DNA from: Flavobacteriaceae bacterium
GTDB lineage: Bacteria > Bacteroidota > Bacteroidia > Flavobacteriales > Flavobacteriaceae
DNA length: 64,000 bases
NCBI GenBank assembly: GCA_014238425.1
Contig: JABABD010000009.1
Location: forward strand, 1-64,000
Reading direction: 5' to 3'
The position numbers were made by a program, and so were the translations under genes. Below the pieces are notes generated by a model. It did not search any database, was not told the DNA's origin, and was given only the letters and a program-made list of their open reading frames with translations. Shown here piece by piece: positions 1-64,000 of the stretch; position 1 is the first letter of the stretch; every line of letters starts with the position of its first letter.

Positions 1-809
1 ACACCAATACAATGACCACCAACTAAACCAGGTGTAAAATTAATAAAGTTCCATTTAGTTCCCGCCGCTTCTAAAACAGCTTTTGTATCAATATCCAATA
101 ATCTGAAAATCTTTGAGAGTTCATTTACAAAGGCGATGTTTATATCTCTCTGAGAATTTTCTATAACTTTTGCAGCTTCAGCCACCTTAATCGATGGCGC
201 CATATGCGTGCCTGCTGTAATTATAGATTTATAAAGGTCATCAACCACTTTTCCAATCTCTGGTGTCGAACCGGATGTGACTTTAAGAATCTTGGTCACT
301 GTGTGTTTCTTATCACCTGGATTAATTCTCTCTGGAGAATAGCCTGCAAAAAAATCCTTGTTATATACTAAGTTAGAGCATTTCTCTAATATAGGAACAC
401 AGATATCTTCGGTTGCACCGGGATACACAGTAGACTCATAAATTACAATATCATCTTTGGTTAAAACTCTTCCGACAGCTTCACTGGCTTTAATTAAAGG
501 TGTGAATACAGGTTTATTGAATTCATCTGTAGGTGTAGGCACTGTCACTATATAAACATTAGAACCCGCCATATCTGCACCATCTGATGTTATAAACAAA
601 CCTTTATCTCCATTCAAGTCCTCTGTTAAAACATCTTTTAAGTTTTCAGATTCAACTTCTAAAGTTTTATCTACACCACTTCTTAATTCAGCAACGCGAC
701 CTTGATTAATATCTAAGCCAACTACGTGGTATTTTTTAGCAAATTCAACTGCCAATGGCAAGCCGACGTATCCCAATCCAATTACAGTTATTCTTTTTGT
801 TTGTTCCAT
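1..809 (-). CDS. Nucleotide-sugar (UDP-HexNAc-type) dehydrogenase, 3' end outside window
   Basis: NAD-dependent enzyme that oxidises the C6 alcohol of a UDP-sugar to the uronic acid, giving a precursor for capsule or exopolysaccharide. The ATG at 809-807 opens an uninterrupted reading frame of 269 codons that leaves the window at base 1. The Rossmann motif GLGYVGLP lies at residues 11-18. The central helix motif [17 protein letters not shown] resembles the TviB/WbpA branch that acts on UDP-GlcNAc-type sugars. The visible part ends in GGHCIGV, which carries the catalytic cysteine (about residue 266). The UDP-binding C-terminal domain, roughly 150 residues, lies outside. It begins only a few bases after the sugar transferase gene, so the two are probably one operon with wza and wzc upstream. 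The exact substrate is inferred, not shown. Confidence 0.9.
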
Positions 810-813
810 TATT

Positions 814-1380
814 CTAGTTAAAGATTGATTTGATTATGAATTTCAAATCTAAATAAAAACTCCAATTTTCAATATACTTTTTATTGATTTCGACCTTATC
901 TCGCCAAATAATCGTTCTATTGTATTTTTCGGGGTCATCCTGCACTGACAAAAGCTCCTCTTCATTCTTGTATTTAATTGTGGCTGGACCAGTTACGCCT
1001 GGACGAATACCCAAAATAATTCTATCTTCTCCTTCCAGTTCGTCTGCAAAACCCTTAATATCTGGTCGTGGACCAACAAAGCTCATATCGCCAATTAAAA
1101 CATTGACAAGCTGAGGCAATTCATCTAGTTTATATGTCCTCAACCATTTACCTAATCTCGTAGCACTTTTATCTAAATGACCAAGTACATGAGGTTCATT
1201 CTTCAATGTTCGTATTTTGTATATCTTAAACACCTTACCTGCTTTTCCAATTCTTTCTTGACTAAAAACACCCCATTCCTTAGTATCTATCGAGGCCAAA
1301 AGAACGAGTATCATAGTAGGTACCATTAGTATTGGAAATAAAACCAAGCTCAATAATAAATCAAAAAATCTCTTGAGCAT
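814..1380 (-). CDS. Initiating sugar transferase (bacterial sugar transferase family)
   Basis: Membrane phosphoglycosyltransferase that moves a sugar-1-phosphate from a nucleotide sugar to undecaprenyl phosphate, the first step of repeat-unit assembly. From the ATG at 1380 the protein has 188 residues: a hydrophobic re-entrant or membrane segment at about 5-30, then the family motifs [19 protein letters not shown] and SFVGPRPD. It is the short PglC/WcaJ-C-terminal form without extra N-terminal helices. A further in-frame start eight codons upstream (1404) is possible, but [11 protein letters not shown] is the usual beginning of the family. It sits between wzc (41 bases upstream) and the dehydrogenase (4 bases downstream), which supports a role in exopolysaccharide or capsule synthesis. 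Confidence 0.9.
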
Positions 1381-1421
1381 TGTGTTAACCTTACCTACTA
1401 TCAAAACATCCAGTTTTTGGA

Positions 1422-3881
1422 TTACATCTTTAAGGCCTTCTTTATCCTTGATATAAGTGATACATTCTTTTCATCTTCATGATAACCATTACTATAAGCT
1501 CCGTAGCCATAGCCGTAACCATAACCGTAACCATATCCATATCCATATTTTGCGCTATGTTTATAAGCATTAAGTACGATACTTAAGTTTTCAAGTTCTC
1601 CTTTTTTGTATTTTTCGTTTATATGACCTAACATTCCTTTTTTAGTATAATCTTGTCTCACTACATATATAGTTGCATCTACATATTGAACAAGCTCAAT
1701 AGCATCTGTAACTAATCCAATTGGCGGTGTATCCAGTACAATATAATCATACTCTTTTTTCAGCTCTTCAATCAATAAATCCATTCTTTCAGACATTAAT
1801 AATTCTGACGGATTTGGAGGTACTGGTCCAGATACAATCAAATCTAAATTAGGAATATGTGTATGCTGTACTATGTCATTTATGGTTTGATCCCCAATCA
1901 AGTAATTTACTGCTCCTAACTTGTTCTCAATATTAAAATCACCAAAAATCTTAGGCTTTCTTAAATCGAGCCCAATAAGAACTGTCTTCTTATCTGTAAG
2001 AGCAAAAACTGTTGCTATGTTTATCGAGCAGAAGGTCTTACCTTCTCCACTAACTGATGATGTTATTAAAACCGTTTTAGAACCCTCAACATTTTGTTTT
2101 TTATAGATAAACTGAAGACTAGACCTCAACGACCTGAAGGACTCTGAAATAGCTGATTTAGGTCTCTCATAAACAACTAAATTACGACCTCCTCTACTTC
2201 TACCAACGGCGCCTAAAATTGGAATACTTGTTAGTCTTTCAATATCTTGTGGCCCATGAATATTATTATCAAAAAATACCATGAGGAATATATAAACCAA
2301 TGGAATTATAGTGCCCACTAAAATGGCGACTAAATAGTTCAAGCTTTTATTAGGCCCAATAAGTCCAATGCCTATATCTTTGGCTTCATCTATAACATTA
2401 ATATCAGAGACATTTGCCGCCTTTACCACCGCAGCTTCGCCTTTCTTTGCCTGAAATACATTATAAGTTTCTTCACTTAAATTATATTTTCTCTGAATCT
2501 TAAGTAATTTCTGCTGATCTTCAGGCAACCTACTTACTTGAGCTTCTAATCTTGCGATATCCCTATTTACTGAATTCACTTGAGATTGAATGGTATTTTT
2601 AGTATTCTCAATGGTTTCTAATAAAACCTTTTTCTCAGCATCTATGCGTCTATCAATATCCTTAAACCGAATTGAGCCTTCTCTTGTTGTATATTCTAAG
2701 CTCTTACGCTCAATAGACATTTCTGTGATTCGCTGAACAGAAGACATAATGTTAGATTCGATAATCCCTACTGATGATGGCGCTGCTATATTTGTATAAT
2801 CTGTTTTTGTTCTTAAATAGCTCTCCATTGACCTCAAGTAATTGAGCTTCGACTCTTCTTGATTTTTACGAAAATCAAACTCCTGAAGTTTTGTAGTAAG
2901 TTCTGTACTCTCTCTATCTATATCAAATATCTTGTTCTTCGCCCTAAAATCATTTAGCTCGGTCTCAACATTTTTAAGAGAATCACCAACGGTTTCTAAT
3001 TGATCATTAATGAATTCAATGGTTTTAGTCGCATATAGATTCTTACGTTCTAATTCTGTTTTTCTTAATATCTCAGTAGTGGCATTTAAAAAATCTACAA
3101 TTTTAGATTTATTAGTCCCTATTAAGCCCAATCGTAATACTGATGATCCTTTTGATATGGGACGCACAGAAATCAAAGACCTATAACTATTTACAATAGC
3201 ATCAAAATTTTGGAACTGAACATAATACTCAGATTCTTCAGATACCGAAGCCCCATCTCTCAAATTCAATGTGAAATTCAAATAAGGCAACGTCACAGGT
3301 TCGCCAATCTTGAATTTTTTTGGGAATGTGCCATCAACAACATCCATAGAAGTTCTATTCCTGTCACTATATCTTTGCACGCTAACTCTAGAAAACTCAT
3401 CATCATCAAAGAAAATTTCGTACTCACTAGAATTAAGCAACCTAAATCCAATAGGCTTAAAAAGCATTTGATAGGCATTTTTATCAATATCTAAGTAAAA
3501 AGGAGCACTTTTATAAATATCATTCATATGATATTTTCCTTTCTTAAGGTATTGCATATAATATTGTAAAGAATCCACCACCTTCTCGTTATGATTTCTA
3601 GTTTTAAGTGATGTAAGTACTGTTTCTACTTTGCCAGTAACACCTCCCCAATTAAATGAAATGCTTGTATTTGAAGTAAAAAATGGGTTTTGTTCATTCT
3701 CGATAGTAATCAAAGATTCAAGTCCATAAATGTTTTTCTTCCTAACATTTACCATATAGGCAGCCAACAAACCAAGCCCGACACAAAAAACAAATAGCTT
3801 CCAATAGCTAAGTACCTTAAAAATAAAAGCCTTGAAGTCAAATGATGATTGTGCTTCGTTAATTTCTTGTCCGTCTCTCAT
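1422..3881 (-). CDS. Wzc-like exopolysaccharide transport protein / tyrosine autokinase
   Basis: Inner-membrane polysaccharide co-polymerase fused to a cytoplasmic BY-kinase; it controls chain length and export by cyclic tyrosine autophosphorylation. The 819 residues hold a Wzz domain with a first membrane helix near 25-45, a long periplasmic coiled-coil region around 290-480, a second helix near 520-545, and the kinase. The kinase shows Walker A SVSGEGKT (about 609-616), Walker A' LDLRKP, and Walker B YIVLDTPP (about 708-716). The tail contains a run of eight Tyr-Gly pairs (residues 779-794), the expected tyrosine cluster in an unusually regular form. Its ATG overlaps the stop codon of wza by one base (TAATG), so translation is probably coupled. 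Function is firm at family level; the polysaccharide is unknown. Confidence 0.93.
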   Translation of the reverse strand: MRDGQEINEAQSSFDFKAFIFKVLSYWKLFVFCVGLGLLAAYMVNVRKKNIYGLESLITIENEQNPFFTSNTSISFNWGGVTGKVETVLTSLKTRNHNEKVVDSLQYYMQYLKKGKYHMNDIYKSAPFYLDIDKNAYQMLFKPIGFRLLNSSEYEIFFDDDEFSRVSVQRYSDRNRTSMDVVDGTFPKKFKIGEPVTLPYLNFTLNLRDGASVSEESEYYVQFQNFDAIVNSYRSLISVRPISKGSSVLRLGLIGTNKSKIVDFLNATTEILRKTELERKNLYATKTIEFINDQLETVGDSLKNVETELNDFRAKNKIFDIDRESTELTTKLQEFDFRKNQEESKLNYLRSMESYLRTKTDYTNIAAPSSVGIIESNIMSSVQRITEMSIERKSLEYTTREGSIRFKDIDRRIDAEKKVLLETIENTKNTIQSQVNSVNRDIARLEAQVSRLPEDQQKLLKIQRKYNLSEETYNVFQAKKGEAAVVKAANVSDINVIDEAKDIGIGLIGPNKSLNYLVAILVGTIIPLVYIFLMVFFDNNIHGPQDIERLTSIPILGAVGRSRGGRNLVVYERPKSAISESFRSLRSSLQFIYKKQNVEGSKTVLITSSVSGEGKTFCSINIATVFALTDKKTVLIGLDLRKPKIFGDFNIENKLGAVNYLIGDQTINDIVQHTHIPNLDLIVSGPVPPNPSELLMSERMDLLIEELKKEYDYIVLDTPPIGLVTDAIELVQYVDATIYVVRQDYTKKGMLGHINEKYKKGELENLSIVLNAYKHSAKYGYGYGYGYGYGYGYGAYSNGYHEDEKNVSLISRIKKALKM
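1500..1547 (-). repeat. Eight-unit Tyr-Gly codon repeat in the wzc tail
   Basis: Forty-eight bases read as eight consecutive TAY-GGN pairs on the minus strand (residues 779-794 of the Wzc-like kinase). Third positions vary (GGA, GGT, GGC; TAT, TAC), so the repeat is kept at protein level but is still six-base periodic and could change length by slippage without breaking frame. Confidence 0.9.
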
Positions 3882-4678
3882 TACAAGTTTCTAAATAAAA
3901 GGATTGAAGTTGTAACTAAAGACAAAACAGATATTATTGTTGAAAGTGATTGCACCCCTGTTGTTCCCGTTCCCCAGCTTTTCTGTTTCAAAGGTTTTAC
4001 ATAAATCATATCGTTAGGTTGAATATAGTAATAAGGGGAATTCAAGACTGAGGCTTTAGTTAAATCTATATGGTGTATTTTTTGTCCTTGAGGATATTGT
4101 CTAACTATTATTATATCTTTTTTATCACCAGTAATTGGAATCTCTCCAACATTAGCAATGGCTTCAAAAATACTCACTCGCTCTTGAAATAAGGTTACAG
4201 TACCTGGAGACCCAACTTCACCATTAACAGTAAACCTTACACCTGATAACTTTACTGTAACAAAGATATTAGCAGTTTCTTTAAACTGTTCTTCTAATAA
4301 TTTTGCCTCTATCATTTCTTGTATTTCGCTTGCTGTTCTACCTAAAACATTTATTTCACCAAGCGTAGGTACTCTTATATTTCCATGAGAATCAACAGTA
4401 AAGCCATCAAAATAAGCACGTTCAGCACCACTAGCATTAAGATTAGACTCACTGCTAATAGGATTGAATATACTCACAGAATTTTGATCCAAAACCTTTA
4501 TTCTAATACTAATAATATCGTTTATTTGTATCCGATAAGGTTTTTGCTTTTCTTGAACACCAGTAATCTGTTGAGAATCGCCCATATCATCCTGTAAATA
4601 GAGAATTTCCTTTTGTGGAATACAAGAAGTTGCTAGCACGGTAAAAATCAGACCTATAGCAAAGATCGTTTTTTTCAT
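3881..4678 (-). CDS. Wza-like polysaccharide export outer-membrane lipoprotein
   Basis: Outer-membrane polysaccharide export (OPX) protein that forms the channel for capsule or exopolysaccharide. The 265-residue product starts MKKTIFAIGL with a lipoprotein signal ending in LATSC (Cys19). A Poly_export domain follows at about 45-150, then an SLBB-type region with the phrase VNGEVGSPGT. The last 20 residues are hydrophobic and probably form a C-terminal membrane helix. I chose the ATG at 4678: the longer GTG at 4702 would lie inside the promoter -7 element and destroy the signal peptide. The stop overlaps the wzc start, so it is the first gene of the export operon. Confidence 0.92.
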   Translation of the reverse strand: MKKTIFAIGLIFTVLATSCIPQKEILYLQDDMGDSQQITGVQEKQKPYRIQINDIISIRIKVLDQNSVSIFNPISSESNLNASGAERAYFDGFTVDSHGNIRVPTLGEINVLGRTASEIQEMIEAKLLEEQFKETANIFVTVKLSGVRFTVNGEVGSPGTVTLFQERVSIFEAIANVGEIPITGDKKDIIIVRQYPQGQKIHHIDLTKASVLNSPYYYIQPNDMIYVKPLKQKSWGTGTTGVQSLSTIISVLSLVTTSILLFRNL

Positions 4679-4701
4679 AATTGAGGCGCGTTGTTTGACC
4701 A

Positions 4702-4732
4702 CAAATATAGCTTTTCATCGGGAATAACAAAA
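4702..4732 (-). promoter_or_regulatory. Bacteroidota-type promoter for the wza-wzc operon
   Basis: On the minus strand TTTTG (4732-4728) and TATATTTG (4709-4702) are 18 bases apart, an exact TAnnTTTG -7 element with a -33 TTG. The predicted transcript start leaves a leader of under 20 bases before the ATG at 4678. The promoter lies in the 101-base gap to the divergent ABC-F gene. Confidence 0.65.
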
Positions 4733-4779
4733 CTTTTATCGGATTTTTTGGTTTTTTATCCGTTATTTGCAAAATCGCT

Positions 4780-6636
4780 ATGAATTACATTTCCGTTGAA
4801 AATATATCAAAATCGTATGGAGAATTAGTTCTTTTTCAGGACTTATCTTTTAGCATACACAAAGATCAGAAAATTGCCTTGATTGCAAAAAATGGCACTG
4901 GTAAAACATCAATTCTTAATATCCTTTCAGGAAAAGATCAATCAGATACAGGGGACGTTGTTATGCGGAAAGGTTTGAAAGTATCCTTTTTATCTCAAGA
5001 ACCTAGCTTGGATGATAACGCTACAATCGAGGAAACTATTTTCGTTGGTGATAGTGATGTTCTTAAAGTAATTCATGATTATGAGCAGGCTTTGCTTAAT
5101 CCTGATGACAGTGAAGCATATCAAAAAGCGTTTGAAAACATGGAAGCGTATAATGCTTGGGATTTTGAAACACAATACAAACAAATTTTATTCAAATTCA
5201 AGTTAGAAGACCTTCAGGAAAAGGTTAAGAATCTTTCAGGTGGACAGAAAAAACGTTTATCATTGGCGCAGACATTACTCAGTAAACCTGACGTATTGAT
5301 TCTTGATGAGCCCACTAATCACTTGGACTTAGAAATGATTGAATGGTTAGAGAGCTATTTCAAGGATGAGAATATTACCTTGTTCATGGTCACACATGAT
5401 CGTTATTTCTTAGAACGTGTATGTAATGAGATTATAGAATTAGACCATGGTAAACTATATAGTTATAAAGGGAACTACTCCTATTATTTAGACAAGAAAG
5501 AAGCACGAGTTACTCAGGAAGCGACTGAAACCAATAAAGCTAAGCAACTTTTTAAAAAGGAACTAGACTGGATGCGTCGCCAACCTAAAGCGCGTACAAC
5601 TAAATCTAAATCGCGGATAAGTGATTTTACGGAAATAAAACACAAAGCGCATCAACGAAGAAATGACCATGTTGTACAGTTGGAATTAAATATGGAGCGT
5701 CTTGGAAGCAAGATTATAGAATTACATAATGTAGGCCACGCTTTCGATGATAAGATTATTTTAAAGAAATTTGAATATGTCTTTAAAAAAGGAGATCGTA
5801 TTGGTATCATTGGTAAGAACGGAACAGGAAAATCTACCTTTCTAAATATATTGACAGGTAGCATAAAGCCACAAAACGGAAAAGTGGTCGTTGGCGAAAC
5901 TGTAAAATTCGGCTATTACACGCAAAGTGGTATACAACCCAAAAATGGTCAGAAGGTCATAGATATCATTAAAGAATTTGGAGATTACATTCCATTGAAG
6001 AAAGGCAGGCAAATTAGTGCACAGCAATTATTAGAGCGTTTTCTGTTCAGCAGGAAAAAGCAATATGATTTTGTAGACAAACTAAGCGGAGGTGAGTTAA
6101 AGAGGCTGTACTTATGTACTGTATTGATACAAAATCCTAACTTCTTGATTCTCGATGAACCCACCAACGATCTTGATGTTGTGACCTTGAATGTCCTTGA
6201 GAATTTCTTATTGGACTTTCCAGGGTGTTTACTTGTGGTATCTCACGACCGTTACTTTATGGACAAGGTGGTGGATCATTTATTTGTTTTTCAAGGCGAA
6301 GGTGTTATTAGCAATTTTCCAGGTAATTATAGTGACTACAGAACTTATGAAGACAGCCAACCTGTAGTATCTGATACCCCTAAAAGCGAAAAGAACGATT
6401 GGAAAAAAGATAATACCAGTAGATTAAGTTATAATGAGCAAAAAGAGTTAAATACCATTGAAAGTAAATTAAAATCTTTGGAGTTTGATAAAAATGAAAT
6501 ACAATCCAAGTTTTACACTGAAGGTCTTTCAAATGAAGAGATTAGCGATTTATCTGGAAAACTACAAAGCATTACAGATACCATTGAAGAAAAAGAAGAA
6601 CGCTGGCTTGAGTTGTCATCTAAGCTGGAAGGTTAG
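4780..6636 (+). CDS. ABC-F family ATPase (Uup-like ribosome-associated factor)
   Basis: Soluble protein with two ABC cassettes and no membrane domain; ABC-F proteins bind the ribosomal E site and relieve stalled translation, or protect against antibiotics. Cassette 1 has Walker A KNGTGKTS (near 38), signature LSGGQKKR and Walker B DVLILDEPTNHLDL. Cassette 2 has KNGTGKST (near 343), LSGGELKR and NFLILDEPTNDLD. The linker between them is basic, as expected for the ribosome-contacting arm, and the last 80 residues are a charged coiled coil as in Uup. At 618 residues the length fits Uup. The methyltransferase gene begins three bases after the stop, so the two are very probably co-transcribed. No antibiotic-resistance role can be read from the sequence. 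Confidence 0.9.
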   Translation: MNYISVENISKSYGELVLFQDLSFSIHKDQKIALIAKNGTGKTSILNILSGKDQSDTGDVVMRKGLKVSFLSQEPSLDDNATIEETIFVGDSDVLKVIHDYEQALLNPDDSEAYQKAFENMEAYNAWDFETQYKQILFKFKLEDLQEKVKNLSGGQKKRLSLAQTLLSKPDVLILDEPTNHLDLEMIEWLESYFKDENITLFMVTHDRYFLERVCNEIIELDHGKLYSYKGNYSYYLDKKEARVTQEATETNKAKQLFKKELDWMRRQPKARTTKSKSRISDFTEIKHKAHQRRNDHVVQLELNMERLGSKIIELHNVGHAFDDKIILKKFEYVFKKGDRIGIIGKNGTGKSTFLNILTGSIKPQNGKVVVGETVKFGYYTQSGIQPKNGQKVIDIIKEFGDYIPLKKGRQISAQQLLERFLFSRKKQYDFVDKLSGGELKRLYLCTVLIQNPNFLILDEPTNDLDVVTLNVLENFLLDFPGCLLVVSHDRYFMDKVVDHLFVFQGEGVISNFPGNYSDYRTYEDSQPVVSDTPKSEKNDWKKDNTSRLSYNEQKELNTIESKLKSLEFDKNEIQSKFYTEGLSNEEISDLSGKLQSITDTIEEKEERWLELSSKLEG

Positions 6637-6639
6637 ACT

Positions 6640-7416
6640 ATGTATCTCATCATTCAATACATAAAATTCTTATTACGAGCAACTAACCAACATGGTGTTC
6701 ATTCGCCTTTCGTTTATAAACTCATTACGGAATGCATGTATGATAAAAAAAAACATTCTGTATATGCTACATTAAAATTATTCAGACAGCGATTATACAA
6801 AAACGATTTGATAATTTTAGTTCAAGATTTTGGAGCAGGTTCGAGGGTGTTCAAAAGTAATGCAAGACAAATAAGTAAAGTAGCAAAAACCGCAGGAATT
6901 ACTAAAAAACATGCTGAATTATTATATAGAATCAGCAGCTATTTAAAGCCAAAAAACATATTGGAGCTCGGCACCTCTTTAGGGATGGCAACTTCGGCTT
7001 TAAGTCTAGGGAATCTAAAAGGAGATATCGTAACCATTGAAGGCTGTCAAGAAACAGCTCAAGTCGCTAAGGCGCAATTCGAGCATTTTCAATTAAAAAA
7101 TATTGAACTAATTAATTCAGAGTTTAATATTGCCCTTAATCTTGAGAAGATTAGAGAGACAAAATTCGATTTGGTGTATATAGATGGTAATCATAATAAA
7201 AAAGCGACGCTGGATTATTTTAATATACTCCTTAGCAATATAAATAATGATAGTATTATGATTTTTGATGACATTCATTGGTCCAAAGACATGACTGAAG
7301 CTTGGGAAGCTATCAAACAACATCCTCAAGTAAAAGTGACTGTCGATATTTTTTATTGGGGGCTTGTGTTCTTCAGAAAAGAACAAGAAAAAGAACATTT
7401 TTCAATTAGGGTGTAA
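6640..7416 (+). CDS. Class I SAM-dependent methyltransferase (O-methyltransferase-like)
   Basis: Predicted cytoplasmic methyltransferase of 258 residues. The SAM-binding motif I reads ILELGTSLGMATSAL, followed by the acidic strand IVTIEGC, the motif FDLVYIDGNH and IMIFDDIHWS. This arrangement is like Methyltransf_24/O-methyltransferase proteins. The first 90 residues are a basic, poorly conserved cap (YIKFLLRATNQHGVHSPFVY) seen in the Bacteroidota branch. It follows the ABC-F gene by three bases, which suggests a shared transcript, but the substrate is unknown; nothing in the sequence decides between a small molecule and a ribosomal target. Confidence 0.85.
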   Translation: MYLIIQYIKFLLRATNQHGVHSPFVYKLITECMYDKKKHSVYATLKLFRQRLYKNDLIILVQDFGAGSRVFKSNARQISKVAKTAGITKKHAELLYRISSYLKPKNILELGTSLGMATSALSLGNLKGDIVTIEGCQETAQVAKAQFEHFQLKNIELINSEFNIALNLEKIRETKFDLVYIDGNHNKKATLDYFNILLSNINNDSIMIFDDIHWSKDMTEAWEAIKQHPQVKVTVDIFYWGLVFFRKEQEKEHFSIRV

Positions 7417-7507
7417 CAAGCTCAAGACTTTAACGTCATATTAAGAGTTAAACTGCTATATTGCACTGGATAGCTATCGAGAGCAATAACCACAAAACCA
7501 ATACTTG

Positions 7508-8194
7508 ATGAGCAACGTCATTGAAATCAGGAATATGATCAGGGATTTCCAATTAGGTCAAGAGACCGTTCATGTTCTTAAGGGCATCGATCTTGATATA
7601 AAAAAAGGTGATTATGTCGCTTTAATGGGGCCTTCGGGTTCTGGAAAATCAACACTTATGAACCTTTTAGGGTGTCTTGATACACCAACTGCCGGTTCCT
7701 ATATGCTCAATGGCCAAGATGTTAGCCAATTGAGTGATGATGAATTAGCAGATATTCGCAATAAAGAAATAGGCTTTGTATTCCAAACCTTTAATTTATT
7801 ACCGCGCACAACTGCTTTAGATAATGTAGCATTGCCAATGGTTTATGCTGGCGCTTCCAAATCTGAAAGAAAAATGCGTGCTGAAGAAGTATTGACAGAT
7901 GTTGGTCTTGCCGACAGAATGGATCACAGGCCAAATCAATTGTCAGGTGGGCAGCGCCAAAGAGTTGCTGTCGGAAGAGCTCTAGTAAATAAACCAACCA
8001 TTATTCTTGCAGATGAGCCCACAGGTAATTTGGATTCAAAAACAGGAATAGAAATTATGGCTTTGTTTGACGAAATCCATGCTAATGGTAACACCGTTAT
8101 TGTAGTCACACATGAAGAAGAAGTTGCGGAACATGCACATCGTATCATTCGGCTTCGCGATGGCATGATTGAAACGGATGTAAGGAATAAATAA
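7508..8194 (+). CDS. ABC transporter ATP-binding protein, LolD/MacB type
   Basis: ATPase subunit of a type VII (MacB/LolCDE/FtsE-like) ABC system that extrudes lipoproteins, peptides or drugs from the periplasmic side. Seen in 228 residues: Walker [10 protein letters not shown], the Q-loop VFQTFNLLP, signature LSGGQRQR and Walker [13 protein letters not shown], then the H-loop VVTHEEE. The sequence [12 protein letters not shown] is typical of the MacB/LolD group. I start at the ATG at 7508 rather than the TTG one codon before. No permease gene lies next to it; the permease must be elsewhere. It is followed by two tiny membrane-protein genes. Confidence 0.9.
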
Positions 8195-8214
8195 TCTACC
8201 TTATTAATATTCAG

Positions 8215-8394
8215 ATGGACGATAAGACCATTCTATATATAGTTATAATAGCCATATTGTTCTTAATTGTACAACGCAATAACAAGAATAATAAAAAGAA
8301 GTTATACGACAGAAAAAGTAGAAATTTTCGAGAAAACTATAAAGCCAAAAAAAAAGATTCTCTTGATAACGACGACACCGAACCCTCTGACTAA
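8215..8394 (+). CDS. Small single-helix membrane protein (59 aa), unknown
   Basis: A 59-codon frame with ATG at 8215 and TAA at 8392-8394. Residues 5-19 (TILYIVIIAILFLIV) form one membrane helix, preceded by DDK and followed by a strongly basic stretch and an acidic end (DNDDTEPSD). I recognise no family. The next small gene starts directly at the base after its stop, and the ATPase gene ends 20 bases upstream, so all three could be one transcript. Codon use looks like its neighbours. It might be a minor subunit of the transporter, but that is only inferred from position. Confidence 0.55.
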   Translation: MDDKTILYIVIIAILFLIVQRNNKNNKKKLYDRKSRNFRENYKAKKKDSLDNDDTEPSD

Positions 8395-8520
8395 ATGATG
8401 ACTATTCTTATTCTTGTGGGTGTTTTAATAATCGTAAAAGCCATCGCTAGAAATACGAAACGCAAGAGCGATTTAAGTCGAAAAAATTCTCCATTTAATA
8501 AACGAAGACTAAGAAAATAG
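8395..8520 (+). CDS. Small single-helix membrane protein (41 aa), unknown
   Basis: A 41-codon frame beginning with two ATG codons immediately after the TAA of the preceding small gene (TAAATGATG) and ending at TAG 8518-8520. Residues 2-16 are a hydrophobic helix (MTILILVGVLIIVKA); the rest is basic (RNTKRKS, KRRLRK). The helix-plus-basic-tail plan repeats that of the gene before it, so the two may be diverged relatives or partners. No family recognised. Confidence 0.5.
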   Translation: MMTILILVGVLIIVKAIARNTKRKSDLSRKNSPFNKRRLRK

Positions 8521-8667
8521 TTATTACTTGGGAAACAAAAATATTTCACTTTTAACTATTATCCCTTAACTTGCTAGAGCGAAATGAACAAACTAGATTT
8601 AAGTCGCGAAAACAAAAGAAATATTTAGCGAATTACATCTAATATCTAAAACAATAACATCTATCAG

Positions 8668-9243
8668 ATGAAAATTTACACCAAAACAGGCGATAAAGGT
8701 ACGACGGCACTATTTGGAGGCACACGCGTTCCAAAGCATCATATACGCATTGAAAGTTACGGAACTGTCGATGAATTAAATTCGCATATAGGCCTTATTC
8801 GGGATCAAAAAATAGATTCTCACTACAAAGAAGTGCTAATGGGTATTCAAGATAAACTATTTACCGTTGGAGCCATTCTTGCCACAGATCCAGAGAAAGC
8901 TATTCTTAAAAATGGAAAAAAACGATTAAATATTCCAAAAATTGATTCTGAAGACATTGAACTCTTAGAAACAGAAATGGATACTATGAATGGCTTATTG
9001 CCGCCAATGACCCACTTTATACTTCCTGGAGGCCATCAAACTGTGTCATTCTGTCACATAGCGCGCTGCGTGTGCCGTAGGGCAGAACGTTTAGCGTCGG
9101 CACTCAATGATTTAGAGTCTTTTGATGCTTATACACTTACCTATCTCAACCGTCTTTCTGACTATCTTTTTGTATTGGCACGAAAGTTGTCTCATGATTT
9201 GCAAGCAGCGGAAATAAAGTGGATTCCTAAAAAACAATCCTAA
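8668..9243 (+). CDS. ATP:cob(I)alamin adenosyltransferase, PduO type
   Basis: Transfers the adenosyl group of ATP to cob(I)alamin to make coenzyme B12. The 191-residue protein has the family N-terminus KIYTKTGDKGTTALFGG, a phosphate-binding loop, then the phrase YGTVDELNSHIG and, later, the CRRAERLA motif that completes the active site between trimer subunits. Length fits the PduO family. No propanediol-utilisation or cobalamin-synthesis genes are nearby, so it probably serves a housekeeping B12 enzyme such as methylmalonyl-CoA mutase. The gene stands alone, with about 150 bases of non-coding DNA on either side. Confidence 0.92.
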   Translation: MKIYTKTGDKGTTALFGGTRVPKHHIRIESYGTVDELNSHIGLIRDQKIDSHYKEVLMGIQDKLFTVGAILATDPEKAILKNGKKRLNIPKIDSEDIELLETEMDTMNGLLPPMTHFILPGGHQTVSFCHIARCVCRRAERLASALNDLESFDAYTLTYLNRLSDYLFVLARKLSHDLQAAEIKWIPKKQS

Positions 9244-9339
9244 ATTTATAAACCTGCGAATTATTAACACTGCAAAGCGTTGATTTTCAGTGAAAAAAAG
9301 ACGTTCTTAAAATTAATGACGAAATAATTAGTTTTTTAC

Positions 9340-9369
9340 TTGACTTTTTGATCTAAAAATTTATTTTTG
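9340..9369 (+). promoter_or_regulatory. Promoter for the DUF2795 gene
   Basis: TTG at 9340-9342 and TATTTTTG at 9362-9369, separated by 19 bases: an exact match to the flavobacterial TTG / TAnnTTTG promoter. The ATG at 9392 is 22 bases after the -7 box, giving a short leader. Confidence 0.65.
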
Positions 9370-9391
9370 CAAAAATTAAACCTATTACTGT

Positions 9392-9613
9392 ATGTATTGG
9401 ACATTAGAACTAGCATCTTATTTAAGTGATGCGCCTTGGCCAGCTACTAAAGATGAATTAATCGATTATGCGATTAGAACTGGAGCTCCTTTGGAGGTAG
9501 TTGAAAATTTACAATCTATTGAAGACGAAGGTGATTCTTACGATTCAATTGATGAAATTTGGCCTGACTACCCAACAGACGACGATTACCTCTGGAATGA
9601 GGATGAATATTAA
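9392..9613 (+). CDS. DUF2795 domain protein (73 aa)
   Basis: Small acidic cytoplasmic protein. Its first two thirds (WTLELASYLSDAPWPATKDE, then LIDYAIRTGAPLEVVENL) match my memory of the DUF2795 family, a short helical fold found in many bacteria. The C-terminal 25 residues are very rich in Asp, Glu, Tyr and Trp (DDDYLWNEDEY). The gene has its own promoter at 9340-9369 and its own terminator at 9637-9664, so it is a single-gene unit. Function is unknown in the family; the acidic tail might contact a basic partner, which is speculation. Confidence 0.8.
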   Translation: MYWTLELASYLSDAPWPATKDELIDYAIRTGAPLEVVENLQSIEDEGDSYDSIDEIWPDYPTDDDYLWNEDEY

Positions 9614-9636
9614 ATAATAATTGCAAAACTAAAGTT

Positions 9637-9664
9637 AAAAAGTCTCATTCGAGGCTTTTTTTAT
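9637..9664 (+). terminator. Rho-independent terminator after the DUF2795 gene
   Basis: Stem AAAAAGTCTC / GAGGCTTTTT (one internal mismatch) around an ATTC loop, followed by a T run. It lies 24 bases after the DUF2795 stop and before secA. Confidence 0.7.
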
Positions 9665-9697
9665 TTCTGATTTCCTCATTAAGACAAGCACAACCGT

Positions 9698-9705
9698 TAT
9701 CTTTG
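9698..9705 (+). promoter_or_regulatory. Possible -7 element for secA
   Basis: TATCTTTG fits TAnnTTTG and lies 46 bases before the secA ATG. It sits inside a perfect inverted repeat GTTATC-TTT-GATAAC (9696-9710). No clear -33 TTG is seen at the usual distance, so the call is weak. Confidence 0.4.
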
Positions 9706-9751
9706 ATAACTGGTAAACTAAATTTATAAACCAAACAGAAAAGACATATAA

Positions 9752-12700
9752 ATGAGTTTCTTAAATTCAGTATTAAAAGTATTTGTAGGCGATAAATCCA
9801 AGCAGGATGTTAAAGCCCTCTCTCCTATTATTGACCAAGTTAACGCATTCGACAAAGAGCTAGAAGCTTTATCTCATGACGAGTTAAGAGCCAAAACTGC
9901 ATATTTCAAGGAAAACATAGCCAAAGCAAGAGCTCCTTTCCAGAGTGAAATGGACAAGCTACAAGAAGAAGCTGAGGTTACTGAAGATATTGACAGAAAA
10001 GAAGATATCTACCAAGAAATCGATAAACTAAAAGACGAATTATACAAGGCATCAGAAGATTGCTTGAACGACATCATGGCTGAAGCCTTTGCAGTCGTAA
10101 AAGAAACGGCAAAGCGTTTTGTTCATAATACAGAAATAACTGTTAGCGCAACACCTTACGACCGAGAGTTATCTGGAGACAAAAGCTATGTTACCTTAGA
10201 CAATGATAAAGCTACTTGGGCAAATTCATGGGATGCCGCTGGAAAGCCAATCACCTGGGACATGATTCATTATGACGTCCAACTAATTGGAGGTGTTGCA
10301 TTGCACCAAGGTAAAATTGCTGAAATGCAAACTGGTGAAGGTAAGACCCTTGTAGCATCGTTACCAATGTATCTCAACGCATTATCTGGTAATGGTGTGC
10401 ATCTGGTCACTGTAAATGACTATTTAGCAAAACGCGATAGCGCATGGATGGCACCTTTATTTGAGTTTCATGGTATGAGTGTTGATTGTATCGATTATCA
10501 TCAACCCAATTCAGCCGCACGAAAAAAAGCGTACAATGCAGATATAACCTATGGTACCAATAACGAATTTGGATTTGATTACCTGCGTGATAATATGGCA
10601 CATTCACCAGATGATTTAGTACAACGCCCACACCATTATTCCATAGTCGATGAAGTAGATTCTGTATTAGTTGATGATGCCAGAACCCCATTGATTATTT
10701 CTGGTCCTATTCCACAAGGTGATAGGCATGAATTTAATGAACTCAAGCCAAAAGTAGACGATATTGTACGTGTGCAACGACAATACTTGACAGGAGTCTT
10801 GGCAGAAGCCAAGAAACTCATTAAAGAGGGTGATGATAAAGAAGGAGGTTTTCAATTATTGCGTGTTTTTAGAGGAATGCCCAAGAACAAAGCACTTATC
10901 AAGTTCTTGAGTGAGGAAGGTGTTAGACTAAAACTTCAGAAAACCGAAAATTTCTATATGCAAGACAACAACCGTGAAATGCCAAAGGTAGATACAGAGT
11001 TGTACTATGTTATTGATGAAAAGAACAATCAAATAGAATTATCTGATAAAGGTGTTGAATTTCTTTCTGGTAAGGATGATCCTAATTTCTTTGTAATGCC
11101 AGAAATGGGAATCGAGGTTGATAAAATTGAATCACAAGGGCTTGCCGCGGAAAAAGAAGCAGAACTCAAAGAAGACTTGTTCAGAGATTTTGGAGTTAAG
11201 TCTGAACGTATACATACACTTAATCAATTATTGAAGGCCTATACCCTATTCGAAAAGGACATACAATATGTCGTGATGGAAAACAAGGTCATGATCGTAG
11301 ATGAGCAAACAGGGCGTATTATGGATGGTCGCCGTTATTCCGACGGATTACATCAAGCTATTGAAGCCAAAGAAAATGTAAAAATCGAATCTGCAACACA
11401 AACATTTGCTACGGTAACATTACAAAACTTCTTCAGAATGTACCGTAAGTTATCCGGTATGACAGGTACTGCTGTCACAGAAGCTGGTGAACTTTGGGAA
11501 ATCTATAAATTGGATGTTGTTGAAATCCCGACCAATAGACCTATCGCTCGTGATGACAGACAAGATTTGGTCTATAAGACAAAACGAGAAAAATACAATG
11601 CGGTTATTGATGAAGTTACTAAGCTATCTCAAGAAGGTCGCCCAGTGCTTATTGGTACTACCAATGTAGAGATAAGTGAGCTATTAGGAAAGATGCTAAG
11701 CATACGCAAAGTACCACATGATGTCCTGAATGCTAAATTGCATAAAAAGGAAGCAGACATCGTGGCAAAAGCTGGAGATCCAGGACAAGTAACCATTGCC
11801 ACTAACATGGCAGGTCGTGGAACAGATATCAAGCTATCTGACGCTGTTAAAGCATCTGGTGGATTAGCAATTGTAGGAACAGAGCGCCATGATTCGCGTC
11901 GTGTAGACAGGCAGTTACGCGGTCGTGCAGGACGTCAAGGGGATCCAGGAAGCTCTCAATTTTATGTGTCTTTAGAAGATAACCTCATGCGTTTATTTGG
12001 TAGTGAACGAATTGCTAAGATGATGGACAGGATGGGATTAGATGAGGGTGAAGTAATTCAGCACTCCATGATATCAAAATCTATTGAGCGTGCTCAGAAA
12101 AAAGTAGAGGAAAACAATTTCGGTGTACGTAAGCGATTATTAGAATATGATGATGTAATGAATGCCCAACGTGAAGTGGTTTACAAGCGTCGTTACCATG
12201 CGTTGTTCGGAGAGCGCTTACGTGTAGATCTAGCAAACATGATTTTTGACACGTCAGAGATCATTTCAGAAACTAATAAAGATGCAAGTGATTATAAAAA
12301 TTTCGAATTTGAATTGATTCGTTACTTCTCTATGAGCACTCCAATTAGTGAAGAAGAATTCAACAAAATGTCAATTCAAGATATTTCTCAAAAAGTATAT
12401 CACTCAGCGTTTGATCATTACAAAGAAAAAATGGAACGTAATGCAGATTTGGCGTTCCCTGTCATAAAAAATGTATATGAAACGCAACGCGACAAATTTA
12501 AACGTATTGTTGTACCATTTACAGACGGTATTAAAAACTTACAAGTCGTTACCGATTTAGAAAAAGCTTATGAAACAAAAGGCAAGCAACTAATTACTGA
12601 CTTTGAGAAAAACATTACACTAGCTATTATAGATGATGCTTGGAAAACTCATTTACGTAAAATGGATGAATTGAAGCAATCTGTACAATTAGCGGTACAC

Positions 12701-13102
12701 GAACAAAAAGATCCTCTGTTAATCTACAAATTCGAATCCTTTGAGTTATTCAAGAAGATGATTGACGAGGTAAATAAAGATGTGATTTCTTTCTTATTTA
12801 AAGGAGAGCTACCTACTGAAGATACAAGTGCAATTCAAGAAGCTAGACAAACACGACGCAAAGAACAAACGCAGACTTCTAAAGAAGAAATTCAGAATAT
12901 GGACGAGCGTTCGGCTGAAGCTAAAGCCGCTGGACAGACACAAAGACAACAAGTAGTAGAAACTATTGTTCGTGAGCAACCAAAAATTGGACGTAACGAC
13001 AAAGTTACTATTAAGCATGTAATGAGTGGAGAAAATAAAACTCTAAAATATAAACAAGCCATTCCCTTAATTCAGAAAGGTGACTGGGTATTAGTGGAGT
13101 AA
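9752..13102 (+). CDS. secA: Preprotein translocase ATPase SecA
   Basis: Motor of the Sec pathway; couples ATP hydrolysis to pushing unfolded preproteins through SecYEG. The 1116 residues include Walker A MQTGEGKT at 192-199, the DEVD box in SIVDEVDSVLVDDARTP, NBD2 with MAGRGTDIKLS and the arginine-finger region RQLRGRAGRQGDPGSSQFY. Compared with E. coli SecA (901 residues) there are insertions, one of them a charged helical segment at about 60-100, as usual in Bacteroidota. The C-terminal Cys/His zinc motif is absent; the tail ends KGDWVLVE instead. It is transcribed alone and ends before a strong terminator at 13182-13210. Confidence 0.98.
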   Translation: MSFLNSVLKVFVGDKSKQDVKALSPIIDQVNAFDKELEALSHDELRAKTAYFKENIAKARAPFQSEMDKLQEEAEVTEDIDRKEDIYQEIDKLKDELYKASEDCLNDIMAEAFAVVKETAKRFVHNTEITVSATPYDRELSGDKSYVTLDNDKATWANSWDAAGKPITWDMIHYDVQLIGGVALHQGKIAEMQTGEGKTLVASLPMYLNALSGNGVHLVTVNDYLAKRDSAWMAPLFEFHGMSVDCIDYHQPNSAARKKAYNADITYGTNNEFGFDYLRDNMAHSPDDLVQRPHHYSIVDEVDSVLVDDARTPLIISGPIPQGDRHEFNELKPKVDDIVRVQRQYLTGVLAEAKKLIKEGDDKEGGFQLLRVFRGMPKNKALIKFLSEEGVRLKLQKTENFYMQDNNREMPKVDTELYYVIDEKNNQIELSDKGVEFLSGKDDPNFFVMPEMGIEVDKIESQGLAAEKEAELKEDLFRDFGVKSERIHTLNQLLKAYTLFEKDIQYVVMENKVMIVDEQTGRIMDGRRYSDGLHQAIEAKENVKIESATQTFATVTLQNFFRMYRKLSGMTGTAVTEAGELWEIYKLDVVEIPTNRPIARDDRQDLVYKTKREKYNAVIDEVTKLSQEGRPVLIGTTNVEISELLGKMLSIRKVPHDVLNAKLHKKEADIVAKAGDPGQVTIATNMAGRGTDIKLSDAVKASGGLAIVGTERHDSRRVDRQLRGRAGRQGDPGSSQFYVSLEDNLMRLFGSERIAKMMDRMGLDEGEVIQHSMISKSIERAQKKVEENNFGVRKRLLEYDDVMNAQREVVYKRRYHALFGERLRVDLANMIFDTSEIISETNKDASDYKNFEFELIRYFSMSTPISEEEFNKMSIQDISQKVYHSAFDHYKEKMERNADLAFPVIKNVYETQRDKFKRIVVPFTDGIKNLQVVTDLEKAYETKGKQLITDFEKNITLAIIDDAWKTHLRKMDELKQSVQLAVHEQKDPLLIYKFESFELFKKMIDEVNKDVISFLFKGELPTEDTSAIQEARQTRRKEQTQTSKEEIQNMDERSAEAKAAGQTQRQQVVETIVREQPKIGRNDKVTIKHVMSGENKTLKYKQAIPLIQKGDWVLVE

Positions 13103-13181
13103 TGGCGTTTAATTATTTCAGTTTCTATTTATCACTGTTTTTCTAAACACTCTAAGCAGTAATACTACATATACAATCATA

Positions 13182-13210
13182 AAAAAACCGAAGCAATGCT
13201 TCGGTTTTTT
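13182..13210. terminator. Strong symmetrical terminator after secA
   Basis: Perfect 13-base-pair stem AAAAAACCGAAGC / GCTTCGGTTTTTT with loop AAT. The A run and T run make it able to stop transcription from either side. Confidence 0.85.
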
Positions 13211-13218
13211 AATATATT

Positions 13219-13258
13219 CCTTACAAATCTGTAAGGCATTTCCTTAGATATAGTAAGG
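13219..13258. repeat. Tandem small hairpins with interchangeable arms
   Basis: CCTTAC (13219-13224), GTAAGG (13231-13236), CCTTA (13242-13246) and TAAGG (13254-13258) form two hairpins with a 23-base period. Arms of one can pair with arms of the other, giving alternative folds. No coding frame follows directly. Confidence 0.55.
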
Positions 13259-13307
13259 TGAAAAATCAAGAGATTAGGTTAGCTCTATTTATCTTCGGGG
13301 TCTTGAA

Positions 13308-13410
13308 GTATTTACGCCAACGTTGTTAAACCTAATGCTAGTCAGGTTATAGTAAGCGATTATATTAAAGGGATTTTTTAGTTGTTATTAAAGGCGTTGG
13401 CGGTAAATAC
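13308..13410. repeat. Widely spaced inverted repeat (103 bp element)
   Basis: The left arm GTATTTACGCCAACG (13308-13322) is matched by the reverse complement of 13395-13410 with a single extra base. The 72 bases between contain a smaller hairpin with arms AACCT / AGGTT. No open frame inside. It looks like a small mobile or integration-derived repeat unit; only one copy is in this window. Confidence 0.6.
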
Positions 13411-13596
13411 AATAAATTATTGCAGCATTTACATCTACCATAAAATTTAAACTCTGTATTGCTAAATTAGCAAGATTTAAAACCAATTAAAGAACTCATG
13501 GTTTTTTATTATTATATTTCTACTCTATAAAAATATAAAGCAAAACAATATTAATGCAGATTTATTACCTTTCAGTAGAATAGTTGTTTTCTTTAT

Positions 13597-14601
13597 ATGA
13601 AAAAGTTTCTTTGGATAGTATTCCTCCTATTATTATTGAGTAGTTTGATTTTTTATTTCTGGGCAAGTAACAATGCTTTAGATGAAGTAGAGTATACCCA
13701 ATTAATAGATTATCCAGCCAAACCTGTTCCATATAAAGACACTTTATCAATCATAACTTTCAATATTGGGTATTTATCTGGCATGACCAATAACCAAGCT
13801 ATAAAACCAAATACAAGACTTAATGCCAAAAATCACCAAAGAACCATTGATCTTTTCAGAGAGTATCAGCCCGACATGGTCGTTTTCCAAGAAATTGATT
13901 TTGACTCGTACCGTTCTTTCAATAATAACCAATTAAGGTCAATAGGAGAATTCTCAAACTTCGATATGGGCGCTATGGCCATTAATTGGGATAAAAACTA
14001 TGTGCCTTTTCCATATGGATTACCAAGCACGCATTATGGCAAAATTCTTTCTGGACAAGGTGTTTTAAGTAAATATCCTATTATCTCTAATGAACGACTT
14101 GTTTTGAAGAAAGCAGATAATCCTTTTTACTACAATGCTTTTTATTTAGAGCGTCTTTTACAAATTACAAAAATAGATATTGGGGATACAGAACTTATAG
14201 TTATGAACGTTCATTTGGAAGCTTATAACAAAGAAGCTCGACAAAATCAAGCCAAGTATGTATTAGATACATATCGTAAATATGCATCAACATATCCAGT
14301 GATATTATTGGGTGATTTTAATGCAGAAGCACCTTATTGCAAAGACACGCAAGATTCGTTAACGCTGTCGTACTTCTTGGACGAGCCTCATCTGAATCAA
14401 GCTATTACACAAATGATGTACGAAAAAGCACCGAGCACATTCTTTACCTTCAATAGCGACACACCGTTTCAGAAGATTGACTATATCTTCTACTCCTCAG
14501 ACAAGATTCAATCTATTGACGCAAAAGTGCTTCATGATTTTGGCGAAATTTCCGATCACTTACCAGTATTAATGCGTTTTACATTAACTGACATGCTATG
14601 A
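13597..14601 (+). CDS. Endonuclease/exonuclease/phosphatase (EEP) family protein, membrane-anchored
   Basis: Metal-dependent phosphoesterase fold shared by nucleases, inositol phosphatases and sphingomyelinases. The 334 residues begin with one membrane helix (residues 5-23), so the catalytic domain is probably periplasmic. Active-site motifs appear in order: ITFNIGY, DMVVFQEIDFDS (metal-binding Glu), VMNVHLEAYN, ILLGDFNAEAP (Asp and Asn), KIDYIFYSS and SDHLPVLMRF (final Asp-His pair). All key residues are present. The substrate cannot be read from sequence; a DNase, a phospholipase-like enzyme or a sugar-phosphate phosphatase all fit. It converges with the ion-channel gene, leaving 14 bases between stops. 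Confidence 0.85.
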   Translation: MKKFLWIVFLLLLLSSLIFYFWASNNALDEVEYTQLIDYPAKPVPYKDTLSIITFNIGYLSGMTNNQAIKPNTRLNAKNHQRTIDLFREYQPDMVVFQEIDFDSYRSFNNNQLRSIGEFSNFDMGAMAINWDKNYVPFPYGLPSTHYGKILSGQGVLSKYPIISNERLVLKKADNPFYYNAFYLERLLQITKIDIGDTELIVMNVHLEAYNKEARQNQAKYVLDTYRKYASTYPVILLGDFNAEAPYCKDTQDSLTLSYFLDEPHLNQAITQMMYEKAPSTFFTFNSDTPFQKIDYIFYSSDKIQSIDAKVLHDFGEISDHLPVLMRFTLTDML

Positions 14602-14615
14602 GCAAAAAAGGATTA

Positions 14616-15689
14616 TTATATTTCTGTGAGATCAAACTCATTCAGAATTAATTCCCATTCTTGTCCTTCAATTATTTCTAAAATCTTTTGAGAAATGATT
14701 TTTTCTAGGTCTAAGTTATTTTTTGATAATCCGAATGCGTAAAATTGAACATCGAATTCAATAGGGATGAGTTCAATCTCTGAAAATGTTTTCTCTTGAT
14801 CAATATGGTACTTTAAAATAGGCTCATCATACATAAAAGCTTCTACATCGCCATTTGCAAGAGCCGTTAAACCTTGCTCAACATTTTTAAACACTTGAAT
14901 GTCTTTAAAAAAATGTGTCTTCAAGAACTCTGCTGAACTAGAGTTCTTAATCGACCCAACAGGGCGTTCTTTAAATTCAGTAAGGCTATTTGGATTGGTA
15001 CTCATTTGGTTGACTGTTAAGCTAGAAGCAATACTAGCCGTTAGTCCAGAAATAAATAGCAGGCCTCCAAACATCAGTACTAGAGCCGTTATCTTTCCAC
15101 CTTTACTTTGTGGAGCCTTATCACCATAACCAACCGTTGTCAAGGTCACAGCTGACCACCATAAACCATCCCAAAGACCTGCTAATCCATTACGAAAATG
15201 AGTAGGATTCTTGCGGTGCTCAAAATACCAACCTAACCAACCAAAAATAAAGATGATAAGCAATAAAACTAATAACCCTTTTAAGAAATTTGCATTGAAA
15301 AAAGCTTTTACAAATTGAATAAGTTTTTGCACTGGCGATAATCTTGCAACAGCTATAGTAGAATGCGAGGCATAAAATGCATCCGTAAAAATCATTTTTC
15401 TATTACGCTCACTAGTAATAGTTAAAGGATTGATACTAATATCTATATCTCCATTTTCAAGAGCTAACAACATCTCTGAAAACTCCATGGGCATTAATTC
15501 GTAGTTCAAATCTAAATCTCTCGCCACGCGTTTCCATAAAAGCATATTGATGCCTTCCTGACTTCCACTGTTCTCTATAATAAAAGGCGGCGCCATAGTA
15601 TAGCCCACTTTAAGAGTGTCTTTTTCTTGAGACCATATGATAGAGTAGCTAAATAGTAAAAAAGCTATGAACAAAGACTTTTTCATCAA
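14616..15689 (-). CDS. Ligand-gated potassium channel, GluR0-like (SBP_bac_3 plus pore)
   Basis: Predicted inner-membrane channel opened by a small ligand in the periplasm, as in bacterial ionotropic glutamate receptors. Residues 1-20 are a signal peptide. Lobe 1 of a solute-binding domain (about 25-118) contains NPLTITSERNRK, the usual site of the ligand-carboxylate Arg. A first membrane helix follows (137-155), then a pore helix and the potassium filter TVGYGD (185-190), a second helix (198-222), and lobe 2 (235-350), in which DVEAFMYDEP carries the expected ligand Asp. This split order is the GluR0 plan. The exact ligand is unknown. The gene is divergent from the Coa1-family gene across 59 bases. 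Confidence 0.88.
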   Translation of the reverse strand: MMKKSLFIAFLLFSYSIIWSQEKDTLKVGYTMAPPFIIENSGSQEGINMLLWKRVARDLDLNYELMPMEFSEMLLALENGDIDISINPLTITSERNRKMIFTDAFYASHSTIAVARLSPVQKLIQFVKAFFNANFLKGLLVLLLIIFIFGWLGWYFEHRKNPTHFRNGLAGLWDGLWWSAVTLTTVGYGDKAPQSKGGKITALVLMFGGLLFISGLTASIASSLTVNQMSTNPNSLTEFKERPVGSIKNSSSAEFLKTHFFKDIQVFKNVEQGLTALANGDVEAFMYDEPILKYHIDQEKTFSEIELIPIEFDVQFYAFGLSKNNLDLEKIISQKILEIIEGQEWELILNEFDLTEI

Positions 15690-15748
15690 TACATTTCATT
15701 AAGTTTTAAAGATACATTAAATACAAAAGTTTTATCTATATTCAGCCA

Positions 15749-16171
15749 ATGAATGAATCTACACATCAAAAAAACTGGTTTCAACACCACTGGAAATGGC
15801 TAGTGCCAGCAATAATTTTATTAAGCTTAATTCCTGTCTTACAATCTTCTTTAGGTGGTGCTCTCAAAGATTATGGCACCTTGTATACAAATCCTTCTAT
15901 TTACGAAAATGCATTAGATATAGTAAGAGGACATGAGGAAGCATCCAATTTTTTAGGGACACCAATTGAAACGCTTTTCTTAGTTGAAGGTGAAGTTCAA
16001 TATTTTAATGATGGAAACTCAGTTAAAATGACTATTCCAATTAAAGGTCGCAAAGTAAAAGGCAGAATGGATGTTGAAGCCGATAAAGTTAATGGTAAAT
16101 GGGTCTACGCACTCATTAGAGTACGCGCTAAAAAACCTAAGGTTCAAATAGAGGTTCTAAAGACTGAATAA
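15749..16171 (+). CDS. Coa1-family (cytochrome oxidase assembly factor-like) protein
   Basis: A 140-residue protein with one N-terminal membrane helix (about 17-34, WLVPAIILLSLIPVLQ) and a small beta-rich domain outside the cytoplasm. The phrase SNFLGTPIE followed by the pattern GKWVYALIRVRAKK resembles Coa1 (PF08695). The mitochondrial relative helps Cox1 maturation; in bacteria the role is not settled. No oxidase genes are nearby. The DUF1456 gene begins 14 bases after its stop, so they may share a transcript. Confidence 0.7.
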   Translation: MNESTHQKNWFQHHWKWLVPAIILLSLIPVLQSSLGGALKDYGTLYTNPSIYENALDIVRGHEEASNFLGTPIETLFLVEGEVQYFNDGNSVKMTIPIKGRKVKGRMDVEADKVNGKWVYALIRVRAKKPKVQIEVLKTE

Positions 16172-16185
16172 ACTACCTTTGCTTC

Positions 16186-16431
16186 ATGGGTTTAAACAAC
16201 AACGATGTCTTCAAGAAACTACGCGTCGCACATAAATTACGTGATAATGAAATAGTTGAGATACTAAAATTAGTGGATTTCAGGATATCCAAAAGCGAGC
16301 TTGGTGCTTTCTTCCGAAATGAGAATCATCCTAAATATATGGAGTGTGGCGACCAGATACTACGCAATTTCTTGAATGGATTAATTATTCACTTACGTGG
16401 ACCAATGCCAGAAAAGAAGACAAAGGAATAG
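16186..16431 (+). CDS. DUF1456 protein (81 aa, YehS-like)
   Basis: Small helical protein. The family (E. coli YehS) usually has two copies of a unit starting NNDVLRKLRYA; here one copy is seen (NNDVFKKLRVAHKLRDNEIV), followed by SKSELGAFFRNENHPKYMEC, which is the second half of that unit. It is therefore about half the length of YehS. The tail ends basic (KKTKE). Function unknown. It follows the Coa1-family gene and converges with a small secreted-protein gene seven bases away. Confidence 0.75.
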   Translation: MGLNNNDVFKKLRVAHKLRDNEIVEILKLVDFRISKSELGAFFRNENHPKYMECGDQILRNFLNGLIIHLRGPMPEKKTKE

Positions 16432-16438
16432 ATATTAT

Positions 16439-16750
16439 CTAATAATTCTCTACAATTTGCTTTCTCTTGGCAATCATTTCTCTATGACTGACTTTCTTAG
16501 CAGAATTCCTACGAGAATTACTGGTTTCAACTATACGTTGTTTTCTAGTAGTGTTTCTATTGGAGCTTCGCGAAATTACTGATGGCCTTGAAGGCACTTC
16601 ATTAATACGAATAACAGCATTATTCTTCGATATTTTAGGCTTAATCGCCTTCTTTATCTTAGTGGTGCTATTGTTTTGCTTATTCTGAGCCATCATATTA
16701 CTGGTCACAAAAAAACAGATAAAAGTTAGTGGAAGTAAAAGCTTCTTCAT
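16439..16750 (-). CDS. Secreted basic protein (103 aa), unknown
   Basis: No family recognised. Residues 1-21 form a signal peptide ending in a typical flavobacterial MMAQ cleavage region. The mature part (about 80 residues) is very basic and rich in Asn, Ser, Thr, Arg and Lys, with no aromatic core, so it is probably disordered or binds a polyanion such as LPS, nucleic acid or capsule. There is no cysteine in the mature part. It is a single gene with the LytTR operon ending 75 bases upstream on the same strand. Confidence 0.6.
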   Translation of the reverse strand: MKKLLLPLTFICFFVTSNMMAQNKQNNSTTKIKKAIKPKISKNNAVIRINEVPSRPSVISRSSNRNTTRKQRIVETSNSRRNSAKKVSHREMIAKRKQIVENY

Positions 16751-16825
16751 AACAGTTTAATTTAGGTTAACATAGATTAGGACCGACAATGTACAAAAAA
16801 AATCATAATTCGATGAAATGCACTG

Positions 16826-17581
16826 TTATTCAAGCCATAACTTAAAGTCCTTAACACGCTCTCTAGCAACAATTACGTCTTGATCATTATAGGAATTCAA
16901 CTTAATTTGAAGTCTTGAATTGGTATAACTCACCATATCCTTAATGGCGTTAATATTCACATAGAACTTGCGATTGATGCGGAAAAATACATCTGGCTGT
17001 AATTCGCCTTCCAGATGTTCTAATGTAGTATCAAGTAAATAATTACGTCCTTGTGTGGTATATGCATAAGTGCCTTTATTCTCACTATAAAAACATTCAA
17101 TTTCATCTACAGGAACCATTTTTAAATGTTGGCCGATTTTTATGGTAAAACGTTTTTTGTATTCACGGTCTATAGGATTAATGAGTAGTTTCTTGATGTC
17201 ATCAAAATCTAAAGTAACTTTCTGTCTTGTTGGTTGTTGTTCCTTGTATTTTTCAACAGCTTTAGCAAGTTCGACCTCATCTATAGGCTTTAATAGATAA
17301 TCAATGCTATTCAACTTAAAAGCTTGAAGGGCATATTCATCATAAGCGGTTGTAAAAATGATAGCGGATTTAATCTCGATAGTTTCGAATATTTCAAAAG
17401 AGAGACCATCGCTTAGTTGAATGTCCAAAAAAATTAAATCTGGATGTTCATTATTATTGAACCACTCGATGGATTCTTCTACTGAATGGAGCATTACACT
17501 TATATTCACATCCAACTCTGCCAGCATACGATTCAATCGTCTTGCTGATGGTTTTTCGTCTTCTATGATGATTATCTTCAT
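16826..17581 (-). CDS. LytTR-type response regulator
   Basis: Two-component response regulator of 251 residues. The receiver (1-120) has the acid pair EDE near residue 7 and the phospho-acceptor Asp53 in FLDIQLSDG, with the conserved Thr and Lys in FTTAYDEYA and YLLKPID. A LytTR DNA-binding domain follows from about 145 to the end (IGQHLKMVPVDEIECFYSEN, later FFRINRKFYVNINAI). Its ATG overlaps the stop codon of the 2TM gene before it, and the histidine kinase lies three genes upstream in the same operon, so that kinase is the probable partner. Confidence 0.93.
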   Translation of the reverse strand: MKIIIIEDEKPSARRLNRMLAELDVNISVMLHSVEESIEWFNNNEHPDLIFLDIQLSDGLSFEIFETIEIKSAIIFTTAYDEYALQAFKLNSIDYLLKPIDEVELAKAVEKYKEQQPTRQKVTLDFDDIKKLLINPIDREYKKRFTIKIGQHLKMVPVDEIECFYSENKGTYAYTTQGRNYLLDTTLEHLEGELQPDVFFRINRKFYVNINAIKDMVSYTNSRLQIKLNSYNDQDVIVARERVKDFKLWLE

Positions 17582-17928
17582 TCCCAGTTACGTTTATCTT
17601 TTTCTATCATCTCTTGAATCTTACGTTCTTCCCATTTTTTACCGAACAATAGGTCAGGTCCAAAAACACCAATGAAGTGAAAGAATAAACCAATACCCCA
17701 GAACAAGGCAACGGCAAACTTCTCAAAGCTAAAAAATGGTTCGTCCATATTATTATAACTAATAAGGATTATAAGCGAAATGTTTATGATAATGTAAATT
17801 GCTAAATGCCAATAAAACCCTATTAGTTTGTCCAATCTCTTTTTAGCTCTAATATAAGCCTCTTCGCGTTCAAATCTCTCCTGTGAATCGAACTGGTCGT
17901 TATCGTATGATTGTATATTTGTATTCAT
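17578..17928 (-). CDS. 2TM-domain protein (116 aa)
   Basis: Small inner-membrane protein made almost wholly of one 2TM domain (PF13239-like): an N-terminal AYIRAKKRLDKLIGFYWHLA helix, two membrane helices (about 40-58 and 72-92), and the closing motif GVFGPDLLFGKKWEERKI. The same motif closes the next 2TM protein and the C-terminus of the kinase in this operon, so three copies of one domain are made together. The stop overlaps the start of the response-regulator gene by four bases. Function of the domain is unknown; the context suggests it helps the kinase sense or assemble. Confidence 0.85.
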   Translation of the reverse strand: MNTNIQSYDNDQFDSQERFEREEAYIRAKKRLDKLIGFYWHLAIYIIINISLIILISYNNMDEPFFSFEKFAVALFWGIGLFFHFIGVFGPDLLFGKKWEERKIQEMIEKDKRNWE

Positions 17929-17953
17929 GATGTTGAATTTTAATTGATTACTA

Positions 17954-18268
17954 TTACTCTTCTTCCTGTTTCATATATTCCCTTAGCTTCCTTTCTTCCC
18001 AATCTCTGCCCAAAATAACATTAGGTCCAAAAACTGAGAACGCGTGTATAAGAATTAGAATTCCCCAGATTAATGGTGTTATGAAAGTGCTTAAATCGAA
18101 AAACACTTCATTAAAAGTCTCTCCATTATTCAAATTTCTTGTGATCTTGAATACGACCATGAATGTATTGATAATGAAATACACAATACTGTGGATGTAA
18201 AAACTTTTTAGTTTTTCTGCTTTATGTTTTGCGAATATATAAGCCATTCGCTTTCTTGAATCTTCCAT
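17954..18268 (-). CDS. 2TM-domain protein (104 aa)
   Basis: Second stand-alone 2TM protein. From the ATG at 18268 (residues MEDSRKRMAYIF) it has the amphipathic start, two membrane helices (about 20-40 and 50-75) and the closing motif SVFGPNVILGRDWEERKL. A TTG start at 18283 would overlap the kinase stop by ten bases; the ATG, five bases after that stop, is more likely. It is clearly related to its neighbour and to the kinase tail. It probably forms hetero-oligomers with them, which is an inference from the shared domain and operon. Confidence 0.85.
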   Translation of the reverse strand: MEDSRKRMAYIFAKHKAEKLKSFYIHSIVYFIINTFMVVFKITRNLNNGETFNEVFFDLSTFITPLIWGILILIHAFSVFGPNVILGRDWEERKLREYMKQEEE

Positions 18269-18273
18269 AATGC

Positions 18274-19620
18274 TTATTTCCAATTTTTTGTTTCTTCGTC
18301 CTTCATATATTGCTCAATCTTTCGTCGTTCCCATCCAGAACCAAATACACCGTCATTGACGAAGACTTTATAAGCATGAAAGCATATGCCGATTCCCCAG
18401 CCTAACATTGGCCACCAAAACCATTGATAATGCCATGACGTCCAGTAATTTACAAAAGCTAAAAATGGAATAATAATACAATACGAAATAATGCTATAGT
18501 AAAATTCCTTGAGCTCATCTACACGCTTTCTTGCACGTACATAGCTATCGTTCATTCTTGATGGAGTTTGTTGTGTTCTCATGATTGAAATTTGTTTAGT
18601 AAGCATAGGCAGTGCTACTGCAAAACGTTCTGCTTGTTGATTGATGATTACTTTTTTATTAGTTAATAAGTTATAGCGTTGCCTTATATTGTTTAAACCA
18701 ACACCACTACTCTTTTTTACAATTTGTTTTGGTTGTAGATTGTTAATTACTACTAGATTCTCTCCTTCTTCATAAATTTTAATATGCAATGGTTTTGAGC
18801 TGGTAACGGTATTGTGTTTCACCGCATTTTCCAATAGTAACTGTAAAGACAATGGCACTACTTTACTTTCAGGATTTGCTGCATGTTCTGGTATATCAAA
18901 TATGATACTATCTTCAAAACGCATCTTCAGTAAAGACATATAGGTTCTTGCAAAATCTAATTCTTCGTCTACTGTTACTAAATCTTTGTTCTTCTGCTCT
19001 AATACATAACGATACACTTTAGACAATGCCGTTGTAAACCGCTGTGCATTTTTAGGGTTTTCATCTATTAAACTCGTTAACACATTCAAACTATTAAATA
19101 GAAAATGAGGATCTAACTGATTTTTTAAAGCATCGAACTTGGCACTAGCTGTACCGGCAATTACCTTCTGTTCTTTAATCCTATTTTTTTGATACCTATT
19201 ATAGAAATACACAAAGTGAAAGATGATAACGATAGTCAGTGTTATCCATAACCCAAAACTATAATGATTCCACTTCTGGTTAGTGATAAATGCTTCAAAT
19301 GATTGGCCATAAAATGTAACCGTTATAAACATTCTCAACAAAAAAATCATAATCATCGTTATAACTACTGATCCAGTAATACCGATAACAATTCTCTTGA
19401 TATTGATCTTTCCTGAGCCCCAATTAATAGTTTCGAGGTAATCAAAGAAAAACTTATTGCTATATCCAAGTACAAATGAATATAATTGGTATATGGCAAA
19501 TTCAATTAAGAACTCATTTGTATTCTCATAATCAAATCCATCATAAAGGATGTTACCCACCATATAGACAGCAACTCCTATAAAAAACGTAATCAATATG
19601 TCTCTGGTGGTTTTATTCAT
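18274..19620 (-). CDS. LytS-type histidine kinase fused to a C-terminal 2TM domain
   Basis: Membrane sensor kinase of 448 residues. Four or so N-terminal membrane helices (5-25, 38-55, 73-100, 120-140) lead into a His_kinase domain: NQLDPHFLFNSLN with the phospho-acceptor His172, the N box LLLENAVKHN (Asn265) and the G box GVGLNNIRQRY (306-316). After the ATPase core, at about 346, a complete 2TM domain begins (YVRARKRVDELKEFY) and ends with VFGSGWERRKIEQY. The kinase core is normal; the added 2TM tail is the unusual part, since the next two genes code for free copies of it. The operon ends with a LytTR regulator, its likely partner. Internal Met347 or Met356 could also yield a free 2TM product. 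Confidence 0.9.
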   Translation of the reverse strand: MNKTTRDILITFFIGVAVYMVGNILYDGFDYENTNEFLIEFAIYQLYSFVLGYSNKFFFDYLETINWGSGKINIKRIVIGITGSVVITMIMIFLLRMFITVTFYGQSFEAFITNQKWNHYSFGLWITLTIVIIFHFVYFYNRYQKNRIKEQKVIAGTASAKFDALKNQLDPHFLFNSLNVLTSLIDENPKNAQRFTTALSKVYRYVLEQKNKDLVTVDEELDFARTYMSLLKMRFEDSIIFDIPEHAANPESKVVPLSLQLLLENAVKHNTVTSSKPLHIKIYEEGENLVVINNLQPKQIVKKSSGVGLNNIRQRYNLLTNKKVIINQQAERFAVALPMLTKQISIMRTQQTPSRMNDSYVRARKRVDELKEFYYSIISYCIIIPFLAFVNYWTSWHYQWFWWPMLGWGIGICFHAYKVFVNDGVFGSGWERRKIEQYMKDEETKNWK

Positions 19621-19644
19621 GATAAATTCTTTGTGTTATGACCT

Positions 19645-20268
19645 CTACTTTTTACAGTCTTCGAGTATCTGTTTTGCTCTACCTTCTCCCCATTTTGGGT
19701 GGAATTCGCTTTCTGGTTTAAAGTTAGCAAAAAGTTCTAAGGAGCGTTCTACATCTTTACAAAAGGGTTTTGTATCCTGACCAAAAAACTTTGCGCCTCC
19801 CATATCCCATTCAGCTTTATTCAAAACCACTCTCGGATTATCTGGAGCTATCTGTTGCGCCTTAGCATATATCTGCATAACTGTTCCTGACAGCTTCATA
19901 CCATATGTAGCGCCATCATATGCCACCCAAGCCGTGTGTAGTAAGGCTTGCATCACCATAATTTCAGGGTTGTCCTTTGATATGGCTGTCGCGTCGTTAA
20001 GTAAATCTTGAGCCTTATTCAATTGCGCAGTCAGTTTATCTATGTCTTTCTCACCAAAACTAGAGGTGATGTTAATTTGCGCCGCCCAATATGGTGGTAG
20101 CCAATTATCGGGTTCAGCTGTAGCAATGCGCTCAAATAAATTAGCGGCTTCTGTTGATTTGTTTTCTCCCCAAAGTTCAAATGCCTTTTCCATGCCTTTT
20201 TCATAGTTGTTTTGTCCAGCAACAATAAAGGACATTAATAATACGGTAATGGTGATAAATCGTTTCAT
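19645..20268 (-). CDS. Secreted TPR-like repeat protein (207 aa)
   Basis: A 19-residue signal peptide (MKRFITITVLLMSFIVAGQ) precedes a helical protein with tetratricopeptide-like pairs, for example YEKGMEKAFELWGENKSTEA, the phrase IATAEPDNWLPPYW, and the later AQQIAPDNPRVVLNKAEW. Two cysteines near the end (PFCKDVERS, LEDCKK) may form a disulfide. It is periplasmic or surface-exposed. The gene lies between the DUF2141 gene (11 bases upstream) and the kinase gene (24 bases downstream) and is very likely part of that signalling operon. Its role is unknown; a periplasmic partner of the kinase is one possibility. Confidence 0.75.
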   Translation of the reverse strand: MKRFITITVLLMSFIVAGQNNYEKGMEKAFELWGENKSTEAANLFERIATAEPDNWLPPYWAAQINITSSFGEKDIDKLTAQLNKAQDLLNDATAISKDNPEIMVMQALLHTAWVAYDGATYGMKLSGTVMQIYAKAQQIAPDNPRVVLNKAEWDMGGAKFFGQDTKPFCKDVERSLELFANFKPESEFHPKWGEGRAKQILEDCKK

Positions 20269-20279
20269 TTTCTAGTTTT

Positions 20280-20696
20280 TTAAAGTTTAATATTTTGAAT
20301 AATAGTTTCATTTTTCATTTCGAACTTGGCATCTTGCCATTTTGGTGGTCCAAAAAATGCTTTGGCTCTATTTGAACAGGCATTATCTTCTTTAGGAATG
20401 CCCATGAAATTCATATCGATCTCATTGTTATCATTCTCATCATGAAAAACTGAAATCGCATATACGCCTCGAGAAATATTCTTGAAGGTTACTTTGCTTT
20501 TTCCATCCTCTATTTTCCCGATGAGGCCCTTATGTGGCGTTTCCAACCAATTGCCTTCAGATACATATAGACCTACCATGATCTTTCCATTATTATTGTC
20601 AATATTTGAGATGTTGACAATAATATCTTCCCCTTCTGTAGTCTGTGCGAAACCAATTGATGAGATTAGCATTGCGATTATAATAAGATATTTCAT
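20280..20696 (-). CDS. DUF2141 secreted protein (copy A)
   Basis: Secreted beta-sandwich protein of 138 residues with a signal peptide ending GFAQ. The family core is visible: NNNGKIMVGLYVSEGNW, then VTFKNISRGVYAISVFHDEN, and DNNEIDMNFMGIPKE. The phrase FHDENDNNEID resembles an acidic calcium-type loop. A clear paralogue of the same length is at 51787-52203. It appears to be the first gene of the kinase/2TM/LytTR operon. Function of the family is unknown. Confidence 0.82.
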   Translation of the reverse strand: MKYLIIIAMLISSIGFAQTTEGEDIIVNISNIDNNNGKIMVGLYVSEGNWLETPHKGLIGKIEDGKSKVTFKNISRGVYAISVFHDENDNNEIDMNFMGIPKEDNACSNRAKAFFGPPKWQDAKFEMKNETIIQNIKL

Positions 20697-20842
20697 AATT
20701 GTACATTCTTTAATTGTGAATCAAATATCCAACGAAACTTAAAGTTTTTAAAAAGACAGTTACCGAATTGTAAGTTATAATGGATGAATTGTATAAAGTT
20801 TGATTTTGTATAAAAATTAGCCAAGCATAAATATGTTATAAA

Positions 20843-20862
20843 ATAAAAGTGATTACTTTTAT
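20843..20862. promoter_or_regulatory. Perfect inverted repeat before the membrane LytTR gene
   Basis: ATAAAAGT-GATT-ACTTTTAT, eight-base arms around four bases, ending four bases before the ATG at 20867. It could be an operator, for example for autoregulation by the LytTR protein, or a leader hairpin that hides the start. Confidence 0.45.
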
Positions 20863-20866
20863 CTTA

Positions 20867-21655
20867 ATGAAATCACTGAAACTAAACACCTCTTATAAGC
20901 ATCATTCAATAGTAGGATTAATAATAGGTGTATGGCTAGCACTTTTCTTAGTACTTATTGCTCCTTTTGATGCATCAGATCTTCCCTTTTTAATACGTCT
21001 AGAAATCCTACCTTTTTATGGCGTTATTTCATTCTTGAGTTATATCATCATCATACCATTACAAAATTGGGTATTTAAAAAATTACAGAAATGGACTCTT
21101 TTAACTGAGATAACGTTCATTATTGTTTTGAACTTAGTAGTATTAATTGGAAGCTACTTTTATTATAAAACAGAGATTATAAATGGCACATATTCATTTA
21201 TCACATTCACATTAGAAGTCTATTATCCGATCTTCTTTATTTTGCTAATCGTATTAATTTTTGCCAGATGGTACCTCAATAAAAAAACGCCTAGTCCAAA
21301 AAATGAAAAAATAATTCTCAAAGGCGACAACAAGTTAGACGTATTGCAAATCGAGATTTCAGATCTAGTAAGTATTTCTAGTGCTGACAACTATATCGAA
21401 GTTAATTATCTTAAAAATGGTTCTTTACAAAAAAAATTATTGCGAACGACCCTAAAGAATGTTCATGCGGATTTACCAAGTTTATTAAAAGTACATAGAT
21501 CATACCTCATAAATCCAACGCATTTTAAAGAATGGAAGAATTCAAATACTTTGTACTTAACCCAAATGGAAGTGCCCGTTTCTAAAAATTATAAAAAAGA
21601 GGTTTTGGTTATGAATCATTCATCCCTAAAAACAACGGATTCGCCCCAATACTAA
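20867..21655 (+). CDS. Membrane-bound LytTR-domain transcription regulator
   Basis: About 262 residues: four membrane helices (near 18-37, 50-68, 80-98 and 113-135) then a cytoplasmic LytTR DNA-binding domain (about 155-250; IEISDLVSISSADNYIEVNY and LLKVHRSYLINPTHF). There is no receiver domain, so it is likely to respond directly to a membrane signal. I use the ATG at 20867; a GTG at 20849 would lie inside a palindrome. It is divergent from the DUF2141/kinase operon and may regulate it or the hydrolase gene 69 bases downstream. Confidence 0.85.
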   Translation: MKSLKLNTSYKHHSIVGLIIGVWLALFLVLIAPFDASDLPFLIRLEILPFYGVISFLSYIIIIPLQNWVFKKLQKWTLLTEITFIIVLNLVVLIGSYFYYKTEIINGTYSFITFTLEVYYPIFFILLIVLIFARWYLNKKTPSPKNEKIILKGDNKLDVLQIEISDLVSISSADNYIEVNYLKNGSLQKKLLRTTLKNVHADLPSLLKVHRSYLINPTHFKEWKNSNTLYLTQMEVPVSKNYKKEVLVMNHSSLKTTDSPQY

Positions 21656-21724
21656 TAAAATTAGTACTTACAGTGATTTTCATTTATATTTTTGACATCA
21701 ATAATTATCATTAAAAAACGAGCG

Positions 21725-22795
21725 ATGAAAAAATATGCAATTCTATTAGTGGTCTTATTAATCTCTTTATGGGCTATTAGCCAAGATAAAGATCCTGACA
21801 TTCTTCTAAAGCAATTAGTTTCAGGAAATAGTGTTATTGGTGCTTCGGCAGGATACTCCATTGATGGCACTACCATTTGGCAATCTGCAGTAGGTTCTGC
21901 AGATAAAAAAACGAAGAAACCATTTGAGCAAGATACCAAAGTAAGAATGGCATCTATAGCAAAACCGATGACAGCTATAGCCGTGATGCAATTGGTAGAG
22001 CAAGAATTAATTGATTTAGACGCACCTATTCAAAAATACATTCCTAATTTTCCTAAACAACCAAAAACACAAATTACCACAAGGCATCTATTGTCACAAA
22101 CATCAGGAATCGATGGTTACAAAGATGGTAAAGAAGCTCAAACCACAACGAACTATCCGACACTGACCGATGCTATAAACATATTCAAAGACAGGGCGCT
22201 TTTGTTCGAACCTGGTACCCAATACAGCTACACCACTTATGGATATACAGTTTTAGGTGCCATCATTGAAAGAACATCTGGAATGAGTTATGGCACCTAT
22301 ATGCAAAAGAACATATGGAACAAAGCAGATATGATGCACACAGGTATTGAAGTCTTTAGAAGTGAAACAGACAACAAATCAGGCTTATATCATAAACATC
22401 GCAACGGAAAAATTAAAGCAGGAAAAGAGAATAATTTAAGCAACCGTATTCCTGGTGGTGGTTTTTACACCACAGTTGGTGATATGTTGAAATTTGGAAA
22501 CAGTGTCATAAACAACACATTTATTAAAGCGGAAACGCTAAGAACAATGAGACAGCACCATAGTTTAGAAAAAGAAAGAAATGGCTACGGTTTTGGTTGG
22601 TTTTTATATAACCCTAAGCCAAATGAAGGTGCTATAATAGGTCATACAGGCGAACAAACAGGATGCTCTTCACAATTATTTATCATTCCAGAAAAAGGTA
22701 TTGTTGCTATTGTTCTTGCTAATACTTCTGGAGCTTTAAGAGAAGCTAGTATTTTAGCCAGTAAGTTGATGAATATAGCTTTATCTAAAGAATAA
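21725..22795 (+). CDS. Serine hydrolase, beta-lactamase/LACTB family
   Basis: Exported class C beta-lactamase-fold hydrolase or peptidase of 356 residues, with signal peptide MKKYAILLVVLLISLWAISQ. The nucleophile motif SxxK is in RMASIAKPMTA. The second motif position reads YTT in YSYTTYGYTVLG instead of YxN, and GGGFYTTVGDMLKFGN and IIGHTGEQTG follow; this set resembles LACTB more than AmpC. The start at 21725 gives the signal peptide. True beta-lactamase activity is unlikely; a peptidase or esterase is more probable. A 7-bp hairpin (22798-22814) lies just after the stop but has no T run. Confidence 0.85.
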   Translation: MKKYAILLVVLLISLWAISQDKDPDILLKQLVSGNSVIGASAGYSIDGTTIWQSAVGSADKKTKKPFEQDTKVRMASIAKPMTAIAVMQLVEQELIDLDAPIQKYIPNFPKQPKTQITTRHLLSQTSGIDGYKDGKEAQTTTNYPTLTDAINIFKDRALLFEPGTQYSYTTYGYTVLGAIIERTSGMSYGTYMQKNIWNKADMMHTGIEVFRSETDNKSGLYHKHRNGKIKAGKENNLSNRIPGGGFYTTVGDMLKFGNSVINNTFIKAETLRTMRQHHSLEKERNGYGFGWFLYNPKPNEGAIIGHTGEQTGCSSQLFIIPEKGIVAIVLANTSGALREASILASKLMNIALSKE

Positions 22796-22813
22796 GCAGT
22801 TGTTCACAACAAC

Positions 22814-22923
22814 TTGACTTTGAAGAAAAAACCTGCTAACTTCGTTAACGTCTGATTTAGACAATTAAAAAAATCCATATCATGTCATTCCGTATAAATT
22901 ATTTTAAAGAACTATTTATTTGA
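22814..22923 (+). other. Orphan promoter and 13-codon reading frame
   Basis: TTG (22814-22816), a 20-base spacer and TAACTTCG (22837-22844; seven of eight bases of TAnnTTTG) look like a promoter. A leader then leads to ATG 22882, but the frame stops after 13 codons at TGA 22921-22923, inside the 3' end of the opposite gene. It may be the remains of a gene start or a very short peptide. Confidence 0.35.
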
Positions 22924-23449
22924 AATTTTCAGATTCTTTATTTTTAAAAGTATTCCAAATTGGCTGAAAAATTAACCGAGTGAAAAAATAACCAACTAAA
23001 CATAACGGATAAATTAAAGAAATAAAATAAGGTGCAAATTCACGTTGAAATACAATATTAAAGGCATTTAATAAATTCAATATTAATATTAGAAAACCAA
23101 TTAAGAAATATGTAAATACAATCATCTTGGATTTCCTTCTTCGAAATTTAGATATCTTAACTTTTATCGATAGATAGTAAATGAATCCTAAATAGTTTAT
23201 GCTACCCAATCCACTACTTATAGCCCACACCAAAGAATCACTTAAACCAAAACTTGATAACATTAAAGGAAAAAGTGAAAAGAAAGTTCCCACCAGACCT
23301 GTAGCTACTATAAACTGTAAATTAATAGCATCACTTTTTTTAATCGTAAATCCATCTTTAAATTGGAATGTTGCAATAATGGCAGAAAAACCTACAAATG
23401 CCACTGTGACTTGAGTTAATGTTAATAATATCGCAGACTCTTCCATCAT
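22916..23449 (-). CDS. Membrane protein (177 aa), unknown
   Basis: Integral membrane protein with about five hydrophobic helices (near 5-25, 43-65, 70-92, 108-128 and 138-162). The opening, LLTLTQVTVAFVGFSAIIAT, is a pattern I have seen in uncharacterised bacterial membrane proteins with the same layout, but I cannot name a family. A basic stretch (KFRRRKSKM) separates the third and fourth helices. It stands alone between the hydrolase gene and the GntR/ABC operon and is transcribed away from the latter. Two adjacent ATG codons make the start uncertain by one residue. Confidence 0.65.
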   Translation of the reverse strand: MMEESAILLTLTQVTVAFVGFSAIIATFQFKDGFTIKKSDAINLQFIVATGLVGTFFSLFPLMLSSFGLSDSLVWAISSGLGSINYLGFIYYLSIKVKISKFRRRKSKMIVFTYFLIGFLILILNLLNAFNIVFQREFAPYFISLIYPLCLVGYFFTRLIFQPIWNTFKNKESENFK

Positions 23450-23633
23450 TTTTGATTTAAAATTATGTAAATCTACGTAAAAAAGTAAACCTAATAATCT
23501 CTTTATAATTTTATTAGAAATAGAATTTTGAAAATATATTTATATAAATCTGTACATAACAATGGCCATATTTCATTGTGGTTTTGTGTCACACTAAAAG
23601 TTTAGTATATTCACCATAGTTGATTTCTACAGC

Positions 23634-23690
23634 GGAAAATCCTGCGGATTATAAGTCGCACAAATCATACACCAACACATTAACGAAATC
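23634..23690. repeat. Degenerate intergenic element, copy A
   Basis: A hairpin GGAAAATCC-TGC-GGATT (23634-23650) followed by a conserved tail starting ATACACCAAC (23667-23690). Copy B at 28471-28554 has the same hairpin sequence and 17 of 24 matching tail bases, so the two appear to be diverged copies of one intergenic repeat. Confidence 0.5.
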
Positions 23691-23724
23691 TCAAAATAAT
23701 CCCGAAGAATTCATCAAAAAAAAG

Positions 23725-23751
23725 TTGCTTTAAAAAAAATTATTATATTTG
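23725..23751 (+). promoter_or_regulatory. Promoter of the ABC/GntR operon
   Basis: TTG at 23725-23727 and TATATTTG at 23744-23751 with a 16-base spacer (one short of the common range). The exact TAnnTTTG box ends two bases before the palindromic operator. Confidence 0.6.
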
Positions 23752-23753
23752 CG

Positions 23754-23775
23754 GTGTACTAGTTAACTAATACAC
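23754..23775. promoter_or_regulatory. Predicted GntR (YtrA-type) operator
   Basis: A 22-base palindrome: outer arms GTGTA / TACAC and core TAGTTAACTA, with 20 of 22 bases symmetrical. It directly follows the -7 box and overlaps the expected transcript start, where a repressor would block transcription. The operon codes for a YtrA-type GntR protein, the obvious ligand by family analogy. Confidence 0.65.
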
Positions 23776-23780
23776 TAATA

Positions 23781-24632
23781 ATGATACACATCAATAACCT
23801 TAGATTTCACTACCCGAATGGAAAATCCATTCTCAATGATATGTCCTTGGAGTTGAGTTCTGGGAGCATATATGGGCTTTTTGGAAGAAACGGCGAAGGC
23901 AAAAGCACCCTTATGAAACTTATGGCTGGTCTATTGTTTCCCAAAGCCGGTGATTGTTTTGTCTTAGAAGAAGACGTTTCTAAACGATCTGCGAACGTAT
24001 TACAAGATATCTTTATTATTCCTGAGGACTTTGAGTTGTCCGCATTAAAAATAGCTACTTATGAAAAAGTGAATTCCGCGTTTTATCCTAAATTCTCTCG
24101 AGAGTTATTTTATGAATTAATCAATGAATTTAAGCTCTTACCAACTGAGAACATCGCCAACCTATCTTTTGGTCAGAAAAAGAAAGTGTTCATTGCTTTC
24201 GGTATTGCCGCAAATACAAAGCTCTTATTAATGGATGAACCTACTAACGGACTTGATATTCCTTCTAAGAGTCAGTTCAGGAAGATACTAGCATCTACAA
24301 TAAATGAAGAAAAATGCATAATCATCTCAACACATCAAGTACGAGATCTTCATAGTTTGATAGATCATGTTGTTATTTTGGATCAAACCAAGGTCTTGTT
24401 CAATCAATCACTTGCAAAAGTGTCTAAATATTTATGGTTCGGAAAGACATCACAAGATATCGAAGATACTTTAATTTATTCTGATGTCACATTTGGAGGC
24501 AAAGCGATTCATCACCGAAAGGACAAAAATGAAACAGAAGTAGATCTAGAATTATTATTCAATGCGGCATTAAGCGAAACTGAAAAAATCAATAACGCCT
24601 TAAAAAACTCTTACCGTGAAGCAATCATTTAG
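23781..24632 (+). CDS. ABC transporter ATP-binding protein (YtrB-like)
   Basis: ATPase of an ABC-2 type transporter. In 283 residues: Walker A GLFGRNGEGKST, signature NLSFGQKKKVFIAFG, Walker B KLLLMDEPTNGLD, H-loop IIISTHQVRDL. The ABC signature is the degenerate LSFGQ form, common for YtrB/GntR-linked transporters. The 80-residue C-terminal extension (after about 205) is likely to fold on the ATPase. First gene of an operon with a permease (17-base overlap), the GntR regulator and a DUF2807 protein. Such GntR/ABC operons in Firmicutes respond to cell-wall antibiotics; whether this holds here is unknown. Confidence 0.9.
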   Translation: MIHINNLRFHYPNGKSILNDMSLELSSGSIYGLFGRNGEGKSTLMKLMAGLLFPKAGDCFVLEEDVSKRSANVLQDIFIIPEDFELSALKIATYEKVNSAFYPKFSRELFYELINEFKLLPTENIANLSFGQKKKVFIAFGIAANTKLLLMDEPTNGLDIPSKSQFRKILASTINEEKCIIISTHQVRDLHSLIDHVVILDQTKVLFNQSLAKVSKYLWFGKTSQDIEDTLIYSDVTFGGKAIHHRKDKNETEVDLELLFNAALSETEKINNALKNSYREAII

Positions 24633-25371
24633 CATTCAACGCATACGCGATTTTATCTACAGAGATACCCTACTTCTTAAGGGTAGTTTAATAACAGCAT
24701 TCTCTGTAGCTGCAGCTTTTTTGTTTATCGCCATCTGGGCCAATTTAAGAGGAGACTATGTTCTAACACAAGTAGAGTATGCTACTATTTTCGGAATCAT
24801 ATTCATACCTATCGGATTGTTTTTAACGTTCGCTATCTTCAGGGAAGCTAATAATAAACAACATAATCATTTTTACTTTTCTTTACCTATATCGCCATTA
24901 GAGAAACTTCTAGCGACCTGGTTTACAACCAGCATCTTATATACCGTATTATTTTCCGTTTTTGCGATGATTATAGGGCAACTTGCTATTGCGTCAGGTA
25001 GTATGCTATCGAAAGCAGAATTTCATTTGTTGCCCATGTTTTCTGAAAATTATTGGTCTGTGATAAAATTTTATATCATCATTCAACCTTTATTCTTACT
25101 TGGTGCTATAGCCTTTAATAAGAATCGTCTAGGGAAGACCATCTTTTGGATACTGCTGGCTGTTATTGGCTTTGCAGTATTGAATGGTGTTCTCTGTTTT
25201 ACTGTAAATGATGGCGCTGTAGATATGTTTTCGAGCGAACAGTTTGATTCTAATGCCTTTGAGCTTGCTATAAAAGATTTTTCCAGCATTGGCAGTTGGT
25301 TCTGGGCAATCATCTTGGGGCCAGTCATGTTATTGGCCGCCTATTTTAAGTTAACAGAAAAGGAAGTATAG
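24616..25371 (+). CDS. ABC transporter permease (ABC-2 like, six helices)
   Basis: Membrane partner of the preceding ATPase. The 251 residues contain about six helices (near 18-42, 55-75, 98-122, 145-165, 170-190 and 222-245). Between the second and third helices lies HNHFYFSLPISPLEKLLATW, a cytoplasmic coupling segment typical of this class (short sentences of the form LPxSxxEKLLAxW are common in such permeases). The likely start is GTG 24616, overlapping the ATPase gene by 17 bases, which suggests translational coupling. Substrate unknown. Confidence 0.82.
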   Translation: MKQSFSIQRIRDFIYRDTLLLKGSLITAFSVAAAFLFIAIWANLRGDYVLTQVEYATIFGIIFIPIGLFLTFAIFREANNKQHNHFYFSLPISPLEKLLATWFTTSILYTVLFSVFAMIIGQLAIASGSMLSKAEFHLLPMFSENYWSVIKFYIIIQPLFLLGAIAFNKNRLGKTIFWILLAVIGFAVLNGVLCFTVNDGAVDMFSSEQFDSNAFELAIKDFSSIGSWFWAIILGPVMLLAAYFKLTEKEV

Positions 25372-25374
25372 ACG

Positions 25375-25755
25375 ATGGACTTTGACAATGCCAAGCCTAT
25401 TTATTTGCAGATCGTAGAACTCTTCTACGAGAACATTCTCTTACGACAATGGCAGGAAGCTGAGCGCATACCTTCCGTTAGAGAGATTGCAGTGATGGTT
25501 GAAGTCAATCCAAATACAGCGATGAGGGCATTTACGTATCTCCAGGAACAAGATGTCATCCACAATAAAAGAGGGATTGGGTATTTCGTTTCTGAAAATG
25601 GTTACGATAAAGTCCTTGACATAAAGAGAAAAGAATTCAAGGAAGAAATGCTTCCAGATGTGTTCAAGAAAATGAAACTCCTTGACGTCACTTTTGAAGA
25701 GGTAAAAGCTTCTTTTAATGATTACCTAAAAAAAACAACTCATGAAAAAGAGTAA
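25375..25755 (+). CDS. GntR-family regulator, YtrA subfamily
   Basis: Repressor-type winged-helix protein of 126 residues. The DNA-binding domain is at 10-75 (YLQIVELFYENILLRQWQEA, then IPSVREIAVMVEVNPNTAMR, then GIGYFVSENG). Instead of an effector-binding domain there is a short helical tail (about 50 residues), the mark of the YtrA subgroup. The ATG is three bases after the permease stop, and the end overlaps the DUF2807 gene by 14 bases. The palindrome at 23754-23775 is the probable binding site, making the operon self-regulated. Confidence 0.93.
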   Translation: MDFDNAKPIYLQIVELFYENILLRQWQEAERIPSVREIAVMVEVNPNTAMRAFTYLQEQDVIHNKRGIGYFVSENGYDKVLDIKRKEFKEEMLPDVFKKMKLLDVTFEEVKASFNDYLKKTTHEKE

Positions 25756-26287
25756 TTTCATCATACTAAGTGCACTTGGAGCAATTTTCATTTTCTCCAT
25801 TGCTTTCCAATTAAATGTGAATCGTCATTTACGAGACACGCCAGCTAAAAGTGAAATCATTACGAATATTTCAGAAGAAAGAACGGTTGGGGTTTTCAAT
25901 AAGATTTCTGTCAGTCATGGTATAAAAGTCTATTTTATTCAGGATAGCATCACTCAAATTAAAGTATTAGCACCTGAAAGTATAATACCATTCATAAAAA
26001 CAAAAGTTGAAAACGGAGAATTAATAATTGAAAAGACAAAACAAAACAAAAGCAAAGACATTGTGAAAGTTTCCATCTCCAATGGCCAGCTCAATGCATT
26101 AAAAGCAAGTTCTAGAGCCTATTTTGAAACTATTGGAGAAGTAACTGGTGATAATCTTGTTTTGGATTTTAGCAGTGATACCAAGGCGAACTTGGAATTA
26201 TCCTTTCAATCTATTCAATGCAAAGCCGCTTCAGGTTCGCAAATAAAATTCAAAGGAAACACCTCGAATATTGAATTCACAAATTAA
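25742..26287 (+). CDS. DUF2807 (head GIN-type) envelope protein (181 aa)
   Basis: Protein with one N-terminal membrane helix or uncleaved signal (residues 4-22) and a beta-helical DUF2807 domain. The diagnostic opening is FNKISVSHGIKVYFIQDSIT, followed by repeating short strands (ALKASSRAYFETIG, DNLVLDFSSDTKANLEL, CKAASGSQIKFKGN). Similar proteins are found beside PspC and PadR genes in this window (58431 and 59346). It overlaps the GntR gene, so it belongs to the same operon and is probably induced when the GntR repressor is released. The usual C-terminal repeats are shorter here than in the other two copies. Confidence 0.8.
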   Translation: MKKSNFIILSALGAIFIFSIAFQLNVNRHLRDTPAKSEIITNISEERTVGVFNKISVSHGIKVYFIQDSITQIKVLAPESIIPFIKTKVENGELIIEKTKQNKSKDIVKVSISNGQLNALKASSRAYFETIGEVTGDNLVLDFSSDTKANLELSFQSIQCKAASGSQIKFKGNTSNIEFTN

Positions 26288-26320
26288 AAAGACATCTATG
26301 AACTAAACAGAGTAAAAATC

Positions 26321-26376
26321 ATCAATCAATCAATCAATCAATCAATCATCAATCATCAATCATCAATCATCAATCA
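26321..26376. repeat. Compound microsatellite (ATCA)6-(ATCATCA)4-ATCA
   Basis: Six perfect ATCA units (26321-26344), then four perfect ATCATCA heptamers (26345-26372) and one more ATCA. It lies in the gap between the DUF2807 gene and the next membrane-protein gene and ends 13 bases before that gene's ATG. Perfect units suggest ongoing length change. Shorter ATCA-type runs occur upstream of the genes at 30704, 56201 and 59346. Confidence 0.9.
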
Positions 26377-26389
26377 AAAAACGAACATT

Positions 26390-26860
26390 ATGAAATCAAC
26401 ACAAAGCATTACAAGCACATTAGAGCTTAAAGACGTGCACATCAAGAAACCACCAAAGATCCAATTATATCTTATGAGGACGATATACCTACTGACCTTT
26501 ATCAGTCTCGGTATCGATAACTGGTCAACTATCTTCTTTCCTGATGAACAATTGGGCGCCCTTAGCGGCGTAGCCATAAGTTTCTGGGCCGCTTATGCCC
26601 TACTGATGGGCTTTGGAGTTAGGTATCCACTAAAGATGTTACCCATGCTACTTTTACAATTATTGTACAAATCGGCTTGGGTCATTGGAGTCTATCTTCC
26701 AGCAAGATCTGCGGGTCTATTGAACGACAACCTAGACGAATTTTTCAGGATTTTTATAATAGCTATTATTATAGACCTAATCATCATTCCTTGGCCATAT
26801 ACTTATAAGACGTATATAGCAAATTTCTTTAACTTCAAGAAATCAGCTACTAAAAGCTGA
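26390..26860 (+). CDS. Membrane protein (156 aa), unknown
   Basis: Integral membrane protein with four predicted helices (about 27-45, 60-80, 85-108 and 122-142). A helix-turn motif LISLGIDNWSTIFFP-like region and the phrase GFGVRYPLKMLPMLLLQLLY faintly recall DoxX-type proteins, but I do not assign a family. It is preceded by the microsatellite and followed, 25 bases later, by the DUF4395 gene. It is the probable fifth gene of the GntR operon, although the 102-base gap could also hold an internal promoter. Confidence 0.65.
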   Translation: MKSTQSITSTLELKDVHIKKPPKIQLYLMRTIYLLTFISLGIDNWSTIFFPDEQLGALSGVAISFWAAYALLMGFGVRYPLKMLPMLLLQLLYKSAWVIGVYLPARSAGLLNDNLDEFFRIFIIAIIIDLIIIPWPYTYKTYIANFFNFKKSATKS

Positions 26861-26885
26861 TGAATCATCAAATAAAAAATAAAAA

Positions 26886-27557
26886 ATGGAACCAATAAAT
26901 AAAACCATACAATTCGGCGAGCATGTAAAAGGGTACAATATCCCAGTATTAAATGAACGAGAAATACGCGCCGCAGCGGGCATTTTGTTCTTGATTATGT
27001 TAATCTCCATATTAGTGGTCATCTTCACTGGTAACTTCACAATGCTAAAATATGTAGTGACCATTTTCCTAACCGATATTAGTATACGTGTCTTCATTAA
27101 CCCGAAATATTCGCCTTTTCTAATTATAGGGCGTTTAATGGTTCGTAATCAAGTACCTGAATACGTAGGCGCACCGCAAAAAAAGTTTGCTTGGGTCATC
27201 GGAGTTATACTATCGTCTCTCATTTTTATTCTATCTAATGTTGTGAACTCATATGGACCGATAACGGCTTTGGTCTGTTTGATATGTTTGATATTCCTAT
27301 TTTGGGAAACCGCCTTCGGCATCTGCTTAGGCTGCAAATTCTATGGTATATTCTATAAAAACAAGGTGCAATACTGTCCTGGAGAGATCTGTGAGGTAAA
27401 AGATAGACAGGATATTCAGCGGACTTCCAAATTTCAAATATTCATCATTTTTGGGTTCATAGCTTATATCTTGCTCATCGTCCTTTTTTTCAACGAGCCA
27501 TTTAGCGAAAGCCCCGATAATTTATGGGACATTATTAATGGGACGGTCGTCGAATGA
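26886..27557 (+). CDS. DUF4395 membrane protein (223 aa)
   Basis: Membrane protein of the DUF4395 family, with about five helices. Family hallmarks: NIPVLNEREIRAAAGILFL at residues 18-36, the central PQKKFAWVIG, and FWETAFGICLGCKFY, where two closely spaced cysteines (CLGC) could bind metal or form a disulfide; a third cysteine lies in CPGEIC a little later. The last helix is at about 185-205. The family often sits with thiol or sulfur-related proteins (thioredoxin-like, rhodanese), so a redox role is possible but not shown. Probably co-transcribed with the gene 25 bases upstream. Confidence 0.82.
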   Translation: MEPINKTIQFGEHVKGYNIPVLNEREIRAAAGILFLIMLISILVVIFTGNFTMLKYVVTIFLTDISIRVFINPKYSPFLIIGRLMVRNQVPEYVGAPQKKFAWVIGVILSSLIFILSNVVNSYGPITALVCLICLIFLFWETAFGICLGCKFYGIFYKNKVQYCPGEICEVKDRQDIQRTSKFQIFIIFGFIAYILLIVLFFNEPFSESPDNLWDIINGTVVE

Positions 27558-27700
27558 TTTTTAAGTAAAGAATAGGTATCTGTAATTTCATTGGCTGACT
27601 TTGATAAAAAATATCAGAAACCGATAAATCGTTAATAAAATATTTGCGTCTATATATTTAGAGTAATACTCGCAATTTAATATCAAATAAAAAAAATAAC

Positions 27701-28381
27701 ATGAAATCAAATAAAAAAATTGGAAGACTTGTAGGACTATTGTTTCTACTCATTTTTGCAATAGGTATTATAGTTTATCAACTTTTACAAGGGCCTGTAC
27801 TATTTTCAGATAATTTTCTAACTACAACTTCTGCGAACTCAAATGAAATCATTATTTCGACTTTACTTTTATCTTTAAGTGGCATCTCATCTGTTGTTAT
27901 AGCCACAATTTTATTTCCAATTTTTAAAAAATATAGTATCACCTTGGCATTTTTATATTTAGCATTTAACATACTAGGTTTTATAGCTATATCTATTGAT
28001 AATATTAGTGTTTTATCTATGTTAGAATTAAGTCTAGAGTATACTAAAGATGGAACTGACAATTCTGACATATTAGGTACATTAGGTAACGTGTTTTATA
28101 AAAAACATTGGTGGACACACTACTTGAGTCTACTCATTTCTTGCTTCCCAGTTTTTATTTTATACTATACATTGTACGCCTCTAAATTAATTCCAAAAAT
28201 CATTTCTATCGTTGGGATAATAGCCGTAATTCTTATGTTTATTGAAATATTATTTTCGATTTTAGGAAATAGCATTAGCATGAATATGCTTCTTCCTATA
28301 GGACTCATTCAACTAATTCTTCCACTTTGGTTAATTTTCAAAGGATTGAATTCATCAACTTTAGAAGCTGAAATAAAATAA
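27701..28381 (+). CDS. DUF4386 membrane protein (226 aa)
   Basis: Integral membrane protein with six helices. The opening KKIGRLVGLLFLLIFAIGII followed by GPVLFSDNF matches my recollection of DUF4386, a family of small membrane proteins in many bacteria. Two later helices close with LLPIGLIQLILPLWLIFKG. Function is unknown. A 143-base gap separates it from the DUF4395 gene, so it is probably independent of the GntR operon. Confidence 0.78.
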   Translation: MKSNKKIGRLVGLLFLLIFAIGIIVYQLLQGPVLFSDNFLTTTSANSNEIIISTLLLSLSGISSVVIATILFPIFKKYSITLAFLYLAFNILGFIAISIDNISVLSMLELSLEYTKDGTDNSDILGTLGNVFYKKHWWTHYLSLLISCFPVFILYYTLYASKLIPKIISIVGIIAVILMFIEILFSILGNSISMNMLLPIGLIQLILPLWLIFKGLNSSTLEAEIK

Positions 28382-28429
28382 TGGAATTTAGTAAGTAAAA
28401 ACTGTACAAAACAACATGTATTACTCATT

Positions 28430-28469
28430 GTTTACTTTGCGTTTACTTTGTGTTTACTTTGTGTTTACT
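28430..28469. repeat. 11-bp tandem repeat (3.6 copies)
   Basis: Three units of GTTTACTTTGY (28430-28440, 28441-28451, 28452-28462) plus a partial fourth unit. It lies between the DUF4386 gene and the converging TonB-receptor gene, right before the degenerate element copy B. Confidence 0.8.
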
Positions 28470-28470
28470 G

Positions 28471-28554
28471 GGAAAATCCTATGGATTTTCCTCTAGCTTG
28501 TTTCATTTTTGCTAAATGAGTTGTTTAACTATACACGAACGCGTCGGCGAAACC
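28471..28554. repeat. Degenerate intergenic element, copy B
   Basis: Perfect hairpin GGAAAATCC-TAT-GGATTTTCC (28471-28491), then a tail starting ATACACGAAC (28531-28554) that reaches the stop codon of the TonB-receptor gene. It matches copy A at 23634-23690 in hairpin and tail. The hairpin may double as a terminator between the converging genes, although it has no long T run. Confidence 0.5.
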
Positions 28555-30704
28555 TACAAATTATCCAACTGATTACTACTATTATCTTCGCTGATCGTCC
28601 AGAAGAATCCAACGAAAAAGAACTGATCTGCTGCTGGTCGTAATTGGCGTCTTGCAAAATTACCGTTAAGGCCTGGTGTGTTTGCATATTGGTACCCGTT
28701 GACATTCTTGAATCCTAAAACGTTATTGATGGAAAAGTACAAGATTTTTTGTTGACTCAATAAATAGGCCCAGTTAAGACTCAGGCTGTTGTAAGACTTT
28801 GTTTTTTGGTTCAAGAATCCAGCAACATTCGGATTGGTATACGTTCTTCCTGACGCAAAACCATAGCTTGCACCAACTTGGCTTTTCCAATCGGCAATCC
28901 AATATTTAGCGACTACAGATAAATTATGTGTGTTGGCGAAGTTTGGTTGCGCTTCTGATAGATAGTTTCTGTAATCACGCTTAGAATCCAACAGCGAGTA
29001 GCTCACCCAGTAATCCATATTCTTGATGCTCTTGCTATCTCTCCAGAACAAGTCGATGCCTTTGGCAAAACCTGAACCATTATTATTATAATTACTATCA
29101 AAACTCTCGAACTCAGTATCGTACTTAATCAGATCTCTATAATCCTTATAATAAGCTTCAGCCCTAAAAATCTGACCCTTATTGTTGAGTTGATAGTTTA
29201 ATATATAATGTGATGTTTTCTGCGCTTGTAAGTCCTGTTCGAATTTCAAGATATTAGAGGTTGGATTCTGATAAAAATCGCCATAAGCTAAAGACACTTG
29301 ACTTTTAGCTGACGTTTTATAAGCTAGAGATAATCGAGGTGACACTGTAAACTCCTTAAACACATCACTGTACTCTCCACGTATTCCTGCTTTCATAGCT
29401 AGCTTTTTAGAAAAGAAAATATCGGCTTCCGTAAACGCAGCAGCGATATTGCTTTTATAACCATAGGTTTCATCTGCGAACTCATTATTGAAATCCTCAT
29501 TGAAATCCGTAGCAAAATAATCTGCACCAAAATTGAGTTTAAAGCTGCTACTAAAACGTCTCTTGAATTTTAGTTTAAGATGCGCAGATTTCTCTGTATC
29601 ATGAATATCACTGTCTATAATGCCTATCTTGTTTTTGGCGTAGGTATAACTCAGCCCACCAAACATGCTCCAGACATCACTGAGCATGCCTTGATAAGAT
29701 CCATTGATATAGAGATTGTTGTTCTTTAGCTTAAAATCTAGCCCTTCAGAAAGGTCAATATCTTCTTGGGTCAATTCAAAATTCGAGCTATCAAAAGCGG
29801 TATACAACTTGAAAACACCATCATCTGTTCTATATCTAAAAACAGCTTCCCCTGCTAAGCCTTCATAAGGTTTTTCCCAATCATTCCTATCTGGGAACAA
29901 AGCGATATAAGGAGCCAAATTAATATATGATGCGTTAACACTTACCGAACTCTTCTCCCATTTTTGGGTATTGCCGAGAGTTGCACCTACCGTCATGATG
30001 CCGATGTCTGTTTTTTCTTGGTCTGGTTCGTCAATCGTATTCAATAATAATACACTAGACAATGCTTGGCCATATTCAGCAGAATACCCTCCAGTTGAAA
30101 ATGTAATGCCATCAAATAAAAATGGTGAATAACGCCCACGCGTTGGCGTGTTATTAGTCGTTGGTGTATATGGTGTAAACACGCGAATACCATCAATAAA
30201 TATTTGTGTTTCATCCGCTTCTCCTCCCCTTACGAAAAGACGTCCATCTTCGGCAACGGTAGTAGTACCAGGAAGCGTTTGCAAGGCTCCGACAAAATCA
30301 CCTAAAGCACTCGCTGTCGTCACAACGTCCAAGGGTTTCAAAACAGATATCTTGCTATTGTCGCCCGCTTCAAAAGTTCCAGCAGACAATACTACGGCAT
30401 CTAACGTGTTCATATCGTCTTTTAATTTTATCTGTAAGTTTTTCATAACAGATACATTGCCATACATACTGAACGTTTCAAAGGACAAATAAGAGACTAT
30501 TAAGGTTTGATCTCCTGTTTCATCGGTTTTAAATGAGAACGTACCATCTGCGATTGAGGTCGTACCATCGTAGGTACCGTCCAAATAAACATTGGCTCCT
30601 TCAACAGGCATTCCTTTAGTATCTGTTACAGTTCCTGTAATGTTCACCTGAGCTGAAAGGGTTAAGTTCACGATTAAGAAAAAGATTGTAAATAATGATT
30701 TCAT
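28554..30704 (-). CDS. TonB-dependent outer-membrane receptor with carboxypeptidase-like domain
   Basis: Outer-membrane gated barrel of about 716 residues. A signal peptide (MKSLFTIFFLIVNLTLSAQ) precedes a carboxypeptidase-regulatory-like domain (about 20-105; NITGTVTDTKGMPVEGANVY), a plug domain (about 115-215; LQTLPGTTTVAEDGRLFVRG) and the barrel. It is shorter than SusC proteins and has no SusD partner, so siderophore, vitamin, peptide or metal uptake is more likely than glycan uptake. The start at 30704 is chosen because it gives the signal peptide. It is divergent from the YhhN gene, and its leader carries ATCAATC repeats. Confidence 0.9.
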   Translation of the reverse strand: MKSLFTIFFLIVNLTLSAQVNITGTVTDTKGMPVEGANVYLDGTYDGTTSIADGTFSFKTDETGDQTLIVSYLSFETFSMYGNVSVMKNLQIKLKDDMNTLDAVVLSAGTFEAGDNSKISVLKPLDVVTTASALGDFVGALQTLPGTTTVAEDGRLFVRGGEADETQIFIDGIRVFTPYTPTTNNTPTRGRYSPFLFDGITFSTGGYSAEYGQALSSVLLLNTIDEPDQEKTDIGIMTVGATLGNTQKWEKSSVSVNASYINLAPYIALFPDRNDWEKPYEGLAGEAVFRYRTDDGVFKLYTAFDSSNFELTQEDIDLSEGLDFKLKNNNLYINGSYQGMLSDVWSMFGGLSYTYAKNKIGIIDSDIHDTEKSAHLKLKFKRRFSSSFKLNFGADYFATDFNEDFNNEFADETYGYKSNIAAAFTEADIFFSKKLAMKAGIRGEYSDVFKEFTVSPRLSLAYKTSAKSQVSLAYGDFYQNPTSNILKFEQDLQAQKTSHYILNYQLNNKGQIFRAEAYYKDYRDLIKYDTEFESFDSNYNNNGSGFAKGIDLFWRDSKSIKNMDYWVSYSLLDSKRDYRNYLSEAQPNFANTHNLSVVAKYWIADWKSQVGASYGFASGRTYTNPNVAGFLNQKTKSYNSLSLNWAYLLSQQKILYFSINNVLGFKNVNGYQYANTPGLNGNFARRQLRPAADQFFFVGFFWTISEDNSSNQLDNL

Positions 30705-30821
30705 GATTGATGGTTTTATTGATTTTGATTGATGGCTCAAAAATCTAATTCTTCTTGTCCTAATAAAACTTAAAACGACCGAACTGTTATTTTTATAAGA
30801 TGAATTGAATATATTTAGACA

Positions 30822-31505
30822 ATGCTAACAAAAACAGAAAAATCGTTCTCATTACTTTTTCTTGGAATACTCATTCTTGATCTTGTATGTGGTAGTAACG
30901 AATCATTGTTGCAATTTCGATTTGTAACGAAACCTGCAGTACTTATCTCGCTAATTGTTTTTTTTCTCCGAAACCGAAATCATCTAAATTCATTTACCAA
31001 GAATATAACCTTACTCGCCTTGGTCTTTTCTCTTTTTGGGGATATTCTACTCATATTTGATGATAAATCACCTAATTTTTTCATCGCAGGATTAGCTTCT
31101 TTTTTATTAGCACATATTATGTATGTACTAATATTTCTTAAAAAAAGAAATCCTAACCAATCATTATGGTTATTATTATTTCTATTAATACTATATGCCG
31201 TTGGGTTGTTCTATTTTATAAAAGATGGTCTGGGTGATATGCTAATTCCAGTAATTCTTTATGTGCTCGCCATTTTTTCCATGGTTACTTCTGCATATTC
31301 TAGAAAAGGCAATTTATCTAGGCTGAGCTTTAATTTGGTACTTATAGGGGCATTATTGTTTATGTTCTCAGACAGTTTAATTGCACTTGAGAGATTCTAC
31401 AGATCTTTCCCTTTTTCTAGCATTGCCATTATGCTTACATATGGTGTGGCGCAACTGCTTATTATTCTTGGGATATTGAAACAAGAAAACGAGGTTATTT
31501 CTTAA
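30822..31505 (+). CDS. YhhN/TMEM86-type lysoplasmalogenase-like membrane protein
   Basis: Integral membrane protein of 227 residues with about seven or eight helices. The family phrases FVTKPAVLISLI, LALVFSLFGDILLIF and FFIAGLASFLLAHIMYVLIF fit YhhN (PF07947). The mammalian relative hydrolyses the vinyl-ether bond of lysoplasmalogens; the bacterial substrate is unsettled. The last 11 bases overlap the end of the converging NADH dehydrogenase gene, and both stop codons lie in the overlap. Confidence 0.85.
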   Translation: MLTKTEKSFSLLFLGILILDLVCGSNESLLQFRFVTKPAVLISLIVFFLRNRNHLNSFTKNITLLALVFSLFGDILLIFDDKSPNFFIAGLASFLLAHIMYVLIFLKKRNPNQSLWLLLFLLILYAVGLFYFIKDGLGDMLIPVILYVLAIFSMVTSAYSRKGNLSRLSFNLVLIGALLFMFSDSLIALERFYRSFPFSSIAIMLTYGVAQLLIILGILKQENEVIS

Positions 31506-32766
31506 ACGGTCTTATAATTAACCTAGCTGCTTTATCAAAATTGATGTAATTATAGGTCCAGTTAAAAAATACGATGACTCGATTTCTAAAGCCTACCAAT
31601 GCCATTAGGTGAATAAACATCCATATAAACCAAGCGAAGAAACCCGCAAACTTAAAATTCTTTAAATCCACAACAGCTTTATTTCGCCCAATAGTCGCCA
31701 TTGAACCTTTATCTTTATAAACAAATGGTTTCATTGGTTGATTTTTGATATGCTTAAGAAGATTTTTTCCAAGGAGTATACCCTGTTGTATAGCTGGTTG
31801 CGCTACTTGAGGATGACCGTTAGGGTAGTCTTCCGTTGCCATTAAAGCAATATCGCCTAAAGCAAAAATATTATCATAACCTTCTATTTGATTATACGTA
31901 TTTACCTTATATCTATTAACTTTTTCAACAACAGATTTAGTTTTAATCCCATTTACTGGCGCTCCAGTAACACCAGCAGCCCAAATAAGGGTTTCAGACT
32001 GCAATACCAAATCAGAATTCGTTACTACATTCTTGCCATCATAATCTGTTACAAATGTGTTACAATGGACCTGCACACCTAAAGCTTTTAAAAAATCTTC
32101 AGCTTTTTTTGAGGCATGCGCACTCATTGGTGGCAAAACACGATTACTGCCTTCTAACAAATGAATTTGCATGTCCTTTGGATTCAAGTCATGATAATCC
32201 CTCGGAAGTATATGATTCTTCAATTCAGCAATAGCACCTGCCAACTCTACACCTGTTGGTCCACCACCAACAATCACAAAATTCAGAAAAGCTTTGCGTT
32301 CTTCAATGACATCAGCAATGGCTGCTTTCTCAAAATTTTGGAGTATCAAGCTCCGTATATTAAGAGCTTGAGGCACCTTTTTCATAGGCATACTATTGGC
32401 TTCAATAGTCCTGTTACCGAAGAAATTGGTTTTAGTTCCTGTTGCTATCACCAGATGATCATAAGATAAGTTTCCTATGTCTGTTATGACTTCATTGATA
32501 TCTGTATCAATAGTTTCTACACTTGCCAATCTAAAAAATGAATTTCTATGATTCTTAATAATTTTCCGCAATGGATAGGCTATCGAATCAGGTTCTAGAC
32601 CTGCTGAAGATACTTGATATAATAGTGGTTGAAAAGTGTGGTAATTATGCTTGTCCAATAATACAACTTGCACCTTCCTATTAGCTAGCGATTTAGCCAA
32701 GTTAACGCCAGCAAAACCACCGCCAATAATGACAATTCTTGGTAAATTGGATTCGGGAATGTTCAT
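31495..32766 (-). CDS. ndh: Type II NADH dehydrogenase (NDH-2)
   Basis: FAD enzyme that passes electrons from NADH to quinone without pumping protons. The 423 residues show the FAD-binding motif IVIIGGGFAGVNLA (residues 12-25), the NADH-binding motif FVIVGGGPTGVELAGA, and the final FAD/quinone stretch ALGDIALMA. The C-terminal 60 residues contain a hydrophobic amphipathic helix pair (AGFFAWFIWMFIHLMALVGF) for membrane attachment. Length and motifs fit. It is 60 bases downstream of the FG-GAP lipoprotein gene on the same strand; a 7/8 match to the -7 box (TATCTTTA) in that gap makes an own promoter likely. Confidence 0.92.
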   Translation of the reverse strand: MNIPESNLPRIVIIGGGFAGVNLAKSLANRKVQVVLLDKHNYHTFQPLLYQVSSAGLEPDSIAYPLRKIIKNHRNSFFRLASVETIDTDINEVITDIGNLSYDHLVIATGTKTNFFGNRTIEANSMPMKKVPQALNIRSLILQNFEKAAIADVIEERKAFLNFVIVGGGPTGVELAGAIAELKNHILPRDYHDLNPKDMQIHLLEGSNRVLPPMSAHASKKAEDFLKALGVQVHCNTFVTDYDGKNVVTNSDLVLQSETLIWAAGVTGAPVNGIKTKSVVEKVNRYKVNTYNQIEGYDNIFALGDIALMATEDYPNGHPQVAQPAIQQGILLGKNLLKHIKNQPMKPFVYKDKGSMATIGRNKAVVDLKNFKFAGFFAWFIWMFIHLMALVGFRNRVIVFFNWTYNYINFDKAARLIIRPFKK

Positions 32767-32826
32767 AAATAATAGCTGAAAAAATGAGTATTGTAAAGAT
32801 ACGAAACTAAGGCTTAGGAAAGACCT

Positions 32827-35800
32827 TTATTTAGTCCAAGCAAACAAATTCAAGTTACTATTATTATTGGCGACAAGGACAGCAGGTCTTTTCTCCTTTA
32901 GAATATAAATAAGCTGGATATCTCTCACATTTTGAGGCATAAATATACCACTGTCCTCAATTTTTAAATAAGGCAAAAAAGTTCCATCGCCATTGCCTTT
33001 TAGATATAACCCTTTACCGGCATCATACGATGGTGTTTCAACTTCCGTGTCGAATAAATTTCCAGCAATAACAAGGTCCATTTTACCATCCTTATCAAAA
33101 TCGCAAATAACGGTGCCCATTATAGGAGATAATTGAGCCTCAGCTGGCAATTGAAATGTGTCAAAAGACCCATCTCCTCTGTTTTCTATATACAAGCTAG
33201 CAAAATCAGTAGCTTGGTAATGCACCGAATTTTTCAATTTATCCAAGCCATAAATATCTTCTAAAGTAGAGGAGGCGAATTCAGAGAAGGTTGGGAATTT
33301 TTCCGCAATAAACGGCATTTGCTCCGTTGAACATTCCTTTCCTCTAAGGGGCGCCAGATTCCCTTTGTACATTTTACTCAATACAATATCAAGGCTTCCA
33401 CTATTATCAAAATCATTCGCATAAATATGTAATGGTTTTTCAGGCGATGGTTGAAACTTATTATTAAGTCCTAAATTGCCTGCGATAAAATCTTCATCGC
33501 CATCGTTATCAAAATCACCTTTTTCAATACTATAAAACCATCCAACTGCCTCTGGCAAACCTAAAGAACTTCCTTGTTTCTCGAAACCATTGACAGTATT
33601 AATAAAAACAGTAACTGGCATCCATTCTCCAACAAGAATTAAATCTTCCCGCTGATCATCGTTGATGTCCGACCAACATGACCCTGTAATCATACCAATT
33701 GTACTAAGTTCTGGAGCTATACTTTTCGTTACATCCTTGAACTGACCGTTGATATTCTCTAATAAATATGAATTTGGAGACAAGGGATATTTACCTGGTG
33801 TATTACGACCTCCAACAAAAAGATCTAGATCACCGTCCTTATCCCAATCAACAGGCGATATCGAGGAGGAACTTGACTTTAATTCGGGAAGCGCTGTTAT
33901 TGACTTATGAAAAACACCATCACCAGAATTAAGATACAATCGGTCTTGAAATAAATGAACTTCGTCCTTTATATCACCGCCACCTCCACTGGCCACATAC
34001 AGATCCATATCGGCATCACCATCGGCATCAAAAAAAATAGCTCCAATATCCTCATAGTCTTTATCATAATTCAGGTTTGGCATATCTTTTATAATAAAGC
34101 CTTTCTTTGGGTCCTGAACATATATTCTTCCTGATTGACCTTTAGCGCCTCCAACAAAAAAATCATCCAAACTATCTCCGTTAACATCTCCTACCGCAAT
34201 ACAAGGCCCCAAAGTTGATAATTTATGAGGTAATAATATTTCGTCCCTATAGTCATCAAATTCATTTTCCAGATGCTGGACATTACTTAATCCAATTCTA
34301 TTTGAGACATCCAAAAAAGGAAGTTGAGCGCTTTGATTATTTACAACTAATGTCTGCACATCGTTACGGTCAATATGGTGTTTGGTATTAATCTTAGGAT
34401 TACGAATGGTAGACAAAGTGTTATCGGGCCAATATATTTCTACTTTATCCACTTTATTCAACTCTGACAGTCCAAAATGAGCCAATGGCTGCATCGTTGA
34501 AAGATACCCTCTTACAAAGCTATACTCAACAGTTTGTACGCTCTCACCAGAAAACACTTTTATTCTTGAATGCATTGCTTTATTGACACTACCATTGTCT
34601 GAAAGTTCGAATTGAATGAAGTTATTATTGGTCTTTGAACTCGTATTATTTCTATAAACGAAAGCCATTTTTTCAAGATTGTTAATTACCATATCAAGAT
34701 CTCCATCATTATCTAAATCGCCATATGCCGCTCCTTGAGAAAAAGATGGATCACTAAAACCCCAGGTATCCGATTCATCCTTAAATTTTAATCCGCCTGA
34801 ATTCTTGAAAGCATAATTTGGAATAGGCACGGATGAGGATTTCATAAGTTGTTCGAATACGACTTGACCATTTACTCCTTCTTGTGCATATCTCCGGTTT
34901 AATTCATTCACCCAATCACGGTCTTTTGTATCTCGTTTATATCCATTTGTCACAAAAATATCTTTCCAAGTATCATTATCTAAATCAACCATTAGGCTAG
35001 CCCAACTCCAATCGGTTTTGGATACTCCTGCTAAAAATCCTATTTCACTGAAATTACCTTTTCCTCGATTCAAATTCAACGTATTGAACATATATTGAGG
35101 TACATATTTTTTATAATTTGTTAAATAATTGAATTTATCAATATCCATACTCTCCATCAAAGTCTTACTTCTGTAATGATCAGAAGATGTCATATCGACC
35201 ACCGTTAAATCGATTAAGCCATCATTATTAAAATCTGCAGCATCACAACCCATAGAAAAGAAAGAGCTATGTGAAATCTTGGTTTCTATGCCATCAACAA
35301 AAGTACCGTCACCATTATTAAAGAACATAAAATCCGGAATGAAGTAATCATTTGCTATATAGAGATCTAGAAACCCATTCTCATCAAAATCAGAAACTGC
35401 TACGCCTAGACCAAAACCAGGCTTATAAATTCCAGATTCTTTGGAAACATTAATAAATATATTATCTCCATTATTCTTATAGATGTGGCTGTATGATTTA
35501 TCTCTTATTCTAGAGGATTTGCTCAATAAATGTTCTTCCCATTTATGTACTTGTTTTTCGTAATTAATAAGAGAATGATTCATGACAAAGACATCAAGAT
35601 CACCGTCTCTATCCATATCAAAAAAAACAGCCTGCGAAGAATATGAAGAATCATCCAAACCGTATTCTGCTGCCCTTTCGGAAAAAGTAAGATCTCCATT
35701 ATTTATGTAAAGTTGATTGGCAAGTTTGGAATCTTCAGTATATGGTCCTGAATTACAGACATAAATATCCAAAAATCCATCATTATTAATATCAATCATT

Positions 35801-36189
35801 GTAACACCAGTAGACCAACGATCAGATTCAACACCTGCATCATGGCTTATATCCTTGAATTCAAAATTTCCGGTATTTAAATAAAGTTTATTTATCGCAT
35901 CGTTCCCAGCAAAAAAAATATCGGACAAACCATCATTGTTTATATCTCCAATGGCAACGCCACTACCATTATAAAAATAATCATAGTGCCCTAAGTTACG
36001 CTCAGGCGATTCGATTGAAGTATTGATAAACTCTATTCCGGTCTTAGATGAATTTAAAAGTGTAAATTGTGCTTCATCATTGTAAGACTGCTGGTTAACA
36101 GTTTTATTTTTACATGAAAATATAGATATAATCAAAAGTAGAATCAGCACACAATTATGAGTAGATTCATGGACGTCTTTTGTAATCAT
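32827..36189 (-). CDS. Giant FG-GAP/VCBS repeat lipoprotein with ASPIC-UnbV domain (copy 1)
   Basis: Surface-exposed or periplasmic lipoprotein of 1120 residues. The signal ends at Cys26 in ISIFSC. The rest is a beta-propeller-type array of FG-GAP/VCBS units, each with calcium-type loops such as GDINNDGLSDIFF, DINNDGFLDIYV and DFDENGFLDLYI. An ASPIC-UnbV (CRTAC1-like) domain lies near 540-610 (ending at VEIYWPDN), then a second FG-GAP block follows. A near-equal paralogue is at 60255-63563. Such proteins are often encoded with SusC/SusD pairs; none are nearby here. Adhesion or binding of glycans is inferred. It is divergent from the ECF sigma gene across 97 bases. Confidence 0.88.
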   Translation of the reverse strand: MITKDVHESTHNCVLILLLIISIFSCKNKTVNQQSYNDEAQFTLLNSSKTGIEFINTSIESPERNLGHYDYFYNGSGVAIGDINNDGLSDIFFAGNDAINKLYLNTGNFEFKDISHDAGVESDRWSTGVTMIDINNDGFLDIYVCNSGPYTEDSKLANQLYINNGDLTFSERAAEYGLDDSSYSSQAVFFDMDRDGDLDVFVMNHSLINYEKQVHKWEEHLLSKSSRIRDKSYSHIYKNNGDNIFINVSKESGIYKPGFGLGVAVSDFDENGFLDLYIANDYFIPDFMFFNNGDGTFVDGIETKISHSSFFSMGCDAADFNNDGLIDLTVVDMTSSDHYRSKTLMESMDIDKFNYLTNYKKYVPQYMFNTLNLNRGKGNFSEIGFLAGVSKTDWSWASLMVDLDNDTWKDIFVTNGYKRDTKDRDWVNELNRRYAQEGVNGQVVFEQLMKSSSVPIPNYAFKNSGGLKFKDESDTWGFSDPSFSQGAAYGDLDNDGDLDMVINNLEKMAFVYRNNTSSKTNNNFIQFELSDNGSVNKAMHSRIKVFSGESVQTVEYSFVRGYLSTMQPLAHFGLSELNKVDKVEIYWPDNTLSTIRNPKINTKHHIDRNDVQTLVVNNQSAQLPFLDVSNRIGLSNVQHLENEFDDYRDEILLPHKLSTLGPCIAVGDVNGDSLDDFFVGGAKGQSGRIYVQDPKKGFIIKDMPNLNYDKDYEDIGAIFFDADGDADMDLYVASGGGGDIKDEVHLFQDRLYLNSGDGVFHKSITALPELKSSSSSISPVDWDKDGDLDLFVGGRNTPGKYPLSPNSYLLENINGQFKDVTKSIAPELSTIGMITGSCWSDINDDQREDLILVGEWMPVTVFINTVNGFEKQGSSLGLPEAVGWFYSIEKGDFDNDGDEDFIAGNLGLNNKFQPSPEKPLHIYANDFDNSGSLDIVLSKMYKGNLAPLRGKECSTEQMPFIAEKFPTFSEFASSTLEDIYGLDKLKNSVHYQATDFASLYIENRGDGSFDTFQLPAEAQLSPIMGTVICDFDKDGKMDLVIAGNLFDTEVETPSYDAGKGLYLKGNGDGTFLPYLKIEDSGIFMPQNVRDIQLIYILKEKRPAVLVANNNSNLNLFAWTK

Positions 36190-36286
36190 TTTGACGTTAA
36201 ATGGTTGGTTAGCTTTTATAAAGATAAAAAATCTGTGATTTCTGTAACTATGTGCAAAAAATTAAGACCTATAGACAACTAACCAA

Positions 36287-36787
36287 ATGAAATTGACGAA
36301 GGAACTCGAACATAGTTTTGTGGAGCAATTAGAAAAGCACCAAAATATTGTACATAAAGTCTGCAGGCTTTATACCAACAATCAAGATGCTCATAATGAT
36401 TTGTTTCAAGAAATTACGATACAGCTATGGAAAGCGTATCCAAAGTTTCGTGGAGATTCAAAATTTAGTACTTGGATGTATCGTGTGGGTTTAAATACAG
36501 CCATTACCTTATATAGAAAAGGGAAACGCTCTATTAACACACAACATATGGATGACGTTTTATACAAGGTAAAATCTGTGGAATATGACGATACAGAAGA
36601 GCAACAGCTAAAATTATTATATAAAGCAGTACATCAACTCAATGATATCGAAAAGGCCTTGGTCTTTTTATATCTGGAAGACAAAAATTATAGAGAGATT
36701 AGCTACACGATGGGGATCAGTGAAGTTAATGCAAGGGTGAAGATGAATCGAGTGAAAACAAAATTAAGAACCATATTAAATCCGTAA
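36287..36787 (+). CDS. ECF-type RNA polymerase sigma factor
   Basis: Sigma-70 family factor of 166 residues with region 2 (about 20-85; QDAHNDLFQEITIQLWKAYP and FSTWMYRVGLNTAI) and region 4 (about 105-160; LVFLYLEDKNYREISYTMGI). Region 3 is missing, as in ECF factors. The next gene starts four bases after the stop and encodes a membrane protein, the usual place for an anti-sigma factor. It may control the neighbouring FG-GAP gene or a TonB system, which is only a context guess. Confidence 0.9.
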   Translation: MKLTKELEHSFVEQLEKHQNIVHKVCRLYTNNQDAHNDLFQEITIQLWKAYPKFRGDSKFSTWMYRVGLNTAITLYRKGKRSINTQHMDDVLYKVKSVEYDDTEEQQLKLLYKAVHQLNDIEKALVFLYLEDKNYREISYTMGISEVNARVKMNRVKTKLRTILNP

Positions 36788-36791
36788 GATT

Positions 36792-37439
36792 ATGGATGAG
36801 TTAGAATTATTAAAGAAGGATTGGCAGAAAGATACCGTTACGTATCCAAAACTCTCAGCTAATGAAATCTACCCCATGTTATTGAAGAAATCATCTTCAA
36901 TTGTCAAATCTCTGTTTTACATAAGTATTGGGGAGCTTTTATTTTGGATTATCTTGAATTCCTTTCCTTTCCTGTTCGATTCGTATCGTGAAGCTTTTGA
37001 CAATATGCTCATGAGCAAGGCCTTTTTCTATGGTGTTACCATCTTCACATATGTGATCATATTCCTCTTCATTTATTTATTGTATAAAGCCTATAAATCC
37101 ATTTCTGTTGCCGATAGCACTAAGGGACTTATGGAAAGTATTCTTAAGACGCGAAAGATTATAAAGTACTATGTTATCTATAATCTGGTTTTTGGTGGAG
37201 CGCTCATTATTTTCTCTTTTATTATAGAAATAGTTAAGAATCCTAAGGTATCTGAACAAATAGCACAATTCGAGACTGACGGAAAACTTGCCATTTTCTG
37301 GGCGACAACGATTGGAATGCTAATCCTGGGCATTTTGATTTTTGGCGGATTTATTTGGTTGTTCTATAGATTAATCTATGGCATACTCTTGAAGCGCTTG
37401 AATCAGAATTATAAAGAATTAAAAAAACTAGAAGTGTAG
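36792..37439 (+). CDS. Membrane protein (215 aa), probable sigma-factor partner
   Basis: An N-terminal cytoplasmic stretch (MDELELLKKDWQKDTVTYPK) precedes four membrane helices (about 38-60, 75-98, 120-140 and 168-192). The opening, with DELELLKKDWQ, is one I associate with Bacteroidota proteins encoded after ECF sigma factors, so an anti-sigma role is likely, but there is no recognisable zinc anti-sigma domain. The gene starts four bases after the sigma gene. It converges with the acyltransferase gene across 52 bases with no obvious hairpin. Confidence 0.72.
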   Translation: MDELELLKKDWQKDTVTYPKLSANEIYPMLLKKSSSIVKSLFYISIGELLFWIILNSFPFLFDSYREAFDNMLMSKAFFYGVTIFTYVIIFLFIYLLYKAYKSISVADSTKGLMESILKTRKIIKYYVIYNLVFGGALIIFSFIIEIVKNPKVSEQIAQFETDGKLAIFWATTIGMLILGILIFGGFIWLFYRLIYGILLKRLNQNYKELKKLEV

Positions 37440-37491
37440 GTTTATGGCCAAGGAAGAATTCAAAAGACAGATAGAAGTAAAAACAACCTAA

Positions 37492-38289
37492 TTACCACTC
37501 TCTTTTTTTATTTAATTCTTCTTCAGCTTCTATCTCCTCTTTCGGAATAACTTTTAAGAAAGAAGAGTGTTGCTCAATAGCATATTCTATTTTTTCAACT
37601 ATATCAGCAATCTCATCATTCTCATAATCAATATCCAAAGGTTGTTTAATTTCCATGGATTGAAGAATATTTTTTTTCTTGACGCGTAATCCTTTTTTGT
37701 CAAAAGAGCGTCTAAACCCATCAATTACTATTGGAACAACAATCGGTTGATATCGTTTGATTATATGAGCAGTTCCTTTTCTAATAGGTTTAAAAGGCGT
37801 TGTTGTGCCTTGAGGAAATGTAATTACCCAACCATCATCTAATGCTTTGGCAATACTGGATATATCACTCATCTTAACCTGTCTGTTAACGTCCTTTCCT
37901 TGTGATCTCCATGTACGCTCAATACTGATCGAACCCACATAGGCAAGTATCTTAGGTAGTAATCCAGATTTCATAGTCTCCTTAGCCGCTACATAATAGA
38001 TATTAAGTTTAGGGTTCCATAAGTAACCAACATTCTTTATGGAATCGACACGACCACTCAAACTGGCATTAAAGACGTGAAACATTGCTACCACATCCGC
38101 AAAATATGTTTGATGGTTTGATATGAACAATACATTTGTATCAGGAAGGTTTTTAATAACTTCTGAGCCTTCAATTTGCAGTTCATTAAAACCACGAAAA
38201 CGGCGATGTGTCATAACACCCAGAATCCTGATGAGCCATTTTTTTAAAAAGAGAATATGTCCGAATGGATTTTTCTTAAATAATCCCAT
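37492..38289 (-). CDS. 1-acyl-glycerol-3-phosphate acyltransferase-like (PlsC family)
   Basis: Membrane-bound acyltransferase of 265 residues that would add a fatty acid to lysophosphatidate in phospholipid synthesis. The first catalytic motif is in LFISNHQTYFADVVAM; the His and Asp are five residues apart (HX5D) instead of the usual HX4D. The second motif reads FPQGTTTPFKPI in place of FPEGT, and IVPIVIDGF is the usual fourth block. The changes suggest a Bacteroidota subgroup with altered acceptor. It lies 45 bases downstream of the NUDIX gene, but a TACATTTG box in that gap could drive it alone. Confidence 0.85.
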   Translation of the reverse strand: MGLFKKNPFGHILFLKKWLIRILGVMTHRRFRGFNELQIEGSEVIKNLPDTNVLFISNHQTYFADVVAMFHVFNASLSGRVDSIKNVGYLWNPKLNIYYVAAKETMKSGLLPKILAYVGSISIERTWRSQGKDVNRQVKMSDISSIAKALDDGWVITFPQGTTTPFKPIRKGTAHIIKRYQPIVVPIVIDGFRRSFDKKGLRVKKKNILQSMEIKQPLDIDYENDEIADIVEKIEYAIEQHSSFLKVIPKEEIEAEEELNKKREW

Positions 38290-38321
38290 GAATTGTTTTA
38301 GTTGATAATAACAAATGTAAC

Positions 38322-38329
38322 AAAAGTGT
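38322..38329 (-). promoter_or_regulatory. -7 element for the acyltransferase gene
   Basis: TACATTTG on the minus strand, an exact TAnnTTTG, 33 bases before the ATG at 38289. No clear -33 TTG at the usual distance. Confidence 0.45.
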
Positions 38330-38334
38330 CCTAA

Positions 38335-38976
38335 CTAAAGCGTCGCTTTTATGAGATCTTTAATCTCACTAAGCATCATTGCAGTAGCTCCCCAAACTAC
38401 ATGCCCATTAAGTTTGAATGCTGGCACCTCAACATCAACTTTATAAGATGTTGAAACCGTTTTATTTATAATAAAATTATCATTAAAAAGATCCATAATC
38501 TTTACCTCAAGAATGTCTTCTACTTCGTCTTCTTGTTTAATAAATCGAGGTCTAACCTGGGTATATCCCAAAAAAGGCTGTACGAAAAAATTGCTCGGTG
38601 GAATGTAAACATCTGTTAACCGTTTAATTACCATAACATCCTTTTGTAGCACACCAATTTCTTCAAATGTCTCTCTAAGTGCTGTGTCTTTTAAGGAAGT
38701 GTCAATTTCTTCTACTCTACCTCCTGGAAAACCTATTTGAGCTGAATGAACACCTTTATAGGTTTTTCGTAATATCAAAACAATACGAGTTTCATTATGA
38801 GCATCGGGATATAACAATGCTAAAACTGCTGACTGCTTTGCATTTTTAATATTATCTCCTTGCCGTTTAACTAATTCTTGTCTAAATGGAGGCACCATTT
38901 TTAACTGAGAAGATTGCCCTGGAAGTGAGATATTTTCTATTTTTGAAATGGATTCTAATACATTCTTAAATTGCAT
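38335..38976 (-). CDS. NUDIX hydrolase, CoA pyrophosphatase (NudL) type
   Basis: Hydrolyses CoA or related nucleotide diphosphates; 213 residues. The upstream CoA-type signature LILRKTYKGVHSAQIGFPGG is followed by a Nudix box GRVEEIDTSLKDTALRETFE with the catalytic REtfEEIG core. The first box position has Asp instead of Glu, as in the NudL subgroup. A long C-terminal region matches other CoA pyrophosphatases (VWGATAMMLSEI). Expected role is turnover of CoA or its oxidised forms. Divergent from the cyclophilin gene with 37 bases between starts. Confidence 0.88.
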   Translation of the reverse strand: MQFKNVLESISKIENISLPGQSSQLKMVPPFRQELVKRQGDNIKNAKQSAVLALLYPDAHNETRIVLILRKTYKGVHSAQIGFPGGRVEEIDTSLKDTALRETFEEIGVLQKDVMVIKRLTDVYIPPSNFFVQPFLGYTQVRPRFIKQEDEVEDILEVKIMDLFNDNFIINKTVSTSYKVDVEVPAFKLNGHVVWGATAMMLSEIKDLIKATL

Positions 38977-39013
38977 ACTAAACCTATAATAGGCATTTAA
39001 TTATTAATACATA

Positions 39014-39721
39014 ATGAAACTAACTATTCTCATTTCCTTTCTACTCCTTTTATTGAATTGTGAAGATACACAAACTTCTAAAAATAGTTCATCCGAAACG
39101 CCTTCCAAGCTTAGTATTAAAAAAGAAATAAAACCAGAGAAAATCATCCAAAAATCTGAACGTGAATTTCCATTACTTACGGAAAAGAACGCTATGGATT
39201 TCTTTTTGGGTTACGAAAAAGAAAACAAAGAAAACAAAGTGCGTATAACCACCGATTTTGGGAATATTGACATCTTGTTGTTTGATAAAATCAAGTTTCA
39301 CAGAGCTAATTTTATATTTTTAACCAAGCAAGGCTATTTTGATAATACACAATTCTATCGCATTGTCAACAATTTTATTATTCAAGCCGGAAATAGTGAT
39401 CAAAAAGAAGTACGGAAAAAACGTATAAATATTGGCAAGTACTTGTTACCAACAGACACTAATAGAGGGTACAAACATCATCGCGGGGTTATTTCGATGC
39501 CGAGTAGCGAAATAGACAACCCGCATAAACTAGCTTCGCCGTATGAGTTCTTTATTGTTCAAAATCCGGTAGGTGCATATCATTTGGATGGCGATTATAC
39601 TATTTTTGGAAAAGTAATAAGCGGTATGAATGTCGTTGATGAAATCGCCAAACAGGAAGCAGATGGCAGAGGATGGCCTAATCATAATATTTATATTAGA
39701 AAAGTGGAAATCATCAATTAG
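39014..39721 (+). CDS. Cyclophilin-type peptidyl-prolyl isomerase lipoprotein
   Basis: Periplasm-facing lipoprotein; signal ends LLLLLNC (Cys16). After a 50-residue linker a cyclophilin domain spans about 75-233: VRITTDFGNIDILLFDKIKF, then GYFDNTQFYRIVNNFIIQAG, HRGVISMPSS and DYTIFGKVISGMNVVDEIA. Catalytic Arg is in FYRIV; the QxGD part of the usual GGD segment is altered to QAGNSD. It would speed proline isomerisation during folding of outer-membrane or periplasmic proteins. The gene is 72 bases before the M3 peptidase lipoprotein gene and may be co-transcribed. Confidence 0.88.
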   Translation: MKLTILISFLLLLLNCEDTQTSKNSSSETPSKLSIKKEIKPEKIIQKSEREFPLLTEKNAMDFFLGYEKENKENKVRITTDFGNIDILLFDKIKFHRANFIFLTKQGYFDNTQFYRIVNNFIIQAGNSDQKEVRKKRINIGKYLLPTDTNRGYKHHRGVISMPSSEIDNPHKLASPYEFFIVQNPVGAYHLDGDYTIFGKVISGMNVVDEIAKQEADGRGWPNHNIYIRKVEIIN

Positions 39722-39793
39722 GATAATTTTTAAATAAATAACGCTAGTATTCATTAACTTGATAACCGCAATCACAACACTAAAACTAAATAA

Positions 39794-41950
39794 ATGACAA
39801 TCAAGAAAACAATCAACCCTATAAAAATTATCTTACTGAGTTCAGTAATGATATTTTTTAGTTGTAAACAAGACGCAGAAAAAAAAGGTGTAGCCATGCA
39901 TGACAATATTTTAATGCAAGAATATTCAGGACCATATGGAGGTGTTCCAGCATTTGATAAAATGAAAGTAGAAGATGTTAAAAATGCTATCGAAAAAAGT
40001 ATGGAGTTGAGCTTATCAGATATTGATGTTATTGCGAACAATACAGAAGCGCCAACATTCGAGAATACCATTGAAGCTATGGAGCGTTCTGGTAAAGAGC
40101 TTGATAATGTGTTTACTTACTTCGGTATTATGAGTAGCAATATGTCTAGCCCAGAATTTAGGGAAGTACAAGGTGAATTAGCACCAAAATTATCAGAATA
40201 TCAATCTAAAATTTCACAAAATGAATCCTTATTTAAACGCATAAAAATTGTATATGATAATGCAAAACAAAATCCATTAGATACTGACCAAATGCGTGTT
40301 CTAGATTTGACTTATAAAGGTTTTGCTATGAATGGTGCTGAACTTAACACTGAAAAAAAGGAACGTTACGCAGCTATAAACAAAGAATTATCGTCATTAT
40401 ACAATGATTTTTCTAACAATGTATTACACGACGAAGAAAATTATATTACCTACTTAACAAAAGATCAACTTGGAGGTTTAGCGGAAGGTTTTATTAAGTC
40501 TGCTGCTAAAATCGCTACGGACAATGGACAAGAAGGCAAGTATGCTATTACGAATACTAGATCTTCTATGGATCCTTTTTTAAAATATTCAACAGAAAGA
40601 GCACTACGTAAAACCGTTTGGGAAAATTATTATTCTCGTGGAGATAATGGCGATACATATGATAATAATGACATCATTGCTAAAATCTTAAAATTACGTC
40701 GTGAACGCGTGGAGTTATTAGGGCATAAAAACTTTGCAGAATGGCGTTTACAAGACAGAATGGCTAAAACGCCCGAAAACGCTATGGCACTTATGGAAGC
40801 CGTTTGGCCAGCAGCTATTGGTCGCGTAGCAGAAGAGGTTGCGGATATGCAAACAGTTGCTAATACCAGTGGAGACAACATAACTATTGAACCTTGGGAT
40901 TATCGTTATTACGCTGAAAAAGTGAGACTAAAAAAATACGATCTAGATTCTGATGAAGTCAAACAATATTTACAATTAGATAAGTTAACAGAAGCCATGT
41001 TCTATGTGGCCGGTCGTTTATTTAATTACGATTTTAAACCAGTACCAGAAGGTAGTGTTCCTGTCTTTCAGGAAGATGTAAAAGTTTGGGAAGTTTCTGA
41101 TAAAGATTCAGGTAAAAACATAGGGCTTTGGTATTTGGATCCTTATGCACGACCAGGAAAGCGTTCTGGTGCTTGGGCTACAACTTATAGAAGTCATACC
41201 ACATTAGATGGTAAGAAAAATGTATTGGCATCTAATAATTCAAACTTTGTAAAGCCAGCTCCTGGCGAGGCTGTTTTAGTTTCTTGGGACGATGCCACGA
41301 CCTTCTTCCATGAATTTGGTCATGCTTTGCATTTCTTTTCATCTAATGTGAAATACCCAACACTTAATGGAGGTGTTCGCGATTATACAGAATTCCAATC
41401 ACAATTGTTAGAACGATGGTTATCAACTGATGAAGTTATCAATAAGTTTTTAGTACACTATAAAACGGGAGAACCTATTCCTGCAGCTTTAGTTGAAAAA
41501 ATCAAGAAAGCATCGACCTTCAATCAAGGTTTTGGGACAACAGAATATCTGGCATCTGCACTAATTGACATGAAATTACACCTAGCAGATCCGGAAAACA
41601 TAGACGTCGATAAATTTGAGCGCGAAACCTTAGCTGAACTCAAAATGCCTAAGGAATTACCAATGCGACACAGAACACCACATTTTGGGCATGTATTTTC
41701 TGGTGAAGGTTATGCCACTGCATATTATGGCTATATGTGGGCAGATGTATTAACTTCTGACGCTTCTGAAGCCTTTAGGGAGGCAGAAGGAGGATTCTAT
41801 GACAAAAAAATCGCTGACAAATTAGTTAAGTATTTGTTTGCTCCGAGAAACTCTATGGATCCAGCAGAGGCTTATAGAAAATTCCGTGGACGTGACGCTA
41901 AGATTGAAGCATTAATGCGAGATCGAGGGTTTCCAGTTCCTAAAAATTAA
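39794..41950 (+). CDS. M3-family metallopeptidase lipoprotein (peptidyl-dipeptidase Dcp-like)
   Basis: Zinc oligopeptidase of 718 residues. The N-terminus is a lipoprotein signal ending SVMIFFSC, unlike the cytoplasmic E. coli Dcp, so it probably trims peptides in the periplasm. The zinc motif HEFGHALHFF is within TTFFHEFGHALH, and the third ligand Glu is expected in EFQSQLLERW. The substrate-gating region HFGHVFSGEGYATAYYGYMW near the C-terminus is the standard M3A signature. Length fits Dcp (681 residues) plus the lipoprotein leader. It converges with the TRIC channel gene over a shared terminator. Confidence 0.93.
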   Translation: MTIKKTINPIKIILLSSVMIFFSCKQDAEKKGVAMHDNILMQEYSGPYGGVPAFDKMKVEDVKNAIEKSMELSLSDIDVIANNTEAPTFENTIEAMERSGKELDNVFTYFGIMSSNMSSPEFREVQGELAPKLSEYQSKISQNESLFKRIKIVYDNAKQNPLDTDQMRVLDLTYKGFAMNGAELNTEKKERYAAINKELSSLYNDFSNNVLHDEENYITYLTKDQLGGLAEGFIKSAAKIATDNGQEGKYAITNTRSSMDPFLKYSTERALRKTVWENYYSRGDNGDTYDNNDIIAKILKLRRERVELLGHKNFAEWRLQDRMAKTPENAMALMEAVWPAAIGRVAEEVADMQTVANTSGDNITIEPWDYRYYAEKVRLKKYDLDSDEVKQYLQLDKLTEAMFYVAGRLFNYDFKPVPEGSVPVFQEDVKVWEVSDKDSGKNIGLWYLDPYARPGKRSGAWATTYRSHTTLDGKKNVLASNNSNFVKPAPGEAVLVSWDDATTFFHEFGHALHFFSSNVKYPTLNGGVRDYTEFQSQLLERWLSTDEVINKFLVHYKTGEPIPAALVEKIKKASTFNQGFGTTEYLASALIDMKLHLADPENIDVDKFERETLAELKMPKELPMRHRTPHFGHVFSGEGYATAYYGYMWADVLTSDASEAFREAEGGFYDKKIADKLVKYLFAPRNSMDPAEAYRKFRGRDAKIEALMRDRGFPVPKN

Positions 41951-42004
41951 AATTCTATCCTATTCCTTCCCAAAAGGAAGGGCTTTAACCTTAATAAAAA
42001 TTCT

Positions 42005-42033
42005 CTCCTCTAGTGAGCTAGAGGAGGTTTTTA
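42005..42033. terminator. Bidirectional terminator between the M3 peptidase and TRIC genes
   Basis: Nine-base-pair perfect stem CTCCTCTAG / CTAGAGGAG with a TGAG loop, an A-rich left side and a T run on the right. The TAG stop codon of the minus-strand channel gene (42018-42020) is part of the right arm. A smaller hairpin CCTTCC-CAAAA-GGAAGG (41965-41981) lies just before. Confidence 0.75.
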
Positions 42034-42626
42034 TACAAGCTCGGTAAACTCACTTTAAACTTGACTGCGAGTAACCGTGTAGAGATAACAACAGCTCCGG
42101 CGATTATAAAAATAAAATTATTATCAATAGGCAAAAAACGTAACGCGAAGTATGTAACACCTCCTAAAATACACGCAGTAGCGTAGATTTCTTTTCTAAA
42201 GATCACAGGAATTTCATTACATAGCATATCACGAATAACACCTCCAAAACATGCGGACATAGTCCCCAATGCAATACAAATAATAGGGTGTAATCCTGCA
42301 CCAAGTCCTTTTTCTATACCTACAACCGTATATAATCCAATACCAATAGTGTCAAAAAGAAATAGTGAGGTTCTTAAATAATTGATTTTGTTTCTAACGA
42401 TCACAGCAAAAAATGTCGAAGCAAAAATCACATAAGTAAAGGTCATGTCTTTCATCCAACTCACAGGAGTAACTCCTATCAAGATATCTCTTAGGGTTCC
42501 TCCACCAACTGCTGTAACAAAGGCAATGATTAAAATACCAAAAGGATCCATGCGTTTTTGCATAGCAACTAATACGCCAGAAATGGCAAACGCAATAGTT
42601 CCAAGGATGTCAATGATGTAAAACAT
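42018..42626 (-). CDS. TRIC-type cation channel family protein (UPF0126)
   Basis: Inner-membrane protein of 202 residues, two repeats of three helices plus a seventh, as in prokaryotic TRIC channels (UPF0126/YicG). Repeat 1 begins DILGTIAFAISGVLVAMQKR and has AVGGGTLRDILIG; repeat 2 has GTMSACFGGVIRDMLCNEIP. The paired GGGTLRD / GGVIRDM loops are the family signature. Some members carry glycine or pyruvate-related transport claims; the actual role here is not known. Preceded by an 88-base gap from the RDD gene on the same strand. Confidence 0.88.
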   Translation of the reverse strand: MFYIIDILGTIAFAISGVLVAMQKRMDPFGILIIAFVTAVGGGTLRDILIGVTPVSWMKDMTFTYVIFASTFFAVIVRNKINYLRTSLFLFDTIGIGLYTVVGIEKGLGAGLHPIICIALGTMSACFGGVIRDMLCNEIPVIFRKEIYATACILGGVTYFALRFLPIDNNFIFIIAGAVVISTRLLAVKFKVSLPSLYKNLL

Positions 42627-42714
42627 CGTTTTTTAAATTTAAATAGTTAAAATGCTTCAACTTAGCTCAGCATAAGCGAATCATACGATTTTGCAAACAA
42701 AATTGGTTCTCTGC

Positions 42715-43464
42715 TTACATATTCTGGGTATAATAATTATAATCTTTTAACACAGTATCTATAAATTGTATATCGCTACTACCAGTATCTAAAGATTTCA
42801 ATTCTATGACTTCCATGATCTTCTTTCGGAGTTTGATCAATGTTGGGTAATCTTTGGATTTTTTTGCAGTTAAAAAGGTATCCTTGATAATGCGAGCATC
42901 GTTATCAGATAATCTTATTACATTTGGGTATGTTGGCACATAATCAGATTGTAATTCTTCCAATATAGTATGGCTGATATTTATTTTATCTCCAAGTTTA
43001 ATTACTGAAGTTCCAGCCGTCATATCTCCTAATCTTTGACTCTTCTTACTTGTTACTATTGCTATCAATGCTATAACCCCACTCATAATATTGAAATCAA
43101 CAATGCGCAAAAACCAGCGAATAACGTAATCTGCTAGAGTGGCCTGATAGCCATCAATTTTAACCACTTTTATTTTCAAAATGCGCTTTCCTATGGTCTG
43201 ACCATCAAGGATAGTTTCAAAAGCCAAAGAATAAAACATAAAAGGTAAAAGAAATATGAGAACAATGGCTATTTGCGACCATTGATCCATATCCTCTATC
43301 CAATCGTTAATGTTGAAAATATTGAATACTATCTGATATATAACAATTAAATATGCAATCTTTATGATTAGGTCTATTAGGTAAGCCAAAAGACGCTCTC
43401 CCACACTAGCTGCCGTAAAATTGATGTTGACATTTTGGGTGGTGTTTATTTGTAACTCTACCAT
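42715..43464 (-). CDS. RDD-family membrane protein (249 aa)
   Basis: RDD domain of about 140 residues with helices near 30-50, 68-88 and 122-145. The opening SVGERLLAYLIDLIIKIAYL is the usual Arg-Asp-Asp segment, and GQTIGKRILKIKVVKIDG and RLGDMTAGTSVIK are typical. A C-terminal cytoplasmic helical tail follows. Some RDD proteins act as Na+/H+ antiporters; most have no known role. It is divergent from the SpoIIM operon with just 22 bases between start codons, and in other Bacteroidota the RDD gene accompanies that same set. Confidence 0.9.
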   Translation of the reverse strand: MVELQINTTQNVNINFTAASVGERLLAYLIDLIIKIAYLIVIYQIVFNIFNINDWIEDMDQWSQIAIVLIFLLPFMFYSLAFETILDGQTIGKRILKIKVVKIDGYQATLADYVIRWFLRIVDFNIMSGVIALIAIVTSKKSQRLGDMTAGTSVIKLGDKINISHTILEELQSDYVPTYPNVIRLSDNDARIIKDTFLTAKKSKDYPTLIKLRKKIMEVIELKSLDTGSSDIQFIDTVLKDYNYYTQNM

Positions 43465-43480
43465 AAAAATTGTTTATTTG
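43449..43480 (+). promoter_or_regulatory. Possible promoter of the SpoIIM-DUF58 operon
   Basis: TTTG (43449-43452), a 20-base spacer and TTTATTTG (43473-43480; seven of eight bases). The -7 box ends six bases before the ATG at 43487, which would give an almost leaderless mRNA. It overlaps the start of the divergent RDD gene. Confidence 0.35.
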
Positions 43481-43486
43481 AAACGT

Positions 43487-44464
43487 ATGAGGGAAGTTGC
43501 GTTCATCAAGCAAAATAAAGAAAAATGGTTGGATTTTGAAAATGCCATTTTTAGTAATACTCTTAAAAATCCTGATGAGCTGGCATCACAGTACATTCAG
43601 TTGGTCAATGACCTCTCATATGCTCAAACCTATTACCCTAAGAGTAAGGTCATAAAATATTTGAACAACCTCACGGCGAAGGCTTTTCAGAAAATATACA
43701 AAACTAAACGTCAAGATACCAATAGATTTATAGCTTTTTGGAAAATCGAAGTGCCGTTAATGGTTTATCAATACAGACGCTATGTACTATATGCATTCAT
43801 TATTTTTGGATTGGCAGTAGGCATTGGTATTGTCTCTGCAGCCAATGACGAAAGTTTTGTAAGACTCATTCTTGGAGATCAGTATGTTAACATGACTCTT
43901 GAAAACATTGAGAAAGGAGATCCTGTCGCTGTTTACAAAAGTGGAAGTAATTGGGGAAGTTTTGTTGGCATCACCGTGAATAATTTATTTGTTGGGCTTA
44001 AATCTTTTGTCTACGGTATTTTTGGTGGTTTAGGCACTGGGTTAATAATGCTATATAATGGCATTATGCTAGGGTCATTTCAGTATTTTTTTCATCGTGA
44101 AGGCGTACTTTGGGAAAGTGTTCGTGGTATTTGGATTCATGGGGCCATGGAAATTTTTGCCATTATCATTGAAGGTGCAGCTGGCCTTATGCTCGGAGCA
44201 AGTATATTGTTCCCAAAAACGTATTCAAGAATGACTTCATTTAAAAGAGGTTTTAGAGATGGTGTTAAAATATTAATTAGCACTTTTCCATTCACATTTT
44301 CTGCTGGCTTTTTGGAAGGATTCGTAACACGGTACTCTAACTCCATGCCTAATTGGTTATCAGTTGGTATAATATTAGTTACTTTAGGCATCATTTCATT
44401 TTATTATCTTATATACCCATTTATAGTACATAAAAAACTCAAATCTGCCTATGCAACTTTATAA
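43487..44464 (+). CDS. SpoIIM-family (stage II sporulation protein M-like) membrane protein
   Basis: Membrane protein with a cytoplasmic helical N-terminus (about 100 residues) and six or so helices (near 107-128, 170-200, 205-225, 255-280, 290-310). Family phrases: FIKQNKEKWLDFE, NNLFVGLKSFVYGIFGGLGT and IHGAMEIFAIIIEGAAGLML. The name comes from sporulation but this bacterium does not sporulate; in Bacteroidota it is the first gene of a conserved MoxR/DUF58 set. I use ATG 43487 because an upstream frame reads back into the RDD gene. The next gene overlaps by 14 bases. Confidence 0.88.
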   Translation: MREVAFIKQNKEKWLDFENAIFSNTLKNPDELASQYIQLVNDLSYAQTYYPKSKVIKYLNNLTAKAFQKIYKTKRQDTNRFIAFWKIEVPLMVYQYRRYVLYAFIIFGLAVGIGIVSAANDESFVRLILGDQYVNMTLENIEKGDPVAVYKSGSNWGSFVGITVNNLFVGLKSFVYGIFGGLGTGLIMLYNGIMLGSFQYFFHREGVLWESVRGIWIHGAMEIFAIIIEGAAGLMLGASILFPKTYSRMTSFKRGFRDGVKILISTFPFTFSAGFLEGFVTRYSNSMPNWLSVGIILVTLGIISFYYLIYPFIVHKKLKSAYATL

Positions 44465-45389
44465 ATCAAGAGGATTTAGTGAGTATTTTGGCGATACTTT
44501 TGCTTTCCTAAAAACAAATGGCTCTCATTTTTTTAAACACTATTTTATTATTACAGGAGTATTTCTAATGATTCTTCTAGTATTCGGGTATTTTCTCATG
44601 CAGTTTTATAGACAGCTTTTAACGTCTATGGTTAGTAATAACAATGCAAATGCCTTTGAAGAATACATGAATAGCAATGGTGGTCTTGTAGGCGTACTGA
44701 TTTTTGTGTTCTTCATAGTCGCGTTAGTTGCTGCCGTTATTTCGTATGCTTATACACCTATTTATTTAAAGATGTATGCAGAGAACTCCGGTAAAAGCTT
44801 TGGCACTAAAGAATTAGTGAATGCCTATAAATCTTATTTTGGTAAACTTATTATTTTTCTATTAGCAGGATTACTCCTCGGTTTAATCCTTATCATACCT
44901 ATCGGAATAGCAGCCTTTGTCTTTATGATTACCATTATCGGTATTTTATTATTACCATTATTAGCTGGACTGATAATGCTACTTTATAGTGGTACTTTAA
45001 TCGAATACCTTGAAGGAAAAAAAGGATTTTTCGATTGTTTTGGATATACTTGGAAACTCGTCAGCACTAAGTTCTGGGCAGCAGTTGGATCTGTTGGCAT
45101 CTTTTACGTTATGAGTATTGTTATACAACAAGTAGTTGGTTTAATTCCTTATATATTTGGGATGGCCAGTATGTTTACTACGATTGAAAGCGGAAATAAT
45201 GACCCAACACAAATGGTAAACTCCATGACTATTATGATGATGGCCGTATTCTTTATCTCTTTTATTGTTGGTGTAGTTTTAGGTACTATCGTTAATCTAA
45301 ATCAAGGAATTGTATTCTATAGCCTAAAAGAAGAAAACGAGAACATACATACAAGTAGCGATATTGATTTAATTGGTTCTGGTGAATAA
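44451..45389 (+). CDS. Membrane protein (312 aa) of the SpoIIM/MoxR cluster, unknown
   Basis: Integral membrane protein with about six helices (near 30-52, 85-108, 138-165, 168-190, 205-228, 262-288). The opening FSEYFGDTFAFLKTNGSHFFKHYF is Bacteroidota-specific in my experience, seen in the same cluster; I know no formal family name. The helix LIFLLAGLLLGLILIIPIGI is glycine-rich. Start and stop overlap its neighbours, so it is part of one translation-coupled operon. Confidence 0.75.
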   Translation: MQLYKSRGFSEYFGDTFAFLKTNGSHFFKHYFIITGVFLMILLVFGYFLMQFYRQLLTSMVSNNNANAFEEYMNSNGGLVGVLIFVFFIVALVAAVISYAYTPIYLKMYAENSGKSFGTKELVNAYKSYFGKLIIFLLAGLLLGLILIIPIGIAAFVFMITIIGILLLPLLAGLIMLLYSGTLIEYLEGKKGFFDCFGYTWKLVSTKFWAAVGSVGIFYVMSIVIQQVVGLIPYIFGMASMFTTIESGNNDPTQMVNSMTIMMMAVFFISFIVGVVLGTIVNLNQGIVFYSLKEENENIHTSSDIDLIGSGE

Positions 45390-46149
45390 AAGACTAGCAA
45401 CATATTTCCTGTTTTTTGCGCTTTGCTTCAGTTGGCATTCAATATATGCACATAATTCTGAAAAAATCGCTTATACCATCTTACTGGTAGAACAAGACTC
45501 TCTTTACATTGACAAGTCTAATGTGCAACCTCGTCATTTTGAAAACCTAAAAGACAAATACCAAGGTGAGGAGTTTGTATATGAGTATACTATCGAAAAT
45601 TCAGGTTGGTGGTCACGATTCAAACAATGGCTAAGTGATCTCTTTAAAAGCATTTTTGATATTGAAACACAAAAAGAAGCCGATAATATTACAGGCATAT
45701 TACTTAAAATAGGCGGTGTTATTATATTTCTTTTGGTGATCTATTTCATCTTTAAGGCTGTGATGAATGACGAAGGTTCTTGGGTTTTCGGAAAATCATC
45801 AGATAAAAATATCATTCCAGTAACAGATATTGAACAGAATCTTAGTATCACAGATTTCGGCAAACTCACCAAAGAAGCCGAAAACAATAACGAATACCGA
45901 TTGGCTGTGCGTTATTACTATTTGTGGTTACTCAAAAAATTAACACTCGCAGAAATTATCGAGTACGATGTTGAGAAAACTAACAGTGACTATCAAAACG
46001 AAATTACTATAACTAAAATAAAAGATGATTTCTCTTACACATCATACCTCTACAACTATATATGGTATGGAGAATTTGATGTGAATCAAAAACAATATGA
46101 TAAGGCAAAAAACGCTTTTACAAATTTTTTGAACACCATTAAAACATGA
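45382..46149 (+). CDS. DUF4129 domain protein (255 aa)
   Basis: Protein with an N-terminal signal or helix (about 8-25), a periplasmic segment, a second helix (about 105-128), and a cytoplasmic DUF4129 domain at the end (about 155-250; FGKLTKEAENNNEYRLAVRY and WLLKKLTLAEII). DUF4129 proteins accompany MoxR and DUF58 genes and sometimes transglutaminase genes. The start is probably GTG 45382 (NKRLATYFLFF) overlapping the previous stop, since no ATG is near; an in-frame TTG three codons upstream is possible. The next gene overlaps by four bases (ATGA). Confidence 0.82.
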   Translation: MNKRLATYFLFFALCFSWHSIYAHNSEKIAYTILLVEQDSLYIDKSNVQPRHFENLKDKYQGEEFVYEYTIENSGWWSRFKQWLSDLFKSIFDIETQKEADNITGILLKIGGVIIFLLVIYFIFKAVMNDEGSWVFGKSSDKNIIPVTDIEQNLSITDFGKLTKEAENNNEYRLAVRYYYLWLLKKLTLAEIIEYDVEKTNSDYQNEITITKIKDDFSYTSYLYNYIWYGEFDVNQKQYDKAKNAFTNFLNTIKT

Positions 46150-47351
46150 ACAAGACCATAAAAATATATATTGGAATCTTGATATTGCTTTTTGGCGGTG
46201 TAATACTAATCGAGTACAGTAAACCTAAGCCTATTGATTGGCGTCAAACCTACAACGAGACTCATAAAATACCTTATGGTACATATGTCCTTTATAAGGA
46301 ATTACCATCTATTATAAATAGTGATTCTTTAGAGGCTATTAAAGTTACTCCTTATGAGTATTTTGATAAATATTACAATTGGCAAGATTCTTCATATATA
46401 ACAAAAGGCACCTATATACTGATTGATGGTCTTCAAAACTTGGATGATGTATCGTCTCAAGAGCTTTTGGATTTTGCATCTCATGGAAACGATATTTTTA
46501 TTTCATCCAGCTATCCTCCAACAAAATTCCTAGATAGTTTAAATATTGAAGTAAAAAATGATTATAGTTATAAAGGGAAAGCTAATCTAAGTTTTGCCAA
46601 TCCTATTTTTGAATCTGATTCCATTACTATAGACAAAGGATTAAATAATATTTATTTCTCCAAATTAGATTCGATAACAACTACAGTTCTAGGCTATCAG
46701 AAATTTGAAGATGAAGAACATATCAATTTTATTAAGATTGATTATTACAGCGGAAATATTTATTTACATCTTCAACCAGCCGCATTTACTAACTATCAAC
46801 TACTTAAGAGCGATCATAAAAAATATGCTGCTTCAATCCTGTCATATTTACCAGATAATACCATATTCTTTGATTCGCGCAATAAAAACTCTCAAAATCT
46901 AGGAAATTCTGTTATGCGCTATATCTTAAAGCAACCTGCATTAAAATGGGCATGGTATATGGCATTATTAACACTTCTAGTGTTTATGGTATTCAATGCC
47001 AAAAGAAGGCAACGGATTGTACAAATCATAAAACCATTGACCAATACTACTGTAGATTTTACTAAAACCATTGGTAATCTCTACTATGAAACCAAAGACC
47101 ACAATAATCTTATTGATAAAAAAATTACCTATTTCTTAGAGCGCATAAGACGTGTCTATTATCTAGACACACAACTTCTAGACGACAAATTTGTACATAA
47201 TTTTGCTCTAAAAACAGGAAAAGAGAACGTTGAAACCAAAAAATTAATTGATCTTGTTGTTAAATTACGAGCGAAACAGATATGTACCGAAGATGATCTG
47301 TTAACACTCAATAAAGCAATCGAGAGTTTTTATAATGACACACATGGATAA
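46146..47351 (+). CDS. DUF4350 domain membrane protein (401 aa)
   Basis: An N-terminal helix (7-24), a DUF4350 domain at about 30-230 that is predicted to be a periplasmic Rossmann-like fold (GTYVLYKELPSII, ILIDGLQNLDDVSSQELLDF, DIFISSSYPP), a central helix (about 265-283) and a cytoplasmic helical tail. It is a conserved part of the SpoIIM/DUF4129/MoxR/DUF58 cluster. ATGA overlap upstream and a 17-base overlap with the MoxR gene downstream point to coupled translation. Molecular function unknown. Confidence 0.82.
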   Translation: MNKTIKIYIGILILLFGGVILIEYSKPKPIDWRQTYNETHKIPYGTYVLYKELPSIINSDSLEAIKVTPYEYFDKYYNWQDSSYITKGTYILIDGLQNLDDVSSQELLDFASHGNDIFISSSYPPTKFLDSLNIEVKNDYSYKGKANLSFANPIFESDSITIDKGLNNIYFSKLDSITTTVLGYQKFEDEEHINFIKIDYYSGNIYLHLQPAAFTNYQLLKSDHKKYAASILSYLPDNTIFFDSRNKNSQNLGNSVMRYILKQPALKWAWYMALLTLLVFMVFNAKRRQRIVQIIKPLTNTTVDFTKTIGNLYYETKDHNNLIDKKITYFLERIRRVYYLDTQLLDDKFVHNFALKTGKENVETKKLIDLVVKLRAKQICTEDDLLTLNKAIESFYNDTHG

Positions 47352-48405
47352 TCAAGACACAACACCACAAGAAGAAGAGCTACAGCCAAATCAAACACCT
47401 CAACCTGCGCAAGAGGTTCCAAATGAAGGAGATAATCTCAATTTTAAGAATCGTATTGACCTTTCAGAATTACAACAAGGTGTAGAACTCATAAAAAATG
47501 AAATTGGCAAGGTTATCGTTGGACAAAAAGGGATGATCGATATGCTAATTGCTTCTTTGTTAGCAAATGGTCATGCGCTTATTGAAGGTGTTCCAGGAGT
47601 AGCAAAAACTATCTCAGCTAAACTATTAGCTAAAGCATTAAAAATTGACTTTAGTAGAATCCAATTCACTCCAGACCTCATGCCTAGTGATATATTAGGA
47701 ACCTCTGTGTTCAACATGAAAACGTCCGAATTCGAATTTAAAAAAGGCCCTATATTTTCTAATATGGTACTGATAGATGAGATTAATAGAGCACCTGCAA
47801 AAACTCAAGCAGCTTTGTTTGAGGTTATGGAAGAACGACAGATAACTATGGATGGTACAAAATACCAAATGGATTTACCATTTATAGTATTAGCCACTCA
47901 AAACCCCGTAGAACAAGAAGGCACATACCGTTTACCCGAAGCTCAATTGGATAGGTTTCTTTTTAAAATAGAAATTGATTATCCCAATCTAGAAGAAGAA
48001 ATAGAAATTATTAGCAGAGAACAAGATTTGAAAGGAGCTTCTAAAATCTCAAAAATCACATCTCACCTCAGTAAAGTTAATCTAAGGAAATTTCAAGATT
48101 TAGTTACACAAATACAAATTGAACCTAACTTAATGAGTTATATCGCTAATATTATCGTTAGTACGCGTAGTAATCCGTTTTTGTATTTGGGTGCATCTCC
48201 AAGAGCATCAATTGCCATATTACAGGCCAGTAAAGCATTTGCCGCTATGAACGGTCGTGATTTCGTAACACCAGAGGATATTAAGCGCACTGCAGTACCC
48301 GTATTACAACATCGAGTCATCGTCACACCAGAGCGCGAAATGGAAGGCGTTACCACCAAACAAATCGTTAAGCAAATTATCGAGACCGTTGAGATTCCGA
48401 GATAG
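47335..48405 (+). CDS. MoxR-family AAA+ ATPase
   Basis: Cytoplasmic AAA+ chaperone of 356 residues. An acidic/proline-rich N-terminus (about 45 residues) is followed by the MoxR core: GHALIEGVPGVAKTISAKLL (Walker A with the variant GVPGVAKT), VLIDEINRAPAKTQAALFEV (Walker B), VLATQNPVEQEGTYRLPEAQ (sensor 1) and LYLGASPRASIAILQASKAF (sensor 2). Partners are usually a DUF58 protein and VWA proteins, encoded next to it here, and MoxR proteins help assemble or activate large complexes. The first residues are reached in frame from ATG 47335 or 47344. Confidence 0.95.
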   Translation: MTHMDNQDTTPQEEELQPNQTPQPAQEVPNEGDNLNFKNRIDLSELQQGVELIKNEIGKVIVGQKGMIDMLIASLLANGHALIEGVPGVAKTISAKLLAKALKIDFSRIQFTPDLMPSDILGTSVFNMKTSEFEFKKGPIFSNMVLIDEINRAPAKTQAALFEVMEERQITMDGTKYQMDLPFIVLATQNPVEQEGTYRLPEAQLDRFLFKIEIDYPNLEEEIEIISREQDLKGASKISKITSHLSKVNLRKFQDLVTQIQIEPNLMSYIANIIVSTRSNPFLYLGASPRASIAILQASKAFAAMNGRDFVTPEDIKRTAVPVLQHRVIVTPEREMEGVTTKQIVKQIIETVEIPR

Positions 48406-48432
48406 GTATTAAACTAAAACCTTAAAAATGGT

Positions 48433-48966
48433 ATGAATAACATAGTTTTATTAAGCTCTGATCATTGTAAGTTATGCGATAACGCACATTTAGATTTTTC
48501 AAAAGGCCTCTTTTGCGGACTTGATATGCAAAGACCAGAGTTTAAAAGCACATGTGTTAAAATTGATTTAAACAAGACATACCAAGATAAAATTGAAGCT
48601 ATTAATATTGAATATGAATCTGTATTGAAAACTAAGACTGACACCTTTGGGGCAATGGTCATTTTCTCCATTATATCTACGGCAATTTTTATTTTAGCAT
48701 ATGTATTCACTCAAATTTTATCTGAAAAAGGCTATGTTTCTACACTCACAATAGTGTTGGTGGTCATTGGATTAATTACATTAGGTAAAGTTGTAGGGCC
48801 ATATAATACATATAGGACTAAACTAAGGATTGCTCAAAAGAAAAAGGATACACTTGATAAAATAACCAAGCTTTATGGCTATGCTTATGATATTCATATT
48901 GAACACTTAAAAGATAGTTTAAACAATATCGAGCACAAAGTAAATTTAAAAGTCACTAAAAATTAA
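48433..48966 (+). CDS. Cys-rich two-helix membrane protein (177 aa), unknown
   Basis: The N-terminal cytoplasmic part has four cysteines spaced C-x2-C-x11-C-x12-C (SSDHCKLCDNAH, then GLFCGLDMQ, then STCVKIDL), a pattern I have seen at the start of other Bacteroidota membrane proteins and which looks like a metal-binding knuckle. Two membrane helices follow (about 77-97 and 105-122), and a basic coiled tail ends the protein. It is inserted between moxR and the DUF58 gene, which are usually neighbours. Function unknown; the cysteines could bind zinc or iron. Confidence 0.7.
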   Translation: MNNIVLLSSDHCKLCDNAHLDFSKGLFCGLDMQRPEFKSTCVKIDLNKTYQDKIEAINIEYESVLKTKTDTFGAMVIFSIISTAIFILAYVFTQILSEKGYVSTLTIVLVVIGLITLGKVVGPYNTYRTKLRIAQKKKDTLDKITKLYGYAYDIHIEHLKDSLNNIEHKVNLKVTKN

Positions 48967-48976
48967 CATCAAAAAC

Positions 48977-50308
48977 TTGAAACGTTTAAAACCATTTTAT
49001 ATACAAAATCGCTTTTTTTATGCCTGCATTGCTATTATGGCATTACTAGTGGTGAGTTATATATTTCCTAGATGGTTCAATATTGTTAAGCTATTAATTC
49101 TAGTCTTACTAGCATTGACAACTCTTGACGTCCTCATTCTCTTTTTCGCTAAAAAAGGACTTAAAGGTACCCGCATACTTCCTGAAAAACTATCCAATGG
49201 AGATCAGAACCCTATAACATTAACACTTGAAAACTTCTATACGTTTCCTGTTCATGTAAGCATTATTGATGAAATTCCTGAACAGTTTCAAGTAAGGAAT
49301 TTTAAAATAGACAGAAAACTAAATGCTTCTAGTGTTACCGAGTTACAATATGAATTGCGACCTACTGAGCGTGGTGAATACCATTTTGGAAAGCTTAATA
49401 TATTCGTAACATCAATATTTGGTCTTATTGCTAGACGCTTTTCTTTTGACGACCAAGCGATGGTGCCTACCTACCCAAGCTTTATTCAATTGCGCAAATA
49501 TGACCTCATGGCTATTAGCAACAACCTACATCAGTACGGCATTAAAAAAGTCCGTCGCTTAGGTCATACCATGGAATTTGAGCAAATAAAGGAATATGTT
49601 ATGGGAGATGATTTACGAACTATTAATTGGAAAGCTACTGCAAAGAAAAATGCTTTAATGGTCAATCAATTTCAAGACGAAAAATCGCAACCCGTTTATT
49701 CGGTTATAGATAAAGGGCGTGTCATGAAAATGCCTTTTGAAGGTCTTAGCTTGGTAGATTATGCTATTAATGCTGCTCTTGTAATATCTAACGTAGCTCT
49801 TAAAAAACAAGATAAAGCTGGGATGTTCACATTCTCTAAAAAGGTTGAAAACATTGTGGTTGCAGAACGAAGGACTTCACAAATGAACCTTATTCTAGAA
49901 TCTCTTTATAATGTGAACACAGATTTTTTTGAAAGTGACTTCAGTAGACTTTACGCAGATGTTAAACGAAATATAAAACAAAGAAGTCTCATTTTATTAT
50001 ACACTAACTTCGAAACCCTAGATGGTCTTTACAGACAACTCCCCTATCTTAAAGGTATTGCCAAGAGTCATTTATTAGTCGTTATATTCTTTAAGAATAC
50101 TGAATTAAGTAATTTGATTAACGACGAAGCAGAGACCATACAGCAGGCTTATGACAAAGTAATTGCAGAGAAATTTGCCTTTGAGAAGCGTCTTATTGTT
50201 AATGAACTCAAGAAATATGGCATTTATTCTATACTCACCACACCAGAAAATTTAACCATAGACACCATAAATAAATACTTAGAAATCAAAGCTAGAGGTT
50301 TGTTATAA
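48977..50308 (+). CDS. DUF58 domain protein (443 aa)
   Basis: Membrane-anchored VWA-like protein. Two N-terminal helices (about 12-30, 34-52) precede a beta-domain (GTRILPEKLSNGDQNPITLT) and the DUF58 motif RLGHTMEFEQIKEYVMGDDL followed by RTINWKATAKKNALMVNQF, then a VWA-type domain (VYSVIDKGRVMKMPFEGLSL) up to about 420. It works with MoxR in many bacteria. The best start is TTG 48977, ten bases after the previous stop; no ATG gives both helices. Last gene of the cluster. Confidence 0.88.
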   Translation: MKRLKPFYIQNRFFYACIAIMALLVVSYIFPRWFNIVKLLILVLLALTTLDVLILFFAKKGLKGTRILPEKLSNGDQNPITLTLENFYTFPVHVSIIDEIPEQFQVRNFKIDRKLNASSVTELQYELRPTERGEYHFGKLNIFVTSIFGLIARRFSFDDQAMVPTYPSFIQLRKYDLMAISNNLHQYGIKKVRRLGHTMEFEQIKEYVMGDDLRTINWKATAKKNALMVNQFQDEKSQPVYSVIDKGRVMKMPFEGLSLVDYAINAALVISNVALKKQDKAGMFTFSKKVENIVVAERRTSQMNLILESLYNVNTDFFESDFSRLYADVKRNIKQRSLILLYTNFETLDGLYRQLPYLKGIAKSHLLVVIFFKNTELSNLINDEAETIQQAYDKVIAEKFAFEKRLIVNELKKYGIYSILTTPENLTIDTINKYLEIKARGLL

Positions 50309-50393
50309 CTTGGTTAAAAACTTATAGGTATAATTGGTTTTTTTATTTGAATAATCTTATATATTGGTGGAGCTGTTAACTAACTCAATCGAA

Positions 50394-51686
50394 ATGAAGT
50401 ACTTAAATCGCCTTTTTCTTCTATCGTTTCTTTGTATTTATACTTTATCAACTGCCCAAGACAAATTCAATCCGTGGGCTTTTGGAATTGGTATTAATGC
50501 AGTGAACAATCCAACTACTGGTGACAATGATTCAGAAACTGGTCTTAACCCATTTATGGGAAGATACAGTACATGGAATATGGAAGCAGCAGCAATTAGA
50601 GTGACCGCAGCTAGATATTTAGATGCGGGTTTTGTATTTGAAATTGTAGGATCCCGGAACACTATTGATGAGAACTACCCAATCACTGGTAAAGAATTTA
50701 CTTATCTGTCAATAGATGGTATGTTTAAGCTGAACTTGAGTAATGCCAAAAAACCTGTAAACCGTATCAACCCATATGTTGGAGTTGGTGGTGGTTACAC
50801 TTGGGTGGATGATATTGGAGCTGGAACACTTAATGGTACTGCAGGCATTAATTTTTGGATTAGTGAACGTTTTGGAATCAATATACAAACAACTCTCAAA
50901 AAAGCCTTTAAAGAATATGGCACGACTCATTTCCAGCATTCTGGAGGATTAGTTTACAGACTTGGTGAAAAACGCATTAAGGATAAAGATGGAGATGGAA
51001 TAGTAGATAAATGGGATAAATGCCCTGAAGTTAGAGGATTGGCTGAGTTTAACGGATGCCCAGATAATGATGGTGATGGTATTCAAGATAAATTAGATGA
51101 TTGCCCGAACAGAGCAGGTCTAAAAATATTTAATGGCTGCCCAGATACTGATCGCGATGGCATTCAAGATAAAGATGATCTCTGTCCTGAAGTTCCAGGA
51201 ATATTGGCTAACAAAGGTTGTCCTATTCCAGATTCTGATCAAGATGGTGTTCTTGATAACGTAGATAAATGCCCTAATGTAGCTGGTTCATTAGATAATT
51301 TTGGTTGCCCAATAGAAGAAATAATATCGCAACAAGACGAAGAGAAGATTAATTATTTTGCTCGAACTCTATTATTTGAATATGGTAAAACCACATTGCG
51401 TTCTTCTGACAAAGCTTCTCTTAATGAAGTTGTGGGTATAATGAATGCGTATCCTTTCTCTAAATTCAGTATTGAAGGACATACAGATAATTCTTCTGGC
51501 CAAACACATAATCTTAGATTATCGTTAAATCGAGCTAAGGCAGTGAAGAACTATCTTGTTTCTAGAGGTATTGACCCAGACAGATTAAGTGCTCAAGGTT
51601 TTGGTGAAGGTAGACCTATTGCACCCAATAGTACCAAGGAAGGCCGCAGAAAAAATAGACGAGTAGAGATTGTTCTCAGGAATTAA
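50394..51686 (+). CDS. OmpA-family outer-membrane protein with thrombospondin type 3 repeats
   Basis: Porin-like anchor of 430 residues. Signal peptide MKYLNRLFLLSFLCIYTLSTAQ; a small beta-barrel domain (about 25-200); four or five calcium-type thrombospondin-3 repeats (about 205-310; DKDGDGIVDKWDKCPEVRG, DNDGDGIQDKLDDCPN, SDQDGVLDNVDKCPNVAG); and an OmpA/MotB peptidoglycan-binding domain (about 325-430; ARTLLFEYGKTTLR, FSIEGHTDNSSG, LSAQGFGEGRPIAPN). ATG 50394 is chosen over an upstream GTG-like frame because it opens the signal peptide. Structural link between outer membrane and wall. Confidence 0.93.
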   Translation: MKYLNRLFLLSFLCIYTLSTAQDKFNPWAFGIGINAVNNPTTGDNDSETGLNPFMGRYSTWNMEAAAIRVTAARYLDAGFVFEIVGSRNTIDENYPITGKEFTYLSIDGMFKLNLSNAKKPVNRINPYVGVGGGYTWVDDIGAGTLNGTAGINFWISERFGINIQTTLKKAFKEYGTTHFQHSGGLVYRLGEKRIKDKDGDGIVDKWDKCPEVRGLAEFNGCPDNDGDGIQDKLDDCPNRAGLKIFNGCPDTDRDGIQDKDDLCPEVPGILANKGCPIPDSDQDGVLDNVDKCPNVAGSLDNFGCPIEEIISQQDEEKINYFARTLLFEYGKTTLRSSDKASLNEVVGIMNAYPFSKFSIEGHTDNSSGQTHNLRLSLNRAKAVKNYLVSRGIDPDRLSAQGFGEGRPIAPNSTKEGRRKNRRVEIVLRN

Positions 51687-51786
51687 TACAATTCGGTAAG
51701 TATATTTTACAATTGAGTCAATAAGTTTATTAATTGTTCTTGATACTGATGACATTTGTCGTGTTAATCATTAAAAACAGAACATT

Positions 51787-52203
51787 ATGAAAACTTTATT
51801 TTTATTCATTGCAATTTTATTTTCAACACTAGGTTTTGCTCAAGAAACAGAAGGTATTTCCATTGAAATCTCTATTGATAACATACTGAACAATAAAGGA
51901 AAAATCATCCTTGCACTTCATACATCTGAGACATTCATGAAAGGTCCAGGCATACTTAATGAAGTAAGTTCAATAACAGATGGAAAAGTAACTGTTAGCT
52001 TTAAGAACGTTAAGCCAGGAACTTATGCCGTTATAGCTCTACATGACGAAAACGAAAACAATAGAATGGATTTTCAAGATAACGGAATGCCAAAGGAAAG
52101 TTATGGCTCTTCAAACAATCCAATGGCTTATGGGCCACCTCAATTCTCTGAATCGAAATTTGATGTAAGTACAGATAACCTCAAAATGGACATCAGGTTC
52201 TAA
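51787..52203 (+). CDS. DUF2141 secreted protein (copy B)
   Basis: Secreted protein of 138 residues with signal peptide ending GFAQ. It has the DUF2141 core: NNKGKIILALHTSETFM, VTVSFKNVKPGTYAVIALHD, and ENNRMDFQDNGMPKESYG. It equals copy A at 20280-20696 in length and domain order, and both carry the HDENxNN loop that may bind calcium. It is a single gene 101 bases after ompA-like and ends before a terminator hairpin at 52222-52259. Function unknown. Confidence 0.83.
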   Translation: MKTLFLFIAILFSTLGFAQETEGISIEISIDNILNNKGKIILALHTSETFMKGPGILNEVSSITDGKVTVSFKNVKPGTYAVIALHDENENNRMDFQDNGMPKESYGSSNNPMAYGPPQFSESKFDVSTDNLKMDIRF

Positions 52204-52221
52204 ACGTATAATATCAAATAG

Positions 52222-52259
52222 AACGCAGTCGGAATGTGAGAGTTCTCGACTGCGTTTAA
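52222..52259. terminator. Hairpin between DUF2141 copy B and dps
   Basis: Ten-base-pair stem AACGCAGTCG (52222-52231) / CGACTGCGTT (52247-52256) with a 15-base loop, followed by a short T run; it separates the converging genes. Confidence 0.6.
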
Positions 52260-52276
52260 AATGACAACAGTCATCA

Positions 52277-52756
52277 TTAAATACTCTCTCCCAACCAAGC
52301 TTTCATCATCCAAACTGTTTTCTCTTGTTCGGTAATAAAATCACTCATCATTGAATTTGTTCCTTCATCATTTGCAAGAGAAGATTTTTCTAGTATATAC
52401 CTTTCTATCTTAAGTAATTCAGTTAAAGAATTTATAATAAGGGTAACGGCATCTTCATCCATAGATACATTTTTACCAACAGGAACTTGTGCATTCTTAG
52501 CATAATCTTCAAATGTATGTAAAGGTATAGCTCCCAAAGTTAATACACGCTCAGCAATAAAGTCTACTTTCATATTTGCGTCTGTATATAATTCTTCAAA
52601 CTTAACATGAAGGTCAAAAAATCGTTTCCCCTTTATATTCCAATGAATACCTCTTAAATTCTGGTAATACACTTGAAAGTTTGCCAATAAATTATTAAGA
52701 TCATCTGATAAACCTTTGGTCTGTTTTATGTCCAAACCTATACTATTGAAAGTCAT
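52277..52756 (-). CDS. dps: Dps-family ferritin-like protein
   Basis: Iron-storing, DNA-protecting dodecamer subunit of 159 residues. Ferroxidase residues between two subunits appear in QNLRGIHWNIKGKRFFDLHV (His and Asp/Glu ligands) and EELYTDANMKVDFIAERVLT (Asp and Glu ligands). LTLGAIPLHTF and SDFITEQEKTVWMMKAWLGE are typical Dps blocks. It oxidises Fe2+ with H2O2 and so limits hydroxyl-radical damage. Divergent from oxyR; the promoter and a row of half-sites between them suggest induction by peroxide. Confidence 0.93.
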   Translation of the reverse strand: MTFNSIGLDIKQTKGLSDDLNNLLANFQVYYQNLRGIHWNIKGKRFFDLHVKFEELYTDANMKVDFIAERVLTLGAIPLHTFEDYAKNAQVPVGKNVSMDEDAVTLIINSLTELLKIERYILEKSSLANDEGTNSMMSDFITEQEKTVWMMKAWLGESI

Positions 52757-52782
52757 ATGTTATTATTTTTAAATGATTACCA

Positions 52783-52814
52783 CAAATTTAATTTATAGTT
52801 ATGACTATTTACAA
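52783..52814 (-). promoter_or_regulatory. dps promoter
   Basis: On the minus strand TTG (52814-52812), a 21-base spacer and TAAATTTG (52790-52783), an exact TAnnTTTG. The -33 part overlaps the half-sites at 52795-52830. Confidence 0.6.
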
Positions 52815-52830
52815 TAGATTTTATTGATAG
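52795..52830. promoter_or_regulatory. Likely OxyR-box region between dps and oxyR
   Basis: ATAGT-TATG-ACTAT (52795-52808), then CAATA-GATTT-TATTG (52812-52826) and a further ATAG (52827-52830). These ATAG/CTAT half-sites resemble the OxyR consensus, though spacings differ from the E. coli N7 pattern. The region overlaps the -33 box of dps. Confidence 0.5.
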
Positions 52831-52862
52831 TTTTTATATCTTTATAGTCTAAATAAATACAG

Positions 52863-53801
52863 ATGACAATTACTCAGTTAAACTATGTTCTGGCGGTAGC
52901 AGAAAACCAAAACTTTACGAAAGCTGCAGAAAAATGTTTTGTTACTCAACCAACTTTAAGTATGCAGATACAAAAGTTAGAAGATGAGTTGGACATTCAA
53001 ATATTTGATAGAAGCAAAAAACCTATTGAGTTAACAGAGGTTGGTAGGAAAATAGTAAATCAAGCACGAAATATTGTTAATGAATCAGAGCGTATTAATG
53101 ATATTGTACATCAACAAAAAGGATTTATAGGTGGCGAGTTCAGGCTTGGTATCATACCAACTGTCATGCCAACGTTACTACCAATGTTTTTAAAAGCTTT
53201 CATTAAAAAATACCCAAAAGTAAAACTCAAGATAGAAGAGTTAACTACGGATGAAATTATTACCAGGATAAATGATGGTCATCTAGATGCGGCTATAGTT
53301 TCAACACCTCTTGAAAACGAAAGTATTAAAGAGCGAGTTCTATTTTATGAGCCCTTTGTTGGATACGTTCCAAGCAACCATAGATTGAGTGCCAAGAAAA
53401 AAATAAGCGCTTCGGATCTTGAAATTGATGATATGCTTTTACTTGAAGATGGGCATTGTTTTAGAGATGGTGTCATTAATTTGTGTAAAGTTTTTAAAAA
53501 TAGTGTTGATGGACCATTTCAATTAGAGAGTGGCAGTATTGAAACTCTTGTCAAACTATCCAATGAAGGCTTGGGAATGACACTCCTTCCCTATTTGCAT
53601 ACATTGGATATAAAAGAGACCGAAAAAGCTAATTTACATTATTTCAACGAGCCATCACCTGCCAGAGAAGTGAGTATTATCTATCATAAAAGTGAATTAA
53701 AAATGCAAATAATAGAGGCTCTGCAGGATATTATTTCAGGAATTGTTCGTGGGGCAGTTGCGTTTCAGAATGTTCAAATAATCAGTCCGTTACAAAAGTA
53801 A
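52863..53801 (+). CDS. oxyR: Hydrogen-peroxide-sensing LysR regulator OxyR
   Basis: LysR-family activator of 312 residues. HTH domain at 1-60 (TITQLNYVLAVAENQNFTKA, CFVTQPTLSMQIQKLEDEL). Regulatory domain (90-300) with the redox-active cysteines Cys199 and Cys208 in LLLEDGHCFRDGVINLC, at the same positions and spacing as in E. coli OxyR. The start and length match. H2O2 would form a disulfide and turn on the divergent dps gene and others. It ends within a shared terminator at 53801-53830. Confidence 0.93.
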   Translation: MTITQLNYVLAVAENQNFTKAAEKCFVTQPTLSMQIQKLEDELDIQIFDRSKKPIELTEVGRKIVNQARNIVNESERINDIVHQQKGFIGGEFRLGIIPTVMPTLLPMFLKAFIKKYPKVKLKIEELTTDEIITRINDGHLDAAIVSTPLENESIKERVLFYEPFVGYVPSNHRLSAKKKISASDLEIDDMLLLEDGHCFRDGVINLCKVFKNSVDGPFQLESGSIETLVKLSNEGLGMTLLPYLHTLDIKETEKANLHYFNEPSPAREVSIIYHKSELKMQIIEALQDIISGIVRGAVAFQNVQIISPLQK

Positions 53802-53830
53802 AAAAGCGACCAGAAATCTGGTCGCTTTTT
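53801..53830. terminator. Bidirectional terminator between oxyR and a small gene
   Basis: Near-perfect stem AAAAAGCGACCAGA / TCTGGTCGCTTTTT, with A and T runs on the outer ends, serving both converging genes. The oxyR stop (53799-53801) and the small gene stop touch its ends. Confidence 0.88.
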
Positions 53831-54028
53831 CTATGCTTTTAATAAGATTAGACATTTGTTTAATTCGGGGTTCTGCTGAATCAAGGAGTTTATAAAAATC
53901 TTGAGCTCTTCAATTTCGTAAGGAAGTAATCTTTGTACTGCTTTTTCGACTTCCCTGCAAAACAGGTTTACATCAAAACTGACTTTTCTTAATACAGTTT
54001 TAGTGTATTCAAACATTGCTCTTGCCAT
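53831..54028 (-). CDS. Small helical protein (65 aa), flavobacterial, unknown
   Basis: Cytoplasmic protein of 65 residues. MARAMFEYTKTVLRKVSFD is a start I have seen in many Flavobacteriaceae proteins of this size, followed by LFCREVEKAVQRLLPYEIEE and a second helix with NPELNKCLILLKA. There are two cysteines. It is probably all-helical. No function is known. It follows oxyR on the opposite strand and ends at their shared terminator, and has a 197-base gap upstream to the AIM24 gene with no gene in it. Confidence 0.7.
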   Translation of the reverse strand: MARAMFEYTKTVLRKVSFDVNLFCREVEKAVQRLLPYEIEELKIFINSLIQQNPELNKCLILLKA

Positions 54029-54225
54029 AATTTGAAATTATTTTAGTTGTTAGGTGTTTAAAGTAAATTCAATCTATAGGCTATCAATCTTTTTTGTTAT
54101 ACAATTTAAAGGTATTAAAAAAACTCTTAAGTCTATCTTAAATTTCGATGAACGGTGTTAAATTTTGGCCAAAACTTAAATGTAGGAAAATTACTATAAG
54201 CTTGATAGTCAATGTAATACAATAA

Positions 54226-55026
54226 TTAGAACCTATTATCGCCATCCAGAATATCTCCCAGTCCTCCTAAAATACTTCCTTCTCCTCTGTCTTTTCCTCC
54301 ACCTCTAGGAGCTGTGGCAAGAACACGGCCGGCCAATCTGCTAAACGGCAATGACTGTACATAGACTGTTCCTGGGCCTTGTAATCTTGCGAAGAACAAC
54401 CCTTCGCCTCCAAAGATTTTATTTTTTATTCCTTTGACAAATTCAATGTCATAATCTATATCTCGTGTAAAACCAACTATACAACCTGTATCTACTTTAA
54501 GAGTTTCTCCAGCCTGCAAAGTTTTCTTCGCCATAGTACCACCTGCATGGACAAATGCCATTCCATCTCCTTCTAATTTTTGCATAATAAAACCTTCTCC
54601 TCCAAATAAGCCACGTCCTAATTTTTTACTAAACTCTATTCCGACACTCACGCCTTTAGCCGCACATAAAAAAGCATCTTTTTGACAGATGAATTTCCCT
54701 TCGTATTCGGTTAAATCAATTGGGATAATTTTTCCAGGATATGGAGATGCGAAAGATACATTTCTTTTGCCTGTCAAGTCATTATAAAATGCCGTCATGA
54801 ATAGGCTTTCTCCAGTTAAGATCCGTTTTCCTGCTCCTAAGATAGATCCTAAAAAGCCTTTGTTCTTTTGAGAACCATCACCAAAAATGGTTTCCATTTT
54901 TATTCCATCATCCATCATCATAAATGTCCCTGCTTCTGCAACGACACCTTCTTGAGGGTCAAGTTCAATTTCTACATATTGCATTTCTTCACCGTAAATT
55001 CGGTAATCTATTTCGTGTGCTGTCAT
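54226..55026 (-). CDS. AIM24/TIGR00266 family protein
   Basis: Protein of 266 residues with a double beta-roll fold of the AIM24 family. Internal structural repeats of glycine-rich strands are visible: [51 protein letters not shown] and [20 protein letters not shown]. The last 30 residues ([20 protein letters not shown]) are Gly/Asp-rich and flexible. Mitochondrial AIM24 affects inner-membrane organisation; the bacterial role is unknown. It is 66 bases downstream of the DUF4442 gene on the same strand. Confidence 0.88.
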
Positions 55027-55092
55027 ACTATTTTGTTTTTCTGTTGATTCGATTATATGTTGACTTATCAGTTGTTTCGTTACAAATTGGAT

Positions 55093-55548
55093 TCACCTTT
55101 TTAGTTTAAGGGTCCATTCAAAATTAAAGGTCGACACTTCCACTCCTTCTGTATTAACTCCTATAGCTTTCATCCAAACTGTTTGTGCTTCACCTGTATC
55201 AATAGTTTGCTTAATAGCGTCATCTACTAATTGGCCATCTAAACATTTAAATGTTATTCTACCAGTTGCCTTTTTTGTAAAAGCCGCGTTATTATTAAGG
55301 ACCAGCATAGATATCTTCTGATTGCTCTCATGAATCTTTTTTAATACTAAAGCGCCCGTCGTTAACTCAGCCGCCATACCTTGCACGGCCCAAAACATCG
55401 ACTTAAAAGGGTTTTGACTTATCCAACGATGCTTTACAGTAACGATACAAGATGCGTCATCGATTGCTTTTGCACGCACACCTGTAAAGTAAGCAGCTGG
55501 TAAATTAAAGAGATTGAATATATTAACTTTTCTTGCGGTAAGCTTCAT
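55093..55548 (-). CDS. DUF4442 hotdog-fold protein (thioesterase-like)
   Basis: Cytoplasmic protein of 151 residues. The hotdog-type pattern appears as FNLPAAYFTGVRAKAID (start of fold), HRWISQNPFKSMFWAVQGMA, the central helix ELTTGALVLKK, and closing strands with TRxxFEW-like TFNFEWTLKLK. DUF4442 proteins are related to acyl-CoA thioesterases such as YiiD's C-terminal part. No catalytic residue set is certain, so substrate is unknown. Encoded just before the AIM24 gene. Confidence 0.82.
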   Translation of the reverse strand: MKLTARKVNIFNLFNLPAAYFTGVRAKAIDDASCIVTVKHRWISQNPFKSMFWAVQGMAAELTTGALVLKKIHESNQKISMLVLNNNAAFTKKATGRITFKCLDGQLVDDAIKQTIDTGEAQTVWMKAIGVNTEGVEVSTFNFEWTLKLKR

Positions 55549-55655
55549 AGTTACTGAATGTTTCCGTAAAAATACCGAAAATTATCAGGATGCTATAATG
55601 TTAAAAAAATGTTAATTATTAGTACTATGTGTAACATAATACCTTTTAAAAGACA

Positions 55656-55663
55656 TATATTTG
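55656..55663 (+). promoter_or_regulatory. -7 element for the DUF4870/PadR/PspC genes
   Basis: TATATTTG, an exact TAnnTTTG, 29 bases before the ATG at 55693. No TTG at the usual -33 distance. Confidence 0.5.
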
Positions 55664-55692
55664 TATAAGAAACTATTATATGTTTTAATATC

Positions 55693-56148
55693 ATGTTAAC
55701 AACACATCAAAAAAATCTCGCAGCCATCATGCATTTATCGACCTTTTCGAAGTTCTTTATTCCATTAGGCAATTTCATACTTCCATTAATATTATGGACC
55801 ATGAATAAGGACAAATCTGAATTTGTTGACCAGCATGGTAAGCAAGCAATCAATTTTCAATTAAGCATATTATTATATGCCATTGCAGCGATAATTATTG
55901 CCATTCCAATTTTTCTATATGCATTCGCTAAAAACTTTCCAGAGGAGTTAATTATGAATAATCATCATATATATATAGATGGCAATGACTTACACAATGC
56001 CGAAGGATTCATCATCTTTGGCTTGTTAGCAGCTATTATTGCCGTTACTGTTTTTATTATAGAAATCGTATTAGTAATTACGGCTATGACGAAAGCTAAT
56101 AATGGTGAAGCATATAAATACCCATTAACAATCAATTTCATCAAGTAA
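55693..56148 (+). CDS. DUF4870 membrane protein (151 aa)
   Basis: Membrane protein with three or four helices (about 20-38, 55-82, 105-135). The opening TTHQKNLAAIMHLSTFSKFF and SEFVDQHGKQAINFQLSIL are the DUF4870 signature, seen in many small membrane proteins (Tic20-like fold). The last segment, NNGEAYKYPLTINFIK, closes the family. Positioned 52 bases before the PadR gene. Likely first gene of an envelope-stress-like set that also includes PadR, PspC and DUF2807 proteins. Confidence 0.87.
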   Translation: MLTTHQKNLAAIMHLSTFSKFFIPLGNFILPLILWTMNKDKSEFVDQHGKQAINFQLSILLYAIAAIIIAIPIFLYAFAKNFPEELIMNNHHIYIDGNDLHNAEGFIIFGLLAAIIAVTVFIIEIVLVITAMTKANNGEAYKYPLTINFIK

Positions 56149-56200
56149 TCATCAATCAAGAAATGAACAGTTTTAAAAAATCTAAATTCTATCTAATATT

Positions 56201-56542
56201 ATGAAAATAGAAAACACAAAAGCACAAATGCGTAAAGGTGTTCTGGAATACTGCATCCTATCCATCCTCAAGGATGAAGATGCATATGTAGCAGAAATAC
56301 TAGGCACACTTAAAGACGCAAAAATGCTTGTGGTGGAAGGAACTATATATCCTTTACTAACAAGGCTCAAAAATGCTGGCCTACTCAATTATCGTTGGGA
56401 AGAGTCAACATCTGGACCTCCGAGAAAATATTACGGCTTAACAGAAACCGGAAAGCTCTTTTTAAAGGAACTTAATGGTACTTGGAGCGATTTACAAAAT
56501 GCCGTTAACCTAGTAACAAGACAAAAAAACACCAAAAAATGA
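56201..56542 (+). CDS. PadR-family transcriptional regulator
   Basis: Winged-helix repressor of 113 residues: RKGVLEYCILSILKDEDAYV (helices 1-2), ILGTLKDAKMLVVEGTIYPL (recognition helix), TRLKNAGLLNYRWEESTSG and PPRKYYGLTETGKLFLKEL (wing). PadR proteins often control a PspC-type or ABC gene next door. Its stop overlaps the start of the PspC gene (ATGA), so the two are translated together, and autoregulation of the unit is likely. Confidence 0.93.
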   Translation: MKIENTKAQMRKGVLEYCILSILKDEDAYVAEILGTLKDAKMLVVEGTIYPLLTRLKNAGLLNYRWEESTSGPPRKYYGLTETGKLFLKELNGTWSDLQNAVNLVTRQKNTKK

Positions 56543-58314
56543 ATAAAACAGTCAACATAAATTTAGCAGGTATATTTTTTCACATAGATGAAGATGCATA
56601 CTCAAAATTGCAACGCTATCTTGAGGCTATAAAACGTTCATTTACAGACTCTCAAGGACGATCAGAAATCATTGCAGATATAGAAGCTCGAATTAGTGAA
56701 CTATTCAACGAAAGAGTTGATAACGACAAACAAGTTGTTGGTGTCAAGATCGTTGATGAGGTCATAGCTATTATGGGGCAGCCTGAGGACTATCTAGTAG
56801 ATGATGAAATTTTCGAAGATGAACCAAAAGCTTGGGACAGAAAATCAAGAAGCTCAAAGAAATTATTCAGGGATACTGATAACTCTTATATAGGAGGTGT
56901 GTCTTCTGGACTAGCTCATTACTTAGGTATTGATACTGTATGGGTAAGATTACTTTGGATATTACTAGCTATTGGATCAGGAGGTACATTTATATTCATC
57001 TATATATTGTTCTGGATTCTTGTTCCTGAAGCCTTAACAACGTCAGAGAAGCTGACAATGACTGGAGAGCCTGTGAATATCAGCAACATTGAAAAAAAAA
57101 TCAAGGACGGCTTTGAAAGTGTTTCAGAAACCTTATCAGATACCGTAAAAAATATTGATTTACCCAGGCAAGGCGAACGCGTAAAATCCACTTCAAAGTC
57201 TTTTTTCGATTCGTTAGGTGATGTCATCATGTTTTTCTTGAAGGTATTTGCCAAGTTCATTGGGGTCATTATGATCATTGTGGGCGCAGCAACTTTAATC
57301 GCATTAGTAATTGCAGCATTTACAACAGGAATAGCTGATGCCATTCATATCCCTGGATTCGATGTTGCCGAAGCTGCAGTTTCAAGTAGAACGCCCATTT
57401 GGCTAGTATCTCTCTTGGCTTTATTTGCAGTAGGAATTCCGTTTTTTATCCTCTTTTATTTAGGATTGAAAATATTAGTAAACAACTTGAAATCCATTGG
57501 AAATGTTGCTAAGTTCAGTTTATTGGGTCTTTGGTTAATATCAATTATCTCTCTAGCAGTGTTAGGCATAAGACAAGTAGCCGAACATGCTATGGATGCT
57601 AGCGTTACAGAACAAAAAGAGCTAATGATCGCCTCAAATGACACGCTACATATCAAAATGGCAAATAGCTCTATGTATACAAAACGTTTTGGAAGATATA
57701 GTAGTGACCCATTTAGATTGGTGTACGATGCAAACGATGAGAAGATAATTTATTCTTCTGATGTAAGATTAATCGTTAGATCAACAAAAGATTCGGTAGC
57801 ATCTTTAGGTATCGAGAAAATTGCTGATGCAAGAACTTATCAAGAAGCTAAAGAGTTTGCAAACAATATAAATTACGGTTACAAATTAAATGGGAATACA
57901 TTATTACTCAATTCGTATTTGACCACAGCATTAGAAAATAAGTATCATGACCAAAAAGTAGAATTGACACTTTACTTACCAGAAGGCACAACTGTTTTTG
58001 CAGATGACAACACCTATTCTTATCATAGAAATTCAGATTATTATAATGATATATTGAAAAACGGTACAGAAGAACATTATTTAAAAGTCATCGAAGATGA
58101 TATGATATGTCTAGATTGTGATGATGATAATTACAAAGTAAAAGTCGATTTACATGATGACACATCTGGTATTAAGATTGATGATGACGGCGTAGAAATA
58201 AAAACCGACAGAAGTAGTCTTAAGATAGATGACGATGGTATTAAAGCGAAAACAGATAACGTCAAAGTCAATATAGATGATGACGGAATCGAAATCACAT
58301 CAGACGATAACTAA
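56539..58314 (+). CDS. PspC-domain membrane protein (591 aa)
   Basis: Envelope-stress-type protein. The N-terminus (1-100; NINLAGIFFHIDEDAYSKLQ, EIIADIEARISELFNERV) is a cytoplasmic domain that pairs with PspC in Bacteroidota. The PspC domain is at about 105-165 (GVSSGLAHYLGIDTVWVRLL, ILFWILVPEA). Three more helices follow (about 230-260, 285-310, 320-345), then a large domain (about 365-591) ending in three repeats of the type IDDDGxxxK. In E. coli PspC controls the phage-shock regulon; here a direct partner is the PadR regulator, inferred from overlap. Confidence 0.9.
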   Translation: MNKTVNINLAGIFFHIDEDAYSKLQRYLEAIKRSFTDSQGRSEIIADIEARISELFNERVDNDKQVVGVKIVDEVIAIMGQPEDYLVDDEIFEDEPKAWDRKSRSSKKLFRDTDNSYIGGVSSGLAHYLGIDTVWVRLLWILLAIGSGGTFIFIYILFWILVPEALTTSEKLTMTGEPVNISNIEKKIKDGFESVSETLSDTVKNIDLPRQGERVKSTSKSFFDSLGDVIMFFLKVFAKFIGVIMIIVGAATLIALVIAAFTTGIADAIHIPGFDVAEAAVSSRTPIWLVSLLALFAVGIPFFILFYLGLKILVNNLKSIGNVAKFSLLGLWLISIISLAVLGIRQVAEHAMDASVTEQKELMIASNDTLHIKMANSSMYTKRFGRYSSDPFRLVYDANDEKIIYSSDVRLIVRSTKDSVASLGIEKIADARTYQEAKEFANNINYGYKLNGNTLLLNSYLTTALENKYHDQKVELTLYLPEGTTVFADDNTYSYHRNSDYYNDILKNGTEEHYLKVIEDDMICLDCDDDNYKVKVDLHDDTSGIKIDDDGVEIKTDRSSLKIDDDGIKAKTDNVKVNIDDDGIEITSDDN

Positions 58315-58430
58315 CAATTCAGTAATAAAAATCAACAATTGGGTAACCTATTATTTAAATAGTTCGTCTATATAATTAGTTTTAACCCATAATTAAAATC
58401 ACTAAAAAAACAATCAAAAAACAAATAGTT

Positions 58431-59159
58431 ATGACAACACTAGCAAAAATCATCGTCACAGTAGTCATGAGTTTACTCCTATTCTCATGTAATTTCGATA
58501 TTAATTTCGGTCCAGGCGTTAGAGGCAATGGAAACGTTACAACAGAAACTAGAAATCTGGATGCTTCGTTCCATAGTATCAAAGCCGCAGAAGGTTTGGA
58601 TGTATATCTTACACAAGGCAATTCCGAAAGTATAAAAGTACAAGCAGATGACAACCTTCATGAGGTTATCTTAACAGAAATAAATGACGGAGTTCTTTAC
58701 ATTCATACTAAAGAGAATATCGCCCACTCTTCAGCACAAAAAGTTATGGTAGAGTTTGACAATATAGAACGTATTACCTCAACAAGTGGTAGTGATGTAT
58801 ATTCAACTAATACTATCAAAACAGATAGACTAGAACTTAAAAGCACAAGCGGTAGTGACATGGAACTTAAGATAGATGCAAACACCGTATCCTGTAAAGC
58901 AACAAGTGGTAGTGATCTAAGACTTTCAGGCACAACAGATAGATTAACTGCAGAGTCAACAAGTGGTAGCGATATAAAAGCCGCAAAATTAAAAGCAAAA
59001 ACATGCAATGCTAAAGCAACTAGCGGAAGTGATATAACATTATATTCATCAGATGAGTTAACAGCTAAAGCAACCAGTGGCGGAGACATTACCTATTATG
59101 GCAATCCAGATAAAGTAAATAAAAGTGACGGCGTATCAGGCTCCATAAGAAAACACTAA
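58431..59159 (+). CDS. Head GIN/DUF2807 lipoprotein with TSGSD repeats (242 aa)
   Basis: Lipoprotein of 242 residues (signal ending LLLFSC, Cys near 21). The DUF2807 domain opens with FHSIKAAEGLDVYLTQGN and then repeats short beta-strand units, each with TSGSD: STSGSDVYS, STSGSDMELK, ATSGSDLRLS, STSGSDIKAA, ATSGSDITLY, and a final TSGGDITYY. This fits a right-handed beta-helix with one turn per 20 residues or so. It is 116 bases after the PspC gene on the same strand. Family function unknown; PspC linkage suggests envelope or surface stress. Confidence 0.87.
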   Translation: MTTLAKIIVTVVMSLLLFSCNFDINFGPGVRGNGNVTTETRNLDASFHSIKAAEGLDVYLTQGNSESIKVQADDNLHEVILTEINDGVLYIHTKENIAHSSAQKVMVEFDNIERITSTSGSDVYSTNTIKTDRLELKSTSGSDMELKIDANTVSCKATSGSDLRLSGTTDRLTAESTSGSDIKAAKLKAKTCNAKATSGSDITLYSSDELTAKATSGGDITYYGNPDKVNKSDGVSGSIRKH

Positions 59160-59267
59160 TCAAAGACATCAATCAATCAATTAACAACCGACCAATCAAT
59201 CAATCATCGCTCAATTATCCTGATAGCACTCGGGAGAGCACCAAAACAACTAACCAATCTTGTTTTT

Positions 59268-59309
59268 ACCATCCTAAATTTGGCAGCTGTCAAGTTTGGG
59301 ATGGTTTTT
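59268..59309 (+). terminator. Terminator after the first head GIN gene
   Basis: Stem ACCATCC ... GGATGGT with further pairing inside (AAA/TTT and TTGGCAGC/GCTGTCAA-like), followed by five Ts. It ends the DUF4870-PadR-PspC-DUF2807 unit. Confidence 0.75.
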
Positions 59310-59312
59310 GTT

Positions 59313-59320
59313 TATATTTG
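59313..59320 (+). promoter_or_regulatory. -7 element for the second DUF2807 gene
   Basis: TATATTTG (exact TAnnTTTG) directly after the terminator and 25 bases before the ATG at 59346. Confidence 0.5.
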
Positions 59321-59345
59321 TTTATAACAGAACAGCAAAACTATT

Positions 59346-60182
59346 ATGATCAAGAAAATTGTTATAGCAATTGTGCTAATATCGTCATTATCAACGATTC
59401 AGGCTCAAAGAAAAGAAAAAATAAAAGGAAATAAAATTGTAACCACAGAACAAACTTCGGTCGAAGCTTTTACTAGAATTTTGATAGGTGAAGATTTTAA
59501 GGTGGAAATAATAAAAGGAGATTCTCCTTCTGTTGAAATAAAAACAGACGAAAACCTTCACGACGTCATAGATATTGAAGTTACTGACAATACGCTTATA
59601 TTAAAATCAACTAAACGTATTTCTTCAAAAAGAAAATTGGACATTAGGATCTATTATACCGATGCATTAAATCTTATTGAGGTCAAAGAAAATGGCCAAA
59701 TAAGTTCAGTAAGTACTATTGACATTCCAGAATTAACCATCAAGGCAACCGGCTCTTCTAAGCTTTTCTTAACACTCAAAAGCGATATGTTCAAGTTCAT
59801 AAATTCTGACAAATCCAAGGCAGAACTTAATGTAACAGCCAATACATCTACTCTTGAATTAAGCGACAACAGTAAATTGGAAGCCCTAATAAATTCAACA
59901 GATATAAAAATTGATTTATATCAAAGAGCAGATGCGAAAATTGAAGGAGATGTAGATACCCTAAATATTCGAGCTGACAATAGCACTAACTTCATTGGTA
60001 AAAATTTAACTTCTAATACCTGTTCAGTATTAGCAGAAGGAAGCTCAGATATTTATGTACAGGTCATTGAAGAAGTAGTTATTGAAGCCATTGGAAGCAG
60101 TGAGGTACATTTATATGAAAATCCGAAGATCATCATAAACAAATTTGAAGGAACTGCTAAACTTCATAAAAAAGAGTTATAG
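59346..60182 (+). CDS. DUF2807 secreted protein (278 aa)
   Basis: Secreted or periplasmic protein with a signal peptide (MIKKIVIAIVLISSLSTIQA) and a DUF2807 beta-helix: VEAFTRILIGEDFKVEIIKG, then units such as LTIKATGSSKLFLTLKSDM, LELSDNSKLEALINSTDIK and EAIGSSEVHLYENPK. The repeat sequence (GSS/SNS turns) differs from that of the first head GIN protein, so the two are old duplicates. It has its own promoter and terminator, but is adjacent to the PspC module. Confidence 0.83.
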   Translation: MIKKIVIAIVLISSLSTIQAQRKEKIKGNKIVTTEQTSVEAFTRILIGEDFKVEIIKGDSPSVEIKTDENLHDVIDIEVTDNTLILKSTKRISSKRKLDIRIYYTDALNLIEVKENGQISSVSTIDIPELTIKATGSSKLFLTLKSDMFKFINSDKSKAELNVTANTSTLELSDNSKLEALINSTDIKIDLYQRADAKIEGDVDTLNIRADNSTNFIGKNLTSNTCSVLAEGSSDIYVQVIEEVVIEAIGSSEVHLYENPKIIINKFEGTAKLHKKEL

Positions 60183-60204
60183 AAAGTATTTCTTGAATAA
60201 ATCG

Positions 60205-60230
60205 AAGCAGCTTCTAAGGCTGCTTTTTTT
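60205..60230 (+). terminator. Terminator after the second DUF2807 gene
   Basis: Stem AAGCAGC / GCTGCTT with a 7-base loop and seven Ts. The T run runs straight into the -7 box of the next gene. Confidence 0.75.
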
Positions 60231-60237
60231 ATATTTG
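60230..60237 (+). promoter_or_regulatory. -7 element for FG-GAP lipoprotein copy 2
   Basis: TATATTTG (exact TAnnTTTG), 17 bases before the ATG at 60255. It overlaps the end of the terminator T run. No -33 TTG found. Confidence 0.5.
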
Positions 60238-60254
60238 CTATTCAACACTATTTC

Positions 60255-63200
60255 ATGAAGAAAATTATATCATTAACATCTATACTAATAGTGATTTTTA
60301 GCTGTAAAACTGACAAGGGTAACGAATCTACTATAAAGCAAGAAAATCAACCTAAAAAAGATTACCTCTTAAATCTTATATCTAATAATCATACCAATAT
60401 TCACTTTAGCAATCAGGTGATTGAAACCTATGATGCCAATTATCTTAATTACGAGTTTATTTATAATGGTAGCGGTGTTGCTGTGGGAGATATAAACAAT
60501 GATGGTCTTGAAGATGTTTATTTTGGAGGAAATTCGGCTGACGATAAACTTTATCTAAATGAAGGAGATTTTAAATTCAAGGACATTTCTTCTGTGCTAG
60601 GTCTTAAAAACCTTAAAGGATGGTCTACAGGAATCAATATGGTAGATATTAATGCAGATGGCTTATTAGATATTTATGTATGTCGTTCGGGCCCTTCAAA
60701 AAACAATGCAGATAGAGCAAACAAGTTATTTATAAATAAAGGCAATTTAAACTTTGTTGAAAGTGCCAAATCCTACAATTTAGATAAAACTACACATAGT
60801 ATTCAATCCGCCTTTTTCGATTATGACCTTGATGGAGATTTAGATATGTACTTACTAAATCATCCAACGCCAGGATTCAAACCGAAGCAATTTACAACAC
60901 ATATAAACGAAGTAAAGACAGGAAAGATAAAGACAGATTTCTTTTTCGAAAACATTAACGGAACATTTGTTGACAAAACACGTGAAGCAGGGTTGTCAAA
61001 TTTTGGTTACCGTCACGGTATTGCAATAGGAGATATTAATGAAGACAGATATCCTGATCTTTATATAAGCAGCGATTTTGATGAGCCAGATTTCTTTTAT
61101 ATCAACAATAAGAACAAAACATTTACGAATGTTATTGATAAGCAAATTGGACATATCTCAATGAATAGTATGGGTAATGAATTTGCAGATATTAATAATG
61201 ACGGCCTTTTGGATATTTGTGTGGTTGATATGGCTCCTAGTAATCACTTTAGATCGAAAGCCTATATGAAGTCTATGAATACAACCAAATTCAATGCTTT
61301 GGCAGATTACGGGTTTCATTATCAATACATGCAAAATACCATGCATATTAATAATGGTAATGACACCTTTAGTGAAATTGCCCAATTAGCTGGTATCGCA
61401 ACCACAGATTGGAGTTGGGCTCCTTTATTTTTTGATATAGACTTAGATGGCAACAAAGATTTATTTATCTCAAATGGTATTAAAGAAAACTTTTTATATC
61501 GTGATATCCAATCTGAAGTAAACGAGAAGCAAAAAACACTTAACAGGAGTCTCCTATTAGAGGAATTATTAGCAATAGTTCCTAGTGATATTACTCAAAA
61601 TGATCTTTACCAAAACGAAGGCAATCTAAAATTCACGAATACGAGAAAAGATTGGATATCGCAAGAAGCATTCAATTCTAATGGTGCTGCTTACGTAGAT
61701 TTTGACAATGATGGCGATTTAGATTTGGTATTAAATAATATGCATTCTAAAGCAGCTATCTATGAAAATACATTATCTAATGATGATTCGAATTTTATAA
61801 AACTTAAACTTACAGGCAGAGAAGGAAATACAAATGCTATTGGAGCAAAGGTCATTTTGGAGACTAACAACGGCAAGCAAGTGCAAGAAGTTTATAATGC
61901 AAGAGGTTATTTATCTTCAGTAAGTTATCCATTAATATTTGGAGTACCTAACAATATAAAAATCAATAGCATAAAAGTATTATGGGATGATAAAAAAACC
62001 TCAGAACTAACGAATATTGGTCTTAACGAAACTATTACTATTGATTATGAAGATGCCTTAGCCGCATCAACAAGTACTGATACTGCAGAAAAATTAGTAG
62101 AAACCGTAAATAATACCTCGCTTAACATTGCTTATCAGCACAAGGAAAACAAATTCAACGATTATTCAAAACAATTACTCTTACCACAGAAACAGTCAAC
62201 TCAAGGTCCAAGTCTTGCTGTAGCAGATGTTAATGGTGATGGCCTAGACGATTTTTATGTTGGAGGAGCTGCAGGTCAAAGTGGTCAATTATTAATTCAA
62301 AAAAGCAACGGCACTTTTATTAATAAAAATAGTCCGCCATTTGTTCAAGACAAAAATAGCGAAGATACTGGCGCTTTATTTTTTGATGCAGATGGCGATA
62401 ATGATCTCGACCTTTACATTTGTAGCGGTGGTTACGAATTTTCTGAAAACAATTCTATCTTACAAGATCGTTTACTGATCAATAATGGCAACGGTGTTTT
62501 TAGAAAAAGTAAGAACATTCCAAAAATGTACTCTAGTACTAAAGCTGTTAAACCAATTGATATAGATAGTGATGGCGATATGGATTTAATTATAGGAGGA
62601 AGAGTAATACCTGGAAGATATCCATTAGCTCCAAGATCCTACATACTCGAAAACAATAATGGCAATTTTACAGATGTTACTGAAATTATTGCTCCTGAAC
62701 TAAGTAACATTGGAATGATCAGTGATATTGAAATCACCAATTACGATAATGATGACGATGTTGATATTCTTTTAGTTGGGCCGTGGATGCCAATGACCAT
62801 ATTAACAAATACTAATGGCACATTCAAAAAAGAAACAATTCCTGAATTTGATAAAACTGAAGGTTGGCAGTATTCAATTGCTTCAACAGATTTTGACAAT
62901 GACGGTGATACTGATTATGTCATTGGAAATATTGGCATGAATAACAAGTTTCATCCAAGTATAGATAAACCACTCCATATATTTAGCGCTGATTTTGATG
63001 GTAATGGCAGTTATGACATAGCGCTGAGTAAAAAATACAATGGTCAATTGGTTCCTACTAGAGGCAAAGAATGTTCGTCAGATCAAACTCCTTTTTTAAA
63101 TGAAAAAATAGGCACTTACAAAGAGTTTGCGTCACTTAATATTGAAGGCATTTATGGTAATGATAAGATTTCAAATTCCAATCATTTGATATTATATAAT

Positions 63201-63563
63201 TTTCACAGTCGCTATGTAGAAAACCTCGGTAACGGTCACTTTAAAATAAAAGACTTACCTATAGAGGCCCAGAAAGGGCCAACATTAGATATAGAGGTTT
63301 TAGACGTCAATAAAGATGGCCATATGGATATCGTTGGCATTGGCAACATGTACGATGCTGAAGTAGAAACTGTACGTTATGATGCCTCGAAAGGCTATAT
63401 ATTGCTTGGAGATTCAAAAGGTAATTTCACACCTTCTAGAAATAATGGCTTTAGTATAGATAAAGACATGAGAGCAATTTCTAGAATACTAATTTCTGGT
63501 GTGCCTCATTTGGTAATTGCAAATAATAACGATCAATTAAGTTTTTTTAAATTGAAGTCATAA
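60255..63563 (+). CDS. Giant FG-GAP/VCBS repeat lipoprotein with ASPIC-UnbV domain (copy 2)
   Basis: Lipoprotein of 1102 residues with signal ending IVIFSC (Cys17). Its plan equals copy 1 at 32827-36189: FG-GAP units (GDINNDGLEDVYF, DINADGLLDIYV, DINNDGLLDICV), an ASPIC-UnbV domain (about 520-590; ending in IKVLWDDKK), and a second FG-GAP block (ADVNGDGLDDFYVGG, DADGDNDLDLYI). Acidic loops are likely calcium sites. The two proteins share the phrase TGSCW/ISDIEI-type blocks and similar length but have diverged widely. An AraC-type regulator gene lies 8 bases past its end on the other strand. Confidence 0.88.
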   Translation: MKKIISLTSILIVIFSCKTDKGNESTIKQENQPKKDYLLNLISNNHTNIHFSNQVIETYDANYLNYEFIYNGSGVAVGDINNDGLEDVYFGGNSADDKLYLNEGDFKFKDISSVLGLKNLKGWSTGINMVDINADGLLDIYVCRSGPSKNNADRANKLFINKGNLNFVESAKSYNLDKTTHSIQSAFFDYDLDGDLDMYLLNHPTPGFKPKQFTTHINEVKTGKIKTDFFFENINGTFVDKTREAGLSNFGYRHGIAIGDINEDRYPDLYISSDFDEPDFFYINNKNKTFTNVIDKQIGHISMNSMGNEFADINNDGLLDICVVDMAPSNHFRSKAYMKSMNTTKFNALADYGFHYQYMQNTMHINNGNDTFSEIAQLAGIATTDWSWAPLFFDIDLDGNKDLFISNGIKENFLYRDIQSEVNEKQKTLNRSLLLEELLAIVPSDITQNDLYQNEGNLKFTNTRKDWISQEAFNSNGAAYVDFDNDGDLDLVLNNMHSKAAIYENTLSNDDSNFIKLKLTGREGNTNAIGAKVILETNNGKQVQEVYNARGYLSSVSYPLIFGVPNNIKINSIKVLWDDKKTSELTNIGLNETITIDYEDALAASTSTDTAEKLVETVNNTSLNIAYQHKENKFNDYSKQLLLPQKQSTQGPSLAVADVNGDGLDDFYVGGAAGQSGQLLIQKSNGTFINKNSPPFVQDKNSEDTGALFFDADGDNDLDLYICSGGYEFSENNSILQDRLLINNGNGVFRKSKNIPKMYSSTKAVKPIDIDSDGDMDLIIGGRVIPGRYPLAPRSYILENNNGNFTDVTEIIAPELSNIGMISDIEITNYDNDDDVDILLVGPWMPMTILTNTNGTFKKETIPEFDKTEGWQYSIASTDFDNDGDTDYVIGNIGMNNKFHPSIDKPLHIFSADFDGNGSYDIALSKKYNGQLVPTRGKECSSDQTPFLNEKIGTYKEFASLNIEGIYGNDKISNSNHLILYNFHSRYVENLGNGHFKIKDLPIEAQKGPTLDIEVLDVNKDGHMDIVGIGNMYDAEVETVRYDASKGYILLGDSKGNFTPSRNNGFSIDKDMRAISRILISGVPHLVIANNNDQLSFFKLKS

Positions 63564-63571
63564 AAAAAGCG

Positions 63572-64000
63572 CTAATATTTACGGGTTTTTTCAAGGTATT
63601 CATTTGGAGTGATTCTCTCCTTGTTCTTAAAAACTCGATAAAAAGTGGCCTTTGACTTAAAACCAGCTTCTTGGGCAAGGCCATACAAGCTATAATTTCT
63701 ATTATCCGGGTTTTTCAATAGAACTTTGAACTCATCAATGCGAAGTCCATTAACAAAATCTATAAAACTCATATTGTATTCATTTTTGATGTACTCAGAA
63801 AGGACTTGACCACTGACTCCTATTTTTTTTGCAATGTCATTTAATCTTATATCTGGATTAGCAAACACCTTATTCTTCATGAAATGTGTTTCCATTCTTT
63901 GCTTTATTATCTCTCTTCCTTCTATTAGATCTTTATTGATAAAAGTATTTTCCTTAGTAAAAAAGGATTTGAATGTCTTAGATTCCGTTATAGTAAAAAG
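63572..64000 (-). CDS. AraC-type helix-turn-helix regulator, 5' end outside window
   Basis: The C-terminal 143 residues of a larger protein; the frame is open to base 64000 without a stop, so the start lies outside. The AraC HTH domain is at the end: IRLNDIAKKIGVSGQVLSEY and the second helix pair in YGLAQEAGFKSKATFYRVFK followed by GITPNEY-like RITPNEYLE. The part before it (FFTKENTFINKDLIEGREI) is a linker typical of membrane-bound Bacteroidota AraC regulators with N-terminal helices or TPRs. It converges with the FG-GAP gene eight bases away. Confidence 0.85.
   Translation of the reverse strand, partial: LFTITESKTFKSFFTKENTFINKDLIEGREIIKQRMETHFMKNKVFANPDIRLNDIAKKIGVSGQVLSEYIKNEYNMSFIDFVNGLRIDEFKVLLKNPDNRNYSLYGLAQEAGFKSKATFYRVFKNKERITPNEYLEKTRKY

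Follow-up and report, generated by a model that had tools for sequence, protein, structure and literature searches.

Shared 2TM domains in a LytS/LytTR two-component operon of Flavobacteriaceae and its predicted envelope regulon

Introduction

Why should a single two-component operon encode the same membrane domain three times? This question is raised by a locus within a stretch of 64,000 nucleotides from a Flavobacteriaceae bacterium (assembly GCA_014238425.1, contig JABABD010000009.1; hereafter the window), in which a 2TM domain (PF13239) forms the C-terminal tail of a sensor histidine kinase and recurs in two free proteins encoded between this kinase and a LytTR regulator. An earlier note on the sequence had proposed a membrane sensing complex with mixed 2TM subunits. 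Within open-access papers, we found no study of PF13239, its function, or this operon; earlier work elsewhere is possible.

Composition of the operon

All six genes are encoded on the minus strand and lie where the earlier note had placed them. Pfam matches confirmed the two secreted proteins, a DUF2141 protein as operon gene 1 (20280-20696, 107.5 bits) and a TPR-like protein as operon gene 1 or 2 (19645-20268, TPR_19 28.9 bits at a cut-off of 25). The sensor kinase of 448 aa (18274-19620, His_kinase 89.1 bits) consists of a 4TM region, a LytS-type His_kinase/ATPase core, a linker, and indeed a complete C-terminal 2TM domain at residues 362-440 (18301-18537, PF13239 95.9 bits and, in another search, 100.7 bits). 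As described before, two free 2TM genes and the regulator come next: 2TMa (17954-18268, 104 aa from ATG 18268, 71.0 bits), 2TMb (17578-17928, 116 aa, type II, 84.0 bits), and a REC-LytTR response regulator of 251 aa (16826-17581, LytTR 75.6 bits, Response_reg 53.2 bits). The curated Pfam cut-off for PF13239 is 24.8 bits and is exceeded severalfold by all three operon matches (95.9, 84.0, and 71.0 bits), which therefore are not due to chance. The fourth 2TM domain of this genome is located outside the operon and is fused to a dihydrofolate reductase.

Two details of the earlier description have to be narrowed. The closing motif WExRKI, assigned to all three copies, is present in the kinase tail and 2TMb (one reads WERRKI, the other WEERKI), whereas 2TMa ends in WEERKL. 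Likewise, the overlap of 2TMb and the regulator is real and comprises 4 bp (17578-17581, ATGA), whereas kinase and 2TMa overlap only if the alternative start TTG 18283 is used; with the likelier ATG 18268 they are separated by a 5-bp gap.

Conservation of the arrangement

Among 100 sampled Flavobacteriaceae genomes, 87 contain a PF13239 match and 76, about three quarters, contain the kinase. We collected 160 loci with 154 distinct kinases: 58 operon neighbourhoods of the family, 22 loci found on searching the order and the phylum, and 80 loci taken from named genomes. In this set, chosen from 2TM matches or with a fused-kinase profile, the kinase carries the 2TM tail in 154 of 154 distinct operons, each of them with at least one and up to six free 2TM genes downstream. 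Three operons seemingly lacking a free 2TM gene proved to be artefacts of ORF calling, as the reading frames show one in each. Following the 2TM genes downstream leads to the LytTR regulator in 144 of the 154 operons. Upstream of the kinase, a TPR-like gene is found within three genes in 114 and a DUF2141 gene in 42 of them.

A query with the kinase lacking its tail served as test independent of this selection. Within the family, all orthologs scoring at least 253 bits are encoded in long open frames of 440-547 aa (one of them interrupted by a stop), followed in score by a paralog of 175 bits in a 367-aa frame; a tailless ortholog accompanied by scattered free 2TM genes, named beforehand as the refuting case, was not seen in the family with this query. 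Fused kinases occur in two families of the order, the Flavobacteriaceae and a second one that we guess to be Weeksellaceae-like, and were not found in the other sampled families of the phylum. As judged from the sequences, the arrangement of kinase tail and free 2TM proteins is ancient and obligate.

Several further genes were recurrently observed in these neighbourhoods. Operons of the second family host an ICMT/PEMT-like methyltransferase gene of about 190 aa among the 2TM genes (L136:6849-7421, L160:7628-8203). Another recurring product is a small multi-helix protein of about 156-168 aa (L037:10842-11312, L070:10621-11094, L145:6992-7498, L304), encoded between 2TMb and the regulator or, in another family, beside a free 2TM gene; in L304 it stands behind an operator. 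In a few genomes, a secreted amidohydrolase-like protein of about 380 aa is inserted before the regulator (L053:11209-12345, L062:7666-8808).

Kinases without the 2TM tail

Extension of the analysis to another order of the same class revealed an orthologous kinase of about 345 aa with the same 4TM front and no tail. Its operon is ordered as free 2TM gene, kinase, and LytTR regulator, often with overlapping ends. In 199 genomes of this order searched with an unfused kinase, all eight genomes with a match of at least 280 bits have an adjacent 2TM gene; the next score is 204. In a quick tree with three paralogs as outgroup, unfused and fused kinases are sister groups, far from the paralogs (SH-aLRT 78 for the unfused clade). 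In addition, tandem 2TM-2TM proteins, in which two free 2TMs are joined, were detected at two loci (L204 and L212).

A domain that is fused in one lineage and encoded next door in another is standard evidence for a physical association, here of the kinase with the 2TM protein. Together with the obligate co-occurrence and the 2TM-2TM fusions, this lends strong though indirect support to the proposal that the free 2TM proteins would form a physical complex with the kinase. The unfused 2TM gene is found upstream of the kinase, the fused domain at the kinase C-terminus; owing to this difference in gene order, simply joining the two neighbours cannot have produced the fusion, and a derivation of the tail straight from the upstream neighbour was dropped.

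Alternatively, the free 2TMs might be spare copies from repeated duplication of the tail, tolerated with little function and not acting as partners. The 2TM domain tree is short, mostly unresolved, and distinguishes only two broad types. Some extra copies lie close to their local kinase tail, the copy number varies between one and six, and 2TMa of the window is a divergent, lineage-specific extra copy (best identity 49%). However, at least one free 2TM gene was never lost in 154 operons, a copy adjoining the kinase is retained by the unfused lineages as well, and the type II copies cluster, with weak support, apart from the tails, making redundancy of all free copies very improbable.

Structure of the kinase and its 2TM domains

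The kinase is intact; its phospho-accepting histidine and the residues of the N and G boxes (H172, N265, and G308) do not vary among 78 aligned kinases. AlphaFold2 modelled it (pLDDT 84.9, pTM 0.48) with four N-terminal helices, the histidine kinase core, a poorly predicted linker at about 341-356, and tail helices at 356-394, 402-420, and 428-445; because of the low pTM, the placement of the tail is not fixed by this model. Matches in the PDB cover only the core and include GanS, DesK, and AgrC. For 2TMb, two long helices are predicted (8-59 and 68-115, pLDDT 84.9), and PDB fold and profile searches with the 2TM hairpin yielded no usable match and no solved relative.

A function as generic inner-membrane anchor without a role in signal control, the free copies anchoring something else, would be in line with the dihydrofolate reductase fusion in this genome and with a 2TM gene adjoining folA in another. 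Yet the kinase already has four membrane helices and needs no anchor, and an operon would gain nothing from as many as six free anchors. We consider this explanation quite improbable and continue to regard the free 2TMs as probable partners of the kinase.

The model of 2TMb places one histidine in each membrane helix, H41 and H84, at 18 and 17 residues from the same connecting loop and thus at apparently the same depth. Of 359 free copies, 252 have both histidines, as do 10 of 11 copies from fusion-free genomes but only seven kinase tails; at least one free copy with both was found in 145 of 157 operons. These patterns allow a reading in which the free 2TM is the true sensor, binding haem, a metal, a quinone, or a lipid head group with its histidine pair, while the tail, having lost the first histidine, only docks. 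The kinases share ancestry, and the loss in their tails may represent one or few events. Against this reading, the histidines also occur in 2TMs of unrelated contexts, such as copies beside housekeeping genes or linked to folA, and might have a structural role; copies with both are absent from some Weeksellaceae-like operons, and fold and profile searches revealed no ligand-binding homolog. Ligand sensing by the free copies is rated as unlikely compared with their tuning of the kinase.

Operator and promoter

A search for direct-repeat motifs upstream of the operon delivered a predicted operator, ACARTTCRK-N12-ACARTTCRG, i.e., a tandem direct repeat with a 21-bp period. The common 9-bp repeat contains 11.2 bits, compared with 3.6 bits in shuffled sequence. 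In 94 of 100 distinct operator-bearing operons, the TTTG of the Bacteroidota -7 element follows exactly 37 bp after the operator, a position not used in training the motif; no operator exceeding the threshold was detected in about 30% of the operons. Inspection of 35 sites at this distance gave TTTG in 29, TTTA in five, and TTAG in one. In the window, the predicted operator is situated at 20763-20792 and, together with its TTTG 37 bp downstream, defines the operon promoter (20722-20792, minus strand).

The exact operator was detected in 43 of the 76 kinase-bearing family genomes versus none of the 24 kinase-free ones (Fisher p = 1.2e-7, weakened by shared ancestry and by smaller genomes among the 24), and a reversed-pattern control gave no match in 100 genomes. 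It is also located upstream of several unfused operons (L147, L176, L180, L183). This pairing of operator and regulator by co-occurrence and location suggests that the regulator binds the tandem operator. In LytTR systems, repeats of the same length and spacing just upstream of the promoter lead to positive feedback (PMC6193735).

Divergent from the operon, a second, membrane-anchored LytTR protein is encoded at 20849-21655, and the predicted operator falls inside the common intergenic region. Both could be co-regulated.

Predicted regulon

Genome-wide, six places combine operator and -7 element at up to three mismatches, every one of them with zero or one and none with two or three, while the reversed control gave one match per strand. 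Four of these six predicted promoters are located within the window. Besides that of the operon, they precede a gene for a TonB-dependent-receptor-like outer-membrane protein, a second DUF2141 gene, and a DUF2807 (Toastrack) gene, each operator having one mismatch. The first of these promoters (30738-30808, minus strand, TTTG at +37) belongs to the receptor-like gene at 28554-30740 (minus strand, probable ATG at about 30704; CarbopepD_reg_2 57.8 bits, Plug 30.4 bits), whose product resembles that of a ~717-aa gene upstream of the operon in relatives. The second (51688-51758, plus strand, TTTG at +37) precedes the DUF2141 gene at 51787-52203 (plus strand, 109.4 bits). The third (58314-58384, plus strand, TTTA at +37) lies just past the pspC stop and precedes the DUF2807 gene at 58431-59159 (plus strand, 166.2 bits); the PspC/LiaF-TM/Toastrack gene directly preceding the latter (56539-58314) is outside the kinase operon. 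Of the remaining two predicted promoters, one stands before an ABC exporter comprising ATPase and permease, the other before an S41-like protein whose end is TPR-like; the names S41 and permease reflect how we read these sequences.

Relatives carry the exact operator in front of DUF2807, the TonB-receptor-like gene, and DUF2141 as well as in front of the operon, the DUF2807 site recurring in six other genomes. DUF2807 has been unified with Toastrack, a component of the PSP and Lia envelope-stress systems (PMC11237479). The predicted targets are envelope genes; the TonB-receptor-like and S41-like ones are no proof of a stress role. Because a second DUF2141 gene and several envelope genes carry the same operator, the DUF2141 and TPR proteins look like outputs and, contrary to the earlier proposal, need not belong to the sensing complex.

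Comparison with known systems

By every feature tested, namely the kinase boxes, the REC-LytTR architecture, and the predicted operator of 21-bp period, the system is classified as a LytS/LytTR two-component system. It shares kinase core and REC-LytTR regulator with BtsSR, YpdAB, LytSR, and AgrCA; the best NCBIfam matches of the regulator are BtsR and LytR, both well under their cut-offs. None of these four systems is known to have a 2TM tail or 2TM accessory genes.

A different comparison is offered by LiaFSR of Firmicutes, where a single autoregulated operon likewise encodes kinase, regulator, and a small membrane protein, with an output touching Toastrack/PspC-type envelope proteins, and in which LiaF inhibits LiaS (PMC7191749). 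In contrast, the present operon combines a LytS-type kinase (His_kinase PF06580) carrying a 2TM tail with a LytTR regulator and one to six copies of PF13239 as its only accessory proteins; an accessory of LiaF type (LiaI-LiaF-TM plus Toastrack) is absent from it. On this domain evidence, the system is LiaFSR-like in logic and not a member, its accessory part being unrelated. The LytTR Regulatory Systems HdrRM and BrsRM similarly place a LytTR activator beside a membrane protein (PMC6193735), but work without kinase and receiver. With a full kinase and a Response_reg domain (53.2 bits) predicted here, the system is not one of them.

A LytTR regulator and a kinase of Flavobacterium johnsoniae (FJOH_RS09515/09520) were mutated in parallel in a coevolution study (PMC10197871). 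They probably do not represent this system, as no 2TM genes would fit between their adjacent locus numbers. A PADLOC search indicated no link to defence except a weak match to the receiver domain.

Proposed mechanism and significance

Taken together, we regard an autoregulated three-component envelope-stress system, in which the free 2TM proteins tune the kinase, as the probable function of the operon. The two-component core would consist of the 4TM kinase of LytS type and the LytTR regulator. The 2TM proteins, as third component, would bind the kinase via its tail or via other 2TM copies and set the balance of kinase and phosphatase activity according to the state of the cytoplasmic membrane. 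Once phosphorylated, the regulator would bind the tandem 9-bp repeats just upstream of the rigidly spaced promoters and activate its own operon as well as about five envelope promoters (TonB-receptor-like, DUF2141, DUF2807/Toastrack, ABC exporter, and S41-like). Both the autoactivation and membrane or envelope stress as stimulus are what we infer from these data. As the free 2TM genes are part of the self-activated operon, the level of their products would rise with activation. The sign of control is the weakest step of this mechanism: that the free 2TMs act mainly as feedback inhibitors, by analogy to LiaF, is a guess barely better than a coin toss.

A bolder extension would see PF13239 as modular intramembrane sensor, the paired histidines of the free copies binding a membrane cofactor or ligand and mixed oligomers of one to six copies with the kinase tail forming a tunable array that controls the envelope-stress regulon in Flavobacteriaceae and the Weeksellaceae-like family. 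We consider this unlikely and prefer the tuning of the kinase by free 2TMs as working model. It defines a signalling system by an uncharacterised accessory family, a precise predicted operator, and a predicted regulon of six promoters in this genome, and provides a first testable role for the 2TM domain. Moreover, it connects envelope genes of the PspC/Toastrack type with a two-component system of Bacteroidota, and the pair of kinase tail and free subunit represents a natural test of kinase control by shared transmembrane domains.

Further contexts of the 2TM domain

The 2TM domain was also encountered in surroundings other than this operon. In the genome of the window, the gene directly behind that for thymidylate synthase encodes a dihydrofolate reductase with the domain fused to its N-terminus (L003:1483-2337, C36:256043); among other genomes, G040 (L091) has a 2TM fusion as well, and G007 (L092) a separate 2TM gene overlapping folA. 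A membrane-tethered folate enzyme would be odd. Another regulatory use is suggested by the fusion of a 2TM-like with a helix-turn-helix domain (L186:1225-1737). Outside the class, a distinct family of 184-202-aa proteins has the 2TM domain behind a helical N-terminus of about 70 aa and is encoded beside various housekeeping genes (L150, L151, L154, L172).
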